From NCBI RefSeq assembly GCF_000317895.1, contig NC_019567.1, positions 1,550,001-1,614,000 on the forward strand: a DNA stretch of 64,000 nucleotides, in the 5' to 3' direction. This stretch comes from Bdellovibrio bacteriovorus str. Tiberius. Its GTDB lineage: Bacteria > Bdellovibrionota > Bdellovibrionia > Bdellovibrionales > Bdellovibrionaceae. How positions within the stretch are numbered: the stretch's first letter is position 1; every line of letters starts with the position of its first letter. Below the pieces are notes generated by a model. The model was not told the origin of the DNA and searched no databases. It saw only the letters and a list, made by a program, of their open reading frames with translations. The position numbers and the translations under genes are program-made. Below are positions 1-64,000 of this stretch, piece by piece.

Positions 1-193
1 AACGCTCCGCTTTCACGTAACGTCTGTTCTGAACGACACTGAAGTCGTCGTCTTTGGCTGCCCAGTATTTCTGCTCCAGCTTTTTGATGTCCAGCTTGTC
101 GCTGCCGCGTTGATCAGCTTTGCTGTCTGCCGCTTGCTGTGCAAATGCCTGAGATGCCGTCAGGATGAACATTACAATTGTCTTCTTCAACAT
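1..193 (-). CDS. Outer-membrane beta-barrel protein of the gliding cluster, N-terminal part only
   Basis: Partial gene: the first 64 codons lie in the window and the rest runs off the left edge. The frame opens with ATG at 193 and an 18-residue signal peptide ending AFA before QQAAD. The mature start is charged and contains the motif VVQNRRYVKAER. That motif resembles the beginning of the outer-membrane beta-barrel domain family found beside TonB-tail and TPR proteins in myxobacterial and Bdellovibrio gliding clusters (recognised from memory). It is the last gene of the operon visible here, 15 bases after the stop of the GltG-like gene. By analogy with GltA/B/H it would be the surface pore or anchor of the motor. 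The barrel strands themselves are outside the window, so the family call is moderate. Confidence 0.6.
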   Translation of the reverse strand, partial: MLKKTIVMFILTASQAFAQQAADSKADQRGSDKLDIKKLEQKYWAAKDDDFSVVQNRRYVKAER

Positions 194-208
194 GATATAA
201 CCCCCGCC

Positions 209-1675
209 TTAGTTTGTACTTTTGAATAAGAATGGATAAGTCACTAGCACGCGCGTTCCCCCCTGTGGAGCAGGAAACTTCCACGCGGCAACCCTATTCA
301 ATATACATCCCTCAACGGTTGCGTTCTTAAGTGTTGTGTCGCCAATAAGCTGCTGTTCAACCTGACCGGATGGACCGATCGTGAATTTCACAGCGACCTT
401 ACCGAACAGATCCGGTTTGGCACTCAGTTGTCTTTCATAGCAATACAGAATCTGACCCAGTTTGGATTTGATGTACTGAGCGATGATTTCGCGGTCCAGA
501 CCGCCGGTGATTTCACCTTCCTCTTCGATCAGACCCACGCCACCGGAACCAGTGCCGCCAGCTGCCAGCCCCCCCATGCCGGAAGCGCTGCCGCCACCGC
601 CACGGCCGACGGTACCAACACCGCCACCGGAACCTGCACCCTCGTTGCCCCAGTCACGACCGGAGCGTTCCATGCTGCCAACCGCAGCCAGGGCACGACC
701 GGAAGCACCGGAACCCGCTTTAACACCCGTGGCGATAACCACGTTGCCACTGCGTGCGGCTTGAGCGGAAACTTTACCCAGAAGCTGGGAAATACGACCG
801 CCGGAAAGGGATTTCATCATTTTTGAAACTTTGCTGCCACCAGTAGGCATCTCTGCCGTTTTCTGGTTTGCCGCTGGAGCTTGTTCTTTCACAACCACCT
901 GTTGGGCAGGGGCGGACTCCGCTTTTTTGCGTTTGGGCTTGATTTCAGTCTTTACGATGATTTTCTGCGCCGCTTTTGGCGGAGCCGCAACCACCTCAAG
1001 CTCCTGGGATTTCGGGGCGAACAAGCCCACAGTCACCAGGAACAAAGCCGCACCCAGAACGATGAACACACCTTTTTTGGAGTCTTCATCCATCAGCTGG
1101 TCTGTGGAAAGGCGGGCCATGCGGGCCGCGTCTTCCAAAGAAACGGTTCTTTGTTTCACTTCAAGGTCGCCAACCATTTGTTTGTGCCATTCCTGGGAAG
1201 GAACACAAGACACCACTGTTGGAGTCAGTGCCATGGAAGGTTTGAATTTTTTATTCATTGGCAGGATCTTGGTTTCAAGAACCTGATCGTTCTGCTTCAC
1301 GATGTAAAGCTGGAACTGCTTGCCGGCTTCACGTTGTTCTTTACCGGCTTTTTCCAGACGCAGATACAAATCCGCCTCTTTCACCACCGGAGTGAACTGC
1401 AGCGTGCAATCGCCGATTGTCAGGGATTTTTCCTCGTCCAGGCGCAAAGCCGGAGAACCCTTGGCAGAGGCACTGGTGTTCATGTCCATATCGACATACC
1501 ACCATGCACCGTCACGGTATTCAAAAAGACCCTGGATGCCCTTGGAATCCGGTGCGATGGAGATAACATCGGCCAGACGGGAGGACCCGAAGGTGTGTGT
1601 TGTGTTGTTGGATCTTAACTTCCAAGTTTTCGCCGTCCCGTTTTTCAGGGATTGACGTACAATCAACGTGAGCAT
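209..1675 (-). CDS. GltG-like FHA / transmembrane / TonB-tail (AgmX/PglI C-terminal) protein
   Basis: A 488-residue protein with four visible parts. Residues 1-100 form an FHA-like fold (FGSSRLADV, then a WWYVDMD strand). One transmembrane helix sits at about 202-219 (GVFIVLGAALFLVTVGLF). A periplasmic Lys/Pro/Ala stretch is followed by a glycine-rich linker at about 330-385. The C-terminal 100 residues match the AgmX/PglI or myxo_SS_tail type: YCYERQL, a KVAVKFTIGPSG strand, a Cys in EGCILNRV, and a YPFLF ending. In Myxococcus, GltG has an N-terminal cytoplasmic FHA domain and a TonB-like C-terminus that crosses the periplasm. The same layout next to TolQ/TolR and TPR genes supports the role of linking the inner-membrane motor to the outer membrane. 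A GAGG ribosome site precedes the ATG. Confidence 0.82.
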   Translation of the reverse strand: MLTLIVRQSLKNGTAKTWKLRSNNTTHTFGSSRLADVISIAPDSKGIQGLFEYRDGAWWYVDMDMNTSASAKGSPALRLDEEKSLTIGDCTLQFTPVVKEADLYLRLEKAGKEQREAGKQFQLYIVKQNDQVLETKILPMNKKFKPSMALTPTVVSCVPSQEWHKQMVGDLEVKQRTVSLEDAARMARLSTDQLMDEDSKKGVFIVLGAALFLVTVGLFAPKSQELEVVAAPPKAAQKIIVKTEIKPKRKKAESAPAQQVVVKEQAPAANQKTAEMPTGGSKVSKMMKSLSGGRISQLLGKVSAQAARSGNVVIATGVKAGSGASGRALAAVGSMERSGRDWGNEGAGSGGGVGTVGRGGGGSASGMGGLAAGGTGSGGVGLIEEEGEITGGLDREIIAQYIKSKLGQILYCYERQLSAKPDLFGKVAVKFTIGPSGQVEQQLIGDTTLKNATVEGCILNRVAAWKFPAPQGGTRVLVTYPFLFKSTN

Positions 1676-1690
1676 GTGTTACCTCATGAA

Positions 1691-1939
1691 TTAATTATTC
1701 AAGTAGAGAGCTGATTCACGGATGCGGCCATCCATATCTTTTTGCACATCGTAAAGAGGCATAAACTTGATGCCTCTTTTCTGCACAAGATAGGCGCCGT
1801 CAGGGTTCCGAATCGTTCCCTTAAGGTTCATGTCACCGAAATTGACTTCCTGGACTTTACGGACTGTTCTTTGTTTGGCAAAGCCAGTCGATGCTCCCAA
1901 GAGAATGAAAGCAACCATCGCTGTGATGATAGATTTCAC
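1691..1939 (-). CDS. Small exported protein of the gliding operon
   Basis: An 82-residue protein starting with GTG at 1939, preceded by a strong GGAGGG ribosome site; there is no in-frame ATG that keeps the signal peptide. Residues 1-21 are a signal peptide ending STGFA before KQRTVRKVQEV. The mature protein, about 60 residues, is basic and then mixed, with no cysteines and no membrane segment. It sits 15 bases after the TPR gene and 15 before the GltG-like gene, so it is certainly in the operon. I do not recognise the family. Its position suggests a periplasmic accessory of the motor, but that is inference only. Confidence 0.75.
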   Translation of the reverse strand: MKSIITAMVAFILLGASTGFAKQRTVRKVQEVNFGDMNLKGTIRNPDGAYLVQKRGIKFMPLYDVQKDMDGRIRESALYLNN

Positions 1940-1954
1940 TTGTACCCTCCATAA

Positions 1955-4900
1955 CTACAAGTCTCCCGAGATTACGTGCTGACCGACTTTGTTTTGATTT
2001 TTCAAATACTGTATTTTCTTACCCAACCAGTCGCGCATTTCCAATTGCTGACTGGCTTTAAATGCTCTTTCATAAGAATCCAGCGCAAGCGTTGGACTCT
2101 GTTTGTAGGTCTCAAACAAGTGAGCCTGCTGCAGAAGGAAATCAGTGTTGTCTTTCTTGCTGCCAAGCAGGTCTTTCACCACACTCAGTGCTTTGTCGAC
2201 TTCACCCTTCTGGGCGTAAGCTTCACTCATCAGAGTGCCCACGTTCAAAGTATACAATTGATCTTTAGAGATTGCAGACAAATTTTCAATTGCCTTCGTA
2301 AAATCTCCCTCTGAGAATGCCTTCACTCCAGCGAAAGTTTTCATTTCCGTCGAAGACATTTGCATGTCTAAAACTTTATCGAAAAACGGCATCGCGGAAT
2401 TCATGCCGTCTTCTTTGTAAAGCAGACGGGCTTTCTGGTAAACGTAAGGTGCGGCTTCCGGCTGGTTTTTCAACGCAGCTTCAATCATCCACAGCGCTTT
2501 GTCGTTATAACCGCGGGCATCAGCACCGACGCTGGCATAGAACAGCCCCAGGGCGCGCGTGTCTTTTTGTTTCGCAAGCTCCAGACCCAGTTTTTCCACC
2601 ATCTCGTACTGTCTAGAATAATAACAATTTCCTGCAACTTCGAGCGCGTTTACGTTCGCCAGCTGGCCGGTCAGAATTGCGCTTCTGTTGCAGGTTTTCG
2701 GAGTGCGGGTCTCAAAACGGGACACCTTGCCGATGGTCATATCAGAAGAAGCCGGCAGGTAAGCCGTCATCTTTTCCGGAGCAGGGTAGTGAGCCACTGG
2801 CGGAACTGTCTGATCCACACGGAAGGATGCGAAACTGCGCTCGTTCGTTGCGGCCTGACCTTTTGCTGCTGCCAGAACTTTCAGTTTGGCTTCGTTTTCA
2901 TTCTTCTTGTCCTGGATCGGAGCTGTCAGCTTGGCGATCTCGCCACGCAGAGCTTCCTGATCCGCAGGAGTCAAAGACGCTGGCAGAGGCATGTTTGTCA
3001 GACTTGAAATGAAGTTGTCATAACAACGGTCAATACCGCGCATGGCTTCCAGCTGCTGGAACGGGTCTTTGGACATTTTCAGCGTGGTGTAGTAAGCCGT
3101 GTGGGCCTTGTCCAGTTTTTCAGTCTTCATGGAAAGCACCATCGCGAATTTTTCCTCGCGGGCTTTCACGCTCTGGGAAACCAGTTCCTTTTCAAGAATG
3201 CGAGCCTGAATCAGGCGGGCTTCTGCACGGATTTCCGGAGCCACGTCACGACCGTTGGCTTTCATCGCCAGATCAAATGCCGCAGTTGTTTTGCCGGAAT
3301 CAAGCAAAGCTTTTGCACGATCGATCATGATCTGAGTCGTGTACGGCTCAAGCCCCTTTGCCAGGATCTGGTTCTGGATTTTTTCCAGTTCGCCAGAGCG
3401 TGGTTCGGCTTTGTAGGAATCCATCAGCTTGCCATAGATACGCTGCAAGGTTTTGTTGTCAGCCCCGTTCAGGATACCCATGTAAGCGGCGCGGGCTTCC
3501 TTGTTTTTCTTTTCCAGAAGATAGATGTCCGCCGCCAGCTCCAGGTGAGTGTTGCGGTTTTTCTTGTCCATGTCCGCGATCTTCAGAAGAGTCTCTGCGG
3601 ATTTGGAGATCTGACCGACATCAGCGTAAGCCTTGGCAGCTTCTTTCAAAGCGTCCAGGTTTCTTTTGTCGTCGGGATTCTTCTGTACGAACTTCATGGA
3701 AGCTTCAGCAGCATCATAGATGCGGCCTTCGCTGTATTGCAGGCTCAACGCCTGCCACAAAGCATCCTGCGCCAGTTTCGAGCCTTCGTGTTCTTTGGCG
3801 AAGGACATCAGCTTTTCGGAAGCCTGGTTCTTGTCGCCTGTTTTTGCGAATTCCTGAATCTCTGTGAAGTGCGCTTCTTCCATCAGTTTGTTCATGTTCT
3901 TCTTGCGGCCCTCATCAGAGCTGGAAGCCATGACTTTTTTGGAGAAGTCCTTGATGCCCGCATAGTCTTTGCGCAGGTTCATCATGTCCAGGATCAGGTC
4001 CTCTGATTTTTTCTTGGTTTCTGCGTTTTCAGCCCCTTTCAGGGATGTCAACGGCATCAGCCACTTTTCAGCCTCTGGATAGTTGGCTTCTTCGTAAGCG
4101 ATGTGACCGATTTTGAATTTGATCAAAGTCGCAAATTTGCCAGTCGGGTGCTTTGCCAGATAGTTGGACGCAAGCTCTTTGCGTTCAGCTTCTTTAAGCG
4201 GATCTTTTTTCTTTTCGATGCTCTTTTCTTTGGCATACAAAGCGGCATAGTGCGCATCATGTTTCATGACCGGTTCAGCGGATTTGTCGCCGACCATTTT
4301 GTACTGAACGCTGGCTTCGTCATACTTTTGCAGCTGGAACAGCAGTTCCGCGTAAGCAAAGCGCGTTTTCAGGTCCGGTTTCGTCGGGTCCTCGTTTTCC
4401 AGGATCAGTTTGAACAACTGCTGGGTCAGGTCCGAGAATTCCATGTTCTGTTTGTTCTTAAGCCAGATTTCCCACCATTTTTTTGCCATGTCCAGGCTGG
4501 TGTGACGGAAGCCTTCCACACAGGAAGACTCCAGAACGTCGACTTTCTGCATGCCTCTCCAGGCAGAGTCCTTTTTACAAAGGTCGGAAGCGTATTGCAG
4601 ATGGTTGATGACCTTGTCACGTCTTTTCAAAGTTTCGTTGGCTTCCACCAGGAACAGGTGAGAGCGCACAACATCCGGACCCATCGAACGTTTATCGATG
4701 TATTCTTCCAGGAAGATGTTCATCTCTTTCTGACGGCTGTGGGATTCGTAAAGTTTTGCCAGGTCGATCATGGACTGACCCAGTTCTTCTTCGGTGGCGA
4801 TGTCTTCAAAGAAAGAATAAAGCTTGTTGGCAGGATAAGAGTCACCAATGAACACCGTCAGGTCACGCATGGCCTCACGGCGCAGGTTGTGGCGATTGGT

Positions 4901-5668
4901 TGGAACTTCGCCGTCCTGCAGGGCTGGGTTGGTTTTTACAACCTGAACCAGTTTTTTGATGCCGTTTTCAGAATCGCGCATGTTGTAGTAAGCCCACGCG
5001 GCTTTGTACATGCCGTAGGAATAAACACGGCTGTTCGGGAATTTTTCAACGCGCAGGAAGTGTTCCAGCGCCTGGGCGAATTTACCCTGATCATAAAGCA
5101 GTTCACCGATCGCCAGCGTACCGTCAGCAATCAGCGGGGATTTTGGGAATTGAGAAAGCAGTTTGTTATAAAGAAGTTCCGACACCTTGTACTGCGCAAT
5201 CTGCTGATTGGCGAAGGCGTTATTGAACAGCACCGCATCCATTTGTTTGAAACGCGGGAAGTCCATTTCAAGTTTGGTGTAAATTTTGATCGCGCGTTTG
5301 ATGGCCTCAGAACCACGTTCGTTCGGCACCGGGAACGGCGAAAGCTTCATCAGGGGAGTGTCCTGATGAAGGTCAAAGAAGCGGCCGGACTTGGAGCGTC
5401 TCATGTACAGCTCCGCCAGGCGGTACCACAGATCAGCTTCGTTCTTGGCACCTTTGTTTTTTTTGATGATAACTTGCAGGGACTCAATAGCTCTGTTTTC
5501 AGAGCGAGTGATCATGATCTCGCTGCTGAAGGCCTTTTTCTCGTTATCGCTTTCACTGCCCTGGGTCATGCTGACTTCTGGAAGAAGCCCTTTGGTGTTT
5601 TTGTCGGCAGCAAAACAGTAATGTGAGAACAGATGAAATGCTAGAAGCAGAACTATTGTGCGAATCAT
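1955..5668 (-). CDS. Giant periplasmic TPR protein of the gliding machinery
   Basis: A 1237-residue exported protein made almost wholly of helical TPR-type repeats (for example ALEHFLRVEKFPNSRVYSYG and ALSVVKDLLGSKKDNTDFLL). I place the start at ATG 5668, not the longer 5695, because GGAG lies 9 bases upstream and the product then begins with a clean signal peptide, MIRTIVLLLAFHLF...CFA. The gene follows the second TolR gene by 4 bases. Myxococcus gliding clusters carry comparable very large TPR proteins (GltD, GltE and GltI classes) that work in the periplasm between motor and outer membrane. I cannot say which of these is the true orthologue. A Lys/Glu-rich central part may be partly coiled. 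Confidence 0.8.
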   Translation of the reverse strand: MIRTIVLLLAFHLFSHYCFAADKNTKGLLPEVSMTQGSESDNEKKAFSSEIMITRSENRAIESLQVIIKKNKGAKNEADLWYRLAELYMRRSKSGRFFDLHQDTPLMKLSPFPVPNERGSEAIKRAIKIYTKLEMDFPRFKQMDAVLFNNAFANQQIAQYKVSELLYNKLLSQFPKSPLIADGTLAIGELLYDQGKFAQALEHFLRVEKFPNSRVYSYGMYKAAWAYYNMRDSENGIKKLVQVVKTNPALQDGEVPTNRHNLRREAMRDLTVFIGDSYPANKLYSFFEDIATEEELGQSMIDLAKLYESHSRQKEMNIFLEEYIDKRSMGPDVVRSHLFLVEANETLKRRDKVINHLQYASDLCKKDSAWRGMQKVDVLESSCVEGFRHTSLDMAKKWWEIWLKNKQNMEFSDLTQQLFKLILENEDPTKPDLKTRFAYAELLFQLQKYDEASVQYKMVGDKSAEPVMKHDAHYAALYAKEKSIEKKKDPLKEAERKELASNYLAKHPTGKFATLIKFKIGHIAYEEANYPEAEKWLMPLTSLKGAENAETKKKSEDLILDMMNLRKDYAGIKDFSKKVMASSSDEGRKKNMNKLMEEAHFTEIQEFAKTGDKNQASEKLMSFAKEHEGSKLAQDALWQALSLQYSEGRIYDAAEASMKFVQKNPDDKRNLDALKEAAKAYADVGQISKSAETLLKIADMDKKNRNTHLELAADIYLLEKKNKEARAAYMGILNGADNKTLQRIYGKLMDSYKAEPRSGELEKIQNQILAKGLEPYTTQIMIDRAKALLDSGKTTAAFDLAMKANGRDVAPEIRAEARLIQARILEKELVSQSVKAREEKFAMVLSMKTEKLDKAHTAYYTTLKMSKDPFQQLEAMRGIDRCYDNFISSLTNMPLPASLTPADQEALRGEIAKLTAPIQDKKNENEAKLKVLAAAKGQAATNERSFASFRVDQTVPPVAHYPAPEKMTAYLPASSDMTIGKVSRFETRTPKTCNRSAILTGQLANVNALEVAGNCYYSRQYEMVEKLGLELAKQKDTRALGLFYASVGADARGYNDKALWMIEAALKNQPEAAPYVYQKARLLYKEDGMNSAMPFFDKVLDMQMSSTEMKTFAGVKAFSEGDFTKAIENLSAISKDQLYTLNVGTLMSEAYAQKGEVDKALSVVKDLLGSKKDNTDFLLQQAHLFETYKQSPTLALDSYERAFKASQQLEMRDWLGKKIQYLKNQNKVGQHVISGDL

Positions 5669-5672
5669 AAAC

Positions 5673-6176
5673 TTATTCTCCAACCATGGTGACAAGCTTC
5701 AGCTGAGGGAACCCCGCCATCGAAGCGGTGTACATCACTTTTCTCAGCGTCGCGTACGGCAGATCCTTGTCTGCCTGCAGAAGGATACGGCCCTCTTTCA
5801 CGTGGGCTTTGTCCTTCTCGGTTTCGGACTTGGCAATTTTATCCAGCTCCTGGAACAGAGGCTTGATGAAATTGGAGTCCTTGTCTTCCAGATCCTGAGG
5901 CAGGAAGTCGGCATTCTTGACGTCTGCAATCTTGGTCTGGTCAATTTTCAAAGCGTCCCCACTGAGTGACAGTTTGATGGACTCTGTGGCGTTGGTCATA
6001 GACGCGGACGTTGGCAGACGCAGGTTGTTTTCCGGGATGATCTGCACATCAGAAGTTGAATAGCTCTGCAGCAGGAACACCAGCATGATGGTGAACATAT
6101 CTGTCATGGAAGTGATATTCAGGCCGAACGTGGAGTTTTTCTTGGTCTTTGGCTCGTATCTGCGACGACGTGACAT
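5673..6176 (-). CDS. TolR/ExbD-family stator subunit with intact transmembrane Asp (AglQ/AglS-like)
   Basis: A 167-residue ExbD/TolR protein. It has an Arg-rich cytoplasmic start (MSRRRR), one transmembrane helix at about residues 22-42, and a periplasmic domain with the usual VPYDTI-like element seen as DLPYATLRKVMYTA. Asp26 in the helix start (ITSMTDMFTIMLV) corresponds to the proton-carrying Asp of ExbD/TolR/AglQ. The gene starts 3 bases after the first TolR gene, so the two are translated together. In Myxococcus, AglR with AglQ and AglS forms the proton channel that powers gliding. The presence of Asp26 here and its absence in the neighbour suggest this is the ion-carrying subunit. Confidence 0.85.
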   Translation of the reverse strand: MSRRRRYEPKTKKNSTFGLNITSMTDMFTIMLVFLLQSYSTSDVQIIPENNLRLPTSASMTNATESIKLSLSGDALKIDQTKIADVKNADFLPQDLEDKDSNFIKPLFQELDKIAKSETEKDKAHVKEGRILLQADKDLPYATLRKVMYTASMAGFPQLKLVTMVGE

Positions 6177-6179
6177 GTG

Positions 6180-6725
6180 TTAGCCCTCCATGGTGTTCGC
6201 AAAGATGATCTCTGGGAACATGTAGTTCGTTTCCACGTTTTTACCCTGTTTGGTATCGAAAACGGGGAACTTGGTGTTGGAGTCACGGGCCTGGCGGGCC
6301 TCGTCCATGATTTTCACGATGGTGTCGTAAGGAACCTTGCCGTCAGGGCTTAATTCCATTTTGAATACTTCAGGGTGTGCTTTTTTAACTTCCACCAGTT
6401 TCATGTGCAGGGTGCGCAGGTCATAGGCGCCGTCTTTCAAAGGAACGGTTTCCACTTTCTGCTGGCCTTTTTCAGTGATGATGATGCGAATGCCGTCTTT
6501 GGCATCGACTTCCATCGCCACATTGGTCGGAGTTTTTTGTTCATCCTGGCGCTGGATGGCTTCACTTACCACCTGCGGCAGTTCGGATTCGATCACCATC
6601 ACCTGAATGAAGGCAGAGGAAACCAGCAGTACCGGTACCAGCTTTACCATCACGGCAAGCAGGGGAGCCAAATCCAGCTCGAACTCACTGTTATGATCAA
6701 TTTTGATCTTGCGTGCGCGTCTCAT
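6180..6725 (-). CDS. TolR/ExbD-family subunit lacking the conserved transmembrane Asp
   Basis: A 181-residue protein with a basic N-terminus (MRRARKIKID), one transmembrane helix at about 20-42, and a periplasmic ExbD-like domain containing KVPYDTIVKIMDEARQ, a close match to the family's usual C-terminal motif. Where ExbD proteins read P-L-x-D-V-M, this one reads P-L-L-A-V-M (Ala24), with a lysine at position 28 inside the helix. The only acidic residue near the helix is Asp18, at its cytoplasmic edge. It therefore looks unable to carry protons by itself and probably pairs with the following TolR. It lies 56 bases after tolQ, behind a terminator-like hairpin. Confidence 0.85.
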   Translation of the reverse strand: MRRARKIKIDHNSEFELDLAPLLAVMVKLVPVLLVSSAFIQVMVIESELPQVVSEAIQRQDEQKTPTNVAMEVDAKDGIRIIITEKGQQKVETVPLKDGAYDLRTLHMKLVEVKKAHPEVFKMELSPDGKVPYDTIVKIMDEARQARDSNTKFPVFDTKQGKNVETNYMFPEIIFANTMEG

Positions 6726-6768
6726 AAAATCGTCCCATCCTTAGTTATGTAAGGTCCACCGCTCCGGG

Positions 6769-6793
6769 AAAAAGGCCTCCGTTAGGAGACCTT
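6769..6793 (-). terminator. Terminator-like hairpin with the tolQ stop codon in its loop
   Basis: On the minus strand AAGGTCTCC, loop TAAC, GGAGGCCTT is followed directly by more T residues (TTTTT in all) and CCCGG. The 9-bp stem is complete on this strand with one G-U pair; on the plus strand the same position is a mismatch, so the structure belongs to the operon transcript. The loop contains the tolQ TAA. It looks like an attenuator that would give more TolQ than TolR message. The U-tract is short, so termination would be partial. Confidence 0.55.
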
Positions 6794-7492
6794 CTGGCCT
6801 GGGGACGGAGGCGTCACACTTGGTGCAGCAACGTGATCAGGGAACACGTTCTGGCGGGTCAGGTTCGGGATATGAGCGCTGGTCAGAAGCTCAGTCAGCT
6901 TGGAGCACTTCTCTGACATTTCCTCGATCAATTGGTTTTGACGGGCAGTCAGGAAAGAGAAGAACACCATCGCCGGAATCGCCACTGCCAGACCCAAAGC
7001 CGTTGTATACATGGACACGGAGATACCGTGTGCCAGCAAGGCTTGTTTCTGTGCCGGATCGGCTGTCGCAACCGCCTGGAACGACAGGATCAGACCGTGG
7101 ATCGTACCCAACAGACCCAGCAATGTTGCCACGTTGGCAAGCATTGACAGATAGTGCAGACGTTTGGTGTACAAAGGCACGTTTTCGCTCAATGCGATAT
7201 CGTGAGCCTGGAAGATCGTGTCATCATCACGGTCCGCTTTTTCAAGGATCGTTTTGAAGGCAGAGGCCAATGGCTTTTTCTCAAGTTGCGCACAAAGAAG
7301 CAGGGCTTCATCGAGCTTTTTCGCCAGAACCAGGTTCTGAACTTTGCCCATGAACTCTTCGACATTCATTCCGTATTCTTTGTAAAGAGCTTTTGCGCGT
7401 TCTGCGACAAGTACCAGAGAACCGATACCCACCACAAGGATGCACCAACCGACGAAGCCGGAATCATTCATGAACTTTAAGAATGCCATCAT
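6782..7492 (-). CDS. TolQ/ExbB/MotA-family proton-channel subunit of the gliding motor (AglR-like)
   Basis: A 236-residue inner-membrane protein with three transmembrane helices: about residues 10-30 (VGWCILVVGIGSLVLVA), a second beginning SMLANVATLLGLLGTIHGLI, and a third containing VSMYTTALGLAVAIPAM. The LLGTIxGLI and TTALGLxVAIPA motifs are diagnostic of the TolQ/ExbB family. The start is ATG 7492, because AGGAGG lies 6 bases upstream; the open frame extends 8 codons further but without a ribosome site. The gene overlaps the end of the GYF-PilZ gene by 29 bases. With the two TolR proteins downstream it should form a proton-driven motor equivalent to Myxococcus AglR-AglQ-AglS. Confidence 0.88.
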   Translation of the reverse strand: MMAFLKFMNDSGFVGWCILVVGIGSLVLVAERAKALYKEYGMNVEEFMGKVQNLVLAKKLDEALLLCAQLEKKPLASAFKTILEKADRDDDTIFQAHDIALSENVPLYTKRLHYLSMLANVATLLGLLGTIHGLILSFQAVATADPAQKQALLAHGISVSMYTTALGLAVAIPAMVFFSFLTARQNQLIEEMSEKCSKLTELLTSAHIPNLTRQNVFPDHVAAPSVTPPSPGQKVS

Positions 7493-8084
7493 TTGTTTCC
7501 TCCTTGGAAACGCCACCGCGTGTCCATTTTGTTAATTGAGCCATACCGAGTTCTTGCACCGAGAGGAAACGAACAGCGTAATGCAAACCGGATTTTACGT
7601 TGAGTCTTTGCTTGGAGTAATTCTTGCGAATAATCTCACAAAGCACGTTGAATGTCTGAGGGTTCACCTCAGAAGGTCTAAAATTGAGCATGATTTTCTG
7701 ACCGGGCAGAAGCAGGGGATCGTTCAAAAGAACCAGCGCCCCGTTTTCACTCACACTCAAAGTGTGGCCGTCAAAAAAGTTGTGATCATTGTGCGCATAG
7801 ACTGGTGTTTCCAGATCCACGCGTGGACATTTTCTGTCTTTGAATGAGCCTGCGATATGATCCTTGGTTTCAATCAGTCTGCACAGGCGGTCTTTGGAAA
7901 ATTCCTGAAGATCGCCCAGTAAAGTCCAATTTTCCAGGTGCGAAGCCCATACGAAGTTGTAATCGTAGAGCTCGCCATTTTGGATCATCGTGATCAGTGA
8001 TCTGTACTCGTAGGGACCATATTTCATTTCCCCACGCAGAATATACCACTGCTGCTGATTAGTTGCTGTCTGTACCCCACCCAT
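7464..8084 (-). CDS. GYF_2-PilZ two-domain protein, candidate c-di-GMP receptor for the gliding motor
   Basis: A 206-residue soluble protein. Residues 12-62 form a GYF_2-type domain (WYILRGEMKYGPYEY, later FVWASHLENWTLLGD). Residues 80-180 form a PilZ domain: RKCPR gives the R84-x3-R88 c-di-GMP arginine motif, and SVSENG (110-115) stands for the usual D/N-x-S-x-x-G with its first residue changed to Ser. The C-terminal part has the expected beta-barrel strands (KSGLHYAVRFLSV). Its 3' end overlaps tolQ by 29 bases, so the two are probably translationally coupled. Myxococcus GltJ carries a GYF domain that contacts the motility GTPase system, which makes a motor-docking role for the GYF part reasonable. 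c-di-GMP binding is predicted, not shown. Confidence 0.82.
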   Translation of the reverse strand: MGGVQTATNQQQWYILRGEMKYGPYEYRSLITMIQNGELYDYNFVWASHLENWTLLGDLQEFSKDRLCRLIETKDHIAGSFKDRKCPRVDLETPVYAHNDHNFFDGHTLSVSENGALVLLNDPLLLPGQKIMLNFRPSEVNPQTFNVLCEIIRKNYSKQRLNVKSGLHYAVRFLSVQELGMAQLTKWTRGGVSKEETNDGILKVHE

Positions 8085-8095
8085 ACAACATCCTT

Positions 8096-9157
8096 TTACA
8101 GTTTAATCGACTTAGGATAGAAGTCGATCGCGATATTAGCATCCGCTGCCGGCACCGAACTTCCGTGGAAGGTGATGGTCAGGTTGGATGCATCGTAAGT
8201 CCATCCGTTGACTGCGTCGTTAGGCACGGAAACTCCGTTTACCGTGATCACGATCGTGTCCTCTTGTGGTTCACGATTCAGTTTAAAGACACTGGAAAGC
8301 TGGATGATGGAATCAGAGATGAGCTCCAGAGTTGAACCAAAGTTAGAGCACAAAGACCCCTTCACACCCGCAGTCAAAGTTGCCAGTTCCGGCAGGCGGG
8401 TGGAGATCTTGCGCGCAAAACCGTCTGTAGACAGAGTGGTTTTGCAGTTGTCGTCAGGAACCGTGATGGTGCTGACGGAATAGTTACGACTGCCAACATA
8501 TCCATCCAGGAAGTCCACATAGCTTTGAACTGTGTGAAGGTTGGCGTTGCCGTAGCTTTCGTTGAACGCTGCAGTGGAAGAAGAGAAGTCCTCTTCGTCA
8601 CTGACGATGATCACTGCCAGGAAAGCCTCGCTGCGGCGGAATCCGGCATTTTGCGGCTCAAGCAAAGCTTCCTTGAAGCTTGAGAACGCGCGTTCATCAC
8701 CGTTACCCAGCGTTCCCTGCTTGGCATTGGTAGAGAATACATCACCCAGGTTTGGAGTGTTCTTATCCATAATGAACACGCCAGAGTGAGTTTCAATTTT
8801 TGGACTGTTTTGTAGAACCGCACCATCCTTGATACGGGCTTTATCACTGCCGGAATTGAATTGTTTTTCCCAAGCTTCAGTTGTCGTTACGGCCATGTGG
8901 AAATCATAGTTGTACTGTTGGAAGCGCGAGATGAAGGACTGGAAGTTCGCCGCCAGATTGTCCTGAGATGTCTTCATGGAGCCAGAGTTATCGATCACCC
9001 AAAGGATGTCGATCTGCTTTGGAATGAAGACTGCCTGTTGCTTGTAGTCTTCTGCATCATTCAAGAGGGAGTAAGAACCAGTCCCCTTGCTGCAACCAGC
9101 TACCAATGCCACTGCTGAAGCCATCATTAGTGCTTTGCTAGCGACTGTTTTTTTCAT
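8096..9157 (-). CDS. von Willebrand factor A-domain lipoprotein, first gene of the gliding operon
   Basis: A 353-residue lipoprotein. The signal peptide ends in the lipobox LVAGC with Cys22 as the lipidated residue. A VWA domain starts at about residue 48, with an intact MIDAS site at DNSGS (Asp56, Ser58, Ser60) and VSDEEDFSS further on. The last 70 residues have beta-strand character (ITVNGVSVPNDAVNGW) and may be a small beta-sandwich. A GGAGGG ribosome site precedes the ATG. It lies 11 bases upstream of the GYF-PilZ gene, whose ribosome site overlaps its stop. Metal-dependent ligand binding is expected from the MIDAS residues. No motor role has been shown, but position makes it part of the same transcript. 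Confidence 0.82.
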   Translation of the reverse strand: MKKTVASKALMMASAVALVAGCSKGTGSYSLLNDAEDYKQQAVFIPKQIDILWVIDNSGSMKTSQDNLAANFQSFISRFQQYNYDFHMAVTTTEAWEKQFNSGSDKARIKDGAVLQNSPKIETHSGVFIMDKNTPNLGDVFSTNAKQGTLGNGDERAFSSFKEALLEPQNAGFRRSEAFLAVIIVSDEEDFSSSTAAFNESYGNANLHTVQSYVDFLDGYVGSRNYSVSTITVPDDNCKTTLSTDGFARKISTRLPELATLTAGVKGSLCSNFGSTLELISDSIIQLSSVFKLNREPQEDTIVITVNGVSVPNDAVNGWTYDASNLTITFHGSSVPAADANIAIDFYPKSIKL

Positions 9158-9454
9158 ACGGTTATGCCCTCCTGAGCCCCACCATGCTTCTTGATGGATT
9201 CAGTTTCGTTTAAAACAACCCAAAACTGAAATTTCAGGTAACTGCATGAATTCGTTTTTTAATTTTTAATTGGTCCAGTTTTGAGACACGCTAAGTGTGT
9301 GAAATAACAGGGTGTTGTGAAATCAATCAATTTTCAAAATATTTTCTTGTGTCAAACCTATAGCCAGTTTGTCAGGCTTTCCGTCGTGTTTTCCCAGCTA
9401 AGTGCGCGTCGAAATTAGAAGATACTCGGAACTGTCGAACTTCTCGCCACAACC
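9158..9454. other. Non-coding region upstream of the gliding operon
   Basis: AT-rich DNA with no credible gene on either strand. It must carry the promoter of the minus-strand gliding operon. On that strand a TTGACA occurs at 9355-9350, but I find no good -10 element 16-18 bases downstream, so I do not call a promoter. Confidence 0.5.
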
Positions 9455-9496
9455 AAGATCCTCTTTTATTACGAGGCTAAAAAGAAAGAGGACCTT
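9455..9496 (-). terminator. Hairpin 20 bases downstream of mazG
   Basis: A 12-bp stem: arms 9455-9466 (aagatcctcttt) and 9485-9496 (aaagaggacctt), loop 18 bases. The single imperfect position is a G-U pair on the minus strand but a mismatch on the plus strand, so it fits the mazG transcript. No T-tract follows, so it may be a 3'-end stabiliser and not a true terminator. Confidence 0.4.
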
Positions 9497-9515
9497 CGAT
9501 GGAAGATCTGGCGGG

Positions 9516-10334
9516 TTATTTCTTCTTCAAAAGTAATTTGGCTTTTTGCCAGTACTCTTCTTTTTGTTCCAGGTTCATTGCAGAAAAATCTTTTTGGTCT
9601 TTCGCAACAAGTTCCACCATGGTGTTGAAGCGATTTTCAAAACGTTGATTCGCTTTGCGCAAAACCTGCTCGGGTTCCATCTGCACGTGACGTCCCAGTT
9701 GCGCGAGTGAAAACAGGGCGTCACCCAGTTCGTGTTCGATCTCGGCATCAACGCCTTCATCCAAAGCTTCACGCAGTTCCTGATATTCTTCTTCCACTTT
9801 GGCAAGGACGCCGTCCATGTCTTCCCAGTCGAATTTCAATTTTTCAGTGCGTTTGCCGATTTTGTAGGCTTTCTGCAAAGCCGGCAGTGGGGGCACATTC
9901 AAGGCGTATGGCGACGGTGCGGCAGAAGAAGCCTTCTCTTGTTTTTTGATTTCCTCCCAGTTGCGAATGACCTCGGCAGTGTCGGCAACCTGGGTGTCGG
10001 CGAAGACATGCGGGTGACGGCGCACCAGTTTTTCACTGATTCCAGCAATCACATCTTCCAGAGTAAAAGCTCCACGTTCGGCGGCAAGCTGAGCGTGCAG
10101 AACCACTTGGAAGAGGACATCACCCAGCTCTTCCTTCATTTTCAGATCTTTCGTGGCATCAGAAGCGGGCAGTTCCAGGGCTTCCACCAGCTCGTGGGTC
10201 TCTTCGATTGCGTATTGAGTCAAAGATTCGTGAGTCTGCTCTTTATCCCAAGGGCAACCCCCAGGGCCGCGCAAGGAAGCAACGATCTCGACTAAGGACT
10301 CAATATGACGTAGGTTGGATGGAACGTGCGGCAT
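9516..10334 (-). CDS. mazG: MazG nucleoside triphosphate pyrophosphohydrolase
   Basis: A 272-residue protein of the two-domain E. coli type. The first domain has GGCPWDKEQTHESL, the metal-binding EETHELVEAL and EELGDVLFQVVLHAQ. The second repeats the pattern with EEEYQELREAL and HELGDALFSLAQLGR. It hydrolyses (d)NTPs to NMPs and pyrophosphate, cleaning the nucleotide pool and, in other bacteria, tuning stress survival. I start it at ATG 10334, where GAGGAG lies 5 bases upstream and the product begins MPHVPSNLRHIESL, as in the family; the longer frame adds 25 unrelated residues. It is divergent from the PgpH-like gene, with about 100 bases between them for both promoters. Confidence 0.95.
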   Translation of the reverse strand: MPHVPSNLRHIESLVEIVASLRGPGGCPWDKEQTHESLTQYAIEETHELVEALELPASDATKDLKMKEELGDVLFQVVLHAQLAAERGAFTLEDVIAGISEKLVRRHPHVFADTQVADTAEVIRNWEEIKKQEKASSAAPSPYALNVPPLPALQKAYKIGKRTEKLKFDWEDMDGVLAKVEEEYQELREALDEGVDAEIEHELGDALFSLAQLGRHVQMEPEQVLRKANQRFENRFNTMVELVAKDQKDFSAMNLEQKEEYWQKAKLLLKKK

Positions 10335-10435
10335 GGGGACTCCTCGACTTTCTGATGGAATCTCTTTATTGCTAACACAAATGCATAGTGATTTCGACAA
10401 TTTTCGCAATATGGGTTACGGTAGAAAAACTAGAT

Positions 10436-12850
10436 ATGCAACGAGGAAAAAATCCAAAAAAGGGCGAAAGCCCAGCCAAGCGGGTCAACTATGAGGATCA
10501 CAGTCTGAAGTTTTTGGACTGGGTGGATTCCATCGGTTTGGAGAAAACATTCCTGGGTCGTATTGTGCAGCTCATGGAAGAAAAGTTCTTCATTCGTCGT
10601 GCTGCTTTGATCTTCCTGTATTGCGTTCTGCTTTCTTACACAATCTTCTATCAGTTCGATATTCCGTACAACTTCACTGTGGGTGATGTGGCCAAGTATG
10701 ATGTCACTTCCCCCATGGGCTTTGAAATGACTGACGAGGTCACCACCGAGGAAAAACGCCTGAAGGCGGAATACACGGTGCCGATCGTTTACGACTATGA
10801 CACCAGCGTCTTTGAGCGCGTGTCGGTGAACCTGATTCATTCCTTCCGCAGCATGCGTGCTTATTACCGCGAAACCAAATGGCCAACGGCGCCGGCACAG
10901 TACCGGGTGGCAGTGAAGGATTTCTTCCAGTACAAAAAGCAGTTTGAAAAAGAGCTGGGAGTGGGCGTTTCGGACTTTATGTTCGAATGGCTGATTGATC
11001 TCAGATTCAATCCGCGCATTGAAGCCATCGTCATTCGCAACCTTGAAAACTGGTATGACCGCAAAGTGGCTGAAGCACCTGACCGCTTTATTCCAGCCAG
11101 CCAGGCCGCAGTTCTGGGCCGGGTGGTGCACAAGAACAATCTGGGTAAGGAATTCCCGATCCCGCGGGAAGAAATCCTGGATCTTCAGTCCCCGGAAAAC
11201 TTCGAGCTGGAACTGAAAAAAGACCTGAATCGTTTCTCTGAATCTGATCAGGCCAATATCCTTTATTTCGCCCGCTCTTTGGTTGTGCCCAACATGACCC
11301 TGAACAAGCAGGAAACGGCCAGTCGCCGCCAGTCCGCACGTGATGCGGTGATTCCGGTAACGATCACCATCAAAAAGAATCAGAACATCATCGCCCAAGG
11401 GTCGGTGGTTCAGCCGTTCCAGATGGCGGTGATCAAGCAGATTGAAAATATCCGTGCGGATAAACGCAAAGACATCATGTCGCTTTCCATGGCGCTGATG
11501 CTGTCGGTGGCGATTCTGGTGTTCTTCTCTTACCTGAAGCGTTTTACCATCAATAAAGTCAAAATCGAATTCAAAGACGTTTCCGTCATGATGCTGATCG
11601 CTTTTGGCATCATCTTCTTCACCAAGATCTACATGTTCATCACGGACGCGGCCTTTGCCTCAAAGCTGGGCCACTTCCTGCCTCCGGCGATTTTCCTGTA
11701 TGCGGCTCCGGTGGCGGCGGGGCCAATGCTGGTGGGGCTCTTGATCACTTACGGTGAAATCGTATGGCTGTTCACGGCCTTCCTTTCGGTCTGCCTGGGT
11801 ATCATGGTGGATTATAACTTTGCCTTTATGTTCGTGTCTCTGGTGGGCGGTATCGCGGCGGCGCGCGGGGTTTACAACTGCAAAACCCGTAACGACGTTT
11901 ACTATGCGGGTGTGCGCACGGGGCTGGTGAATGCGGCGATGATTGCGTTTATCCTGACCATGACCAAGTTCGACCAAGAGGGCGGAGTGAAAGAGATTCT
12001 GCTTTCAATCCCGGCGGGCTTCCTGGGTGGTATTTTCTCGGCCCTGGTGGCGATGATGTTTGTTCCGCTGCTTGAATCCATCTTCAGCTACACCACGGAT
12101 GTGAAATTGCTTGAACTGAGCAACCTGAATCATCCGCTGTTGAAAGAAATGATCGTGAAAGCCCCGGGAACATATCACCATTCCATGATGGTGGGTTCGA
12201 TGGTGGAAGCAGCCGCGGAAGAAATCGGTGCCAATCCGTTGTTGGGTAAAGTCATGTGCTATTACCACGACATCGGTAAAATGGAGCACGCCAATTACTT
12301 TATCGAAAATCAGAAGCCGGGCCACAACCCGCATGATCATATTTCTCCGTTCATGAGCAAAACCCTTTTGATCGCCCACGTAAAAGACGGCGTCGAGATG
12401 GGGATGGCTTATAAACTGGGCAAGCCGATCATTGACGGGGTTTTGCAGCACCATGGAACGACGCTGATTTCTTACTTCTATAACAAAGCTCTGGATCTGA
12501 AAAAAGAAGACGGTCCGGAAATTGGTGAAGAGGACTTCCGTTATCCAGGTCCAAAACCGCAGTTCCGCGAAGCGGCTTTGTGTATGCTTGCCGACAGTAT
12601 CGAGGCGGCGGCTCGTTCTTTGGATGAACCGACTCCGGCGCGTTTGCAGAACATCGTTAAAAACATCACGCAAAGAAAGTTCTCTGACGGGCAGTTGGAT
12701 GAATGTAATCTGACCCTGAAAGACATCTCCAAGGTGGAGGCGGCTTTCATCCGCATCCTTCTGGGCATCTATCACCAGCGTATTGATTATCCTCGCAGTG
12801 CCGGGGGTGGTTTGGGTGACGTGGGTCACAGTACGACATCGCAGGGCTGA
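10436..12850 (+). CDS. PgpH-like 7TM-HD membrane phosphohydrolase
   Basis: About 804 residues from ATG 10436. An upstream GTG at 10388 is in frame but would add 16 atypical residues; neither start has a clear ribosome site. Order: a cytoplasmic tail, one transmembrane helix (ALIFLYCVLLSYTIFYQF), a large extracytoplasmic 7TMR-HDED domain, a bundle of about seven helices, and a C-terminal HD domain with HHSMM near residue 582 and YYHDIGKMEH near 611, plus a later NPHDHIS. Listeria PgpH, the reference member, cleaves cyclic di-AMP to pApA. I see no c-di-AMP cyclase in this window, so the substrate is not settled by context. It lies 2 bases from ybeY, and the pair is a common arrangement in many bacteria. 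Confidence 0.88.
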   Translation: MQRGKNPKKGESPAKRVNYEDHSLKFLDWVDSIGLEKTFLGRIVQLMEEKFFIRRAALIFLYCVLLSYTIFYQFDIPYNFTVGDVAKYDVTSPMGFEMTDEVTTEEKRLKAEYTVPIVYDYDTSVFERVSVNLIHSFRSMRAYYRETKWPTAPAQYRVAVKDFFQYKKQFEKELGVGVSDFMFEWLIDLRFNPRIEAIVIRNLENWYDRKVAEAPDRFIPASQAAVLGRVVHKNNLGKEFPIPREEILDLQSPENFELELKKDLNRFSESDQANILYFARSLVVPNMTLNKQETASRRQSARDAVIPVTITIKKNQNIIAQGSVVQPFQMAVIKQIENIRADKRKDIMSLSMALMLSVAILVFFSYLKRFTINKVKIEFKDVSVMMLIAFGIIFFTKIYMFITDAAFASKLGHFLPPAIFLYAAPVAAGPMLVGLLITYGEIVWLFTAFLSVCLGIMVDYNFAFMFVSLVGGIAAARGVYNCKTRNDVYYAGVRTGLVNAAMIAFILTMTKFDQEGGVKEILLSIPAGFLGGIFSALVAMMFVPLLESIFSYTTDVKLLELSNLNHPLLKEMIVKAPGTYHHSMMVGSMVEAAAEEIGANPLLGKVMCYYHDIGKMEHANYFIENQKPGHNPHDHISPFMSKTLLIAHVKDGVEMGMAYKLGKPIIDGVLQHHGTTLISYFYNKALDLKKEDGPEIGEEDFRYPGPKPQFREAALCMLADSIEAAARSLDEPTPARLQNIVKNITQRKFSDGQLDECNLTLKDISKVEAAFIRILLGIYHQRIDYPRSAGGGLGDVGHSTTSQG

Positions 12851-12852
12851 TC

Positions 12853-13305
12853 ATGGAAGTTTTAATCGTCAATGAATCCAAACACGCAGCTCCTCGCAAG
12901 TTTATCCAAACCTGGATGGAGCTTGTGGTGGCTGAATTGAAGCGCAAAAAAGTGCTGAAGGCCGATCAGGCCCGCCGTGAACTGACGCTGGTGTTTTTGG
13001 ATAAAAAGCCCGCCCAGAAAATCAATATGGAGTTTCGCAGTAAGAACTACGCCACGGATGTGTTGAGCTTTGACTCGATGGATCCGGGTTCATTAGGGGA
13101 GCTTGTTTTGTGCCCCGAGGTTTTAAAGCGTCAATCCAAAGACCATGGGCTCACTTATCAGCAGGAGCTGGGTTACATGCTGCTGCATGGGGTGCTGCAC
13201 CTGTTGGGTTATGATCATGAAACCAGTGAAGAGGACGCTCTTGAAATGTTCGGTATTCAGGATGCGGCTTTCGAAGTCCTTTTGAAAAAAGTTTCTGCCA
13301 AATAA
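12853..13305 (+). CDS. ybeY: YbeY endoribonuclease
   Basis: A 150-residue protein with the signature zinc site HGVLHLLGYDHE at about residues 109-120 (three histidines) and the preceding YATDVLSFD segment. Both are diagnostic of YbeY, a single-strand endoribonuclease acting in 16S rRNA 3'-end maturation and 70S quality control. It begins 2 bases after the stop of the PgpH-like gene and is surely in the same transcript. There is no close gene downstream: about 290 bases separate it from prfB. Confidence 0.95.
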   Translation: MEVLIVNESKHAAPRKFIQTWMELVVAELKRKKVLKADQARRELTLVFLDKKPAQKINMEFRSKNYATDVLSFDSMDPGSLGELVLCPEVLKRQSKDHGLTYQQELGYMLLHGVLHLLGYDHETSEEDALEMFGIQDAAFEVLLKKVSAK

Positions 13306-13384
13306 GGCCTCTTTTCCCTCTAAAAACGACAAGAGATTTGAAATCACCTCGGAAGGACCAAAAAGGACCTTCTGCGTCCGTGGT

Positions 13385-13564
13385 TTTGTCTAAAGTTTGA
13401 ACGATTCCATTGTGCGGACCCTGGTTTTGGGGTTTTCCCGCCTTCATTTCGCAAATAGTCAGAAGAGACCCGGTTGGCATCGCCTTTGTATTAGGCAGAT
13501 GTGTGTTTCTCCCATACTTCCGCCTCCGAGAGATTTTCCCCTCCCTTCTCTCGGAGGCGTTTTT
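13385..13564 (+). ncRNA. Possible small RNA or structured ybeY 3' UTR ending in a strong terminator
   Basis: This stretch has no gene but clear RNA structure. An internal stem pairs CATC-GCCT with AGGC-A-GATG around a TTGTATT loop (about 13473-13496), GCGGA near 13414 can pair with TCCGC near 13519, and the whole ends in a 12-bp terminator at 13521-13564. The distance from the ybeY stop to the terminator, about 215 bases, is long for a simple 3' end. I could not find a convincing promoter, nor a match to 6S, SRP or tmRNA. It may be only a processed trailer. Confidence 0.3.
13521..13564 (+). terminator. Strong intrinsic terminator before prfB
   Basis: A perfect 12-bp stem: CGCCTCCGAGAG (13521-13532) pairs with CTCTCGGAGGCG (13548-13559), with a 15-base pyrimidine-rich loop, followed by TTTTT at 13560-13564. 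It ends a transcript coming from ybeY or from a small RNA gene and isolates prfB from upstream transcription. Confidence 0.85.
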
Positions 13565-13565
13565 C

Positions 13566-13593
13566 TTGACAGACAAGGCCCTGTGATTACACT
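13566..13593 (+). promoter_or_regulatory. Sigma70-type promoter of prfB
   Basis: TTGACA (13566-13571), 16-base spacer, TACACT (13588-13593). It abuts the T-tract of the upstream terminator. Transcription would begin about 6-8 bases after the -10 element, close to position 13600, which is the A of the prfB ATG, so the message may be leaderless. Confidence 0.6.
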
Positions 13594-13599
13594 GGGCCT

Positions 13600-14731
13600 A
13601 TGTCTATCGTTACTGAAGCCTCTGAAATTAAAAGTAAAATCGTGTCTCTCGAAGCCTTCTCTAAGGAGCTTCGGGGGTATCTTTGACTTAGATCGCAAGA
13701 AAAAACGCCTGGAAGAGATCTCCATTCAGGCTGAAAACCCCGCGCTCTGGGAAAAACCTGCTGAAATGCAAAAGCTGAATAAAGAAAAAGCCCTGCTTGA
13801 AAAAGCCGTGGGTGAATTCGACGCGTTTGCAGGTCGTTTGAGTGACGCCAAAGTTCTGCTGGAAATGGCAGAAGAAGCCCAGGATGAAGGCAGCTTCGTC
13901 GAAGTGAAAGGCGAAATTGCGGCACTGGAAAAGCTGGGTGAAGAACTTGAACTAAAACGAGTTCTGAACGGCGAGTTGGACAGCAACAGTTCGTATCTGT
14001 CCATCAACTCGGGGGCGGGTGGAACCGAGTCCTGTGACTGGGCTTCCATGTTGCTGCGTATGTACACGCGTTATGCTGACAAGCACGGCTTCAAAGTTCA
14101 AATCATCGAGATGACCGAGGGCGAGGGTGCCGGGATTAAATCCTGCACACTATTGATTGAAGGCCCTTATGCTTATGGATATCTGAAGGCAGAATCCGGA
14201 GTGCATCGTCTGGTGCGTATTTCTCCGTTTGATTCCAATGCCCGCCGCCACACATCGTTTGCGTCAGTATTTGCATGGGCGGAAGTGGATGATGACATCA
14301 ACATCGAAGTTCGTCCTGACGATTTGAAAGTCGACACCTTCCGCGCGAGTGGCGCCGGTGGTCAGCACGTCAATAGAACGGATTCGGCGGTTCGTATGAC
14401 GCACATTCCATCCGGGGTTATCGTAACCTGTCAGGTGGAAAGATCTCAGATTCAGAACCGTGAAAAAGCTCTGAAGATGTTGAAGGCGCGCCTTTATGAA
14501 ATGGAAATCGAAAAGCGCAACGCGGAAAAAGACGCGATGAATTCCCAGAAAAAAGCCAATGAATGGGGTTCGCAGATTCGCTCTTACGTGATGCACCCTT
14601 ATCAGATGGTCAAAGACCACCGCACTGACTTTGAGACCAATCAGGTCGATGATGTGATGGACGGGGATCTGGATGGATTTATCATGTCCTACTTGAAATC
14701 CACTTTGACGGCAGAAAGTCAGCCTTCGTGA
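13600..14731 (+). CDS. prfB: Peptide chain release factor 2 with programmed +1 frameshift
   Basis: RF2, about 376 residues. The gene starts at ATG 13600, reads 28 codons to an in-frame TGA at 13684-13686, and must shift +1 at CTT-TGA-C to continue from GAC 13685 to the stop at 14731. The shifted frame holds the SPF stop-codon-recognition tripeptide (RISPFDSNARR) and the catalytic GGQ loop (GAGGQHVNRTDSAVR). RF2 ends translation at UGA and UAA; low RF2 lets the ribosome pause at UGA and shift, so the protein controls its own synthesis. No ribosome site precedes the ATG. The last 4 bases overlap lolC. A gene finder that ignores the frameshift would give a false N-terminus beginning near 13397. 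Confidence 0.95.
13673..13687 (+). promoter_or_regulatory. prfB programmed frameshift site
   Basis: GGGGGTATCTTTGAC, the same 15 bases as in the E. coli site: an internal Shine-Dalgarno-like G-run, the slippery CTT codon, the UGA stop and a following C. It gives autoregulated +1 frameshifting. Confidence 0.95.
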
Positions 14732-15957
14732 AGTCGTCATTGCCCTGGCTTTCCTGGCGACTGCTTTTCTCGCGCAAAACCATGTTTGGCGGTTCGGCTC
14801 CTTTGGCCTTGCTGGGACTGGTTTTGGGGGTGGCAGCGCTGGTGGCCTCGATGGCGGTGATGAGTGGTTTTGAAAACACTCTGAAAACGGCCATGGCCGA
14901 AGTTTCCGGCCATGCCCAAGTGGTGAAACGCTCGCGCTTCCCGGATGACTGGAAAGAGCTGGAAGAACGTATTCGTAAAGCCGAACCGACGCTGGTGAAC
15001 ACCAGTCGCTTTGTCTTTATTGAAGCGGTTTTGGCCAACAAAGGTCAGATCTCGGGTGTGCTGATTCAAGGTGTGGACACGCAACGGGTCAATGAGGTTT
15101 TGAATTTCAAACGCCGTATTGTCAGCGGGACCGATGACCTCAATGTTGCCAGCGATGTGCCCTTGGCGCTGGTGGGTAAAAATCTTGCCAAAAAAATGAA
15201 TCTGTCTGTCGGGGAAACCTTCCGTGTGGTTGTGCCGGTGGCGGACTCTGTGGATCCGTCAAAGTTCCAGCGCCGGGTGGGTGCTTTCAAAGTGCAAGGC
15301 ATTTTGGACTTGGGAAAGCATGACTGGAATGAACGTTTTATTCTGTCTGATCTGAAAGCGACCCAGGAACTGGCGGATATCGGGGGTCGCTATTCGGGTT
15401 TGTTGCTGAAATTCCAGGATGTCGATCATGCCCGCGATGCGGCCTTTAATTTGAGTGCGGTTTTGGGATCCCCTTATTGGGTGCGCGACTGGCGCGATGC
15501 CAATGAAAATCTTTTTGAAGCCATCAATGTCGAGCGCCCGGGTATTTTCTTTGTGGTTTTGGTGATCACCATTGTGGCGGCCTTCAATGTGTCGGCGACC
15601 TTGTTTGTGAATGTCGTTCGTCGTTTCAAGGACATTGCCATTCTTAAAACCGTGGGTCTGTCGCAAAAAGACATTATGAAGATCTTTGTCTGTCAGGGAT
15701 TGTTCATGGGGTTGGTCGGCTTGGTGCTGGGCTTTGTTTTGGGGATTGGGATCGCCTATCTGTTTGAATTCATGCAGGGGCGTTTAAGTCTGATTTCCGG
15801 CGAAGTTTATCGTCTGGAAAATATTGAGTTGCAGATTCGATTTATTGATGGCGTGGCCATCTGTATTGCAACACTCGTGATCTGTTTGATTGCCACGATC
15901 GCACCGGCCCGTCGCGGTGCGAAGCTGGAGCCAGTGGAGGGACTAAGAAGTGAATAG
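14728..15957 (+). CDS. lolC: Lipoprotein-releasing ABC transporter permease (LolC/LolE family)
   Basis: A 409-residue membrane protein with a GTG start overlapping the prfB stop by 4 bases (GTGA). One transmembrane helix near the N-terminus (LALLGLVLGVAALVASMAV) is followed by a large periplasmic domain and a C-terminal FtsX-type bundle of three helices (about residues 270-400, including ATLVICLIATIAPARRG). This is the MacB/LolCE architecture. With LolD it extracts lipoproteins from the inner membrane and hands them to LolA. Only one LolC/E-type permease is present here, so the complex is probably a homodimer, as in organisms with a single hybrid LolF/LolC. It shares 8 bases with lolD. Confidence 0.88.
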   Translation: MKSSLPWLSWRLLFSRKTMFGGSAPLALLGLVLGVAALVASMAVMSGFENTLKTAMAEVSGHAQVVKRSRFPDDWKELEERIRKAEPTLVNTSRFVFIEAVLANKGQISGVLIQGVDTQRVNEVLNFKRRIVSGTDDLNVASDVPLALVGKNLAKKMNLSVGETFRVVVPVADSVDPSKFQRRVGAFKVQGILDLGKHDWNERFILSDLKATQELADIGGRYSGLLLKFQDVDHARDAAFNLSAVLGSPYWVRDWRDANENLFEAINVERPGIFFVVLVITIVAAFNVSATLFVNVVRRFKDIAILKTVGLSQKDIMKIFVCQGLFMGLVGLVLGFVLGIGIAYLFEFMQGRLSLISGEVYRLENIELQIRFIDGVAICIATLVICLIATIAPARRGAKLEPVEGLRSE

Positions 15958-16633
15958 CGAAAACATTCTTTTGCGTGCCGTGGATATTCACAAATCCTAC
16001 TCCCAAGGGGTGGGGGAGCTTGAGATTCTTCGTGGCGTCAGTCTGGACATCCGTGAAGGCGAAGCTTTTGCGATTTTGGGTGCCTCTGGAGCCGGCAAAT
16101 CCACCTTGTTGCAAATCATGGGGACGCTGGATCGTCCCAGTAAGGGCGAGCTTTTCTGTGAAGGCCGTGACCTGCTGGCGATGAGTGATGATGAATTGTC
16201 CCGCTTCCGCAATTCTGAAATGGGCTTTGTATTCCAGTTCCACCATCTGTTAAGTGAATTCAATGCTCTGGAAAACGTCATGATCCCTTGCCGGGTGGGC
16301 GGGGAATCTTTGAAGGTGGCCAAAGAAAAAGCTCTGCACCTTTTGGACTTCATGGGTCTGGCGGACCGTCGTGACCATCACCCGAACCAGCTTTCCGGCG
16401 GCGAGTTGCAGCGCGTAGCCATTGCTCGTGCCTTGGTGCGCCATCCAAAGATTCTGTTCGCAGATGAACCGACGGGGAATTTGGATTCCCACACCAGTGG
16501 AAAGATCCAAGAGCTGTTCTTCCGTCTGAAGGAAGAAATGAAGTTGGCGCTTGTCATCGTGACCCACGATCTGACCTTCGCGACTCGATTCCCGAAAGTC
16601 TATCGAATGAAAGACGGTAATTGGACCACTTAA
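15950..16633 (+). CDS. lolD: Lipoprotein-releasing ABC transporter ATPase LolD
   Basis: A 227-residue ABC ATPase with Walker [11 protein letters not shown]-loop [17 protein letters not shown], signature [15 protein letters not shown] and Walker [16 protein letters not shown]. The [13 protein letters not shown] segment is typical of the LolD/MacB subfamily. GTG start at 15950, overlapping lolC by 8 bases. It powers lipoprotein release from the inner membrane, relevant here because this window alone encodes at least three outer lipoproteins. Confidence 0.92.
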
Positions 16634-16690
16634 AGGGCTGATTTACTTGTGCTTTGCGGCTAAAAAAGTGGTGTTGTCTGGTGGGTGGCT

Positions 16691-16719
16691 TTGACAGGAC
16701 CTTGGTCTTAAGTTACGAT
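16691..16719 (+). promoter_or_regulatory. Sigma70-type promoter of the bamA cluster
   Basis: TTGACA (16691-16696), 17-base spacer, TACGAT (16714-16719). It lies about 60 bases upstream of the bamA ATG in the only sizeable gap between lolD and bamA. The -35 is a perfect consensus and the -10 matches 4 of 6. Confidence 0.6.
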
Positions 16720-16777
16720 TCCTTGTCTAAATTGTAAGTACTTAAAAATCTTATAGATTTTTAAAAAATAACGGGGA

Positions 16778-19177
16778 ATGGGAACTTTGAGTAAGCTTCT
16801 TTGTGCACTGTTAATCACATTCATGTCCGCGACGGTGGTAGCTCAGCCTGCCAAAAAGAAAAACTCCCGGGCCAAGGCGCCTGTGGTGGCTGCGGAATCT
16901 TTGGAATCTTCTTCCGGTTTGATCGTTAAAAACATCGAAGTTGCCGGAAATCGCAAAATTGAAAAAGACGCCATCCTGGCAAAGATCGTCACCAAAGTTG
17001 GAGAGCAGTACAGCACCCAGCATATCCGTGAAGATGTTCAGGCGTTGTTCAACTTGGGATTCTTCAACGACATTCAGGTGGATCGTAAGACCACAGGCAA
17101 AGATGTCACGCTGACGTACACTGTTTTGGAAAAACCTTCTGTGGTTGAAATCACTTACGAAGGCAACAGTGAAGTAAAGTCTGAAGATATTGCCGATGCC
17201 ACCGGTATCAAGCCATATCAGCTTTTGAATATGGCCAAAGTTAAAGAAGCGGTCGAGAAAATTCAGAAGCTTTATGAAGACAAAGGCTTCTTCCTGGCCA
17301 AGATCGATTCTGAAGTTCAAGAGGTCACCAAAGACGAAACTGTCCGTCTGGTCTTTAAGATCCGTGAAAATGATAAAGTAAAAGTTAAAAAGATCACCTT
17401 CCTTGGTAACAACCATATGGGTGACAGCTCTCTGAAAAGCAAAATGCTGACTCAAGAGGGTGGCTTCTTCTCTGGCATCAGTGGTTCCGGCCAGTACAAG
17501 CAAGAGATGTTTGAACGTGACGTTCAGATCCTTCGCTTCCTTTACTGGAATCAGGGTTATGTTCAGGCCAAGGTCGATCGTCCTCAAGTGACGGTGACGC
17601 CGGATAAAAAGAACATCTATATCACCATCCGAATTGAAGAGGGTGAGCAGTACAACGTCGGCGACGTGGATTTCGCCGGCGATCTTTTGTTCCCGAAGTC
17701 TGAGCTGCGTGAAGTGATCAAGATCGATGACAATGGTGTCTTTGCTTACGATGTGTTGCAAAAAGACATCAGTGAGCTCACGGCGAAGTACGGGGATCTT
17801 GGTTATGCCTACGCCAACGTTATTCCGCGCACTCGTTTCAACGACAAAGAACGTCGTGTGGATCTGGTGTTTGAATTCGACAAGGGCAACAAGGTTTACT
17901 TCGGTAAAATCAATATGGTTGGAAACTCCAAGACCCGTGACAAGGTCATCCGTCGTGAATTGAAAGTTCATGAAGGGGAGCTGTACAACGAAACTCGCCG
18001 TCGTCAGTCCCTGGAAAACATCCAGCGTCTGGGCTTCTTTGAGGAAGTGAACTTCAAGACCTCCATTGATCCGGAACGCACGGAAGTGATGAATGTCGAT
18101 ATTTCTGTGAAAGAGCGTAACACCGGTCAGATCCAGTTGGGTGCGGGTTACGGTACTTCTCAAGGTTTCACTTTGCAGGGTTCTATCAGTCAGGCGAACT
18201 TCCTGGGTAAAGGTCAGAATCTGGGCGCGTCCCTGAATTTGAGCAACACGGGCAGTTACTACAGCTTGTCCTTCACAGAGCCGTACTTCCGAGACACGCT
18301 GTGGTCTTTGGGGGCGGATCTTTATCAAAGTGCGAACACTGGACGTGTGGACTATGACGAAAATCACACAGGTGGTGCGATTCGTTTGGGGCACCCGTTG
18401 GCTGAGTACACGCGCGGCTTCCTGAAATACAAATATGACGACACCAAACTGTCTAAAAAATACGACAGTGATGGCAAGCTGATCACGGATCCGGATCTGT
18501 TCCCATTGGAATCTGCTTCTGGTGTGACCAGCTCCATGACTGGAACTGTTGAATATGACACGCGTAATGACCGTCAGATGCCGACCAAAGGTATCTATTC
18601 CAGCGCGTCTTATGAATATGCCGGTCTGGGTGGAGATCTGAAGTATACTCGCGGAAATGCCAACTTCAGATACTACAAGAACCTGTTCTGGGATGTGGTG
18701 TGGCGAAATAACATCCAATATTCCCGTATCGACGGCTTGGATGGTCAGGAAGTTCCGTTCTCTGAACTGTACCTTCTGGGTGGACCGTACTCTTTGCGTG
18801 GTTATAGATCTTACCGCGTGGGTAAAATGAAGTTCTCTGAAATGATTTATGACGATCTGATCGCTGAAGGTAAGTCCGAAGCGGAAGCTCGCGAGAAGGC
18901 TTGGCGTTTCTACGGGGGCGTTCAGCAGGCCATGTACCAGACGGAATTACAGTTCCCTTTGGTTAAAGAAGCTGGCATCATGGGTGCTGGATTCTTCGAT
19001 ATCGGTGCCGCGGATGATGTCCTTTCAGACAACAACTTCTTCGCGGACGTCGGCTTCGGTATTCGCTGGTACTCACCAATTGGTGTCCTGCGCTTCGAAT
19101 GGGGCTTCCCACTGAACCGCAACCCAGCATACCAAGACGCCACCGTCTTCGAATTCTCCATCGGGCCTAGCTTCTAA
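16778..19177 (+). CDS. bamA: Outer-membrane protein assembly factor BamA (Omp85)
   Basis: A 799-residue precursor. A signal peptide ending VVAQP is followed by about five POTRA domains (first IVKNIEVAGNRKIEKDAI, later VKVKKITFLGNNHM and KVYFGKINMVGNS) and a C-terminal 16-strand barrel from about residue 440. The L6 motif reads SLRGYRSYRVG, equivalent to the usual VRGF/Y. The last residue is Phe, as expected for a barrel protein. BamA folds and inserts outer-membrane proteins. It has its own promoter and is followed by skp, the usual order. The stop is followed by a GC-rich repeat. Confidence 0.96.
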   Translation: MGTLSKLLCALLITFMSATVVAQPAKKKNSRAKAPVVAAESLESSSGLIVKNIEVAGNRKIEKDAILAKIVTKVGEQYSTQHIREDVQALFNLGFFNDIQVDRKTTGKDVTLTYTVLEKPSVVEITYEGNSEVKSEDIADATGIKPYQLLNMAKVKEAVEKIQKLYEDKGFFLAKIDSEVQEVTKDETVRLVFKIRENDKVKVKKITFLGNNHMGDSSLKSKMLTQEGGFFSGISGSGQYKQEMFERDVQILRFLYWNQGYVQAKVDRPQVTVTPDKKNIYITIRIEEGEQYNVGDVDFAGDLLFPKSELREVIKIDDNGVFAYDVLQKDISELTAKYGDLGYAYANVIPRTRFNDKERRVDLVFEFDKGNKVYFGKINMVGNSKTRDKVIRRELKVHEGELYNETRRRQSLENIQRLGFFEEVNFKTSIDPERTEVMNVDISVKERNTGQIQLGAGYGTSQGFTLQGSISQANFLGKGQNLGASLNLSNTGSYYSLSFTEPYFRDTLWSLGADLYQSANTGRVDYDENHTGGAIRLGHPLAEYTRGFLKYKYDDTKLSKKYDSDGKLITDPDLFPLESASGVTSSMTGTVEYDTRNDRQMPTKGIYSSASYEYAGLGGDLKYTRGNANFRYYKNLFWDVVWRNNIQYSRIDGLDGQEVPFSELYLLGGPYSLRGYRSYRVGKMKFSEMIYDDLIAEGKSEAEAREKAWRFYGGVQQAMYQTELQFPLVKEAGIMGAGFFDIGAADDVLSDNNFFADVGFGIRWYSPIGVLRFEWGFPLNRNPAYQDATVFEFSIGPSF

Positions 19178-19182
19178 GCCGG

Positions 19183-19250
19183 CCCCGGCCGGGGAGAGCG
19201 CAGCGGGCTTTGCTCGGCTGTGCCGGGAGAGCGCAGCGGGCTTTGCCCGC
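19183..19250. repeat. GC-rich repeat with palindrome between bamA and skp
   Basis: A 12-bp perfect palindrome CCCCGGCCGGGG (19183-19194) overlaps the first of two identical 22-base direct repeats (19192-19213 and 19225-19246, period 33). The second copy forms a hairpin GCGGGC-TTT-GCCCGC (19236-19250). No T-tract follows. It could act as a transcript-stability or pausing element, or be one of a dispersed repeat family. Confidence 0.7.
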
Positions 19251-19300
19251 GTAGCTGAACCAGTACTAAATTTTTTAAAACCTTTTAAGGAGGATTTGGA

Positions 19301-19801
19301 ATGAAAAGAATGTTGATCGTGTTGAGCATGCTACTGACGGCATCTTTGGCACAAGCGGAAGCAAAAGTTGGATTTGTTGATATGCAAAAAGCTATTCAAT
19401 CCACTTCTGCTGGTAAGAAGGCAAAAACTGAACTTGAAACAGAGTTCAACAAAAAGAAAAAAGAACTAGAGAAAAAAGAAGCAGACTTGAAAAAAATGGG
19501 TGAAGACCTGGAAAAGAAAAAGTCTGTTCTTTCTGAAGAAGCGCTTGGTAAAAAACAAGCTGAATTCCAGGAAGAAATGCTGAAGTATCGTGATGTGGTG
19601 GGCAAAAGCCAGATCGAGATTCAGAAAAAAGAACGTGAGCTGACTGCTCCGATTCTTGAGAAAATGAAGAAAGTGATCGCGAAACTTGCGAAAGACAAAG
19701 GTTACACTCTGGTGCTGGAGAACTCTCAAATGGTTCTTTACGCAACAGCGGATGCGGACCTGACAACTGAAGTAATCGCGGCCTTCGAAAAAGAAAAGTA
19801 G
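19301..19801 (+). CDS. skp: Periplasmic OmpH/Skp-like chaperone
   Basis: A 166-residue exported protein: signal peptide ending SLAQA before EAKVGFVDM, then the family's VGFVDMQKAI start, a long Lys/Glu coiled-coil (about residues 45-110) and a C-terminal KDKGYTLVLENSQM strand. These are the hallmarks of OmpH/Skp, a trimeric holdase that carries unfolded outer-membrane proteins to BamA. A strong AAGGAGGA ribosome site lies upstream. It is followed by an intrinsic terminator and then lpxA. Confidence 0.92.
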   Translation: MKRMLIVLSMLLTASLAQAEAKVGFVDMQKAIQSTSAGKKAKTELETEFNKKKKELEKKEADLKKMGEDLEKKKSVLSEEALGKKQAEFQEEMLKYRDVVGKSQIEIQKKERELTAPILEKMKKVIAKLAKDKGYTLVLENSQMVLYATADADLTTEVIAAFEKEK

Positions 19802-19815
19802 TTGATAAGAAAACG

Positions 19816-19838
19816 AAAGGGCCTGCAAAGGCCCTTTT
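19816..19838 (+). terminator. Intrinsic terminator between skp and lpxA
   Basis: AAAGGGCC (19816-19823), 6-base loop, GGCCCTTT (19830-19837), followed by one more T and then CTAG. The stem is perfect but the T-run is short. It lies only 22 bases before the lpxA ATG, too close for a full promoter in between, so it is more likely a leaky attenuator. Confidence 0.7.
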
Positions 19839-19859
19839 CTAGTTTAGGAATAGAAGTTC

Positions 19860-20684
19860 ATGGCAAATTATAAAATTCATCCAAGCAGTGTTATCTCTCC
19901 AGACGTGCATATCGCCGACGACGTTGAAATCGGCCCTTACTGTTTGATTCAAGGCAAAGGCTTTATTGGCAAAGGCACATTCGTCGAAGGTCATGTGACA
20001 CTGGGTTCCCGTCACGGCATCATCGAAATCGGCGAAAACAATCATTTCTGTCCCGGTGCTGTAATCGGAGGGGCTCCTCAGGACCTTTCCTACAAAGGTG
20101 AACCAACCAAATTGATTATCGGTAACAACAACACATTCCGTGAATTCTCCACCGCCAACCTTGCGACCAGCAAAGGTGACGGTAAAACAGAAGTCGGCAA
20201 CAACGGTTACTTCATGGCTTACACGCACATCGGGCATGACTGCAAAGTCGGCAATAATGTGACCATTGCCAACAACTCCCACTTGGGTGGGCATTGTGAA
20301 GTCGAAGACGGTGTGACTATCGGGGGCGTTTGCGCCTTCAATCAGTTCACTAAAGTGGGTCGCGGTGCTTTCGTGGCCGGTTCTTCCATCGTGAACAAGG
20401 ACATCCTGCCGTTCTGCCGTGCTCAAGGCACTTACGCGACAATCCGCGCGACCAACAAAATCGGTCTGGCGCGCAAAGGCTTCCCGCGTGAGGAAATCGC
20501 AAACGTGCACAAAGCCATCCGTATCATCATCATGGGTTCTCACACTGTGGAAGAAGGCATCGAACGCATTCTGAACGAATGCACGATGAGCCCGAATATC
20601 GAGTACTTCGTGAACTTCATTCGCTCTTCCAAACGCGGTATCGCCGTGGACAGAAGCCCTAAAGGATGGCAGGACGATGAGTAA
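19860..20684 (+). CDS. lpxA: UDP-N-acetylglucosamine-type O/N-acyltransferase LpxA
   Basis: A 274-residue left-handed beta-helix protein with hexapeptide repeats (IHPSSVISPDVHI and VEIGPYCLI onward), the family motif GGAPQDLSYKGEPTKL, and the catalytic region YTHIGHDCKVGNN containing the active-site His. It adds the first hydroxyacyl chain in lipid A synthesis. Because a gnnA-like gene follows directly, the natural acceptor may be the 3-amino sugar nucleotide, with the acyl chain attached by an amide bond. The ATG overlaps nothing upstream; the 3' end overlaps the gnnA-like gene by 8 bases. Confidence 0.95.
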   Translation: MANYKIHPSSVISPDVHIADDVEIGPYCLIQGKGFIGKGTFVEGHVTLGSRHGIIEIGENNHFCPGAVIGGAPQDLSYKGEPTKLIIGNNNTFREFSTANLATSKGDGKTEVGNNGYFMAYTHIGHDCKVGNNVTIANNSHLGGHCEVEDGVTIGGVCAFNQFTKVGRGAFVAGSSIVNKDILPFCRAQGTYATIRATNKIGLARKGFPREEIANVHKAIRIIIMGSHTVEEGIERILNECTMSPNIEYFVNFIRSSKRGIAVDRSPKGWQDDE

Positions 20685-21603
20685 GAAACTTCGTGGCGCG
20701 GTTGTCGGGGTTGGATACCTTGGCAACTTCCACGCCCAGAAATACAAAAACAATCCGAACGTGGAGCTGGTCGGGGTGTGTGATCACTTCCCGGCACAAG
20801 CCGATAAAATTGCAGCTCAGCTGGGGGTGAAAAGCTTCCACAAGCCGCAGGATCTTATCGGTGAAGTGGATCTGGTGACGATTGCTGCCAGCACGATGAG
20901 CCACTTTGAACTGGCAAAAATGTTTCTGGAAAATGGCATTCACGTCAACGTGGAAAAGCCGATCACAGCGACCGTGCCGCAAGCTGAAGAGCTGCTGGCG
21001 CTGGCTGCTAAAAAGAACCTGAAAGTGGCCGTGGGGCATATCGAAAGATTCAACCCCGCGATCAATGATCTGCAAAAGCATCTTAAAAATCCTAAATTTA
21101 TCGAATTGAACCGCATGGCGCCTTATAACAAGCGCGGTTCCGATGTCAGCGTTTTGCACGATCTGATGATCCACGATATGGATCTTTTGTTCTGGCTGAC
21201 AGGTTCTGAGATTGAATCCATGGTGGCTTCCGGGACCAAGCTGATCTCCAAACATCTGGATACAGCGTCGGCCTCTTTCAAAATGAAAAACGGTGTGCAC
21301 GTGGTGATCAATGTCAGCCGCGTTTCACCGGTGGCACAACGATCCATTCGTGTGCTGCAGGATGATTGTACGCTGTTTGCTCAGACGGGCACTTTGGAAA
21401 TTGAAAAAGTGGTTCCCGGCGCAGGCGGTGACGAGTTTATTTCCGCCAGCAAATGGTCTGTTGAAAAGGCCGATGCCCTGCAGAGGGAAACCGACGCTTT
21501 CATCGACTGTGTATTAAATGACAAACAACCTGTCGTCACAGGTCTTGACGGGTTGAAGGCCCTGAAAGCCATCGAAGACGTGCAGAGAATGATTGAGGGC
21601 TGA
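20677..21603 (+). CDS. Gfo/Idh/MocA oxidoreductase, probable UDP-GlcNAc 3-dehydrogenase (GnnA-like)
   Basis: A 308-residue NAD(P)-dependent dehydrogenase. The N-terminal Rossmann fold has GVGYLGNFHAQKY; then come the EKPITATVPQAEEL catalytic-lysine motif, GHIERFNPA, and the active-site helix VLHDLMIHDMDLLFWL, all typical of Gfo/Idh/MocA. It sits between lpxA and lpxB with overlaps of 8 and 1 bases. In Acidithiobacillus ferrooxidans, gnnA occupies the same place and oxidises UDP-GlcNAc at C3 so that GnnB can install an amine. Bdellovibrio lipid A is reported to contain 2,3-diamino-2,3-dideoxyglucose, which would need this enzyme. No GnnB-type aminotransferase is in the window. Confidence 0.75.
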   Translation: MSKKLRGAVVGVGYLGNFHAQKYKNNPNVELVGVCDHFPAQADKIAAQLGVKSFHKPQDLIGEVDLVTIAASTMSHFELAKMFLENGIHVNVEKPITATVPQAEELLALAAKKNLKVAVGHIERFNPAINDLQKHLKNPKFIELNRMAPYNKRGSDVSVLHDLMIHDMDLLFWLTGSEIESMVASGTKLISKHLDTASASFKMKNGVHVVINVSRVSPVAQRSIRVLQDDCTLFAQTGTLEIEKVVPGAGGDEFISASKWSVEKADALQRETDAFIDCVLNDKQPVVTGLDGLKALKAIEDVQRMIEG

Positions 21604-22751
21604 TGGATCAGGTTCTGATTGTGGCGGCGGAAGCCTCCAGTGTGACCTATGCCCAAAGAATTCTGGAAGCCTGGAAAGCCCAGGGCCGCAAGGTTCATGC
21701 TTTCGGAGTGGGCAGCCAGGATATGGAAGACATCGGCTTTGAGCGCCTTGGCAAATCTGAAGAGATGGCCGTTGTGGGCGCAGCCGAAATCATCAGTGCT
21801 TATTCCCATCTGAAAAGTGTTTTTGACAACCTGGTGGCGGAAGCTGAAAAACGCCGTCCAAAGGTGGCCATTGTGATGGACTATCCGGAGTTCAACCTGA
21901 TGCTGGCGAAAAAGCTGCACGCATTGGGTATTCCGGTTGTTTACTATATTTCTCCGCAGGTGTGGGCATGGCGCAAAGGCCGTGTGAAGACCATCAAGAA
22001 ATACTGCAAAAAAGTATTCGTTCTATTCCCGTTTGAAGTGCCTTTCTATGAAGAGCACGGCGTACCGGTGGAATTCGTAGGGCATCCTCTTTTGGATGAA
22101 TTGGACGAGCGTCTGATTGATGATCTGGCTTACCGCAAAACTCATCGCAACCAGTGCGGCATCCGTGACAACGAAATCGTGCTGGGTCTGATGCCGGGCA
22201 GTCGTCGTCTGGAAGTTAAACAGCATTTGGACATTCAGCTGGATGCGGCTCGTATTCTTTCCAAGAAGTTCCCAAATCTGAAAGTTTTGATTCTGACCGC
22301 GCCGACGTTCACCAAAGAATATATGCAGGACCGTCTGGAAAACTTCCGACTGCCTTATATGTTGTTGAAGGATGAGCCATTCAGAATGATTCATCTGGTG
22401 GACATGATGCTGGTGGCCTCAGGAACGGCGACCCTGCAGGTGGGCCTGCTGAAAAAACCAATGGTCATCATGTACAAAATGAAGTGGTTGACCGGTGTAT
22501 TTGCGAAGCTCTTTGTTCGCGGGACCAAATATTTTGGTCTGGTGAATCTGATTCTGAACAAAGAAGCGGTGCCGGAATTGTTCCAAAGCGAAGTTACTGC
22601 CGAAAATTTGGCGGCAGAGCTGGAACGCTACGTTCTTGATAAAAAGTACCATGACTCGGTTGTTTCTGACCTGGGTCAGGTTCGTCAGTATCTTGGCGAC
22701 AAAGGGGCCACCCAGCGTGTGGTGAAAGCCCTGGAAGAGTACTTCGTATAA
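21603..22751 (+). CDS. lpxB: Lipid-A-disaccharide synthase LpxB
   Basis: A 382-residue GT19 glycosyltransferase that joins UDP-2,3-diacylhexosamine and lipid X to make the beta-1,6 disaccharide. Visible family segments are FGVGSQDMEDIGF, MAVVGAAEII, DYPEFNLMLAKKL, YYISPQVWAWRKGR, FPFEVPFYEEHGVPVEFVGHP and LMPGSRRLEV. The N-terminal motif, usually GEASGD followed by GA, here reads AEASSVTYAQ, a clear change in a region normally very constant. It overlaps its neighbours by a single base on each side (TGATG and TAATG), indicating coupled translation. Confidence 0.95.
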   Translation: MDQVLIVAAEASSVTYAQRILEAWKAQGRKVHAFGVGSQDMEDIGFERLGKSEEMAVVGAAEIISAYSHLKSVFDNLVAEAEKRRPKVAIVMDYPEFNLMLAKKLHALGIPVVYYISPQVWAWRKGRVKTIKKYCKKVFVLFPFEVPFYEEHGVPVEFVGHPLLDELDERLIDDLAYRKTHRNQCGIRDNEIVLGLMPGSRRLEVKQHLDIQLDAARILSKKFPNLKVLILTAPTFTKEYMQDRLENFRLPYMLLKDEPFRMIHLVDMMLVASGTATLQVGLLKKPMVIMYKMKWLTGVFAKLFVRGTKYFGLVNLILNKEAVPELFQSEVTAENLAAELERYVLDKKYHDSVVSDLGQVRQYLGDKGATQRVVKALEEYFV

Positions 22752-23770
22752 TGAGAGCTTATCTTCGTCCATTGTCATTCTTGTATGATCAGGTCGTGGG
22801 GGTGAAAAACAGCCTCTTCGACCGCGGTGTTATCGGCATCTATCAGGCGCCGGTGCCGGTGATCAGTATCGGAAATCTGACAGTGGGCGGGACGGGCAAG
22901 ACACCAATCACGGATTATTGCCTGAAGGCCCTGGTGGCTGATGGCAAAAAAGTGGCGGTGATCAGTCGCTCTTACCGCGCGGATGCCGATTCGCCTTGTC
23001 TGGTGGATGTGGATCATCCGTTTGCCGCGCGCTATTTTGGTGACGAGCCGGTGTTACTGGCTCAGGCCAATCCCCAGGTGAAAGTGTACGTGGGCCCGAG
23101 CAAATGGCGCACAGCCCGCTATTCCACTGAAGTTCATAAATACGATGTTCTGATTGTGGATGATGGATTCCAGCACCGCCGCCTGCATCGTGATTTGAAT
23201 ATCGTTATTCTGGATGCGACCGAAAGCCTGTCGAACTATGAAGTTCTGCCGGAAGGTCGCGCCCGTGAATCGTGGGCGGGGATACAGCGTGCTGATGTTT
23301 TGATTCTGTCCAAATGCAATCTGGCGACAGAGGATTCTTTGAAAGCTCTGGAAGCCAAGCTTCCCAAAGACAAGGAAGTCCTTTATTTCGGTTACGAAAT
23401 TCAGCAATGCCAGAATGTCAAAACCGGACAAGTTCTAAGTCGCAGCGAAATTCAGGGTAAAAAACTGTTCCTGGTTTCTGCTATTGCCAGACCCGATGTC
23501 TTTGAAAAAATGATGGGCGAAATCGGTGAGGTCTCAAAGCAAAGCCTGCACTATCGCGATCATCATCAATACACGGCTCAGGATGTGAAGAACATCACTG
23601 AGGCCTTCGAGCTTTCAGGGGCGGATATGCTGGTGACCACCGGCAAAGATGCCGTAAAGCTTCGTCATTTGTTCAACGACTCCTCCATCCTGTGGAGCAC
23701 TGCTTTGGAAGTGGTTGAAGCAGGAAAGAAGGGACGCCTTCATGAGATTATTACTCAAGTTCTTCGTTAA
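22751..23770 (+). CDS. lpxK: Tetraacyldisaccharide 4'-kinase LpxK
   Basis: A 339-residue membrane-associated kinase with the P-loop GNLTVGGTGKTP, followed by the family's VAVISRSYRAD, GDEPVLLAQ, DVLIVDDGFQHRRLHRDLNIV and TGKDAVKL segments. It phosphorylates the 4' position of the lipid A disaccharide. This is notable because mature B. bacteriovorus lipid A is reported to be phosphate-free with mannose in place of phosphate; if so, the phosphate made here must be removed later. Its 3' end overlaps the acyltransferase by 29 bases. Confidence 0.94.
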   Translation: MRAYLRPLSFLYDQVVGVKNSLFDRGVIGIYQAPVPVISIGNLTVGGTGKTPITDYCLKALVADGKKVAVISRSYRADADSPCLVDVDHPFAARYFGDEPVLLAQANPQVKVYVGPSKWRTARYSTEVHKYDVLIVDDGFQHRRLHRDLNIVILDATESLSNYEVLPEGRARESWAGIQRADVLILSKCNLATEDSLKALEAKLPKDKEVLYFGYEIQQCQNVKTGQVLSRSEIQGKKLFLVSAIARPDVFEKMMGEIGEVSKQSLHYRDHHQYTAQDVKNITEAFELSGADMLVTTGKDAVKLRHLFNDSSILWSTALEVVEAGKKGRLHEIITQVLR

Positions 23771-24626
23771 TCTGATGGTCTTTTTCAGTTCCCTGGTGCC
23801 GCGCCGTTGGTTGCGCAAATCCGGATCCTGGGTGGGATTTTTGTGGTTTGATGTCTTTGGTTTTCGCAAAAAAATCGTGCTGGATAATCTGAAGCTGGCC
23901 TTCCCGGAATGGACCGACAAACAAAGAAAAGCTGTCGGGCGCGAATCTGTTTACCAGTTGGGATACAACTTTGCTGAATTCTTTTTCATTCCGTCGGTAA
24001 CGCCTGAGTGGATCGCCAAAAACGTGGTGTTTCACGGCTGGGAACACGTTGAAAACGCCCGTGCTGCCGGTAAGGGCATGTTCTTTCTGACATTGCATCT
24101 GGGGAACGGGGATTTGGCCTGCAACACGATTGTGCTGAACGGGCAGAGCGTGAATCTGATCACGAAAAGATTCAAAACGAAATGGTTTGATGATCTGTGG
24201 TTTTTCATTCGTGGTGCGAAGGGTGTTCAGTACATCGATGCGCACGCGCCCAATAACGCTTTTGAAATTTTAAAGGCCCTGAAAAAGAACTCGGCCGTGG
24301 TGTTTGTTCTGGATCAGTTCATGGGTCGCCCCTTCGGGATTGAGACGTCTTTCTTTGGGAAAAAGACAGGCACAGCCTATGGTCTAGCTCTGTTTGTGCA
24401 GAAAACCAAAGCACCTGTGCTTCCGATCTATACCTACGAGGGGAAAGATAAAAAACTTCATGTCGTTGTCGAGCCAGCGATGGACACGGCTTCATGTGTG
24501 ACTGATGATAAAGACCAGACGACTCTGAACCTGACGCAAAGTTATTGTGACAAGTTGGAAGAGATCGTCAGAAAGCACCCCGAACAATGGATGTGGGTGC
24601 ATCGACGTTGGAAGGATTTCCGGTGA
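23742..24626 (+). CDS. Lipid A acyltransferase (LpxL/HtrB family)
   Basis: A 294-residue inner-membrane acyltransferase starting at ATG 23742, which has an A/G-rich ribosome site within the lpxK end; a TTG 9 codons upstream is unlikely. An N-terminal transmembrane segment (LLLKFFVNLMVFFSSLVP) is followed by the H-x4-D catalytic motif in HLGNGD, the LDQFMGRPFG segment, and the closing EQWMWVHRRWKDF, which is close to the E. coli LpxL ending. It transfers secondary acyl chains to lipid A. It is followed by a GTGA overlap with the DUF3108 lipoprotein gene. Confidence 0.92.
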   Translation: MRLLLKFFVNLMVFFSSLVPRRWLRKSGSWVGFLWFDVFGFRKKIVLDNLKLAFPEWTDKQRKAVGRESVYQLGYNFAEFFFIPSVTPEWIAKNVVFHGWEHVENARAAGKGMFFLTLHLGNGDLACNTIVLNGQSVNLITKRFKTKWFDDLWFFIRGAKGVQYIDAHAPNNAFEILKALKKNSAVVFVLDQFMGRPFGIETSFFGKKTGTAYGLALFVQKTKAPVLPIYTYEGKDKKLHVVVEPAMDTASCVTDDKDQTTLNLTQSYCDKLEEIVRKHPEQWMWVHRRWKDFR

Positions 24627-25795
24627 ATAAACTGCTTCTTGCTGCTTTCGTTTCATTGTTTTTGGTTTCTTGTTCAACTTCATTTTTGAAGTACGAGAAG
24701 GCCGATCAGATGAAAAAAAACGAAGAGTTCGAAGGAGCCGTGACGATTGTAAAGCCGCAAGCAGAGACCGCATCAGAAGGTGCGGCTGAAACGAGTGCGG
24801 CAGAGCAGACAGCGACGAAACCTGAAGCTGCCGGAAAGTCTGACAAATCAGCCACCAAGACGGGTGCCAAATCCACAGGCAAAACTTCCGCAAAACCGAC
24901 TGAGAAAACCTCCACAAAAACCGCTGATAAAGCTGCGGTAAAATCCTCTGCTAAAACAGCAGCCGCTCCGGCGGCCAAAGCTCCGGCAAAGACCACGAAG
25001 TCTGCGGCCAAAACAGAAGCCGCTGCGGCAGAACCCGCAACCCGTCAGCCAGATATCGAAGATTCCGAAGGATTTAACGGACGTCGTCCGGTGAATGACC
25101 CGTTCCGCGTGGGTGAGGAAGTGGTGCATGACGTGCATTACTTCAAAGTCTCTGCCGGGGAGCTTCGCATGAAGGTGGAGCCTTTTGCCATGGTCAACAA
25201 CCGCAAGTCCTATACTTTCGCGGTTGAAATCCGTACCAGCTCGCTGTTCAGCTCTTTCTATAGTGTTGAAGACCGTGTCGAGACCTTCGTGGATTATGAA
25301 GATCTTGTTCCTCGCGTGTTCCAGTTGCACGTGAAAGAATCAGGTCAGTTGCGTGAAGCCAAGATGCTCTTTGACGTCGAGAAAAACACGGCGACCTTCT
25401 GGGAAAAGAAGGTGACCAAGGATCACGGCGAAGAAGAAAAAAAGCAGAACTGGGAAATCCTGCCTTACACACAAAACGTGTACAGCGCGATTTACTATAT
25501 GCGAAACTTCAAATGGGAAACGGGCAAAGAGTATTCCTTCCGCGTCGGGAACGACAATGAGAACCTGGTGTTTTCTGGTAAAGCCCTTCGCCGTGAAGTC
25601 CTGAACACCAAGCTGGGTCCGATGAAAGCCATTGTGGTTCAGCCCAAAATCACTCTTAAAGGCAAATTGAATCCAATCGGCGACAACTTCATTTGGTTGT
25701 CTGACGATGATCGCAAGTTCATCCTGCGTATTGAATCCAAAATTAAAATCGGCACTCTGGTTTCCGAAGTCGTTGAAATCAAACCGGGTCGCTGA
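24623..25795 (+). CDS. DUF3108 lipoprotein with a long Lys/Ala/Thr linker
   Basis: A 390-residue lipoprotein. GTG start at 24623 overlaps the previous stop (GTGA); the longer open frame would place 12 extra residues before the signal peptide. The lipobox is LVSC. From about residue 50 to 145 there is a low-complexity stretch of Lys, Ala, Thr and Ser (units such as KTSAKPTEKTS), then a C-terminal DUF3108 domain (residues 165-388) with VVHDVHYFKVSAGELRMKV and VVQPKITLKGKLNP. DUF3108 proteins are periplasmic or outer-membrane-linked and of unknown function. Being last in the lpx operon suggests an envelope role. The linker is long and basic enough to cross peptidoglycan. Confidence 0.8.
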   Translation: MNKLLLAAFVSLFLVSCSTSFLKYEKADQMKKNEEFEGAVTIVKPQAETASEGAAETSAAEQTATKPEAAGKSDKSATKTGAKSTGKTSAKPTEKTSTKTADKAAVKSSAKTAAAPAAKAPAKTTKSAAKTEAAAAEPATRQPDIEDSEGFNGRRPVNDPFRVGEEVVHDVHYFKVSAGELRMKVEPFAMVNNRKSYTFAVEIRTSSLFSSFYSVEDRVETFVDYEDLVPRVFQLHVKESGQLREAKMLFDVEKNTATFWEKKVTKDHGEEEKKQNWEILPYTQNVYSAIYYMRNFKWETGKEYSFRVGNDNENLVFSGKALRREVLNTKLGPMKAIVVQPKITLKGKLNPIGDNFIWLSDDDRKFILRIESKIKIGTLVSEVVEIKPGR

Positions 25796-25817
25796 AAATA
25801 GCGGCCCTTAAGCTGAA

Positions 25818-26939
25818 CTATCTTTTGCGGTCGGCTTCGAGTCTTTGGGCGGCGAGAGTTTCGATTTCTTTGGCCAAGAATAAATTTTGAGACAGAACTT
25901 GATAGAAGTTGTTTTGCTGGATTTCCAGCAGAATGGTTTCTTGTTGGGTGGTCGCCGTCGCCGTTCTTTGACCGCCGCTCATTAGCAGCGAGATTTCGCC
26001 GAAGCAGGCCCCTTGGGCCATGACGTTGATGTTGCGGCCTTGTTGACTGATTACAACGCTTCCTTGGACTACGATGTAGCAGGTGTTGGCGGGTTGGCCT
26101 TCAGCGAACAGTCTTTGATGGGCTGGGGCTTTCACCAGGCGGCCCGAAAAGATCAAACTGTCCAGACAATCACCGGGTAAATTCTTAAACACGTTGGAAG
26201 ACTGCAGGGCTTGTAAGATCCAGAAGCGCTGTTGCAGGCTTTGGGCCTTGTCGCTTTTGATCAGTTGATCGAACTCGGGTAAATGACGAACCCTCAGGAT
26301 TTCACTGGGGGCCAGGGTGATGACGTCAGCGGTGCGCGGTTGATTCAGCAAAAACCCACTTTCGCCAAACAGTGCGCCGGAATTGAGGGCTGCCACCATT
26401 TGGCGTTGCTGATTTCCCAAAACACGGTAAATGCCGGCCTGACCTTTTAACAGAATGAAAAGATCACGGTCGTTCTTGCCGGATTGAATGACTTTGATGT
26501 TGGCAGGCACCTGAAAGCGTTCAGAACTTTGCATCAGATGCTTCGCCAGTGCCGGATCCAAAGAACGGAAGAAGGGCAGCTGCGATGGGTTTAGCGAGGC
26601 GGCTTGCTGGCCTTGTCCGCTCAAGTGTCCTTGTTCTTGCATGGTTTGTTGCGCACGATTGAAGTAAGCCTGAATATTGGGATTCTGCAAAAGGCCTTGT
26701 TGAATCAAAAACTCCAGCAAGGCTGAAAGTTCACGGAAGCTGACCAGCCATCCCTGTCCCAGAAAGAACTGCACCAGTCCTTCGATCGAACCGCCGTTTT
26801 TAAGCACGTCCATATACGAGTATTGCAGGGGATTCAGACGATAGCTTTTGCGGGAGGAAAGAACCATGAAGCTGCCGCCGTCAGCGGAAGGCTGCATTTG
26901 CAGGGCAGGAAGTTGCAGGGGTTCTTTCTCGATTCTCAT
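25818..26939 (-). CDS. Protein with two cyclic-nucleotide-binding domains and a PqqD-like N-terminus
   Basis: A 373-residue cytoplasmic protein, taken from ATG 26939; the frame is open for 110 more codons but those residues are antisense to the neighbouring gene and look non-native. Residues 30-90 resemble a PqqD-type winged fold (SRKSYRLNPLQYSYMDVLK). Two CAP_ED domains follow: about 130-240 (GQAGIYRVLG, GALFGESGFLLNQPRTADV) and about 250-365 (LFAEGQPANTCYIVVQGSVV, GACFGEISLLMSGGQRTATA). The second keeps the FGEISLL...RTATA phosphate-binding cassette well; the first has FGESGFL...RTADV. There is no DNA-binding domain or effector kinase, so it may be a sensor or adaptor. It is divergent from the GT9 genes. 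Confidence 0.78.
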   Translation of the reverse strand: MRIEKEPLQLPALQMQPSADGGSFMVLSSRKSYRLNPLQYSYMDVLKNGGSIEGLVQFFLGQGWLVSFRELSALLEFLIQQGLLQNPNIQAYFNRAQQTMQEQGHLSGQGQQAASLNPSQLPFFRSLDPALAKHLMQSSERFQVPANIKVIQSGKNDRDLFILLKGQAGIYRVLGNQQRQMVAALNSGALFGESGFLLNQPRTADVITLAPSEILRVRHLPEFDQLIKSDKAQSLQQRFWILQALQSSNVFKNLPGDCLDSLIFSGRLVKAPAHQRLFAEGQPANTCYIVVQGSVVISQQGRNINVMAQGACFGEISLLMSGGQRTATATTQQETILLEIQQNNFYQVLSQNLFLAKEIETLAAQRLEADRKR

Positions 26940-27050
26940 TCGAGGGCTTATCGGAATATTTCGGCTTGCTTTCAACAATACAAAGGTCCTGAAATCCCGC
27001 TCTGGATCTGCGCCATCCGTGGGCAACTGACATAGAATAAAAGGATGGCT

Positions 27051-28196
27051 ATGATCAACTGCAGACACTTTTCCGGTTACAAACCCTGCTCCAAAAATTC
27101 GGCGTGTGACGCTGCCTGCGCGCAAAAAGACGTGCCGACGAGTTCTGTGTTGATTGTTCATCTGGGTGCATTGGGCGCCGTGGTTCGCAGCACCAGTTTG
27201 CTGAAAGCCATCAAACGAAAATACCCGGGATCCATGATCACCTGGGTGACGGATGCGCCCGCACATCATCTTTTAAAAAATCATCCTGCCATTGACCGTG
27301 TTCTGACCACCAGCGAGGCGGACCTGTTGCAGCTGTCCACTTTGGAATTTGAAGTGGGCTTTGTCATTGATAAGTCCCTGAAGGCCTGTGGGGTGGTGAA
27401 GCGCACTCAAGTCGATCAGATCTATGGTTTCACTGTTCAGGGATCCAACGGAGCGATTGTGCCGGCGACGGACGCTGCTCAGGAACTGTGGGAACTGGGC
27501 TTGGACAATCATAAGAAATTCTTCGTCAACCAAAAGCCTGAAACACAGTTGATGATTGAAGCATTGGAGCTGGGTGAATATCAGCGCGACGACTATTGGC
27601 TGCCGCTGACTGAAAGCGAAGACCGGGAAGCTCGTCGTCGCAAAGACGCGTGGCTGGCTGAAAACGGCAAGTCGCTGGTGATCGGTCTTAACACCGGTTG
27701 CAGTCCGGTGATTCCCTATAAAAAACTGACGGTGGATTATCATCGTCTGCTGATCGAACGCATTCAGGCAAAATTTCCGTATGCGGAAATCGTGCTGCTG
27801 GGTGGGCCTGAAGACACCATTCGCAATGGTCTGATTCAGCAGGGTTATTCCGTGATTTCTTCGGAAACTGAATCCGGGCTTCGTGATGGTTTGATCAGCG
27901 TTGCGGCCTGTGACGTGATTGTGACCGGGGACAGTCTGGGAATGCACATGGCGATTTCGCAGAAAAAACAAGTGGTGGCCTGGTTTGGTCCGACCTGTGC
28001 TCATGAGATCGACATCTATGACAGGGGATTTAAGCTTTTGACAAAAAGCCCCTGCAGCCCGTGCTGGAAGAGGACTTGTGAAAAAGCCATTATGTGCTAC
28101 GATCAGGTCTCGTTAGAGGAAGTTATCGATGCCCTTGAATCTTGTTGTGCAAACCGCCTTTCTGGGCGATCTACTGCTCTCAATCCCGCTCCTTAA
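27051..28196 (+). CDS. Glycosyltransferase family 9 (heptosyltransferase-like) with cysteine-rich N-terminus
   Basis: A 381-residue GT9 protein. I choose ATG 27051 with AAGGA 6 bases upstream. The first 25 residues carry cysteines in NCRHFSGYKPC and a following SACDAACAQ, absent from ordinary heptosyltransferases. Then come the GT9 core IVHLGALGAVVRSTSLLKAI, GLNTGCSPVIPYKKL, IVLLGGPED, the VAACDVIVTGDSLGMHMA donor-site segment, and the usual late cysteines CSPCWKRTCEKAIMC. It adds a sugar, probably heptose, to the LPS core or another surface glycan. It overlaps the next GT9 gene by 68 bases; the last dozen residues look like read-through sequence without family similarity. Confidence 0.85.
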   Translation: MINCRHFSGYKPCSKNSACDAACAQKDVPTSSVLIVHLGALGAVVRSTSLLKAIKRKYPGSMITWVTDAPAHHLLKNHPAIDRVLTTSEADLLQLSTLEFEVGFVIDKSLKACGVVKRTQVDQIYGFTVQGSNGAIVPATDAAQELWELGLDNHKKFFVNQKPETQLMIEALELGEYQRDDYWLPLTESEDREARRRKDAWLAENGKSLVIGLNTGCSPVIPYKKLTVDYHRLLIERIQAKFPYAEIVLLGGPEDTIRNGLIQQGYSVISSETESGLRDGLISVAACDVIVTGDSLGMHMAISQKKQVVAWFGPTCAHEIDIYDRGFKLLTKSPCSPCWKRTCEKAIMCYDQVSLEEVIDALESCCANRLSGRSTALNPAP

Positions 28197-29220
28197 AAAA
28201 TGCCGGGCGTTGTGGCCTGACCACAAGTTGGGATTGGTTTGCCGTAAAGGGCTGGGCGACTTCTTCGTCAAAGCCGGTATCGTTGATCACGTCTATGAAA
28301 TCGAAAAGGGCAGGAAAGACACCTATGCCCGTATTATCGAATCCCTGCGATCTGAAACTGTTGATCATTTGATTTCTCCGCATGAATCCATGCGCACGGT
28401 TTTGTTTTGCGCGCAGATTAAGGCCGCTCATAAAATCTCTTATAAAAACGCCTGGAACTTTCTGGCATTCCAAACCCGTGTAAAACGCGACGTGCGTCTG
28501 CCGGATGCGATGAGACAGCTCAGCCTTTTGGCGCCGTTTGATCCTGAATTGAAAAAGAACATCGAAGACTATGTCAGCCGCGCGAAACCTTATTTGCCGG
28601 CCGATCACGGTCATTTGCCAGCGCCGCCGGAATGGGCGTCCATGAGTCAGCGTGAAAAAGTGCTGGCACATTCTGAGTTGTTTCATCAGTTAAAATCCAA
28701 ATTCAACCTTCAGGGGTTTGAAGACGGTAAAGCCGTTTTAATCTTCCCAGGCAGCGTGTGGGCAACCAAACGCTGGACGGAAGAGGGCTTTATCGGCGTT
28801 GGCAAGGCGCTCAAAGAACAAGGCTATGAAGTCTATGTGATGGGTGGCCCCGGCGAAGAAACCCTGTCAGAACGAGTGGCAGCGGGTATTCCGGGTTCGG
28901 TGTCCTTGGCTGGTAAAACCAAGATCATCGAGTCGGCCCAGTTGATTGCACGCGCAGCTTTGCTGGTCGGAAACGACAGTGCTTCCACGCATTTGGCAGC
29001 GGTGTGTGAAACACCGTTGATTGCGGTGTTTGGTCCAACGATTTTGGAATTTGGCTATCGCCCGTGGTCAGCACAGTCTTTTGTCGTCCAGAAAGAGGAC
29101 CTGCGCTGTCGACCTTGCGGCAAGCATGGCCACAAGGTCTGTCCGATTAAAACCCATGTGTGTATGAAGGACATTCCCGCCGAGGAAGTCCTTCGTACGG
29201 CCGGGTTTATTCTTCGTTAG
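28129..29220 (+). CDS. Glycosyltransferase family 9 (heptosyltransferase-like)
   Basis: A 363-residue second GT9 protein beginning MPLNLVVQTAFLGDLLLSIP, the normal N-terminus of ADP-heptose:LPS heptosyltransferases, so the 68-base overlap with the preceding gene appears real. Other segments are ILFPGSVWATKRWTEEGF-like (here LIFPGSVWATKRWTEEGFIG), VMGGPGEE, LIARAALLVGNDSASTHLA and the C-terminal CRPCGKHGHKVCPIKTHVC cluster. It probably acts with the first GT9 enzyme in LPS core assembly. Its stop overlaps the convergent response-regulator gene by 14 bases. Confidence 0.9.
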   Translation: MPLNLVVQTAFLGDLLLSIPLLKKCRALWPDHKLGLVCRKGLGDFFVKAGIVDHVYEIEKGRKDTYARIIESLRSETVDHLISPHESMRTVLFCAQIKAAHKISYKNAWNFLAFQTRVKRDVRLPDAMRQLSLLAPFDPELKKNIEDYVSRAKPYLPADHGHLPAPPEWASMSQREKVLAHSELFHQLKSKFNLQGFEDGKAVLIFPGSVWATKRWTEEGFIGVGKALKEQGYEVYVMGGPGEETLSERVAAGIPGSVSLAGKTKIIESAQLIARAALLVGNDSASTHLAAVCETPLIAVFGPTILEFGYRPWSAQSFVVQKEDLRCRPCGKHGHKVCPIKTHVCMKDIPAEEVLRTAGFILR

Positions 29221-30619
29221 TGTATTCTTTCACATTGATACCGTACTTGCGGATCTTGCGCAGCAGGGTGTTCTTCGGAATATTCGCCTGGGCCACGGTC
29301 TGATTGATACGACCGTTGTTGGCTTTCAAAGCACTGACGATAAATTCCTTTTCCATCTCTTCTTTGAAGGCGTCAAAGTCCAGCGGGCCGGAATAACCAA
29401 CACTCGCAGTTTTGTCAGCTCCGTCTTTCGGCGCAAGCTTAATGGAATCCGGCAGTGAATCCACCGTGATCTGGTGGCTGTTTTCCACGATGAAAGAGCG
29501 CTCGATGATGTTTTCAAGCTCCCGGATGTTTCCCGGCCAGCGATATGATTTCAGCATGTCCAAAGCTTCCGGAGTGATCGCGGTGATCTGACGGCCGTGT
29601 TGTTTCGAGAATTTTTTAATAAAGTTGCCAGCCAGCGCCTCGATGTCGTCAGAACGCTCACGCAAAGGCGGCAGGAAGATTGGCATCACGTTCAGGCGAT
29701 AGAACAAGTCCTCGCGGAATTCGCCTTCTTCCATCATCTTTTCCAGGTTGCGGTTGGTGGCGGCAATAATACGGGTTGTGGTTTTGACTTCACGGTTGCT
29801 GCCCACCGGGGTGAACTTGCGCTCTTGCAGAACACGCAATAGTTTTACCTGCATGTCGGGGCGAAGCTCGCCGATTTCATCCAGGAACAAAGTTCCGTTG
29901 TTGGCCAGCTGGAATTTGCCGATTTTACGTTCCACAGCACCAGTGAAGGCCCCTTTTTCGTGGCCGAACAATTCACTTTCCATCAGGCTTTCAGGGATCG
30001 CCCCGCAGTTGATGGCAACAAAGGCTCCGGATTTTCTAGGGGAGTTGAAGTGAATCGCGCGGGCGACCAGTTCTTTGCCGGTTCCGTTTTCACCACGCAC
30101 CAGAACCGTCGTGTCGACTTTGCACAGACGGTAGATCAGGTTGAAGACCTCTTTCATTTTGGAAGAGCCACCTACGATCTCGGATTCAATATCGTCGTCG
30201 AACACGGGATTGGACATCGCCAAAGATGAAATCAGATCGCGCGCCTCAAGGCTTTTACGCACGATTTCGGCCAGTTGCTGTGGTTGAACTGGTTTTTCAA
30301 CATAGTCGTAAGCGCCTTCTTTGATCGCCACAACGGCGTCATGAAGGTTTGAGTGTGCCGTCATCAAAACGACGAAGGTGCGAGGATCGTGTTCCTTGAT
30401 TGCGGTCAACGCTTCAAGGCCGTTCATTTCCGGCATCTTCACGTCCATCAGAACCAGATCCCACTGCTGAAGTTTCACCTTGTCCAGGGCCTCTTTGCCT
30501 GTGGCGGCCTCTTCGATGGTGAATTCAATTTCGGGCATGGTGGATTTCAGGATCGAAATCACCGAACGGCGCAGTTCGGCCTCGTCATCAACAATCAGTG
30601 TGTGGAGCTTATTGATCAT
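29207..30619 (-). CDS. NtrC-family sigma54 response regulator
   Basis: A 470-residue regulator with three domains. The receiver (residues 1-125) has IVDDEAELR, the phosphoacceptor in LVLMDVKMPEMNG and the VEKPVQ lysine. The AAA+ sigma54-interaction domain (about 145-380) has GENGTGKE, GAFTGA and FLDEIGEL. The C-terminal Fis-type helix-turn-helix spans about 420-465 (ANIPKNTLLRKIRKYG). When phosphorylated it should open sigma54 promoters. It is co-translated with the CHASE2 kinase upstream (4-base ATGA overlap), so the two form a cognate pair. The target genes are not evident. Confidence 0.93.
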   Translation of the reverse strand: MINKLHTLIVDDEAELRRSVISILKSTMPEIEFTIEEAATGKEALDKVKLQQWDLVLMDVKMPEMNGLEALTAIKEHDPRTFVVLMTAHSNLHDAVVAIKEGAYDYVEKPVQPQQLAEIVRKSLEARDLISSLAMSNPVFDDDIESEIVGGSSKMKEVFNLIYRLCKVDTTVLVRGENGTGKELVARAIHFNSPRKSGAFVAINCGAIPESLMESELFGHEKGAFTGAVERKIGKFQLANNGTLFLDEIGELRPDMQVKLLRVLQERKFTPVGSNREVKTTTRIIAATNRNLEKMMEEGEFREDLFYRLNVMPIFLPPLRERSDDIEALAGNFIKKFSKQHGRQITAITPEALDMLKSYRWPGNIRELENIIERSFIVENSHQITVDSLPDSIKLAPKDGADKTASVGYSGPLDFDAFKEEMEKEFIVSALKANNGRINQTVAQANIPKNTLLRKIRKYGINVKEYTNEE

Positions 30620-32484
30620 ACTAACACCTCGTCTTCTTCAGCATCCAGCGGCAGGGTGAAGGCAACAGTGGTCCCAAGGCCCACTTTACTTTCCATCGTC
30701 ACTTTGCCGCCATGGAGTTCAATAAAATATTTAACCAGATAAAGCCCAAGGCCGGTTCCCTTGGTGCGCAGATCCTGATCGGAACCGCGCGTGAATTTGC
30801 CCCAGACCTTTTCCATGTCCTCGGGCTTGATCCCTTCTCCGGTGTCCTTGACCAGGACATGCACGAACTCTTCGGATTCGTGCGAGATCACTTCGATCTG
30901 ACCGCCTGCGGGCGTGTACTTGATCGCATTTTCAATCAGATTGATCACAACCTCTTTCAAAAGGGTGGTGTCAAACTCGACAGAGAACATTGGTTCCAGA
31001 GCCGTGTGAATCTGGATGCCTCGTTCCCGGGCCAGTGGGCGCAGGTGCTGCAGGGCCTCTTCGATGATCTCGTTGATGTCGGCGACCTCTTTGTTGATTT
31101 TGAAGTCACGGGACTCGACACGCAGAACCTTCAGGATGGACTGGATATAACGATTCAGTTCATCACTGAACAGGCGCAGGGATTTTAGATCCTGTCCCAA
31201 TTCAGTTTCCTGCGCATGCTGGGTCATCAGGCGGTCGACGATGGCCTGAATCTTCGCAATCGGGGTTTTCAGGTCATGGGAAATCAGACTGACGAAGTTG
31301 TTTTTCAATTGCTCCAGCTGCGCCAGATATTCCTGCTCTTGTTGCAGGTGGAAGTTCTGGCGTTCAATCTTGGTGGCCTGATAACCGATGAAGATGATCC
31401 AGCTTGTTCCCAGCAACACGAAAGGCGAAAACGCCGGGGACCAGAAATAGAATGTGTCAAAGACCCAGGCTGACAACGCCGCCAGCAACGTCCCGATCCA
31501 AAGAATAAAGAACAGCGCCACGGACTGCGGATAGGTGGTGATTACAAAGACCGCCATCAGCATCAGTACAAAGAACCCGGCGGCATACCAGACAAAGCTT
31601 AAACGTTTGATCCACTTGTCACCCAAAACGGTGTCGGTGATATGAGCCAGAATTTCCGTGCGCGACAAAGTCCCCATCGGGGTCATGTAAACGGGCGCGG
31701 AAGAAGTCTCTGCACCGATCAGGATGATCTTGTCGGTGAAGGCATTGGCGGGAAGCTCGTCATAAATGATTTCGCTTAAAGAGTATTGTTTAAACACGCG
31801 GGCCGAGCCGCGATAGTTGATCGCCAGTCCCGCCAGTTGGGTCGGGAACTTCTTACCCGTGATTTTTTCCACCAGGTGAGGCATCTCGGCACGTTGCGGG
31901 AACACGCGACGGACCACTCCGTCTTCGTCTCGGCGCAATTCATTGCTGCCCAGATTGTTGTGGTCGCGGTTGGTAAAGACCGGGGTCAGGATGCGTTCCA
32001 GGGAATTGGTGGTCGAGGCCCACACGATACGTGGATCCAGGAAGATGCGCTGATCTTCCGGAGTCATGCGAACGGTGCCGACGTTGTCGCCAAAGTACAG
32101 GGTCACACCGACAGATTGTGGATTCTGGCGCAGGATACGCAACAGCAGTTCAGACCACAGGGGTTTGTTCCAGAAGAAGCTGTCGGTGATGTCGGTGACT
32201 TCGCTCATGTTGTCGAGGAAGTTTGTCCGGGCATCATAGATCATCGCAAAATCGGATTGTTTGATGGTGATCAGAACGATCTGCGGGGAGGTCTTTTGGT
32301 CTCCGCGCAGTTGGAAGCGCTGGTCGTAAGACGTGATTTCATCGTTGGATAAAGCCAGGCATCCGATAAGCCAGCACAAAAGGCAACGCAGCCAAAAACC
32401 CCGGCGACGGGAGAAGAAACGAAGCAGGACTTCGAGTCGGTATAAGAGATGAGGAATGAGGCCCTTTTGCACGCGTCGCAACAT
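30616..32484 (-). CDS. CHASE2-domain sensor histidine kinase
   Basis: A 622-residue membrane kinase. After a helix at about 30-45 comes an extracytoplasmic CHASE2 domain (about 50-275: SPQIVLITIKQSDF, later FTDKIILIGAETSSAPVYMTP), then three closely spaced membrane helices (about 290-370), a HisKA domain with the phosphorylated His in LISHDLKTPIAKI (about 400), and an HATPase domain with NLIENAIKYTP, DTGEGI and GTGLGLYLVKYF. CHASE2 is an uncharacterised extracellular sensor domain usually linked to kinases and cyclases. The kinase and its sigma54 response regulator overlap by 4 bases. The upstream region faces ribF. Confidence 0.9.
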   Translation of the reverse strand: MLRRVQKGLIPHLLYRLEVLLRFFSRRRGFWLRCLLCWLIGCLALSNDEITSYDQRFQLRGDQKTSPQIVLITIKQSDFAMIYDARTNFLDNMSEVTDITDSFFWNKPLWSELLLRILRQNPQSVGVTLYFGDNVGTVRMTPEDQRIFLDPRIVWASTTNSLERILTPVFTNRDHNNLGSNELRRDEDGVVRRVFPQRAEMPHLVEKITGKKFPTQLAGLAINYRGSARVFKQYSLSEIIYDELPANAFTDKIILIGAETSSAPVYMTPMGTLSRTEILAHITDTVLGDKWIKRLSFVWYAAGFFVLMLMAVFVITTYPQSVALFFILWIGTLLAALSAWVFDTFYFWSPAFSPFVLLGTSWIIFIGYQATKIERQNFHLQQEQEYLAQLEQLKNNFVSLISHDLKTPIAKIQAIVDRLMTQHAQETELGQDLKSLRLFSDELNRYIQSILKVLRVESRDFKINKEVADINEIIEEALQHLRPLARERGIQIHTALEPMFSVEFDTTLLKEVVINLIENAIKYTPAGGQIEVISHESEEFVHVLVKDTGEGIKPEDMEKVWGKFTRGSDQDLRTKGTGLGLYLVKYFIELHGGKVTMESKVGLGTTVAFTLPLDAEEDEVLV

Positions 32485-32556
32485 AGCAAATTTATTGAAA
32501 AATTCAACGATTAAAAGCTCTTACCGGGAGGCGTAGAAACAGGTATATTGAAAAAT

Positions 32557-33501
32557 ATGCAGGTTTATCAAGGTGCCAAACATCTGAGCGCTCCCTTGGC
32601 GGCTTCTGTCGTCACTATAGGGAATTTTGACGGGGTCCATCTGGGCCACCAGCAGCTCATAGAGAATGTCGTGCGTGAGGCTCAGTATTTCGGGGTCCCG
32701 TCGGTTGTGTATACTTTCCATCCTCACCCCGTGAAGGTTCTTCACCCTGAAAGGGCCACCTATCGCCTTTTTGACCTGAAAGACCAGCAGGAACAGTTTG
32801 AAAAACGCGGGATTGAAAACGTCATTATCGAGGAGTTCACCCGGGATTTTGCCAAGGTCACCCCGCAGGAGTTTTTGGACAATTATGTGCTGAAGCAGCT
32901 TAATCCCAAAACCCTGGTGGTGGGGCATGATTTCAACTTTGGTGCTGACCGCGCCGGAAATATTCCATTTCTGGAAAAGTACTGCGCCGAAAAAGGCATT
33001 CGTCTGATCATTATTCCTCCATTCCAGTTCGAAGGCTCGGTGGTGTCGTCCACGCGCATTCGTGAAAACCTGAAAAACGGCGAAGTGCAGAAGGCCAACG
33101 ATCTTTTGGCGCGCACTTACTATTTGCGTGGTCACGTGGAAAAAGGCTTTCAGCGTGGGCGCACGATTGGTGTGCCGACGGCCAATGTTCATCCGGATGT
33201 CGAGTTTATTCCGCGTCAGGGCGTGTACTGCACGCTGACTAAAATCGGGGCGCATCTGCATCCTTCAATCACCAATATCGGTGTGAATCCGACCTTCCAG
33301 GAAAGTGGCAGGGGCCCGGTGAAAATTGAAACTCATCTGTTTGATTTTGATGCCCAGCTTTATGGCATCGAGGTTGAAGTGTATCTGCTGAAATTCCTGC
33401 GCGACGAAAAGAAGTTCTCGGGGATTGAAGAGCTGAAAAATCAGATTCAAAACGACATGGCTGAAGCCAGAAAGTATTTTGATGAGCATCCTCATTCGTG
33501 A
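32557..33501 (+). CDS. ribF: Bifunctional riboflavin kinase / FAD synthetase
   Basis: A 314-residue RibF. The N-terminal nucleotidyltransferase has TIGNFDGVHLGHQQL (HxGH), TFHPHPVKVL, VVGHDFNFG and VSSTRIRE. The C-terminal riboflavin kinase has GRTIGVPTANVH, GVYCTLTKI and the NIGVNPTF segment with the catalytic Glu later in KIETHLFDFDAQLYG. It makes FMN and FAD from riboflavin. I use ATG 32557; an in-frame TTG at 32548 is possible. It overlaps the AroE-like gene by 20 bases. Confidence 0.95.
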   Translation: MQVYQGAKHLSAPLAASVVTIGNFDGVHLGHQQLIENVVREAQYFGVPSVVYTFHPHPVKVLHPERATYRLFDLKDQQEQFEKRGIENVIIEEFTRDFAKVTPQEFLDNYVLKQLNPKTLVVGHDFNFGADRAGNIPFLEKYCAEKGIRLIIIPPFQFEGSVVSSTRIRENLKNGEVQKANDLLARTYYLRGHVEKGFQRGRTIGVPTANVHPDVEFIPRQGVYCTLTKIGAHLHPSITNIGVNPTFQESGRGPVKIETHLFDFDAQLYGIEVEVYLLKFLRDEKKFSGIEELKNQIQNDMAEARKYFDEHPHS

Positions 33502-34315
33502 GATCCGTGCTGATGGCACGCCCGGACAGTTCATGCGTTTTATGCAGGCCCTTGCTGGTGAAAAAGGCTGGGACTGGCAATTTGAAACAGTGACTGAATT
33601 TTCCCGCGAGGTTTTTCAGGGTGCGGCCGCTGTTAAAGTGGCGTCCGCCTTGTCTGCTGAAATTCTGCCGCAAATGAAAGTGCTGCCCACGCAAGTGCGT
33701 GCGGTGCAGGTTCTGGATACTTTCTTTCCGGAAGATGGCTCCTGGTATCCTCGCGTGTTGCTGCACGAGGCTTTGCGCATGGTTTTGGTGGCGGAAGCCC
33801 GGGATCTGGATATTCGCGCACCGGCCTTTGTGATCGGTCACAGTGAGGAAGCTCGTGTCGTGGCCTCGGTTCTGGCATTGATGGGGATTTCGGATATTTA
33901 TCTGGTCGGGGAATCAGCCGGGCTGGAAGAGCACCAGCAGGCCTTGATGCGGTCCCATCTGGGGATCCATTTTCATATTCTGCCCATTGATGAACTGACG
34001 ATGCAGGCGGTGAGTGCCGGTATCGTGGTGAACACGGTGGATTTGTCAGGGCAGCAGGCGCTGCTGACGGATCTGTCTTATTTCAATTATATGAAGGGCA
34101 CTGGTTACGCCCTGGACCTCAACTTGTTGTCGCTGCAAAATCTTTTGCTGGAAGAAGCCGAAAAGGCTGAACTGCGCGTGCTGCATCCGGTGCTGGTTGC
34201 GGAAGCACTGACTCGTCTGTGGTTGGAACGTCTGCGTCCGGAGCATAATTTAAGTCACGAGGATATTCGCGAAAGCTGGACCCGCTTTTTGAAACAAAAC
34301 TCATCCTCGGTCTAG
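33482..34315 (+). CDS. Orphan AroE-like Rossmann-fold protein
   Basis: A 277-residue protein beginning at ATG 33482 inside the end of ribF. The middle and C-terminal parts follow the shikimate dehydrogenase pattern: a dinucleotide-type strand-turn-helix VIGHSEEARVVASVLALMG at about 115-135, a second strand IYLVGES, then IVVNTVDLSG (AroE usually has NAT-S-G), YALDLNLLSLQNLLLEEAE, and a closing helix EALTRLWLERL. The glycine-rich NADP loop is altered (GHSEEAR instead of GAGGA-R), and the N-terminal shikimate motif S-x-S is not seen. It may have lost dehydrogenase activity or use another ligand. I would not call it aroE. It lies directly before the pil operon. Confidence 0.6.
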   Translation: MSILIREIRADGTPGQFMRFMQALAGEKGWDWQFETVTEFSREVFQGAAAVKVASALSAEILPQMKVLPTQVRAVQVLDTFFPEDGSWYPRVLLHEALRMVLVAEARDLDIRAPAFVIGHSEEARVVASVLALMGISDIYLVGESAGLEEHQQALMRSHLGIHFHILPIDELTMQAVSAGIVVNTVDLSGQQALLTDLSYFNYMKGTGYALDLNLLSLQNLLLEEAEKAELRVLHPVLVAEALTRLWLERLRPEHNLSHEDIRESWTRFLKQNSSSV

Positions 34316-34330
34316 TTACAAAAAATGGCA

Positions 34331-34354
34331 CCCTGGAGTAAAGTTAGTCCAGGG
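34331..34354 (+). promoter_or_regulatory. Hairpin covering part of the pilB ribosome site
   Basis: CCCTGGA (34331-34337) pairs perfectly with TCCAGGG (34348-34354) around a 10-base loop. The 3' arm overlaps AGGGGAG (34351-34357), the ribosome site of pilB, whose ATG is at 34363. It could reduce pilB translation until melted or bound. Confidence 0.45.
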
Positions 34355-34362
34355 GAGTCCTA

Positions 34363-36063
34363 ATGTCTTCACTCAAAATCGGGGAAATTCTAGTTAAGCA
34401 AGGTTTGCTCAAGCCTGATCAATTGGCATTGGCCATGGAAGAGCAGAAAAAAACCGGGCAGCGGCTGACGAATTCCATCATTCAACTCGGGTACTTAAAA
34501 GACAATCAGATCCTTCGCGCTGTTGAAAAACACTTCGCGGTTCCGGGGGTCGAGGTCAACACGTTTGAAATCGATGCAACCGTCATTGCAATGATTCCCA
34601 AAGATGTGTGCGAGAAAAACACATTGATCCCTCTGCAGAAAGCCGGGAACACCCTGGTTGTAGCGTTTGCGGATCCCTCTAATATTATAGTCAAAGAAGA
34701 TTTGCGTTTCATCACTCGTTGCCGCATCCAGGCGGTAGTGGGGACGGAAAGTGCCATCATGTCCGGTATTGAAAAATACTATGGCGGCAGTATCAGCACC
34801 AAGTCTTTGAACACCATGGGCGTGGGTGATGAGGATGACTTTATCCTCAGTGCCGGTCCAGCGACGGAAGTCATCGATCAGGATGGCGGGTCGGAAGACG
34901 CGCCGATCATCAAGTTCGTGAACTCGATCCTGGCCGATGCGATTCGTAAGAAAGTGTCTGATATCCACTTTGAACCTTACGAGAAAAAATACCGTGTGCG
35001 TTTCCGTATCGACGGTAACCTGGTGGAGGCGACCGCGCCTCCGGCAGGGACGGCGGCAGCGATTGCATCTCGTATTAAAATTATGTCCAAGCTGGATATC
35101 GCTGAAAAACGCCGTCCGCAGGATGGTCGTTTGAAAGTGCGAACCAAAGCCAAAGAGATGGATTTCCGTGTCAGCGTTCTGCCGACTCTTTGGGGTGAAA
35201 AAGTTGTTTTGCGTCTTTTGGATAAATCGAATTTGCAGCTGGACATGACCAAGCTGGGTTTTGAAGAGGACGATTTGAAAATCTTTAAATCCACCATCAA
35301 TCTGCCGCAAGGGATGGTTCTGATCACGGGCCCGACGGGTTCGGGTAAAACGACAACGATTTATTCCGCCTTGGCGGAACTGAATCAGCCGGATGTGAAT
35401 ATCTCCACCGCGGAAGATCCAGTGGAGTTCAACCTGGAAGGTATCAATCAGGTTCAGATGAATCCGGATATCGACCTGAATTTTTCCAGCGCTTTGAAAT
35501 CCTTCCTGCGTCAGGATCCGGATGTCGTGATGGTGGGGGAGATTCGTGACCTTGAAACTGCCGAGATCGCCTTTAAAGCGGCCTCCACGGGTCACTTGGT
35601 CGTAAGCACCCTGCACACCAACGATGCACCGGGAACGGTCATTCGTCTGACCGAAATGGGTGTGGCTCCGTATATTATCACTTCGACGGTAAATCTGATC
35701 GTGGCTCAGCGTCTGGTCGGTAAAGTCTGCGAATCCTGCAAAGCGCCGGTGGAAGTGCCAGCACAGACCCTGATGAACCTGGGCGTGCCTCAGGCTGAAA
35801 TCGGAGACTACAAACTGATGCGTGGAAAAGGTTGCGCCAATTGCAACAACACCGGCATCAAAGGCCGTCTGGCGATTTACGAATTGCTGGCAATGACCGA
35901 GAAAATGAAAGAGGCCATCTTGAAAGGTGCCTCGACCGGTCAGCTTCGCTTCCTGGCCCGTGAACAGGGGATGAGAACCCTGCGCCGAAGTGCGCTGTTA
36001 AAGTTAAAACGTGGCGTAACAACTATTGAAGAAGTGCTCAACGCATCAGTGAAGGACACCTAA
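34363..36063 (+). CDS. pilB: Type IV pilus assembly ATPase PilB (GspE family)
   Basis: A 566-residue ATPase: an N-terminal MshEN/T2SSE_N domain (LKIGEILVKQGLLKPDQLALA), then the GspE core with Walker A GPTGSGKTTTIYS, the Asp box AEDPVEFNLEGINQVQ, Walker B PDVVMVGEIRDLETAEIA and His box STLHTNDAPGTVIRL. The zinc-binding tetracysteine is CESC plus CANCNNTG. It drives pilus extension. The gene order pilB, pilT-like, pilC, pilS, pilR that follows identifies it as pilB and not a type II secretion ATPase. Its stop overlaps the next start by one base. Confidence 0.93.
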   Translation: MSSLKIGEILVKQGLLKPDQLALAMEEQKKTGQRLTNSIIQLGYLKDNQILRAVEKHFAVPGVEVNTFEIDATVIAMIPKDVCEKNTLIPLQKAGNTLVVAFADPSNIIVKEDLRFITRCRIQAVVGTESAIMSGIEKYYGGSISTKSLNTMGVGDEDDFILSAGPATEVIDQDGGSEDAPIIKFVNSILADAIRKKVSDIHFEPYEKKYRVRFRIDGNLVEATAPPAGTAAAIASRIKIMSKLDIAEKRRPQDGRLKVRTKAKEMDFRVSVLPTLWGEKVVLRLLDKSNLQLDMTKLGFEEDDLKIFKSTINLPQGMVLITGPTGSGKTTTIYSALAELNQPDVNISTAEDPVEFNLEGINQVQMNPDIDLNFSSALKSFLRQDPDVVMVGEIRDLETAEIAFKAASTGHLVVSTLHTNDAPGTVIRLTEMGVAPYIITSTVNLIVAQRLVGKVCESCKAPVEVPAQTLMNLGVPQAEIGDYKLMRGKGCANCNNTGIKGRLAIYELLAMTEKMKEAILKGASTGQLRFLAREQGMRTLRRSALLKLKRGVTTIEEVLNASVKDT

Positions 36064-37106
36064 TGAGTCTGACCGAGCTCCTTTTGCAGGCCAAAGCCAA
36101 AAAAGCGGAAGAATTTTTGTTTGTTGTCGGCAGTGAGCCGCGTGCTCGTCTGGCCTCGGGCTGGACAAGTCTGCGCACGTCACCTGCGTTGATGACGGAG
36201 TGGAATCTTTTGCAGCAAAGCCTGCTCAGCACCCAGCAAAAAGCGGTGCTTGAAACCACGGGTGTGGTTCAGGGGGAAGCGGCGCTGGATACATTGCGCA
36301 TTGGTTTTTCCTTCTTCCAGCAGGACAGCACCATGAAAGCTGTTTTGGACATGGATCTTGACGGTGGAAAGCAGGAGGTGGCACTGCCGCCTTCTTTGCT
36401 GGAAGCGTGTCTGCGCATGAAGGGCTTGGTGCTGTTGTCCGGTCCGGGTGAAGCCGGGCAGGTGTGGGCACTGCACAGAATTCTGCAGAAAATCTCTGAT
36501 GAAAAATCGTTCCTGGGTGTGGTGTTCTCGCGCAAGGCGTTCCCGCAGGTGCGTGAATCCAAATCCTGTTATTTGTATCACACGGGTGAATTTGCGCGCC
36601 CGGAAGAAAAAGAAAGTCTGATGGCGGGTGTGGACATGGTGGTCTATGACGGCTTCCATGACGAAGATTCTTTGCTTGAAGCCCTTTCTTTGGCCGAGCA
36701 GGGTGTGTTTGTGATTTATTCCATGAAAGCGCCCTCTGTGACGAATGCCCTTCGTCGTGCGCTGTCCACATTGGGTGATCGCTTTGGTGAACACGGGGCG
36801 CCTCGTCTGGCGGAAGTGCTGACGATGGCTTCCGGTCAGTATCCGGTGGCGGGCCTGAGCGGCGAAAAGGTTTTCGCCCATGAGGTGCTTTTGATGAAAC
36901 CTCAGGTGCGTGGTCTGATTGAAGATCAGGATCTGAAGTCTTTGGAAAATCTTTTGACTCAGGCTCCGGAAAATTCCGGCATCCTGACTTTGAATCAGTC
37001 TTTGTTGCAGCATCTGATCCGTCGTCGTGTGGATTTGAAAACCGCGTTTGAAGTGTCCCGCGACCCGGACAACCTTGATCAGCTTCTTAAGAAGGTAGGT
37101 ATCTAA
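36063..37106 (+). CDS. PilT-like protein with degenerate ATPase motifs (probable pseudo-ATPase)
   Basis: A 347-residue protein in the pilT position between pilB and pilC, and similar in length to PilT. The start MSLTELLLQAKAKKAEEFLF follows PilT, but the ATP motifs are ruined. Walker A, normally GPTGSGKST, reads GPGEAGQVW at 127-135, so the lysine is Gln133. The Walker B region, normally VLVGEMRD, reads VVYDGFHD, losing the Glu. The His-box region reads YSMKAPSVTNALRRAL with no histidine. The reading frame is intact and uses normal codons, so this is a maintained protein and not a pseudogene. It may be a structural or regulatory partner of a true PilT elsewhere. Databases may simply call it PilT. 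Confidence 0.75.
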   Translation: MSLTELLLQAKAKKAEEFLFVVGSEPRARLASGWTSLRTSPALMTEWNLLQQSLLSTQQKAVLETTGVVQGEAALDTLRIGFSFFQQDSTMKAVLDMDLDGGKQEVALPPSLLEACLRMKGLVLLSGPGEAGQVWALHRILQKISDEKSFLGVVFSRKAFPQVRESKSCYLYHTGEFARPEEKESLMAGVDMVVYDGFHDEDSLLEALSLAEQGVFVIYSMKAPSVTNALRRALSTLGDRFGEHGAPRLAEVLTMASGQYPVAGLSGEKVFAHEVLLMKPQVRGLIEDQDLKSLENLLTQAPENSGILTLNQSLLQHLIRRRVDLKTAFEVSRDPDNLDQLLKKVGI

Positions 37107-37107
37107 G

Positions 37108-38325
37108 ATGGCAAAATTCCAGTATCAGGCCAAGAATGCCTCTGGCCAAATGGTTCAGGGCGAGATCGAAGCGGCTTCCCAGCAGGAGGCCATCATCCGT
37201 CTGCGTGCCCAGCAGCTTTTGCCGGTTCGAGTGGTGGCCTTTGGTGCTTCACGTGCTTCTGCGGGGAAAACTCCGAGTTTGTTTGCTCCGACCGTAAAGG
37301 GTAAAGACCTGCAGATTTTCACCCGTCAGTTTGCAACTTTGATCAACGCCGGTATCCCGGTGGTGGATTCTTTGAAAATCCTTTCAGAAGGTTTGCGCCC
37401 GGGTCTTTTGAAGGAAGCTTCTGCCCAGGTAAAAACCTCGATCGAGGGCGGTCGTCGTCTGGCCGATTCCATGGCGCAGGTTCCAAACGTATTTGATAAA
37501 TTGTATGTGAATATGATCCAGGCGGGCGAAGAAGCCGGTATCCTTGACGGGATCCTGCAGCGTCTTGCGAGCTATATGGAAAAATCCGAGAAAATCAAAG
37601 CCCAGGTAAAAGGGGCCCTGGTTTATCCGATGGTCATCATCTGCGTGGCGATGATTGTCATCGCCGGTATTCTGGTTTTCATTATTCCGAAGTTCATGGA
37701 GTTCTTCGCCGGATCCGGTAAAGAGCCACCAATGCTGACGTTGATGGTGGTGAACCTCAGTAACTCGATGATCAACAACTGGTATCTTTACCTGGGTGCG
37801 ATGGTGATCGGGCCGATGGCCCTGATGCAGTGGCTGAAAACAGATGGCGGTAAAGACGCCTTTGACCGTTTCATCATGAAAGCACCGGTGTTCGGTGAAG
37901 TGGTGCAAAAATCCGCGATCGCGCGTTTGACACGTACATTGTCGACGCTGCTTTCTTCGGGTGTGGGCCTGATTGAAGCGATTGAGATTTCTGCAAAGAC
38001 CGCGGGTAACGTGGTGATTGAGCAGTCTTTGCTTCGTTGCAAAGAGTCAGTGACTGCGGGTCGTACTTTTGCTTCTCCGTTGGCGAAGGAAAAAGCTTTC
38101 CCTGAGATGGTGGTTCAGATGATCTCTATCGGGGAACAATCCGGTACGATGGATATCATGTTGGGTAAAATTGCAGACTTCTATGAAGATGAAGTTGAAA
38201 CAGCAGTTAAAGCGATGACCTCTTTGCTGGAGCCACTATTGATGGTTGTTCTGGGTGGTATCATCGCGGTTCTGGTTGTGGCGATGTATCTTCCGATCTT
38301 CAACATGGCGGATGTGGTTCAATAG
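37108..38325 (+). CDS. pilC: Type IV pilus inner-membrane platform protein PilC
   Basis: A 405-residue GspF-family protein with the N-terminal FQYQAKNASGQMVQGEIEA segment, two T2SSF repeats (TRQFATLINAGIPVVDSLKIL at about 72-92 and LTRTLSTLLSSGVGLIEAIEI in the second half), and three membrane helices (about 172-195, 225-240, 378-400, the last VLGGIIAVLVVAMYLPIF). The second repeat ends with the family's MISIGEQSGTMDIML. It is the rotary or platform partner of PilB. It begins 1 base after the pilT-like stop and abuts pilS. Confidence 0.95.
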   Translation: MAKFQYQAKNASGQMVQGEIEAASQQEAIIRLRAQQLLPVRVVAFGASRASAGKTPSLFAPTVKGKDLQIFTRQFATLINAGIPVVDSLKILSEGLRPGLLKEASAQVKTSIEGGRRLADSMAQVPNVFDKLYVNMIQAGEEAGILDGILQRLASYMEKSEKIKAQVKGALVYPMVIICVAMIVIAGILVFIIPKFMEFFAGSGKEPPMLTLMVVNLSNSMINNWYLYLGAMVIGPMALMQWLKTDGGKDAFDRFIMKAPVFGEVVQKSAIARLTRTLSTLLSSGVGLIEAIEISAKTAGNVVIEQSLLRCKESVTAGRTFASPLAKEKAFPEMVVQMISIGEQSGTMDIMLGKIADFYEDEVETAVKAMTSLLEPLLMVVLGGIIAVLVVAMYLPIFNMADVVQ

Positions 38326-39903
38326 ATGCGTTTAAGTTTTGCTTTGCAGAACAGTAAAAATCAGGGGCTGACGGTGGAATTTACCCGCGTCAGCCTTTTT
38401 GCGTTGATTTTGCTGATCAGTGCGGTTTCCAGTGTGTTTCAGGAAGGTTTCATCAACTGGCAGATTCTGGGTCCGTTTTACGCGATCCTGAGTGTGGCCT
38501 TTGGCGCCCATGTGTTGTGGTTCTCGACGTGGGACCGGCTGCTGCAGAAACCGTGGCTTTTGTTCGCGGGCTTCGTTGTTGATTCCCTGCTGATTTCTTT
38601 TTTGATTTATTATTCCGGGATCAATCAGTCCCTGTTCTTGTTCCTGCACCTGGTGAATATCCTGCTGGCGGGAATTGCCTGTCGTGGTGTGGGGGCGGTG
38701 ACGCTGGCCCTGTTCACGAGCATCTTCTTTACGGTGGCAGCGCTGTTCTCGCCGGAAATGAAGGCGTTGAACTTCTTCTTCCTGCTGGCTTTGAATAACA
38801 TCGCGTTTTTCTCGGTCGCGGGGCTGTCTGGATACCTGAGTGAGCAGTTGCAATCCGTCGGGAAAGAGCTTTCCGAAACGGGTGCAAGTCTTCGTTCTGC
38901 TCAGGAATTGAATGAAGTGCTGGTCGAAAATATTCCGACGGGGATGGTGTCCTTTACTGAATCCGGAGAGGTGGTGAAAGCCAACTCTTCTGCGGCCGAA
39001 ATTCTGGGTTATTCTGATCTGTCCACTTTGAACTGGTATGAGCTGTTCCCGGAAACGCGCCGATCTGAAGGGCTGTTCAAGGGCGATGTGAAGTACACGC
39101 CCAGGAACGATGCCAATGCGAAGATTCTGGGTATGACTTTGTCAAAGATCTATAGTCCCGAATTGAAAGCGCATTTGTCCATCGGGCTTTTTGATGATCT
39201 GACAAAGATTCGCCAGCTTGAATATGCTGCCAGACAGAATGAAAAGCTCGCAGCCGTGGGTGGTTTGGCGGCGGGGATTGCCCATGAAATCCGCAATCCA
39301 TTGGCGGGTATCAGTGGCAGTATCGAGCTTTTAAGTCAGACGGTGAACAATGACGATGACCGCAAGCTGATGAAAATCGTTTTGCGTGAAATCGACCGTT
39401 TGAACAACCTGATCACTGAATTCCTGGATTACGCACGCCCGGAAGTTCCACCGACAGATGCCGTGGACCTTTCCGCGTTGCTGACAGAAGTTCTGGATTC
39501 GATGAAACTCAATGCCCAGGTCCGTGCCGACACTGAACAGGTGCGTGAGTTTGAACCAGGTCTGCAAATCCTGGGTCGCCGGGACAAGTTGAAGCAGGCT
39601 TTCCTGAACATCATCATCAATTCCTATCAGGCTATGAATGATTCTCAGAAACCGCAGATTGCGGTGAAAGCTCTGGTCACTGACAAAGAGGTGCGCGTGC
39701 GCATTCGCGATGCCGGCTGTGGCATGAGTGAGGCAACTCGCAAGAAGATGTTTGAACCTTTCCATACGACCAAACCCAAGGGCACAGGCCTTGGTCTAGC
39801 TGTGACTCATAAGATTTTAGAGGGTCACGGGGCGCAGGTGTTCGTGGAAAGTGAAGTGGGCGTAGGTACTGAGTTTATTTTGACTTTCCCCAGAGCACAC
39901 TGA
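38326..39903 (+). CDS. pilS: Sensor histidine kinase PilS
   Basis: A 525-residue membrane kinase: about six N-terminal transmembrane helices (residues 20-170), a PAS domain (about 190-290, NIPTGMVSFTESGEVVKANS), a HisKA domain with GGLAAGIAHEIRNPLAGISG (phosphorylated His near 320) and an HATPase with DAGCGMSEATR and GTGLGLAVTHKIL. The six-helix bundle plus PAS is the PilS layout; in Pseudomonas, PilS senses PilA in the membrane and controls pilin transcription through PilR. It starts immediately after the pilC stop. Confidence 0.92.
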   Translation: MRLSFALQNSKNQGLTVEFTRVSLFALILLISAVSSVFQEGFINWQILGPFYAILSVAFGAHVLWFSTWDRLLQKPWLLFAGFVVDSLLISFLIYYSGINQSLFLFLHLVNILLAGIACRGVGAVTLALFTSIFFTVAALFSPEMKALNFFFLLALNNIAFFSVAGLSGYLSEQLQSVGKELSETGASLRSAQELNEVLVENIPTGMVSFTESGEVVKANSSAAEILGYSDLSTLNWYELFPETRRSEGLFKGDVKYTPRNDANAKILGMTLSKIYSPELKAHLSIGLFDDLTKIRQLEYAARQNEKLAAVGGLAAGIAHEIRNPLAGISGSIELLSQTVNNDDDRKLMKIVLREIDRLNNLITEFLDYARPEVPPTDAVDLSALLTEVLDSMKLNAQVRADTEQVREFEPGLQILGRRDKLKQAFLNIIINSYQAMNDSQKPQIAVKALVTDKEVRVRIRDAGCGMSEATRKKMFEPFHTTKPKGTGLGLAVTHKILEGHGAQVFVESEVGVGTEFILTFPRAH

Positions 39904-39941
39904 GAGAATAGTTTTTAACACAAGGACGTGGGAGCACATAA

Positions 39942-41348
39942 ATGAAGTCGAGAATTCTTGTTGTCGATGACGAAGAATCAATACGCGAGTTTTTAGAGAT
40001 CATGCTGAAAAAAGAAGGGTATGAAATCACTTTGGCTGAAGACGGCCAAAAGGCGAAAGACCTTCTTGCGAAGAAAACATTTGATATGATCATCTCAGAC
40101 TTGCAGATGCCCCATGTGACGGGGATCGAGCTTCTGAAGCACGTCAAAGAATCCTATCCAGACACTGTCTTCATGCTGATCACAGCATTCGGTACAACCG
40201 AAACTGCGGTGGAAGCGATGAAGATGGGTGCGTATGACTATCTGACAAAACCATTCAAAATTGATGAAGTTCGTCTGAACATCCAGAACGCACTTCGTTC
40301 CCGCAATTTGGAAGTGGAAAACAGATCCTTGAAAAAGGAACTGGTAAAAGAATACTCCTTCCAGAACATGGTGGGGAATTCCCAGGCTATGCATGCGATC
40401 TACGATATGGTGAAGCGTGTCTCCCAGACGCCAACCAACGTTCTGATCACAGGGGAATCCGGTACAGGTAAAGAGGTTGTTGCCAAAGCCATTCACTATA
40501 ACGGTCCGTTGAAAGACCGTCCGTTCGTAACGGTGAACTGCGGTGCCATCCCTGAAAATCTGATGGAATCAGAAATGTTCGGTCACAAAAAAGGCTCTTT
40601 CACCGGTGCGGTGGCTGATAAAGCGGGTCTTTTTGAAGTGGCTGACGGCGGTACCTTGTTCTTGGATGAGGTCGGTGAATTGCCACTGACGATTCAGGTA
40701 AAACTTCTTCGTGCGATTCAAGAGCGTGTGATCCGCCGCGTGGGTGCGACGGAAGACATGAAGGTGGATGTGCGTATCATCGCCGCTACCAACCGCAACC
40801 TGGAAGACATGGTTCAAAAGGGCGGCTTCCGTCAGGATTTGTTCTATCGTCTGAATGTTATCAATATCAAAACGCCGGGCCTTCGTGAGCGTCGTGATGA
40901 TATCCCGCTGTTAGCGAATCATTTCCTGAAAAAGTACAATGAGCGTCTGAACAAAAACATCGGCGCGATCAGTGCTGATGCAATGGAAATCCTGAAAAAG
41001 TACGACTATCCAGGGAACGTGCGTGAGCTTGAAAATATGATCGAGCGCACTGTGGCTTTGGAAGGCGGCGCAACGATTCTTCCAGAATCTTTGCCACCAA
41101 TGGTGAACACTTCTTCCGGTCGCAAGATGGCTTCCTCCAATGAAATCGAAATCGGTGACGATGGCGTTGATTTGGACAAGGTGATGGGTCAGATCGAAAA
41201 AGAGCTTTTGATCAAAGCCATCCATTCTGCCGGCGGTGTGAAGAAAAGAGCTGCAAAGCTGCTTCATATCTCTTTCAGATCAATGCGATATCGCATTGAA
41301 AAATATAATCTAGGCGTAGTCGGCGACGACGAGTTGGACGACGAATAA
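39942..41348 (+). CDS. pilR: Sigma54 response regulator PilR
   Basis: A 468-residue NtrC-type regulator: receiver (residues 1-120: ILVVDDEESIREF, phosphoacceptor in MIISDLQMPHVTG, YLTKPFK), AAA+ domain (about 140-375: [16 protein letters not shown]) and a C-terminal Fis-like helix-turn-helix (KKRAAKLLHISFRSMRYRIEKY). The sigma54 loop reads GSFTGA instead of GAFTGA, a natural PilR variant. It should activate pilA, which is not in this window, from a sigma54 promoter. It ends the pil operon and is followed by a strong terminator. Confidence 0.93.
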   Translation: MKSRILVVDDEESIREFLEIMLKKEGYEITLAEDGQKAKDLLAKKTFDMIISDLQMPHVTGIELLKHVKESYPDTVFMLITAFGTTETAVEAMKMGAYDYLTKPFKIDEVRLNIQNALRSRNLEVENRSLKKELVKEYSFQNMVGNSQAMHAIYDMVKRVSQTPTNVLITGESGTGKEVVAKAIHYNGPLKDRPFVTVNCGAIPENLMESEMFGHKKGSFTGAVADKAGLFEVADGGTLFLDEVGELPLTIQVKLLRAIQERVIRRVGATEDMKVDVRIIAATNRNLEDMVQKGGFRQDLFYRLNVINIKTPGLRERRDDIPLLANHFLKKYNERLNKNIGAISADAMEILKKYDYPGNVRELENMIERTVALEGGATILPESLPPMVNTSSGRKMASSNEIEIGDDGVDLDKVMGQIEKELLIKAIHSAGGVKKRAAKLLHISFRSMRYRIEKYNLGVVGDDELDDE

Positions 41349-41390
41349 AAGGTGCCTGGTTGTTTTTTCTGGCTATACAGTGTCAAACGA

Positions 41391-41416
41391 GAGGGAAGCG
41401 AAAGCTTCCCTCTTTT
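41391..41416 (+). terminator. Intrinsic terminator of the pil operon
   Basis: A perfect 9-bp stem GAGGGAAGC (41391-41399) with GCTTCCCTC (41404-41412), closed by a GAAA tetraloop and followed by TTTT. It lies 42 bases after the pilR stop. Confidence 0.9.
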
Positions 41417-41458
41417 CATTCGAGAAACCGTCGTCAAAGGTCCTGTCTAACTGAAATC

Positions 41459-41477
41459 GAAAACGATTATCAAGTTT
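41459..41477 (+). promoter_or_regulatory. Possible Fur-type operator upstream of the ferritin gene
   Basis: GAAAACGATTATCAAGTTT resembles the Fur-box core (AATGATTATCATT) and is followed by a second TGATTATTCTCA. It lies about 75-90 bases before the ferritin ATG in the only gap between the pil terminator and that gene. Iron control of an iron-storage gene is expected, but the match is imperfect. Confidence 0.4.
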
Positions 41478-41550
41478 GATTATTCTCAATACGTTTTCAT
41501 TTGTTGCTTTGGCTGCCCGATTCTGCAATCATTCGGGGGGTGGAGGTCTT

Positions 41551-41979
41551 ATGACTAAAGAAAACAAAAAAGTAGTAGATCTTTTGAATGAAATTATCGA
41601 GATGGAGATCTCTGGCGTTGTTCGTTACTTGCACTATGCATTGATGGTGAAAGGTCCGAACCGCATTCCAATCGTTAAATGGTTCCATGAGCAGGCTAAC
41701 GAAGGTTACCAGCACGCGTCCCTGATGGGCGAAAAAGTGACAGCTTTGGGCGGTCACCCAACTTTGCGTGTGTCGGCGGTTCCGGAAACTAAAACTCACA
41801 AGGTTTTGGACATTTTGAAAGAAAGCCTAGAGTTCGAACAAGCTGCTTTGGCGAAGTACAAAGGCGTACTGAAACACTGTGGTGATGACGTTGCGTTGGA
41901 AGAACTGATCCGCTCAATGGTGCGTATGGAAACAGAGCACATTGAAGAAGTGGTTAAAATGCTGGACACCACTCACTAG
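41551..41979 (+). CDS. Bacterioferritin-like ferroxidase
   Basis: A 142-residue four-helix ferritin-like protein. Start at ATG 41551, with GGAGG upstream; the frame is open for 25 more codons that lack family character. The diiron ligands are all visible: Glu and Tyr in EMEISGVVRYLHY, Glu and His in EQANEGYQHA, Glu in ESLEFEQAA, and Glu-x-x-His in RMETEHIEEV. The haem-ligand Met of true bacterioferritin, normally just before the second ligand pair, is replaced (NEGYQHA), so it may be a haem-free member. It oxidises and stores iron or protects DNA from peroxide. Confidence 0.85.
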   Translation: MTKENKKVVDLLNEIIEMEISGVVRYLHYALMVKGPNRIPIVKWFHEQANEGYQHASLMGEKVTALGGHPTLRVSAVPETKTHKVLDILKESLEFEQAALAKYKGVLKHCGDDVALEELIRSMVRMETEHIEEVVKMLDTTH

Positions 41980-42001
41980 AGTGATCTGACATTCAGAATT
42001 G

Positions 42002-42033
42002 AAAAAGCCCGCGGTGATGCGGGCTTTTTTTTT
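42002..42033 (+). terminator. Bidirectional terminator after the ferritin gene
   Basis: AAAAAGCCCGC (42002-42012), loop GGTGAT, GCGGGCTTTTT (42019-42029), continuing TTTT. Because of the A-run on the left arm it also works on the minus strand, where it ends the convergent 131-residue gene 5 bases after its stop. Confidence 0.92.
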
Positions 42034-42037
42034 AGAC

Positions 42038-42433
42038 CTAGCGGCAGTTCAGATTGTGAACCAGGTCGCTGGCATAAGAATAGACCATGTCGTATTCGCC
42101 GTCGAACTCTGGGCGCTGGAACATCAACGAAGCCACCAGATCCGTGACCTTCTGAGTGTCACGCAGTTCAGGCAGGCTGATGTCTGCAACCCGGAACGTG
42201 TTCGTCATTTGCCCTGTCAGTTTGTACTTTTTGTTGCCCGGAGCTTTGCTGACCAGGTCATCGTATTTGTGAGGCTTTTTGTCCCCCAGCGTGACTTCGG
42301 CATCATCACCATCCTGAACGATCTTCAGGGTGTGAGTGCTGGATGCAGAATCACACTGAGTGATTGTGACAAACGAAGCATTCGCGCTCAGTGCGGAAAA
42401 AACGATGGCAAAGGAAAGGGTCAGCTTCCACAT
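42038..42433 (-). CDS. Small exported protein of unknown function
   Basis: A 131-residue precursor: signal peptide ending LSANA before SFVTITQCDS, then about 110 mature residues of beta-type sequence (HTLKIVQDGDDAEVTL) with two cysteines, one near the start of the mature protein and one as the penultimate residue (LNCR), likely forming a disulfide. An AGGAGG ribosome site lies before the ATG. I do not recognise a family. It resembles in style the 114-residue exported protein at 45426. It is convergent with the ferritin gene over a shared terminator. Confidence 0.75.
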   Translation of the reverse strand: MWKLTLSFAIVFSALSANASFVTITQCDSASSTHTLKIVQDGDDAEVTLGDKKPHKYDDLVSKAPGNKKYKLTGQMTNTFRVADISLPELRDTQKVTDLVASLMFQRPEFDGEYDMVYSYASDLVHNLNCR

Positions 42434-42474
42434 GGTAAGGCCTCCTGATTTATTTGAGACCTTAGGTTGTAGCA

Positions 42475-42493
42475 GAGGGGATTCGCACCCCTC
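42475..42493. other. Six-base-pair hairpin resembling a tRNA T-arm
   Basis: GAGGGG, 7-base loop ATTCGCA, CCCCTC. On the minus strand the loop reads TGCGAAT, one base from the T-loop TTCGAAT. There is no other tRNA part nearby. It lies 40 bases after the phospholipase gene stop and may be a 3'-end hairpin or a tRNA-derived scar. Confidence 0.3.
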
Positions 42494-42532
42494 CAGCTTC
42501 TTTTTCTTTATGACAGTAACTTAATCCTGACC

Positions 42533-44761
42533 TTAGAATTCTGTGTCGAACACACCAAGAATCATGGCTTTAAAGTAGTTCCTTTTCAGGCGGTCGTCGA
42601 TCAGTCGGGAATCTTTTTTATACTGATTGTAGATATCCGTCATTTCGCGGTTATAGGCTGCGCCGTAAATCATTGCCCCGTTTTCCATGTCGTGGATGAA
42701 GCTGCGCTTGTTCAAATTGACCGACCCCAGGAATGAATACACGTCATCAATCAAAACAATTTTTGAATGCAGAATCACCTTCGGTTCAGTGTACTCATAG
42801 ATGGCAAGCTGGTGGAACAGGCGGTTCACTGCCGGTTTGCTCGATTCGCTCAGGATCCAGTCGACAGTGTCGCCCTTCAAGTCCAGACGGGTGATCACGG
42901 TGACCTGAACCCCACGGGCCGCGGCTCGTTCCAGTGCTTCTACGATAGGGGTCGGCGGGCGGAAGTACGGCGTGGAGATCATGATTTTCTTTTTCGCACT
43001 GTCGAGCATTTCCACATAGAACTGAATCAGACGTTCGTCGTCCTTGTAAGGAACCGACATAAAGTGACGCACCAGCGGTTCGCGGTTGTTGAAGTAGGAT
43101 GGGCTGGTTTGCGCTGCCATCGGCACGTTGACGTTGATGCTGCGGAATTGCATCGTTTTATAATCACGATCCCACAAGGTCAGGAAGTGCGCCGCCACTT
43201 TTTCGGTAAAATCCCTGTCGTGAACTTTGAATTCAAAATCACGCCAGTGCACGAAGCTTTCATCGCCCTTCACATAGTTGACCATTTCCGGGCGGGGATA
43301 GTCGTAAGCTTTTTTAAAGATGAAGCCATCGTGAATGTTACGTCCCCCGATGAAGGCCACGTTGTTTTTGGGCTCTTTCTTTGACAGCGTCAAAAACAGC
43401 TTCACGTGCATTGAACGGTGCAGGCGATCGAAACGGTCGCTGAGGCTGCCGCCGGATGGAACTTTGTATTTCAGTTCCTGCAGCTGGATGTTCGGATTCT
43501 GAGCTTCCAGCTTGCGCAGCAGAACTTCGTCTTTATCCAAAGTGATCACTCCGGCCACCAGGATTTTTACTTTGGTGCCGCGTTTGGCGTGGAAATCCAG
43601 CAGACGCGCCATGAAGGTTCCATAGTAGTCCGCACGGAATACCAGGTACGACACATAGATACTATCAAGGTACGGAGCCTTGGAAAAATCCAACGGAGCA
43701 TAAGGATCGTGCAGATCCATGAAGTGAGACGGAAGCGGCTGACCCAGCAGAGCTTCAGCTTTGGATTTCAGCGAGTCCACAGCTTCGGGCAAATTCACCA
43801 CCGCCGGAACCGCCTGAGGGCAGGTCATCGAGGCGTATTTGTCAGTCATGAAGAATTTTTCGATGCCAGTCAGATTGTCCGTGCGAGGCATCAGGCAGCC
43901 TTCAACCAGATTGTGCAGATCGAGATATGGATTTGCTGGTTCAACAAAGCGAACGCCGAACTGGGCTGGGACACCTGTCGGGCCGGCTTTCAGTTCGCAT
44001 GTTGTGACAGAACTTGCCGGGAGCAGGCGCAGGTTGTCGCCATTGTACTTGCTGTCGTACATCCGGAAGGTGGCTTTTTGGTTGGCCACAAATTTTTTGT
44101 CCGAGAAGGTCTTTTTGATGCGGAAGGGACCATCACAAGTCACGGTCGCCTCGAAGTGTTCGTTCTTGCGCTGTTCATTGGGATCATCAGTGCTGATCAG
44201 ATAGTTCTTGATCTGCACCTCATAGTCTTTTGCATGCATGCGGTCGAATTTGAAAATGCGCTGAATCTGGCCGTTACGAAGAGCAAATTCCGCAGCGGAA
44301 TTCATCTCAAGGCGCTGCTCTTGGGTGCGCCAGGATTCATTGTTGCTTGTTAGAACTGAAACCGGAGTGTCCGCGCGAAGTGCATTGATGCGTTGCTGAG
44401 TCAGGGCAGAGCTTTGATTCACGATTTGCAGCTGACGTTCCTGACGGGCGCTCATTTCTTTGTAGGCGCGTTCTTCCCGGGTTTCCTGAGGGAAGGAATC
44501 TTTTTTGTGTGGATGTGGAGTGGTCTGCCGTCTTTTCAGAATCAGCAGCTGTTCCTTGTTCAGTTCGGCCTGCAGGTTGTCGCTGTAAAGCTTTTGCACG
44601 TACGGGGCCACATCCGGTGGGACCTCGACAGAGCTGGGATTTCTTTGTGCCGGAGTCTGGCAGGAAATCAAAGTGAAAGAAAGAAGCAAAACACCAAGCA
44701 GCGTTCCAAAGTTTTCAGTCTTTTTCATTCTGAATTTATCGGAAAAACCTGACAAAGACAT
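42533..44761 (-). CDS. Phospholipase D-family lipoprotein
   Basis: A 742-residue lipoprotein with lipobox LISC at about residues 31-34. GGGA lies 6 bases before the ATG used here; an alternative ATG at 44728 gives a shorter signal peptide. The C-terminal half has two PLD phosphodiesterase modules: SMHVKLFLT with a following FIGGRNIHDGF, and VILHSKIVLIDDVYSFLGSVNLNKRS. Each keeps the H-x-K pair expected of cardiolipin synthase or PLD-like enzymes. The first 330 residues are unlike known PLDs. It is probably anchored to an envelope membrane and could act on phospholipids, possibly of prey. That use is inference. Confidence 0.85.
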   Translation of the reverse strand: MSLSGFSDKFRMKKTENFGTLLGVLLLSFTLISCQTPAQRNPSSVEVPPDVAPYVQKLYSDNLQAELNKEQLLILKRRQTTPHPHKKDSFPQETREERAYKEMSARQERQLQIVNQSSALTQQRINALRADTPVSVLTSNNESWRTQEQRLEMNSAAEFALRNGQIQRIFKFDRMHAKDYEVQIKNYLISTDDPNEQRKNEHFEATVTCDGPFRIKKTFSDKKFVANQKATFRMYDSKYNGDNLRLLPASSVTTCELKAGPTGVPAQFGVRFVEPANPYLDLHNLVEGCLMPRTDNLTGIEKFFMTDKYASMTCPQAVPAVVNLPEAVDSLKSKAEALLGQPLPSHFMDLHDPYAPLDFSKAPYLDSIYVSYLVFRADYYGTFMARLLDFHAKRGTKVKILVAGVITLDKDEVLLRKLEAQNPNIQLQELKYKVPSGGSLSDRFDRLHRSMHVKLFLTLSKKEPKNNVAFIGGRNIHDGFIFKKAYDYPRPEMVNYVKGDESFVHWRDFEFKVHDRDFTEKVAAHFLTLWDRDYKTMQFRSINVNVPMAAQTSPSYFNNREPLVRHFMSVPYKDDERLIQFYVEMLDSAKKKIMISTPYFRPPTPIVEALERAAARGVQVTVITRLDLKGDTVDWILSESSKPAVNRLFHQLAIYEYTEPKVILHSKIVLIDDVYSFLGSVNLNKRSFIHDMENGAMIYGAAYNREMTDIYNQYKKDSRLIDDRLKRNYFKAMILGVFDTEF

Positions 44762-44862
44762 AACATTTCCCGGGATTACCAGAGCTTTATCTGTGTCTTC
44801 GCAGTCGCTGTATCAAAGTGAGACAAAACCGGGGCATAATGGTCCTGTTTTTCGGAGGATCC

Positions 44863-45333
44863 GTGTTTCAGAATCAGGGACTGAAGGCCATAGCATTGTT
44901 CGAGGGAACGAAGGGAGTTTTCGTTTTGCTGGTGGGCTTTGAACTTTTTCATTTGTTGGGAACCGACGTGCAAAATCTCAGTCAGCAAATTGTTCATCAT
45001 CTGGGATTGGATCATGGTGCGCTGGCCGGCGTGTTTCGACGGATGCTTGAACAGGTCAGTGACTCCAGCGTTCGGATGATGGCGGTGGTGGCTTTGCTAT
45101 ATGCGACGTTAAGGCTGTTGGAGGCCGTGGGGTTGTGGCTTGCCAAGCCCTGGGCGGAATGGCTGGCTATCGTTTCGGGCAGCCTTTATATTCCCGTTGA
45201 AATGTACAAGCTGATTCAGCATCCCACATGGATTCGGATTCTTATCACGTTAGGGAATGTGGCCTTGGTCTATTACCTGATTCGGATACGCGGGGGTCGT
45301 CGCTCTAATTTGTCACCCTCTCAGCCTTTTTAA
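44863..45333 (+). CDS. DUF2127 membrane protein
   Basis: A 156-residue membrane protein. I use GTG 44863 because GGAGG lies 4 bases upstream and the product then begins in the family manner (QGLKAIALFEGTKGVFVLLVGFEL). Four hydrophobic segments are visible, including MAVVALLYATLRLLEAVGLWL and IRILITLGNVALVYYLIRI, and the typical AEWLAIVSGSLYIPVE between them. DUF2127 has no known function. The gene is divergent from the phospholipase D gene and could share control with it. Confidence 0.8.
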   Translation: MFQNQGLKAIALFEGTKGVFVLLVGFELFHLLGTDVQNLSQQIVHHLGLDHGALAGVFRRMLEQVSDSSVRMMAVVALLYATLRLLEAVGLWLAKPWAEWLAIVSGSLYIPVEMYKLIQHPTWIRILITLGNVALVYYLIRIRGGRRSNLSPSQPF

Positions 45334-45425
45334 CAGGGGTGGGGGCTTTAAATGAACTATAAACCGCTTTACCCGGGCAAGGGGCTTGCAATAAGGGGTG
45401 GGTGGTATAAACCTTTGGAGGCTTT

Positions 45426-45770
45426 ATGAAAAAGTGGATCTTGTTTTCTTTGATGTCGGTTATGGCTTCTTCGGCGATGGCTGATGGAACGATCACCTGC
45501 AAAGGTTTTGATGCTGACAAGAACAAGACGGAAGATGTGTTGGTGATTGAAGCCGACATGGCGATTCTTCTGTCGGCTTCCAATAATGAAGGTTTCCTTT
45601 CTCCGCGCTGGAAAAACGGAGAGGTGAAGGATTACGCCAATGACCTTTACGTGGTGACGGTGGATCGCAAGGCCAGCACCATCACGACGGATGATCTTAG
45701 GGCCGGCACCCAGAAGGTCCACACGGACGCCAAGTGCCGTTATAACGGGGAGCCTGACGAAGGCTACTAG
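45426..45770 (+). CDS. Small exported protein of unknown function
   Basis: A 114-residue precursor with a signal peptide ending SSAMA before DGTITCKGFDADKNKTEDVL. The mature protein, about 94 residues, has cysteines near both ends (ITCKGF and DAKCRYN) that could form a disulfide. The ribosome site TGGAGGC is strong. I do not recognise a family. Its last 74 bases are also read on the other strand as the tail of the convergent 228-residue gene. Confidence 0.75.
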   Translation: MKKWILFSLMSVMASSAMADGTITCKGFDADKNKTEDVLVIEADMAILLSASNNEGFLSPRWKNGEVKDYANDLYVVTVDRKASTITTDDLRAGTQKVHTDAKCRYNGEPDEGY

Positions 45771-46383
45771 AAACCTCTAAAGCATAGTATCCCATCTCCA
45801 AATCCGAATGATCCTCTATCGCAGTGATGGTGGCATTCGGATTTGTCGTTACTACGGTATCTGTCGTCACGCCATTAATGACTGCATAGATGTAGTATGT
45901 CTCGTCTATGGCCAGTTCTTGTTCTTCAAAACTGTTATTCAAAACAACTGACTGAAGTGGGCTTCCATCTTTGCTGATAGTGAATGTCACCGGATTCAGA
46001 CCGGTTTTCTGGAAGCTCAGGGTGTTTGGTTTTGAACTGGGCATTTCAACAACATTGAATTCATATACTCCTTGAGCCTGCACCTGTACCACCTGGGCAA
46101 GGAACCCCGTCGGACCAGAGACCGACATTGGCGCTGATGTGTATGTGTTGCCGTCAATAACGGCGGAGGCCACGACTTCATAGGTGCTGCTGGTAGGAAT
46201 TCTCATCGCCGCTCCGGGAGCGATGCCGGGCACGCGTGCAATGATCTGGTCGCCTTTCCGAACCATATACTGGGCGATATCTGAAGTGTTATTAAGTAAT
46301 TTGAGATCCGCATGGCTGAACAAAGGAATGAACAGGACAGTGGCGATCATGTTCAGATTCAGATGCTTGAGAAATGCTTTCAT
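45697..46383 (-). CDS. Exported protein of unknown function, more AT-rich than its neighbours
   Basis: A 228-residue precursor: a signal peptide (MKAFLKHLNLNMIATVLF...FSHA), then a mature beta-rich protein with repeated short strands (TYEVVASAVIDGNTYTS, VTFTISKDGSPLQSVVL, TYYIYAVINGVTTDTVV) suggesting two or three immunoglobulin-like or pilus-adhesin-like modules. The final 25 residues (from about LEVSSSLRQAP) are encoded in DNA antisense to the 114-residue gene and look unlike the rest, ending in a Gly/Pro/Cys-rich tail, so a former stop may have been lost. Its base composition is richer in A/T than the surrounding genes, hinting at recent arrival. No family recognised. Confidence 0.65.
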   Translation of the reverse strand: MKAFLKHLNLNMIATVLFIPLFSHADLKLLNNTSDIAQYMVRKGDQIIARVPGIAPGAAMRIPTSSTYEVVASAVIDGNTYTSAPMSVSGPTGFLAQVVQVQAQGVYEFNVVEMPSSKPNTLSFQKTGLNPVTFTISKDGSPLQSVVLNNSFEEQELAIDETYYIYAVINGVTTDTVVTTNPNATITAIEDHSDLEMGYYALEVSSSLRQAPRYNGTWRPCGPSGCRP

Positions 46384-46488
46384 AAAGTTCCCCGTTATTC
46401 GGTGTGTGTTATGACTTATGAATAAAGCATCGACCGTGCCGGGGTGAAACGACCTTCAAATCAACTATAATACGACGTGGAGGCGGGG

Positions 46489-46551
46489 CTGCCGGGTTCC
46501 CGGCAGGTGAGTCTGCCGGAGCCTTGGCAGCTGCCGAAAGCGCGGCAGCTG
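46489..46551. repeat. Three tandem GC-rich hairpins with CTGCC/GGCAG stems
   Basis: Hairpins CTGCCGG/CCGGCAG (46489-46506), CTGCC/GGCAG (46513-46530) and CAGCTGCCG/CGGCAGCTG (46528-46551), the last a perfect 9-bp stem with a 6-base loop. The second and third share bases and exclude each other. They lie just after the M1-like peptidase stop on its transcript side. No T-tract is present. Confidence 0.55.
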
Positions 46552-46569
46552 AAAGATGGCCGAAAATGA

Positions 46570-48630
46570 TTAAAGGGCGCGTTGCAGGGGACTTGCCAGA
46601 ACCGGCCAAGTGGATTTCTGAATTACCGGGCGGCCTTTAAATACCAACACACCGAAAGTTCCATAGTGGGTCAGGCGTGACGCCCACTCGGCAGGGTTGT
46701 TGTCAGCGCTCCACCGCACCCACACCACGGTTTGTTGTGGATGGTTTTTAAGGCGCGCCACCAGAACTGTACTGACTTCGCTCAGATTGTACTTCTGACC
46801 TTCAATGGAAATGGTATCAGCCGTGATCTGCAGGTTCTGTTCAGCCAGCTGGGTTTTCATGAAGTTCACAAAGTTCTGCTGATCACCCACAAAGACCATG
46901 GATCCTTTAGCCGGGACATCCAAGGGCTCACCGCTATAGTGAAGGACATCATTGCCTTCTGTTTTCTGGGACCACACCTCAACAAACTGCTTTGCCGAGG
47001 CGTCGGCCGGGTCAAAGTAATAGTGAATCTCAGCAGACCCCAAGACGCTGGACAAAGTCGCCGGGCGCTCTTCCGTGTAGAGACGACGGAAAAGACGGAA
47101 GTCCGGATCAACTGAAACCTTCACCGGGCGGGACGGAGACGTCAAAGAATAGAACTGGATTTTGTCGGAAAGACGGGCCAGCTGGCGAATCTCTGCGCCG
47201 GATTCCAGCGTCCAGATCACCGGGATGTTCAGATCATAAAGATCCGCCTGCTTTTGGCTGAGCACATAGGTGGTGCTGGTGGATCCGTCGTGCCATTTCA
47301 TGATGCGCACATCACCCAGTTCAATTTCTGGCGCGCCTTTGCGGTCCAGCCACTGGCTGAAGAATGTTTGCAGATTCTGGCTGGTGACGGATTCGAAACT
47401 GTTTTGAATGTCGGTGAAAGAGGCTTTCTTAAACAGATTGCGAGTATAGAAGTCCTGCAAGGACTTCTGAAAAGCCTCTTTGCCAAAACGGAATTCCAGC
47501 ATATGGAACAGCATCATGGACTTGCCATACCCCACGGCCTGAGAGCTGGAATTGTGACGTCCGCGGAACTGACGAAGCGGGAAATCTTTTTCCGGGTTGC
47601 TCGCAACAAAGTCCATATAGTTCAACAAGGTGTTCATGCGGTAGGTGCGCTCGCTGCCGGCTTTTTCCTGCTGCCAGTAATCCGCCATGTAAGTCGTAAG
47701 ACCTTCACACCAGTTGCCTTTTTCATAGTCCACATAAACGCTGTTGCCCCACCAGTTGTGCAGAACTTCGTGCGGCAGTGAAGAATTCAGGATAAATGGC
47801 AGACGCAAAACCGTGGGCCCCAAGAGCGTGAAGCTTGGCATGCCATAGCCGGTTTCCCAGAAGTTCTCAACCACGCTGAAAGATGAATACGGGTAAGGCG
47901 CAATAATCTGCGAATAGTGCTTGATGTATTCCGGAACCAGACTCAAAAAACTCTGCGCGAGCGCCGGATCTTCTTTGCGCAGCAGAACCTGCACCTTTTT
48001 TCCGGACGGAGTATCGACCTGATAGTTTTTGAAGGGACCTGCCACCAGATAGATTTCTTCCTGGGGATAAATTTCGACAAAGCGGGACGTGCGAATCGAA
48101 CCTTCCACCACGGTGCTGGCGATCTGACCCTGCACCAAAGACATCCAGTCGCCGGGGGTCTGTACAGTGACGTCAAAACTTTTCTGCGTGTCCAGGAAGA
48201 ACGGATACCAGTAAGTGCTGCCAAACAGGGTGGCACCTTCCGGAGCAATCAGACCGTTGCTGCTGTCGTTCAGAACCGGATCAAAGATCACACCGAAGTA
48301 CTGCAAAGTGACTTTGCTGTCGATGTTTCCCAATGTCAGGCCGTATTCAGCATAGGGTTCTTTTTGGGTTGCCGGGTGAAGTAATACGACAGAATCGTCA
48401 CTGCTGGTCACAGAGACTTGCAGATCCTTGTGCAGCAGAAAGCTGACTTTACGGGGAGATTCCTTGGGAAAAGTCAGAGTGTCCTGTGCCTTGATCATCT
48501 TCAGGCCCGGATAAAGCTCGACATTCAGTTTGTGATGCAAAGTCTGGCCGTGGGACTGCATGGAAACGAGCAAAATGAACAGCAGACCGACTACGATCAA
48601 CAACTTGTTAAGCGCTTGCGCTTTGGACAT
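46570..48630 (-). CDS. M1-like zinc metallopeptidase, exported
   Basis: A 686-residue protein with an N-terminal signal or anchor helix (LLIVVGLLFILLVSM). The M1 zinc site is intact: HEVLHNWW near residue 288 followed by WCEGLTTY with the third ligand Glu. The exopeptidase motif G-x-M-E-N is not present; in its place is NFWETGYGMPSFTLLG, so it may not be a classical aminopeptidase. The last 200 residues are not obviously M1. Likely acts outside the cytoplasm on peptides or proteins, possibly from prey. It precedes three GC-rich hairpins at its 3' end, and upstream lies truC on the same strand, 50 bases away. Confidence 0.85.
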   Translation of the reverse strand: MSKAQALNKLLIVVGLLFILLVSMQSHGQTLHHKLNVELYPGLKMIKAQDTLTFPKESPRKVSFLLHKDLQVSVTSSDDSVVLLHPATQKEPYAEYGLTLGNIDSKVTLQYFGVIFDPVLNDSSNGLIAPEGATLFGSTYWYPFFLDTQKSFDVTVQTPGDWMSLVQGQIASTVVEGSIRTSRFVEIYPQEEIYLVAGPFKNYQVDTPSGKKVQVLLRKEDPALAQSFLSLVPEYIKHYSQIIAPYPYSSFSVVENFWETGYGMPSFTLLGPTVLRLPFILNSSLPHEVLHNWWGNSVYVDYEKGNWCEGLTTYMADYWQQEKAGSERTYRMNTLLNYMDFVASNPEKDFPLRQFRGRHNSSSQAVGYGKSMMLFHMLEFRFGKEAFQKSLQDFYTRNLFKKASFTDIQNSFESVTSQNLQTFFSQWLDRKGAPEIELGDVRIMKWHDGSTSTTYVLSQKQADLYDLNIPVIWTLESGAEIRQLARLSDKIQFYSLTSPSRPVKVSVDPDFRLFRRLYTEERPATLSSVLGSAEIHYYFDPADASAKQFVEVWSQKTEGNDVLHYSGEPLDVPAKGSMVFVGDQQNFVNFMKTQLAEQNLQITADTISIEGQKYNLSEVSTVLVARLKNHPQQTVVWVRWSADNNPAEWASRLTHYGTFGVLVFKGRPVIQKSTWPVLASPLQRAL

Positions 48631-48680
48631 GATTTACCTCTGAAAACGGGGTCTGTATTTACGCCCGTCCCAGGGTAACG

Positions 48681-49439
48681 TCAAAGGGATTTCAGTTTGC
48701 TTTCGGGCGGGAGCCCAGGATCAAACAGAAGTTGAATTTTCTTCCATTTCTCGCAGTGCGGGGCCTCGATAGAGACTTTTTCGCCACTCCAGGGGTGAGT
48801 GAACTCCATGCGCAGGGCTTTTAGGCACAAACCCTCGATATCCAAGTGGTTTCTGAAGAAACGGTTGTGGTGGGAATCCCCGTGAACGGCGTCCCCCAGC
48901 AAGGGATGGGAGATGCGATTGAAATGTCGGCGGATCTGGTGGTAGCGGCCGGTGTGGGGGATGACCTCTACCCACGAATAGCGGGCGGTGGGGAACTTTT
49001 TACCGACAGCCACCGGGAATTCCACGGTCGCCAGGCGTTTGAAGCTGGTCCGAGCGTCCACCAGGTCGCCGGTGGAATCCAGTTCCAACGGCAGCTCTAC
49101 TTCACCTTCTTCTTTCACGTAACCGCGCACCACAGCCTGATAGGTTTTATGGGTCGCGCGTTCGGTGAACAGGCGGCACAGTTTGCTGGCGGATTCCGAA
49201 GAAAGTGCAAACAGCAGCACGCCACTGGTGCCGGCATCCAGGCGATGCACCGGATACACGTGCTGTTTCATCATGCGGCGGGCATGGTAAAGACAGATTT
49301 TATCGCGGGAAACACGGTGCTGGACATTCTCGTGGGGATGCACGTGAAAGCCTGAGGGCTTGTTCACGGCAATAAAGTATTCATCTTTGTACAGTAGCTC
49401 CACGAGGATCCTTAGTGTTGATGTGTTCTTAGCGGCCAT
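48681..49439 (-). CDS. truC: tRNA pseudouridine synthase TruC-like
   Basis: A 252-residue RluA-superfamily pseudouridine synthase. The catalytic Asp lies in VHRLDAGTSGVLLF. Several segments follow E. coli TruC more closely than RluA/C/D: LLYKDEYFIAVNKPSGFHVH at the start, RLATVEFPVAVGK, PHTGRYHQIRRHFNRISHP and LGDAVHGDSHHNRFFR. TruC makes pseudouridine 65 in tRNA. It has no S4 domain, as expected. I use ATG 49439; an in-frame GTG is 3 codons upstream at 49448 and neither has a strong ribosome site. Confidence 0.85.
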   Translation of the reverse strand: MAAKNTSTLRILVELLYKDEYFIAVNKPSGFHVHPHENVQHRVSRDKICLYHARRMMKQHVYPVHRLDAGTSGVLLFALSSESASKLCRLFTERATHKTYQAVVRGYVKEEGEVELPLELDSTGDLVDARTSFKRLATVEFPVAVGKKFPTARYSWVEVIPHTGRYHQIRRHFNRISHPLLGDAVHGDSHHNRFFRNHLDIEGLCLKALRMEFTHPWSGEKVSIEAPHCEKWKKIQLLFDPGLPPESKLKSL

Positions 49440-49526
49440 GTTTACCACTGTATTGCGCTCAAATCGACAAAAAACAGGCTGGCGATTTCGGGATGAACTC
49501 GTCTAGACTGAGGCAGGAGGCCCGGA

Positions 49527-50093
49527 ATGAAACACAAGGCGATTCTGTACAGCGATTTTAATTGTCCGTTTTGTTATGCCCTTGAAGAACGCCTGGTGGG
49601 ACTGCGTTTGGCGCCATCTGTCGAGTGGCGGGGTGTGCAACACGCGCCACAGATGCCGGTGCCCATGCAGCTGGCGAATCTGGGGTTTGCGCAAAGTATT
49701 GAACGCGAAGTGGTGATGGTGAAGGACCTCATGCCCGAAATCGACATCGCTTTTCCTATTGGAAAACCCAACACTTTGAAAGCCATTCAGTATTCGATCG
49801 CAGCCTCCCGTCATGAGCCGCTGCTGGGTTTGGTGTTCAGGCATACTCTGGCCCGGGAATTCTGGGTGAATGGGGAAGACATCTCCGATGAGGCTTTTAT
49901 TAAAACTGTGGCTCATCAGTTTCAGTTTGATTCTTTGAGGGTCGACAGTGCCGCTGAATCCGAGGCGGATCGCTGGCAAAGAGAGTGGCAGCATCTGGGC
50001 ACCGGCTCGGTTCCCACACTGGTCCGGGATGATGGCGAGATTCTGATGGGTTTGCAACCCGTGGAAGTGTTAAAGGCCTTTTTCGGCGAATGA
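49527..50093 (+). CDS. DsbA-family thiol oxidoreductase, cytoplasmic
   Basis: A 188-residue thioredoxin-fold protein of the DsbA/FrnE/2-hydroxychromene-isomerase group. The active site is CPFC in YSDFNCPFCYALEERL, and the cis-Pro turn is near GTGSVPTLVRDDGEILMG. There is no signal peptide, so it acts in the cytoplasm. A GGAGG ribosome site precedes the ATG. It is divergent from truC and transcribed toward the DJ-1/PfpI gene, 85 bases away. The substrate is unknown. Confidence 0.82.
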   Translation: MKHKAILYSDFNCPFCYALEERLVGLRLAPSVEWRGVQHAPQMPVPMQLANLGFAQSIEREVVMVKDLMPEIDIAFPIGKPNTLKAIQYSIAASRHEPLLGLVFRHTLAREFWVNGEDISDEAFIKTVAHQFQFDSLRVDSAAESEADRWQREWQHLGTGSVPTLVRDDGEILMGLQPVEVLKAFFGE

Positions 50094-50178
50094 CTGTTGA
50101 TTTGCACTTGTGCCGGCATAGCTTTGAGTTCGCAAGCCCCCTTTGAGAAGATAGGTTTATTGCGAAGGAGGAACGGCC

Positions 50179-50934
50179 ATGAAAAGCCACAAAGTGCTTT
50201 TTGTTCTGACCAGTACCGAGCAGCTTGGCGATACCGGCCATCACACGGGCGCTTATCTTTCTGAAATCACCCATCCTTACGATGAATTTGTGCGTGCAGG
50301 ATATGACGTCGACATGATCAGTCCACTGGGGGGAAAAGTGCCCCTGGACGGAGTGAAAATGGACGATCCCCTGAATGCCACGTGGATGAATGATGAAGAG
50401 TTTTTATCCAAGGTGGAAGGCACAGTTAAACCCTGGCAGGTTTCAGGTCGCGATTATTGCGCGATCTTTTTTGCCGGCGGGCACGGGACGATGTTTGATT
50501 TTCCCGAAAATCTGCAATTGCAAAAACTGACTTCTGAAATCTATGAAAACAATGGCGTGGTCGGAGCTGTTTGCCATGGCCCGGCGGCCCTGGTGAATGT
50601 GCGTCTTTCAGATGGCCAGTATCTGGTGAAAGGCCACGAGGTTTCCAGTTTCACCAATGAAGAAGAAGAATTCGTCGGTATGGAAAAGTCCGTGCCGTTT
50701 TTACTGCAGACACGTTTGCAGGAACGGGGCGCGCATCATACGTCTTCGCCGAAGTTTGCCGGGCACGTGGTGAAAAGCGGCCGTCTGGTGACCGGGCAAA
50801 ACCCCGCGTCGGCGGCCGGCGTCGGCAAAGCGATGGTGGAGGTTCTGGAATTCATCGAAGAGGGGCGCATCGTGCCAGAGCAAAACTGGTGTGAATGGCA
50901 TGAACCACAGCAGCACCAGCGAGGTGCTTTGTGA
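50179..50934 (+). CDS. DJ-1/PfpI-superfamily protein, Hsp31-like (possible glyoxalase III)
   Basis: A 251-residue class I glutamine-amidotransferase-like protein. The nucleophile elbow is AVCHGPAAL with the reactive Cys, preceded by FFAGGHGTMFD, and the acidic partner is in YLSEITHPYDEF. This pattern is that of the larger Hsp31/YDR533c-type members, which have glyoxalase III or chaperone activity against methylglyoxal. An AAGGAGG ribosome site lies upstream. The stop overlaps the following sigma54 activator by 4 bases (GTGA), so both are made together, an unusual pairing. Confidence 0.88.
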   Translation: MKSHKVLFVLTSTEQLGDTGHHTGAYLSEITHPYDEFVRAGYDVDMISPLGGKVPLDGVKMDDPLNATWMNDEEFLSKVEGTVKPWQVSGRDYCAIFFAGGHGTMFDFPENLQLQKLTSEIYENNGVVGAVCHGPAALVNVRLSDGQYLVKGHEVSSFTNEEEEFVGMEKSVPFLLQTRLQERGAHHTSSPKFAGHVVKSGRLVTGQNPASAAGVGKAMVEVLEFIEEGRIVPEQNWCEWHEPQQHQRGAL

Positions 50935-51887
50935 CGGCCGATTCACGCATCATTGCCAAAAGCCCCCGGTTTCTGGAAGTGCTGGATCTGGCCCGTCTGG
51001 TGGCTGCCAGTTCCGCCAATGTGCTGATCACGGGGGAAAGTGGCACGGGCAAAGAAGTCATCGCCCGGCTTATCCACGATCAAAGTGCCAGGCAGCGCAA
51101 AACCTTTGTGCCCATCAACTGCTCGGCCATTCCAGAACCTTTGTTAGAGTCTGAACTTTTCGGTTATGCCCGTGGCGCTTTCACCGGCGCGATGAATGCC
51201 CGTCAGGGCCTTTTTGAAGAGGCCGACGGCGGGACGTTATTTTTGGACGAGATCGGCGATCTGGATCTGCACCTGCAGGCCAAGCTTTTGCGAGTGCTGC
51301 AGGAAAAGAAGGTCAAACGGGTCGGGGAAAATCATTACCGGCCTTTGAATCTGCGAATTGTGGCCGCGACTCATAACGATCTTGAAGGCGACGTGCAGGA
51401 CAAGCGCTTTCGCGAGGATCTTTATTTTCGTCTGAAAGTGGTGTCGATCAAGATTCCGCCACTGCGGGAGCGCAGCGAGGACATTTTACCCCTGGCGCAT
51501 TATTTCCTGGATAAATTCACACGACGTTATCAGATGCCCGAAAAAAAATGGGGTCGCGATGTGGAAGAGTTTCTGCTGACTCGTCCTTGGATGGGAAATG
51601 TGCGAGAACTGGAAAACACCATCGAACGTGCCGTGGTGTTAAGCCCTGCCGGTTTGATTTCATTGAAAGTGCTGCAGGATGATTTACAGGTCCGTGAATG
51701 CAGTCTGGATCAGATTTTTGAAAAGCTTTATCAGGCTCAAGGCCGCTTTCTTTCTTTAGAAGAACTCAGCAAAGCCTATATTGAGTTTGTTCTTAAAACG
51801 AATCGGGGAGCCCGTGAAAAAAGCTCCCGCGATTTGGGAATAGACCGTAAGACGCTGTACCGTAAAACCCACGCGCCTCTTCAGTGA
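50931..51887 (+). CDS. Sigma54-dependent transcription activator without a sensor domain
   Basis: A 318-residue bacterial enhancer-binding protein consisting of only the AAA+ module and a DNA-binding end. It starts with GTG 50931 and enters the AAA+ domain at once ([20 protein letters not shown]). Motifs: Walker [15 protein letters not shown] in [21 protein letters not shown] and [13 protein letters not shown]. The C-terminus has a short Fis-type helix-turn-helix ([13 protein letters not shown]). Lacking any receiver, GAF or PAS domain, it resembles PspF-type activators and could be controlled by a partner protein. The co-translated DJ-1/PfpI protein is a candidate. Convergent with the next gene, sharing 7 bases. 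Confidence 0.9.
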
Positions 51888-52447
51888 AGATTTGCTGACG
51901 GGCGCTCGGCTTCGGCGCGGGCACGGTGCAGTTCGCCTTCGGTGCTGGCTTCGGGCGTTGGTGATGGACTGCTGGTGCCGCGCTGGGCGCGACGCAGTTC
52001 ACGCTCCCGGACAAAATCCATGACCAGGGCCGACAAGGCCGATTCCAAAGATCCTGCGTGCAGTTCCTGCTGGCGCTTGAATTCAGCTTCCGCAGCGTCA
52101 CGGCGTCGATCTGCGGCACGCACTCCCGGCCAGGCAAAGAAGTAAACATAGCTTAAACCGCCGACAGCAATGGCCGTCAGACACAGGCTTGTGATTAAGG
52201 TGGAGTTCCAGAAGATTGCGCCTGTGCGGTCGTATTGACCGGTGGCTTCGGTGATAAACATGAAAACACCGCCACAGACAAAGGCGATGGCACCCAGGCC
52301 GGTCATGGACAGAAAAACTGCCGTGCGGCTGCGGATGGTGATGGCATCGTAAATTTCCAGTGCGCTGTCTTTCAGGCTGCGACGGGGCTTATGGCTGCCT
52401 TTGCCAAAGTTCATGATGAAAGGAAGTATAAATCCTAACCACTTCAT
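51881..52447 (-). CDS. Two-helix membrane protein of unknown function
   Basis: A 188-residue protein from ATG 52447, with GGAG 6 bases upstream; a further in-frame start 7 codons up is unlikely. Two transmembrane helices lie at about 45-68 (TGLGAIAFVCGGVFMFI) and 80-105 (LITSLCLTAIAVGGLSYVYFF). The remainder is a cytoplasmic Arg/Glu-rich helix (RRRDAAEAEFKRQQELHAGS) ending in a Ser/Pro/Glu tail. It resembles small phage-holin-superfamily or YqjK-like envelope proteins, but I cannot assign it. It follows the DUF883 gene on the same strand, behind a terminator. Confidence 0.65.
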   Translation of the reverse strand: MKWLGFILPFIMNFGKGSHKPRRSLKDSALEIYDAITIRSRTAVFLSMTGLGAIAFVCGGVFMFITEATGQYDRTGAIFWNSTLITSLCLTAIAVGGLSYVYFFAWPGVRAADRRRDAAEAEFKRQQELHAGSLESALSALVMDFVRERELRRAQRGTSSPSPTPEASTEGELHRARAEAERPSANLH

Positions 52448-52463
52448 AGCATTCTCCTGGGTG

Positions 52464-52490
52464 AACAAAAAGGCCCCTTGCGGGGCCTTT
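52464..52490 (-). terminator. Intrinsic terminator of the DUF883 gene
   Basis: On the minus strand AAAGGCCCC, loop GCAA, GGGGCCTTT followed by TTG: a perfect 9-bp stem with a short U-tract. It lies 7 bases after the DUF883 stop and just before the ribosome site of the next minus-strand gene, so some read-through may supply that gene. Confidence 0.75.
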
Positions 52491-52496
52491 CCGATT

Positions 52497-52727
52497 TTAG
52501 TGTTTGCGGTTGATCAGGGCTCCGGCCACAAAGCCTACTGCGGCGGCTCCGAGGATGGCATAGAAAGGATGGGCCTTCACAAGGTCCTCAGAAGCCTCCA
52601 CACCTTCTTTCACTCTGGATTCAACGGCATGATAGCGATCGCTCCATGCGCTTTTTTCAAGCTCCTGAGCCACGTTTTCTTTGATGTCGCCCATTTTCTT
52701 TCTGAATTCGCCTGTAGTAGCTTCCAT
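52497..52727 (-). CDS. DUF883 (ElaB/YqjD-like) ribosome- or membrane-anchored protein
   Basis: A 76-residue protein from ATG 52727 with AAGGAG upstream. The first 45 residues form an amphipathic helix with Lys and Glu (EFRKKMGDIKENVAQELE); the C-terminal 25 form a membrane helix, HPFYAILGAAAVGFVAGALI, followed by NRKH. This helix-then-anchor layout is the DUF883 family, whose E. coli members ElaB and YqjD sit in the inner membrane and are induced in stationary phase. It is divergent from the exported Ppx/GppA gene with 180 bases between. Confidence 0.82.
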   Translation of the reverse strand: MEATTGEFRKKMGDIKENVAQELEKSAWSDRYHAVESRVKEGVEASEDLVKAHPFYAILGAAAVGFVAGALINRKH

Positions 52728-52907
52728 GGCATTTCTCCTTTGTCTCATGGTTAATAGTACGAGCAATGCAACTCAAAGTAAGACGGTAGCAGCATTGGTG
52801 CCATACTCAGCTTCAAAGAGCTGGCAGTACACCGACTTTCAGAGGCAAATAGTCCCCGCTGGACTGGAAACTTGCCCCGCACCCGGTCTTTGCGTTAGCA
52901 TGACGGC

Positions 52908-53897
52908 ATGATTAAAACCTTCGTACTTGTTTCTGTTTTTTCTGCAATCGCGTATGCGAATCCCTGTCATGAAAACCGCGCTGCCCTGGATCTGGGCTCT
53001 GGCACCACCAAAGCCTATGTGGCGACAGTCGACACCTGTGAAAAGAAAATCGTGAAGGTGCTTTTCGAGGACCGTTTGCCACTGGCATTCAATGAAGCTC
53101 TTGAAAAATCCCCGACCAAAGAAATACCCGCAGCCACCATTCAGGAATACACACCACGGATTGAACTGCTGCTGCAGAAAGTGAAAACCTACAACGTCAA
53201 ACGCATCAATGCGGTGGCGACCTCGGTATTCCGAGTGGCGAAAAATGGACAGGCCGTCGCCAGGGGTATTTCCAAAAAACTTGAAATCCCGGTGGAAGTC
53301 ATCAGTCAGGAACAGGAGGCTGAACTGGGTTACTGGTCAGCTTTGGCGCAGCGGAGAATCACCGACACCAGCAATCTGATCGTGTGGGATATCGGCGGGG
53401 GCTCGATGCAGATGTATTCCCGGGAAAAAGGCAAAGTGCACATCTTTGAAGGAAATCTGGCGTCGGTGACTTTCAAGAATCAGATTCTGCAAGTGCTGCA
53501 GTTTAAAGATCCCAAAAAAGAATCTTCGCCGAATCCATTCGCCCGGCAGCGCGAGGCCGCCTTGCAGCTGGCAAAAAATCATGCCTATCTGAATGTGCCT
53601 GCTTATTTCAAAGCCAAAGCACCCACTGCTCGCTGGGTCGGTGTGGGTGGTGTGATTTCCATGTCCGTGCAAAAACAGGTGCAGGCGGGGGGATCTGAAT
53701 TCACCCAAAGTGCTTTGGAAGAAACTTTGAAAAACAGATCCCAGCTGAAAGATTCTGAAATTGAAAGCGAATACCGCATTTCTGATATTTCAAATCTGGC
53801 ACTGGTGCTGGGTTATATGAAAGCACTGAAGATCGAAAAGGTCGAAACAGCCCAGGCCTCATTGGGCCAGGGCCTGATCTTTAAGAGTTTAAAATAG
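52908..53897 (+). CDS. Exported Ppx/GppA-family phosphatase homologue
   Basis: A 329-residue protein with a clear signal peptide (MIKTFVLVSVFSAIAYA before NPCHENR). The mature part is a Ppx/GppA ASKHA-fold phosphatase: phosphate-1 loop ALDLGSGTTKAYV, ATSVFRVAKNGQA, ISQEQEAELGYWSAL with the general-base Glu region, and phosphate-2 loop VWDIGGGSMQMYS. Known Ppx and GppA enzymes are cytoplasmic and degrade polyphosphate or pppGpp. An exported version would act on extracytoplasmic phosphoanhydrides, or have another role. It lacks the long C-terminal HD domain of E. coli Ppx. Its 3' end overlaps the baeRF3 gene by 17 bases. Confidence 0.85.
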   Translation: MIKTFVLVSVFSAIAYANPCHENRAALDLGSGTTKAYVATVDTCEKKIVKVLFEDRLPLAFNEALEKSPTKEIPAATIQEYTPRIELLLQKVKTYNVKRINAVATSVFRVAKNGQAVARGISKKLEIPVEVISQEQEAELGYWSALAQRRITDTSNLIVWDIGGGSMQMYSREKGKVHIFEGNLASVTFKNQILQVLQFKDPKKESSPNPFARQREAALQLAKNHAYLNVPAYFKAKAPTARWVGVGGVISMSVQKQVQAGGSEFTQSALEETLKNRSQLKDSEIESEYRISDISNLALVLGYMKALKIEKVETAQASLGQGLIFKSLK

Positions 53898-55011
53898 CCG
53901 CCGCAGGCGACGGGCTGGGCATGTCCTCTTTGGACAGCACCACGACTTCGCCCCCGTGGCGGATCACTTCACAGGCGATGTCATCCAGAATGTCGTCATC
54001 CTTGGCATTGATTTGTTTTTCGTGGAAGGTGATCTGACCGCTTTTGCGGTGCAGTTCACCCCAGATCTCGCTGTTGTTCTGTAAAAACAGCGTGCGCACA
54101 TTCCCGTTGATGGCGGCGCGGCTGATCTTCACCAGATCGTCGATGACTTTTTTCTGATGATTCATTTTTTCCAGTTCATACGCGGACAGATTGCGCTGTT
54201 GCGCCAGTTCCTTTTTGACGTGAACCTGGGCCTGGTGAATCAGGGATTCCATGCGTGGCGCGGTTTTGGACGGATCCAACTTAAAGAACACGGCAGTGGG
54301 GTGCAGGGTGACCTCTTTGTAGGTGTGAAACAGATTTTCGCTGGCAAACACAAACAAGGGCACCTGTTTGTAACCCGGCTCCTTGCTGATTTTGGCTTCG
54401 ATCCAACGCAAGAACAGCTTTACGCCTGATTTTTTCTTGCACTGATTGTCGTCAAGGCCCCGGCCGCGCATATGGCTTTTCAGGTGGGGGATCTGCGAGG
54501 TTTCGGTTTCATCCAGATGTTTCCAGTGAATGCTGTTGCTGTGCTGCCCCTGATGGAAAAGAAAATTATGAATTTCAGTGCCGCTGCCGCCATCACAATG
54601 AGTCAGTACGGCCTCCAGCGGAGTCAGAGTCAGAATGTGATAGCTGCTTTCACCCTGCAGGTCTTCAAGCAAAGGTTTCAGGTGGAAACTTTCAGCCACC
54701 ACCACTTTGGACGGGACGGTGTGAGCGGCCATATAGAAACCCCGCCAATGTTTGTTCACAAAGATAGCCATACCAAAATCGGAGCGTTGCAGATGCTCGG
54801 CGGGATTGAAAGTATACAGGGAATCCAGCAGGGCTTTTTTCTCGCCATTTTTGGCGTCCAAAGAAAGCAGATGAGCCGCTCGTCGCACCAGTGTTTCGTA
54901 TTCTAAAAGCAGAGTCTTATCAGGCATGCCGGGGATGTAAATCGAAATACACGGACCCTCATTCACAGAGGTCAGCATCAATAAATCATCGTGGGTGAGT
55001 TTTTCAAGCAT
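53881..55011 (-). CDS. Bacterial release-factor-like protein (baeRF family 3 type)
   Basis: A 376-residue protein starting at ATG 55011 with AGGAG 5 bases upstream; the longer frame adds 35 residues from the promoter region. It has the baeRF pattern: N-terminal LTHDDLLMLTSVNEGPCISIYIP, a middle domain with MAIFVNKHWRGFYM, and a C-terminal L7Ae-like part (VRTLFLQNNSEIWGEL, ILDDIACEVIRHGGEVVVLS). Bacterial archaeo-eukaryotic release factor homologues are proposed to act in ribosome rescue or antiphage responses; none is well characterised. Next to it, divergent, is a second smaller relative. The family number is my best match from memory. Confidence 0.72.
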   Translation of the reverse strand: MLEKLTHDDLLMLTSVNEGPCISIYIPGMPDKTLLLEYETLVRRAAHLLSLDAKNGEKKALLDSLYTFNPAEHLQRSDFGMAIFVNKHWRGFYMAAHTVPSKVVVAESFHLKPLLEDLQGESSYHILTLTPLEAVLTHCDGGSGTEIHNFLFHQGQHSNSIHWKHLDETETSQIPHLKSHMRGRGLDDNQCKKKSGVKLFLRWIEAKISKEPGYKQVPLFVFASENLFHTYKEVTLHPTAVFFKLDPSKTAPRMESLIHQAQVHVKKELAQQRNLSAYELEKMNHQKKVIDDLVKISRAAINGNVRTLFLQNNSEIWGELHRKSGQITFHEKQINAKDDDILDDIACEVIRHGGEVVVLSKEDMPSPSPAAAILNS

Positions 55012-55175
55012 GGGAACTCCTGGGACGAAGAAGGGAATCTCTCTATAATCTGCGCTTTTGAGAGTGAACTCAAAGTGTCTTGTGACAGTCCAGTGTGATG
55101 GGTCAGCTTGTGACACACAGGTGCCAGCCTTATAGTGAAAGAAGAATCCTCAACTTCCAAGAAAAGAGGACAGTC

Positions 55176-55634
55176 ATGAAAACATGGATTGTAGTCGTCA
55201 ATCGAGTTGAAGCAAAAGTTTTTGAAAGCGACGGTAAAGGACACAAAGGGGATGTGAAGTTCGTCCAAAAGCTTGAAAATCCCCGCGGACGTCTGAAATC
55301 TCAGGACATCAATGCGGATAAGCCGGGATTTTCTCCGGGTGTGGCAGGGCATGGGGGCACCAAAGAAAAAGCCCAGTCACCGACGGACCGTGTGTCTCAG
55401 ATGTTTGCAAAAAGGGTTTCTGATTATCTGGAAGAGGCCCGTCACGCGAACTCTTTTGATGAAGTTGTGCTGATTGCAGCGCCGCAGTTTCTGGGACGCA
55501 TGCGAAGCATGTTCAGTGGACCTTTAAAAGAAGTGGTATCCATGGAAATCCCGAAAGATCTGGGCCCGGCCGTCACCGGACCGGATTTGCGGGACAGATT
55601 ATGGCCTGCTCCGGAGGTGCGACATGAACTCTGA
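55176..55634 (+). CDS. Host-attachment-protein family (short baeRF-like protein)
   Basis: A 152-residue protein from ATG 55176 with AGAGGA upstream. It matches the 'protein required for attachment to host cells' family: start TWIVVVNRVEAKVFES, then RLKSQDINADKPGF, GGTKEKAQSPTDRVSQMFAKRV, and VVLIAAPQFLGRMRSMFSG near the end. The family name comes from plant-associated bacteria, but the fold relates to the L7Ae/eRF1-like group. It shares a 164-base promoter region with the divergent baeRF3-type gene, which strongly suggests a common function. Its 3' end overlaps the small membrane protein gene by 11 bases. Confidence 0.82.
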   Translation: MKTWIVVVNRVEAKVFESDGKGHKGDVKFVQKLENPRGRLKSQDINADKPGFSPGVAGHGGTKEKAQSPTDRVSQMFAKRVSDYLEEARHANSFDEVVLIAAPQFLGRMRSMFSGPLKEVVSMEIPKDLGPAVTGPDLRDRLWPAPEVRHEL

Positions 55635-55749
55635 CTTTAAAAAACCGATACAGAATCAGCGCGGTAAGCTGGGTTGGATCTTCCTTTGGTTGGTCGGTAT
55701 CCCAGTTCCCATTCTGCTGATTCTGTTCCTGATTCGAGGTTGCACTTAA
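55624..55749 (+). CDS. 41-residue single-pass membrane protein
   Basis: A short gene starting at ATG 55624, overlapping the end of the host-attachment gene by 11 bases, with a good ribosome site (GGAGG 6 bases upstream). The product has a charged N-terminus (MNSDFKKPIQNQRGK), one transmembrane helix (about LGWIFLWLVGIP and ILLILFLI) and a C-terminal RGCT. It ends 4 bases inside the convergent ABC transporter gene. I do not recognise a family. Overlap and ribosome site make translation likely. Confidence 0.65.
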   Translation: MNSDFKKPIQNQRGKLGWIFLWLVGIPVPILLILFLIRGCT

Positions 55750-57509
55750 AGTGGGGCATTCCAAAGCTGGAAGTACATCTTGCGGCTTTGCAGAAGCTCT
55801 TGATGTGTGCCGCTTTCCACTACGCCACCCTGGGCGACAACATAGATGTTGTCCGCCTGAGTGACGGTGGACAGGCGGTGCGCAATCACGATGGTCGTGC
55901 GACCTTTGGTGGCTTCGGCCAAAGAGGCCTGAATCACCGCTTCGGTTTCATTGTCCACTGCGGAAGTGGCTTCATCCAAAATCAAAACCGGCGGGTTTTT
56001 CAAAATCACCCGGGCAATTGAAATGCGCTGGCGCTGGCCGCCGGACAGTTTCTGCCCGCGTTCACCAATCACCGTGTCCAGTCCTTCCGGAAGTTTTTCG
56101 ATAAATTCCATTGCATGGGCTTTGCGTGCGGCATCCAGAACAGCTTCACGAGTGGCACCCGGGCTGCCATAGGCGATATTGTCATAAATGCTTCCGTGGA
56201 ACAGGAACACGTCCTGACTGACCAGACCGATCTGGGAACGCAGATCTTTTGGATCACAGTCGGCAGTGTTCTGACCACCGAACAGAATTTTTCCTGCCGA
56301 CGGTTTATAGAACCCCAAAAGCAGTTTTGTGACAGTGGATTTACCAGAACCCGTAGGGCCGACAATCGCCACGGTTTTTCCTGCTGGCACCTGGATATTG
56401 ACGTTATTCAATACCGGCACGCCATTGCTGTATGCAAAATCAAGATCAGAGAATTCAATGCCTTGGGCATGATCAAACTCCCGAACAGCTTTGGTGGATT
56501 CCAGATTCACTGGCGTTTTGATCAGATCCAAAACGCGGTCGGCAGAAGCCATGGCACGTTCAAACAAATCCACCGTGTCAGCCAGGCCCGTCAATGGCCA
56601 CAACAGACGCTGGGTCAGGAAGACCAGCACGCCATAGAATCCGACGTTCAAATCTCCGCGCAGGGCCATTTGTCCGCCCATAACGAAGGTGGCGATAAAG
56701 CCCATCAACACGGCCATACGAATCAAAGGATTGAAGGCCGAAGAGACTTTGATCGCCTCTTTGTTGGACTGAAGATAAGTCATACTGTCATTGGCAACTT
56801 TTTTGGATTCCAGCAACTCGGACGTGAAACTGCGAATGGTCGCCATGCCCGAAATATTGTTCGCCAGACGAGATCCGATCTGACCGGCTTTTTCACGCAC
56901 ATCCAAATACAAGGGCGCCGCGCGTTTTTGGAAATAGAAGGCACCCCACAAGATCACCGGAATCGGCAGGAAGGCAAAAATAGCGATACTTGGAGCCAGG
57001 ACAAAGAACACAGCGCCAATCAGTACTACGGACGTGAAGACTTGAATCAGACTGTTCATGCCGCCGTTAAGGAAGCGTTCCAATTGATTGATGTCATCAT
57101 TCAGGATGGAAACCAGGCCGCCGGTGCTGCGATCTTCAAAGAAGGACATGTCCAGTCTTTGCAGGTGATCATAGGCTTCGGTGCGGAATTCATGTTGCAA
57201 CGACTGGGCAAGTCCGCGCCATTTCAAAAGCAGCAGATATTCAAACAGGGATTCACACATCCAGATCAGCAAAGTCAGAACAGACAGCAAAATCAGCTGA
57301 TGTCCCGGGTCTTCCACGCCCCATTTTGCCAGAAAGGATTTTTCCTGATTGGCGACGACGTCAATCGCGATACCGATCAGAATTTCCGGCGCGATGTCGA
57401 AGGTTTTATTTAGAAACGAGAATAGACTTCCTAAATAGAAGTCACGACGGTGTTTCTTGGTGTAAGCAAAAAGGCGGGCGAAGGACGTAAATGATGAAGA
57501 GTGTGCCAT
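55746..57509 (-). CDS. ABC exporter, fused permease and ATPase (MsbA/MdlB-like)
   Basis: A 587-residue half-transporter. I start it at ATG 57509, which begins MAHSSSFTSFARLFAYTKKH, as in the family; an in-frame TTG 14 codons upstream is poor. Six transmembrane helices lie in residues 20-320, then the ATPase with Walker A GPTGSGKST, signature LSGGQRQRISIARV and Walker B ILDEATSAVDNET. A homodimer would export a lipid, drug or peptide; the substrate cannot be told from sequence. It lies 91 bases after udk on the same strand, so it could be the last gene of the pyrimidine operon or separate. Confidence 0.88.
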   Translation of the reverse strand: MAHSSSFTSFARLFAYTKKHRRDFYLGSLFSFLNKTFDIAPEILIGIAIDVVANQEKSFLAKWGVEDPGHQLILLSVLTLLIWMCESLFEYLLLLKWRGLAQSLQHEFRTEAYDHLQRLDMSFFEDRSTGGLVSILNDDINQLERFLNGGMNSLIQVFTSVVLIGAVFFVLAPSIAIFAFLPIPVILWGAFYFQKRAAPLYLDVREKAGQIGSRLANNISGMATIRSFTSELLESKKVANDSMTYLQSNKEAIKVSSAFNPLIRMAVLMGFIATFVMGGQMALRGDLNVGFYGVLVFLTQRLLWPLTGLADTVDLFERAMASADRVLDLIKTPVNLESTKAVREFDHAQGIEFSDLDFAYSNGVPVLNNVNIQVPAGKTVAIVGPTGSGKSTVTKLLLGFYKPSAGKILFGGQNTADCDPKDLRSQIGLVSQDVFLFHGSIYDNIAYGSPGATREAVLDAARKAHAMEFIEKLPEGLDTVIGERGQKLSGGQRQRISIARVILKNPPVLILDEATSAVDNETEAVIQASLAEATKGRTTIVIAHRLSTVTQADNIYVVAQGGVVESGTHQELLQSRKMYFQLWNAPL

Positions 57510-57600
57510 GGCGAATTGTCTACACCTGTCCGCACCCTTGGTCCATCTCAAAATGCCGTCATCGTCATAAGTGAAAGCTCAATGAATGACGGGCCCGCGA

Positions 57601-58224
57601 TTACCGTGCGGGCAGGGTGTTTTGCAAACGGTGCGAAATCTGTGAAAGTACCGCGTGATAGTCCCCTGAGTCCGTCACAATGGTTTGGGCATGCCTTTTA
57701 GAGGGTTCTACGAACTCGTCATGCATGGGTCTGACCTGAAGCTCGAACTGCCTTTTGACGCCTTCCGGGGTGCGCCCGCGTTCATGCACATCGCGGTGCA
57801 GACGGCGTTGAAAGCGCAGGTCTTCGGGGGTGTCAAAAAAGACGGCCTCGTCCAGCTCGGCTCGGACCTCGAGCGAGTGCAGGATCAAGATCCCATCGAC
57901 GATGATGACCTTTTTGGGGCTTTCCAGCAGGGTTTCGCGTTTACGCGAGTGGGTGACAAAATCATAAATCGGCACATGCAGGGGCTGGCCCATTTTAAGG
58001 GTCTGAAGGCCCCGTGCCAGCAGGGCAAAGTCCAGAGCGTGCGGGTGATCGAAGTTCACCGAGCCCCCATCACCATCAAAACGATCGGACTGGTCGATGT
58101 AGTAATTGTCCTGATAAAGAATGCTGCAGTTTTCAGAGCCCAGCATCTTTTGCAGTTCTTTGGCGAAGTATGTTTTGCCAGAGCCGCTGCCGCCAGCGAC
58201 TCCGATAATGTGGGGACGACTCAT
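57601..58224 (-). CDS. udk: Uridine kinase
   Basis: A 207-residue P-loop kinase: GVAGGSGSGKTYFAKEL, then ILYQDNYYIDQSD, NFDHPHALDF, PIYDFVTHSR and VDGILILHS, the uridine/cytidine kinase signature. It makes UMP from uridine, or CMP from cytidine, using ATP or GTP. It lies 5 bases after upp and ends in a stop codon located within a GCCCGC/GCGGGC hairpin. Together with upp it recovers pyrimidines, feeding either salvage or the URC pathway. Confidence 0.92.
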   Translation of the reverse strand: MSRPHIIGVAGGSGSGKTYFAKELQKMLGSENCSILYQDNYYIDQSDRFDGDGGSVNFDHPHALDFALLARGLQTLKMGQPLHVPIYDFVTHSRKRETLLESPKKVIIVDGILILHSLEVRAELDEAVFFDTPEDLRFQRRLHRDVHERGRTPEGVKRQFELQVRPMHDEFVEPSKRHAQTIVTDSGDYHAVLSQISHRLQNTLPAR

Positions 58225-58229
58225 AACAC

Positions 58230-58862
58230 CTACTTGGTTTGGAACAGACGGTCCCCGGCATCACCCAGGCCCGGCACCAGATAACCCATTTCATTCATCT
58301 CGGTTTCAATGTTGACCGTATAGACTTCAACATCCGGATGATAGTGATGAACTTTGTCCAGGCCCGTTTGGCTGGTCAGAATGCTGATAACTTTGATTTG
58401 ACCGACGCCATAGTTCTTAAGACGGTCAATTGCGGCAATCATGGTGTCGGCGGTGGCGATCAAAGGATCACACAATAGCACGTCCTTGCCTTTGATGTCC
58501 TGAGGCATCTTGAAATAGTATTCCACCGTGTTGTGGATGAATTTGTCGCGATAGATGCCGATAAATCCGGTGCTTGCAAATGGCAGCATGGAAAGGGCGC
58601 CATCCAGCATGCCATTTCCAGCACGCATGATGGAAACCACCACCGGCGCGCGCACAATGCGCTGAGCTTCGGTTTTGGCGATCGGGGTTTCAATGGCGAT
58701 CTTTTCCAGGTGCTGCCAGTCGCGCATGGCCTCGTAAACCAGAACTTTCGAGATTTCTTTGACGATCTCGCGGAAGTCCTGGGAATAGGTGTTTTTATCG
58801 CGCAGATAACCCAGCTTGTGACGAAGCAGGGGATGGTCGATGACTTTGACTTTTGAACTCAC
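58230..58862 (-). CDS. upp: Uracil phosphoribosyltransferase (Urc6-equivalent)
   Basis: A 210-residue enzyme joining uracil and PRPP to give UMP. Segments: VIDHPLLRHKLGYLRDKNT, VSIMRAGNGMLDG, GIYRDKFIHNTVEYYFKMP, the PRPP loop LLCDPLIATADTMIAAI and YLVPGLGDAGDRLF at the end. It lies 24 bases after the URC4 gene. In yeast and bacterial URC gene sets a uracil phosphoribosyltransferase (Urc6) is the entry enzyme, and position here suggests the same job. Confidence 0.95.
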   Translation of the reverse strand: MSSKVKVIDHPLLRHKLGYLRDKNTYSQDFREIVKEISKVLVYEAMRDWQHLEKIAIETPIAKTEAQRIVRAPVVVSIMRAGNGMLDGALSMLPFASTGFIGIYRDKFIHNTVEYYFKMPQDIKGKDVLLCDPLIATADTMIAAIDRLKNYGVGQIKVISILTSQTGLDKVHHYHPDVEVYTVNIETEMNEMGYLVPGLGDAGDRLFQTK

Positions 58863-58886
58863 AAAATACTCCTTAAAAAATAAACC

Positions 58887-60104
58887 TTAGAAAACAGTGC
58901 CGTCGCTTTCAATTTTCAGCGGAGGCGAACTGTCCGCACGCAAAGCTTTCGCGGCCTTGCGACCGGCCCACCAGGTACCACCTTCCAGAACTTTTGCCAG
59001 CGGGAATTCAGACGGGGACTTGTTCAGCTTGGTCTGAACCTGCTGACCAATACGATCCAGCAAAGACACCGTCAGGCCACGCCACTCAATGATCAGCTCT
59101 GAATCCGGACGATGGCTTTGTTCTGCCATGCCGGGATCTTTCAGTGAAATCAGACCGCGATCCAGCAGCAGACCGCCATTGCGATATTCAGCAAGTCCGG
59201 TCAGTTTTTCGACTTCGGTGATTTCAAAGCCGGCCTCCAATAGCGGTTCAATCAAAGAATAGGTCATCCACTGAGACAGTTTGTGGAAGGCGGCAAGGCC
59301 CCCGGGAACTTTGGAATAGTTCCAGATGTCGCCCAGATTCACGCCCGCCACCTTCACACGGCCGGGCCAGATTTCACACAGTCCATCCAGCACCGCACGC
59401 AGCAGCTGAGGTCCGGTCAATTTCTTTCCATAGCGCAAATGCAGATAGTCCACCAGACTGCCGGGACGTCCACCGGGGAACAGGTCTTTTTTGTCAGTGA
59501 TGGTTTTACCCAAGTTTCGTAACAGGGACAGTCGACCCTCAACACCCACCAAAGGATTCTGGGGACTGACCTGGAACACTTCTGAAATCTTTTGCGCTGT
59601 CAGGTTCTGCAGACCCTTGGCCGTGGCTTGCAGGGGTTTGTCTGCGTTGTCAGAAAGGGCGCCTTCCATGAAAAGATAGAAGCTCGCAACACCCAGTCCT
59701 TCCGAGCGGGCAAAGTCTTTTTGCGTGCTCTGTTCATGGAAAGACCAGACGTTTCCGGCGCCGGCATCCAGCAACACCGACGTGATCACCAGATCCAGCT
59801 TGATGCGGGCTTTTTCAAGGGCGTCAAAGTTTTGAATCTGCTCTTGCAGGATTTTCACGCGATCAATGCCACCAGCGCGGAAGTGCCCCCAGCGTGAATG
59901 GAAAGGGATTTCCAGGGCGGGGTAATTTTGGCGGATCACTTCAATCACATAGTCCACAACGGGTTCAAACTGATCATCGTGATAGTGGAAATGCGTCTGG
60001 CCTGATTTGGTCAGTTCTAAAATCTTTTCTGCACTTTGACGGATGGCCAAAGGGGACAGCAGAAAATCCAGATCCTGGGCCGAATAGGTGTGAGAGTTAT
60101 TCAT
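58887..60104 (-). CDS. URC4/urg3 family protein (DUF1688), uracil catabolism
   Basis: A 405-residue protein of the DUF1688 family, recognised by LDFLLSPLAIRQSAEKILEL at the start, PFHSRWGHFRAGGIDRV, GVASFYLFMEGALS, GRPGSLVDYLHLRYGKKLT and GGLLLDRGLISLKD. Family members (yeast Urc4, fungal urg3) are needed for uracil breakdown by the URC pathway but the reaction is not established. Start ATG 60104 overlaps the URC1 stop by 8 bases. It lies directly next to URC1 and upp, the same set as in yeast, which strongly supports the role. Confidence 0.85.
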   Translation of the reverse strand: MNNSHTYSAQDLDFLLSPLAIRQSAEKILELTKSGQTHFHYHDDQFEPVVDYVIEVIRQNYPALEIPFHSRWGHFRAGGIDRVKILQEQIQNFDALEKARIKLDLVITSVLLDAGAGNVWSFHEQSTQKDFARSEGLGVASFYLFMEGALSDNADKPLQATAKGLQNLTAQKISEVFQVSPQNPLVGVEGRLSLLRNLGKTITDKKDLFPGGRPGSLVDYLHLRYGKKLTGPQLLRAVLDGLCEIWPGRVKVAGVNLGDIWNYSKVPGGLAAFHKLSQWMTYSLIEPLLEAGFEITEVEKLTGLAEYRNGGLLLDRGLISLKDPGMAEQSHRPDSELIIEWRGLTVSLLDRIGQQVQTKLNKSPSEFPLAKVLEGGTWWAGRKAAKALRADSSPPLKIESDGTVF

Positions 60105-61344
60105 CGATGGGTCTCCCCAGAACTGTTTCAAGTTCCTTGGTAGTTTTGGTTTCGCCCGGATTGAAATAACCCGCGGCTTTCTTGGCTTCGATTTCTACTT
60201 GCGCATCGGCCGGAATCAGTTCAGCCGGGATGGAAATGCGGTTGACGACTTCAATGCCGCTTTTCACGATGGCGTTGTATTTCATGTTGCTCATGGAATG
60301 CAGGTTGTGGATTTTGGTGATGCCAAAGAAATGCAAAATATCCGGCATCAGTTCCTGGAATCTGGCGTCTTCAACCCCGGCCACACATTCGGTGCGGTGG
60401 AAGTAAGTGGACGCTGAATCGCCACCAACCTGACGTTTCCGGGCATTGTAAACCAGGAACTTGGTGACTTCGCCCAGGGCGCGGCCTTCTTTACGATAGT
60501 AAGCGATCAACCCCACACCGCCGCGCTGGGCGGTTCTGGCGGCATCTTCAATGCCGTAAATCAGGTAAGGTCGGCAGGTGCAGATATCTGAACCAAACAC
60601 ATCCGAGCCATTGCATTCATCATGCACCCGGCAGGTCAGTTCGATTTTTTCATTCGACAGATCCTGCGGGTTTCCGAAGATATAAACAGTCGTGCTGCCG
60701 ATAGGTGGCAGCATGACCTTAAGATCCGGACGGGTCACCAGTTCCGGGAACATGCCTCCGGTTTCCTGGAACAGGATCTTGCGCAAGTCGCCTTCGTCAA
60801 CATTCAGGCGCTTGGCGATTCCTGGCAGGTACCAGACAGGCTCCAGAGCGACCTTGGTGACCTTGATGTCTTTGTTTTCCAAAACGATTTTGCCATCCAC
60901 TTTCAAGCGGCCGGCATCAATGGCCTGATGGATTTCGGGAATCTGCAAATGGGCTTGAGTCACCGCAATAGTCGGGCGGATGTCATACCCAGCTTCGTAA
61001 AGATCTTTGAAGTGAATAGGAATATCCAGTCCCCAGGGATCAATGGACACGATTTTGTCCGGGTCGGACCAGGACGGGAAAGGCCCCATGCGCACCGGAC
61101 TGTCGGTGTTGTGCAGATCAGGTTTGTGAGTGGTTGAATAAGACCCTTGCGCAATGGAAAGCGCACGGTAAACAGCATAGGAACCGCTGTGAGTCCCGAT
61201 GGCATTTCTTTGTTTCACGTCGGTCAATGAACCAATGACGGGACCGCGGTGCATGGGGTTTTTGACTCCCCAGTGAATTGGCAGGCTGTCCTTGAACACC
61301 TGGCTGGAATGAGAGGTCAGAATAACGTGGGCTGCTCTTTTCAT
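60097..61344 (-). CDS. GTP cyclohydrolase II-like protein of uracil catabolism (URC1 type)
   Basis: A 415-residue protein with a GTP cyclohydrolase II core in its second half: RVHDECNGSDVFGSDICTC carries the three zinc cysteines, then GLIAYYRKEGRALGEVTK in place of the usual RQEGRGIGL. The N-terminal 180 residues (IGTHSGSYAVYRALSIAQG, WGLDIPIHFKDLYEAGYDIRP) are characteristic of the Urc1 subfamily and not of RibA, and there is no RibB domain. In yeast, Urc1 is thought to open the uracil ring of a nucleotide by chemistry like GTP opening. It is 15 bases after mmsA and overlaps the URC4 gene by 8. Confidence 0.85.
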   Translation of the reverse strand: MKRAAHVILTSHSSQVFKDSLPIHWGVKNPMHRGPVIGSLTDVKQRNAIGTHSGSYAVYRALSIAQGSYSTTHKPDLHNTDSPVRMGPFPSWSDPDKIVSIDPWGLDIPIHFKDLYEAGYDIRPTIAVTQAHLQIPEIHQAIDAGRLKVDGKIVLENKDIKVTKVALEPVWYLPGIAKRLNVDEGDLRKILFQETGGMFPELVTRPDLKVMLPPIGSTTVYIFGNPQDLSNEKIELTCRVHDECNGSDVFGSDICTCRPYLIYGIEDAARTAQRGGVGLIAYYRKEGRALGEVTKFLVYNARKRQVGGDSASTYFHRTECVAGVEDARFQELMPDILHFFGITKIHNLHSMSNMKYNAIVKSGIEVVNRISIPAELIPADAQVEIEAKKAAGYFNPGETKTTKELETVLGRPIDE

Positions 61345-61359
61345 CTTATAAATCCTTTT

Positions 61360-62835
61360 TTAAGACATCCAGTTGTTGTCGTCTTGTTTTTCCCATTTCA
61401 TGGTTACTTTTTTGGTGTTGGACCAGAAATCCAGGGACTGCGTGCCCGTGATATCGCCATGGCCGAACTTGGAGGCATTGACGCCGCCGAAAGAGAACGG
61501 TTCACGCGGTACGGGAACCCCGACATTCACACCCACCATGCCTGTGGAGGCCTGGCGAATGACTTTTTCAGCCAGGCTGCCGCTGGAGGTGAACACCGAG
61601 CAGGCATTGCCATAAGGATTGCTGTTTTCAATTTGCATCGCATGAGTGATGTCGCGGCAGCGGATGATACTAAGAACCGGACCGAAATATTCCAGGGTCG
61701 CGGCTTCGCTGTTGGGAGCGACATTGTCCATGATCGTCGGACCCATCCAGTGACCCTGATCCAAACCCGCCGGAGCCGGAGTGTTTCGGCCATCCAGCAG
61801 GATCTTCGCGCCTTCTTTTTCGGCGCGGGTGATGGCGTCTTTTAGGAATTGCACCTGGGATTTGGTGATGATCGCCCCCATGTCTTTTCCCAGAACCAGG
61901 GACTGTGCGCGCTGAATGATTTTTTGAATGTGATGATCGACGTCACCCACGGCCAGAACCACCGCGGCGGCCATGCAGCGCTGACCCGCGCATCCGGTGA
62001 ACGAGTCACTGATGCCAGGTCCGGTCAGATCAGGATTTGCATCCGGCAAAAGCACGATGTGGTTTTTAGCGCCACCCAGGGCCAGCACTCGTTTTCCCAG
62101 GGCTGTGCCACGCTGATAAACATGCTGTGCCACTTTTGTAGACCCGACAAAGCCCACCGCCTTGACTTGCGGGTGATCAATGATTGCATCCACCGTGTCT
62201 TTGCCGCCGTGAAGCACCTGGAACAAACCATCCGGCAATCCGGCTTCCTGAAGGGCGGCAGCGATTTTCATCGACGTCAGCGGGGTTTTTTCAGAAGGCT
62301 TCCAGATATAGGCATTCCCCAAAGTCAGAGCAATAGGGATGGTCCACATCGGAACCATTGCCGGGAAATTGAACGGAGTGATATTGGCGATGACGCCCAA
62401 CGGTTCACGACGGAATTCGCAACTGACTCCGCGAGAGACTTCCATCTTTCCACCCAGATCCATGTTTTGCAGGGACAGGGCAAATTCGAGAACCTCGATG
62501 CCTTTCATAAGACCGGCTTTGCCTTCAGCGAAGGTTTTTCCGGATTCAGAACTTTTCAGGTGAGCGATTTCATCCAGATCTCGCATCAGAATCTGGCGGA
62601 AATTGAACATGATTTTAGTGCGTTCTTTCAACGGTACGTCCGCCCAGGATTTTTGCGCTTCGTGAGCTTCCCTGACGGCCTGATCAATGTCTTTTGCGGT
62701 GGAGGCATGAAGGCCGCCGATGATGTGTCCATTATAAGGACTGACGACATCCATCGCAGGGCCGGAACCTTTTAGAAACTTTCCGCTGACAAAGTTTTGG
62801 CAGGGGATCGGAGTTGTCGGAATTTTTACGCTCAT
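61360..62835 (-). CDS. mmsA: Methylmalonate-semialdehyde dehydrogenase (CoA-acylating)
   Basis: A 491-residue aldehyde dehydrogenase of the MMSDH class: start NFVSGKFLKGSGP, FNFPAMVPMWTIPIALTLGN, VGSTKVAQHVYQRG, and the catalytic Cys in GCAGQRCMAAAV near residue 286, whose GQRCMA context is specific to CoA-acylating MMSDH. It converts methylmalonate or malonate semialdehyde to propionyl- or acetyl-CoA. First gene of the minus-strand operon that continues with URC1, URC4, upp and udk. Since URC catabolism ends in a three-carbon acid or semialdehyde, it could carry the product into acetyl-CoA. An AGAGGT ribosome site precedes the ATG. Confidence 0.92.
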   Translation of the reverse strand: MSVKIPTTPIPCQNFVSGKFLKGSGPAMDVVSPYNGHIIGGLHASTAKDIDQAVREAHEAQKSWADVPLKERTKIMFNFRQILMRDLDEIAHLKSSESGKTFAEGKAGLMKGIEVLEFALSLQNMDLGGKMEVSRGVSCEFRREPLGVIANITPFNFPAMVPMWTIPIALTLGNAYIWKPSEKTPLTSMKIAAALQEAGLPDGLFQVLHGGKDTVDAIIDHPQVKAVGFVGSTKVAQHVYQRGTALGKRVLALGGAKNHIVLLPDANPDLTGPGISDSFTGCAGQRCMAAAVVLAVGDVDHHIQKIIQRAQSLVLGKDMGAIITKSQVQFLKDAITRAEKEGAKILLDGRNTPAPAGLDQGHWMGPTIMDNVAPNSEAATLEYFGPVLSIIRCRDITHAMQIENSNPYGNACSVFTSSGSLAEKVIRQASTGMVGVNVGVPVPREPFSFGGVNASKFGHGDITGTQSLDFWSNTKKVTMKWEKQDDNNWMS

Positions 62836-62953
62836 GAATTTCTACCTCTTTGCAAAAATGAAGCAGAAACTCTAAGTCAAAAGAGATGAATTGAATAATT
62901 ACAATGAAGTATTAATCCCCATGGATGTGAAAAAGTGCGGACGAAAATGAACA
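62836..62953. other. Gap upstream of the pyrimidine operon
   Basis: 118 bases without a gene, AT-rich, between the mmsA start and the hybrid kinase stop. It should hold the operon's promoter and any uracil-responsive operator. A TTGACT on the minus strand is visible but lacks a matching -10 element. No obvious terminator for the kinase is seen. Confidence 0.4.
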
Positions 62954-64000
62954 TTACAATGTGCGATCGATTAGGGGGTTGTTCTTGTCACCAGCGGTGA
63001 GCAGATCCGAAATAGTGTTGATCAGTTCAGAAGTTTGCACCGGCTTTGCGATGTGCACATGGAATCCGGCAGCCAGGGCGCGTTCATGTTCTTCGGGTCG
63101 TGCATGGGCGGTCAGTGCCACGGCCCACAGGTTTTCGGTGTTGGGTAAAGTGCGAATCATTTTAAGCAAACTGTAGCCGTCAATATCCGGCATGCTGATG
63201 TCGCTGAGTAGAATCTGGGGATTGAACACCTGATAGAGATCAAACGCCTTTTGGGCCGAGTCGGCGGTGACGACATTGGCGCCTGATTTTTTCAAAACCA
63301 CGCTTAATAAATTTCGGGTGTCGGCGTCGTCATCAACAATCATGATGCGGACTTCATCCAGAGTTTTTGGATGTTCAGGGTTGGTCTCGACAAAGTTTTC
63401 GTAACCAAAGTGACTGGTTGTGAAACCCTCGTGCAGTTGTGCTGCAAGCACGGGTAAAGACACTGTGAATTTGGCCCCTTGATTAGGACCGGCACTTGTC
63501 GCAGCCACCGTGCCGCCATGGCCTTCGACGATATGACGAACGATCGCCAGCCCCAGCCCCAGGCCGCCATAGCGGCGCGTGGTGGTGGCGTCTTCCTGGC
63601 GGAAGCGTTCAAACACATAGGGAAGAAAATCCGGATCAATCCCTTTGCCGTTGTCAATCACATCAATCTGTACGCGTGATTCCACATTGGAAAGTTTGAC
63701 CGTGATGTTGCCCCCTTTCGGGGTGAATTTGATGGCGTTGGAAAGCAGATTCCATAAAACTTGCTGCAATCTTTCAGGATCTCCACCGACGGCTTTGACG
63801 CGTTCAGTTCCCTCGACGCGGACTTTGATATTTTTGGATTTGGCGGCGATCTGCACACTTTCATAGGCAGCCTCCACCACAGACTCGACATCAATGGGTT
63901 TCACATGCAGCTGCAGTTTGCCGGAAATGATGCGAGAAACATCCAGCAGATCGCTGATGATCTGCACTTGAATCTGGGCGTTGCGGTGAATGGCGTTGAT
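62954..64000 (-). CDS. Hybrid histidine kinase, C-terminal part
   Basis: Partial gene: the frame stays open to the right edge, so the sensor region and the phosphorylated His are outside the window. What is visible is the end of the dimerisation helix (QIISDLLDVSRIISGKL), an HATPase domain with NLLSNAIKFTPKGG, DVIDNGKGIDPD and RYGGLGLGLAIVRHIVEGHGG, then a C-terminal receiver domain with IMIVDDDADTRNLL, the phosphoacceptor in LLSDISMPDIDGYSLLKMI and the conserved lysine in HIAKPVQ. Such hybrids feed a phosphorelay or act as local regulators. No partner is visible here. Confidence 0.92.
   Translation of the reverse strand: MNAIHRNAQIQVQIISDLLDVSRIISGKLQLHVKPIDVESVVEAAYESVQIAAKSKNIKVRVEGTERVKAVGGDPERLQQVLWNLLSNAIKFTPKGGNITVKLSNVESRVQIDVIDNGKGIDPDFLPYVFERFRQEDATTTRRYGGLGLGLAIVRHIVEGHGGTVAATSAGPNQGAKFTVSLPVLAAQLHEGFTTSHFGYENFVETNPEHPKTLDEVRIMIVDDDADTRNLLSVVLKKSGANVVTADSAQKAFDLYQVFNPQILLSDISMPDIDGYSLLKMIRTLPNTENLWAVALTAHARPEEHERALAAGFHVHIAKPVQTSELINTISDLLTAGDKNNPLIDRTL

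What the first reader, a model, noticed from the sequence alone, without database searches (positions are those of the whole stretch)
36063..37106. A PilT-position protein whose ATPase motifs are all ruined
Between pilB and pilC lies an intact 347-residue gene that follows PilT in length and at the N-terminus. Walker A reads GPGEAGQVW (Gln instead of Lys), Walker B reads VVYDGFHD (Gly in place of the catalytic Glu), and the His box has no histidine. All three changes in one intact frame suggest a maintained pseudo-ATPase, perhaps a brake, an adaptor or a stabiliser of PilB/PilC or of a real PilT elsewhere. If automatic annotation calls this protein a PilT, pilus-retraction models that count it as an active retraction ATPase would be wrong.
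Basis: partly seen in the sequence, partly recalled or inferred. Interest (0 to 1): 0.72.

Follow-up and report, generated by a model that had tools for sequence, protein, structure and literature searches.

The report
Dead-motor PilT in Bdellovibrio pilus operon
The gene between pilB and pilC in this Bdellovibrio genome encodes a relative of the pilus-retraction motor PilT that has lost every residue needed to burn ATP; this was already reported for one strain, but genome comparisons here show the motor died once in the ancestor of the whole family and again in other lineages while its last ~47 residues were kept, which points to a docking or regulatory job.

Summary
Window 36063-37106 (+) encodes an intact 347-aa full-length PilT homologue. 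Walker A is GPGEAGQVW (Lys to Gln), the Walker B catalytic Glu column is Gly, and the Asp box and both His-box histidines are gone.

The gene is the PilT1 (Bd1510) position of Bdellovibrio bacteriovorus. Its missing Walker A box, deletion phenotype and failure to restore a Pseudomonas pilT mutant were published in 2010/2014 (PMC4237445). The core finding is therefore not new.

New here is a survey of the order. The protein between PilB and PilC is a canonical PilT in 55 genomes of eight other families. In the Bdellovibrio family it is catalytically ruined in all 59 surveyed genomes (19 genera) and deleted in a twentieth genus. Ruin also occurred independently elsewhere, at least three times in all. 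No intermediates were seen.

Selection within the genus is strong (dN/dS about 0.01-0.06). The last 47 residues keep 45% identity to canonical operon PilTs; the rest falls to about 20%. A separate canonical PilT2 is present in nearly every genome checked.

Best reading: a maintained pseudo-motor docking at the pilus base through its C-terminal face and tuning pilus dynamics. The pseudo-ATPase part is secure; the brake mechanism is inference.

The parts
36063..37106 (+). pilT1 (Bd1510-position gene): 347-aa catalytically degenerate PilT homologue
   Evidence: intact ORF; TIGR01420 full-length match; PDB PilT matches; orthologous and syntenic in all 24 genus genomes
36441..36467 (+). ruined Walker A site GPGEAGQVW (residues 127-135; canonical GPTGSGKST)
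   Evidence: alignment with canonical operonic PilTs and PilT2; position
36525..36551 (+). ruined Asp box FSRKAFPQV (residues 155-163; canonical VEDPIEFVH)
   Evidence: alignment
36639..36662 (+). ruined Walker B VVYDGFHD (residues 193-200; Gly in the catalytic Glu column)
   Evidence: alignment
36696..36740 (+). ruined His box EQGVFVIYSMKAPSV (residues 212-226; both His lost)
   Evidence: alignment
36897..36926 (+). AIRNLIRE-equivalent segment KPQVRGLIED (residues 279-288), partly kept
   Evidence: alignment
36963..37103 (+). preserved C-terminal tail, residues 301-347 (includes NQSLLQHLIRRRVDLKTAFEVSRDPDNLDQLLKKVGI), the only region still close to canonical operonic PilT
   Evidence: 45-48% identity against about 20% elsewhere; PilT2 lacks it
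34363..36063 (+). pilB, extension ATPase with intact motifs; stop overlaps the pilT1 start
   Evidence: T2SSE match at G000:C1:1584894-1586039
37108..38325 (+). pilC, platform protein
   Evidence: used as the synteny anchor across the order
38326..39903 (+). pilS-like sensor kinase
   Evidence: conserved order pilB-X-pilC-pilS; name follows PMC4237445
39942..41348 (+). pilR-like sigma-54 response regulator
   Evidence: name follows PMC4237445

Best explanation
(A, shown by sequence) PilT1 descends from the canonical PilT that most of the order still encodes between pilB and pilC. It lost the ATP-hydrolysis residues before the Bdellovibrio family diversified, and in Bdellovibrio itself also the P-loop. 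It is kept by selection as a pseudo-motor, while an unlinked canonical PilT2 supplies retraction. (B, inferred) PilT1 docks at the pilus base, at PilC and/or the PilB or PilT2 ring, through its preserved C-terminal tail. Because it cannot turn over ATP it does not move the pilus; it occupies or locks the base and so tunes or opposes extension and retraction, a weak brake that PilT2 works against. Confidence is about 0.93 for A and about 0.4 for B. The score given is for A and B together.
For: A: motif losses in all surveyed family members and none in 55 canonical operonic PilTs of eight other families, with no intermediates. Synteny pilB-X-pilC-pilS throughout. dN/dS about 0.01-0.06 within the genus, near PilB and PilC values. 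PilT2 with all motifs in own genome at C1:3923203-3924303 and a PilT2 relative in every genome checked but one incomplete one. A PilB tree needs at least 3 independent degenerations. B: the C-terminal 47 residues stay 45% identical to canonical operonic PilT while other regions fall to 17-21%, with the same contrast in f4 and f5 degenerates of separate origin, and PilT2 lacks this tail. Genera g2, g6 and g10 lost the whole N-domain yet keep the tail. Published genetics (PMC4237445): the pilT1 deletion preys slightly faster, cleared slightly more biofilm, and partly suppresses the pilT2-deletion biofilm defect. ATPase-dead PilT and PilU overexpressed together are dominant-negative in V. cholerae (PMC6821130).
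Against: The published effects are small, and the authors call the better predation of the pilT1 mutant not statistically significant. Piliation data conflict: the pilT1 mutant shows 8.2% piliated cells by EM against 22.3% in wild type, but 33.4% against 27.0% by immunofluorescence. The authors preferred a PilU-like stability role or protease regulation. Genus g5 lost the gene altogether, so it is dispensable there. No binding partner is known. The predicted structure is poor (mean pLDDT 49), so hexamer formation and docking are untested.
Confidence: 0.45

Rival explanations
1. Positive structural factor: PilT1 stabilises PilB/PilC or the assembled pilus (the PilU-like stability idea of Chanyi and Koval).
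For: Position and stop-start overlap in the pilB-pilC operon; fewer piliated cells by EM in the pilT1 deletion, 8.2% against 22.3%; preserved tail.
Against: Immunofluorescence shows more, not fewer, piliated cells (33.4% against 27.0%); predation is not reduced; genus g5 does without it.
Confidence: 0.25
2. Catalytically dead coupler for the active PilT2, as ATPase-dead PilT supports PilU-driven retraction in V. cholerae.
For: Precedent in PMC6821130 and PMC6762196; every genome with a degenerate PilT1 that was checked has PilT2, bar one incomplete genome; the PilU C-terminus has been modelled as contacting PilT (PMC12607626).
Against: The pilT1 deletion does not phenocopy the pilT2 deletion: biofilm left 27.9% against 92.5%, wild type 35.4%. 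Genus g5 keeps PilT2 but has no PilT1.
Confidence: 0.15
3. Decaying remnant of a redundant motor, on its way out and without present function.
For: Fast divergence outside the tail; lost in g5; N-domain lost in g2, g6 and g10.
Against: dN/dS about 0.01-0.06 in the genus; open frames in the surveyed family genomes; tail conservation in residues 316-347 equal to canonical PilT; the deletion alters phenotypes.
Confidence: 0.1
4. Residual or non-canonical ATPase despite the substitutions.
For: 25 of 64 degenerates keep GxxxxGK[S/T], so nucleotide binding is possible in those genera.
Against: The window protein lacks the P-loop Lys and Ser/Thr, catalytic Glu, Asp box and His box together.
Confidence: 0.05

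Closest known systems
PilT1 (Bd1510) of Bdellovibrio bacteriovorus HD100/109J (Mahmoud and Koval 2010; Chanyi and Koval 2014, PMC4237445)
   Same: Same gene position (pilB-pilT1-pilC-pilS-pilR) and same lack of Walker A; same species group as judged by sequence
   Different: The paper reports a Walker B box and does not describe family-wide loss, repeated independent loss, the preserved tail or the N-domain deletions
Canonical operonic PilT (PilT4 type; Geobacter PilT4 structures 5zfq and 6ojx)
   Same: Full-length homology, best PDB match by sequence and fold search; same C-terminal tail
   Different: All catalytic motifs are intact in PilT4; only about 20% identity with the window protein
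PilT2 (Bd3852; own genome C1:3923203-3924303)
   Same: PilT family
   Different: Unlinked, canonical motifs, no operonic-type tail; required for biofilm predation (PMC4237445) and attachment (PMC6561027)
PilU (accessory retraction ATPase)
   Same: Second PilT-like protein acting beside a main motor
   Different: PilU keeps its ATPase motifs and needs PilT; PilT1 has no motifs
ATPase-dead PilT point mutants (PilT K136A/E204A, V. cholerae, PMC6821130)
   Same: Inactive motor subunit that still engages the machine
   Different: Laboratory mutants; the Bdellovibrio protein is a natural, long-maintained version

Membership tests
PilT/PilU retraction ATPases (TIGR01420) | Full-length homology to PilT | tested here: met
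   E=5.2e-20, model 2-342/343; PDB PilT E to 4e-18
PilT/PilU retraction ATPases (TIGR01420) | Curated family score cut-off | tested here: not met
   71.9 bits against 319.1
PilT/PilU retraction ATPases (TIGR01420) | Walker A GxxGxGK[S/T] | tested here: not met
   GPGEAGQVW; no P-loop anywhere in the frame
PilT/PilU retraction ATPases (TIGR01420) | Walker B catalytic Glu (GE[LM]RD) | tested here: not met
   Gly in the column; MVVYD-G-FHD
PilT/PilU retraction ATPases (TIGR01420) | Asp box and His box | tested here: not met
   FSRKAFPQV; EQGVFVIYSMKAPSV
PilT/PilU retraction ATPases (TIGR01420) | AIRNLIRE motif | tested here: inconclusive
   KPQVRGLIED, partly similar in the genus, diverged in other genera
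PilT/PilU retraction ATPases (TIGR01420) | Hexameric ring and ATP-driven retraction | not testable with these tools
   poor model, pLDDT 49; published pilT1 deletion does not abolish predation
Orthologue of Bdellovibrio PilT1 (Bd1510) | pilB-X-pilC-pilS-pilR position and genus-wide orthology | tested here: met
   24 genus genomes 59-100% identical; synteny
Maintained pseudo-ATPase | Catalytic loss with intact frame and purifying selection | tested here: met
   absence of ATPase activity itself not measured
PilU | Intact ATPase motifs | tested here: not met
   no catalytic residue left

The most novel reading that the evidence does not exclude
In this order the operon-encoded PilT has been turned at least three times independently into a non-hydrolysing pseudo-motor whose best preserved element is its C-terminal tail. 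The tail would be an autonomous docking module for the pilus base. In genera that keep the P-loop the protein would be an ATP-sensing but non-hydrolysing regulator; in Bdellovibrio it would be a nucleotide-free clamp on a pilus whose retraction duty has passed to PilT2.
Probability: 0.35. Interest if true: 0.65.

Novelty: new variant of a known kind. Interest (0 to 1): 0.48.

Why it matters
The single-gene observation is already published. The family-wide picture is not in the literature searched here. If right, it means a whole family of predatory and related bacteria runs its predation pilus with a dead PilT in the operon and a live PilT elsewhere. It gives natural material for separating what PilT does as a structural part from what it does as a motor, and it points to the C-terminal 47 residues as the part to test. 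It also warns that 'pilB-pilT-pilC' synteny does not guarantee a retraction ATPase.

Tried and rejected
Foldseek ranks PilT4 first (E 2e-10) but TM-scores are about 0.3, so I used it only as support for the fold family, not for pocket or docking claims. Sequencing error or frameshift: rejected, because the same losses occur in all 24 genus genomes. A hidden P-loop in the gene's own frame: none; one chance match lies in another frame. Origin from PilT2: not supported by synteny or by the shared tail; the protein tree puts f1 degenerates as one clade (97) outside PilT2, but long branches make its deep order unreliable. Kept only as a translational spacer for pilC: rejected, because selection is at the protein level and g5 reads pilB straight into pilC with a 3-bp gap. 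Literature searches for degenerate or pseudo PilT elsewhere found nothing comparable, but most subscription papers, including the 2010 one, are not held.

Full report
WHAT IS THERE. Window 36063-37106 (+) is an intact 347-codon gene between pilB and pilC. Its ATG overlaps the pilB stop (TAATG), and pilC starts one base after its stop. It matches the PilT/PilU family model over its whole length (TIGR01420, E=5e-20, positions 2-342 of 343) but at 71.9 bits against a cut-off of 319.1. Pfam's T2SSE model does not find it. Its best solved relatives are Geobacter and Aquifex PilT. Aligned to canonical PilTs, Walker A is GPGEAGQVW, the Asp box FSRKAFPQV, Walker B MVVYDGFHD with Gly in the catalytic Glu column, and the His box has no histidine. 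No P-loop occurs elsewhere in the protein.

PRIOR KNOWLEDGE. The gene is the PilT1 position of Bdellovibrio bacteriovorus (Bd1510 in HD100). The genome is 3,988,594 bases, which from memory fits strain Tiberius. Chanyi and Koval 2014 (PMC4237445), crediting Mahmoud and Koval 2010, state that PilT1 lacks Walker A and other PilT domains, and they propose a role in regulation or stability. They made deletions. The pilT1 deletion preyed slightly faster. The share of biofilm left was 27.9% for the pilT1 deletion, 35.4% for wild type, 92.5% for the pilT2 deletion and 50.2% for the double mutant. Piliation in the pilT1 deletion was 8.2% against 22.3% by EM but 33.4% against 27.0% by immunofluorescence. 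Neither protein restored twitching to P. aeruginosa lacking PilT. A transposon screen lists Bd3852 (PilT2) among validated predation genes (PMC6561027). The central finding is therefore already published. Two details differ: the paper credits PilT1 with a Walker B box, and it looks at one species group only.

SURVEY OF THE ORDER. I used PilC as anchor and read the gene upstream of pilC in the genomes held for the order (141 genomes). Five diagnostic residues were scored: Walker A Lys, Walker B Glu, Asp-box Glu and the two His-box His. Of 119 readable proteins, 55 have all five and 64 have two or fewer; none lies between. The canonical ones fall in eight families (f2, f3, f4, f6-f10). The degenerate ones are all 59 readable members of the Bdellovibrio family f1 (19 genera), the single f5 genome, and four f4 genomes. 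In genus g5 both readable genomes have pilB directly before pilC: the gene is gone. In genera g2, g6 and g10 the protein is only 208-249 aa and abuts pilB, so the N-terminal domain has been deleted. Some degenerates (25 of 64) keep GxxxxGK[S/T], so hydrolysis residues can go before the P-loop; in Bdellovibrio both are gone.

HOW OFTEN. On a PilB tree of 94 genomes the non-canonical state needs four changes, three of them forced by well-supported branches: the f1 ancestor, f5 (G040), and f4 (G125/G127 and G126). G039 could not be placed because its PilB is cut. The protein tree has very long branches and I do not use its deep order.

WHY IT IS MAINTAINED. Within the genus dN/dS is about 0.01-0.06, similar to pilB and pilC (Nei-Gojobori, with many pairs near synonymous saturation, so only close pairs are reliable). 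Across f1 genera, identity to canonical operonic PilT is 17% in the N-domain, 20% in the core and 21% around AIRNLIRE, but 45% in residues 301-347. In that tail the degenerates are nearly as alike (48%) as canonical ones are to each other (56%). PilT2 has no such tail (14-21%). The separately arisen f4 and f5 degenerates show the same contrast (28-55% in the tail, 9-39% elsewhere). The tail also survives where the N-domain was deleted.

WHO RETRACTS THE PILUS. A canonical, unlinked PilT2 lies at C1:3923203-3924303 of this genome, and a relative of it was found in 59 of 60 genomes searched; the exception is an 88%-complete genome. All twelve further lineages checked, including those with a degenerate or lost PilT1 outside the first set, have it.

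MECHANISM. Shown: loss of the catalytic residues, selection on the protein, tail conservation, presence of PilT2. Inferred: PilT1 engages the pilus base through the C-terminal face and acts as a non-turning occupant that mildly opposes or tunes pilus dynamics. The published suppression of the pilT2 phenotype by pilT1 deletion, and the lack of any predation loss in the single pilT1 mutant, favour an antagonist over an essential coupler. The coupler precedent is real: ATPase-dead PilT lets PilU retract pili in V. cholerae, while joint overexpression of dead PilT and PilU inhibits the native motors (PMC6821130; PMC6762196). PilU's C-terminus has been modelled as contacting PilT (PMC12607626). A stabiliser role remains possible because the EM and immunofluorescence data conflict.

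LIMITS. The predicted structure is of low confidence, so nothing is claimed about pocket geometry or hexamers. Many genomes are draft; genes cut by contig ends so that the motifs are missing were left out of the counts, while one 225-aa fragment (L097) that covers the motifs was kept. Most subscription literature was not searchable.

Noticed in passing
L082 (G027) and L089 (G064): Genus g5 of the family lost pilT1 entirely; pilB is followed directly by pilC with a 3-bp gap, while PilT2 is kept.
   Followed up: yes
L042:3272-3898, L045:3086-3808, L049:3082-3831: pilT1 lacks the whole N-terminal domain (208-249 aa) in genera g2, g6 and g10, yet keeps the C-terminal tail.
   Followed up: partly
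L083:475-1497, L141, L142, L143, L056: Independent degeneration of the operonic PilT in four f4 genomes and one f5 genome; L142 still keeps the P-loop and Asp box, an apparent early stage.
   Followed up: partly
window 42533-44761 (-): 742-aa secreted, lipoprotein-like protein with two HxK-type stretches resembling the phospholipase D superfamily (by eye only).
   Followed up: no
window 29207-32484 (-): Sensor histidine kinase with a CHASE2-like front next to an NtrC-type response regulator (by eye only).
   Followed up: no
window 41476-41979 (+): 167-aa bacterioferritin-like protein just downstream of pilR (by eye only).
   Followed up: no
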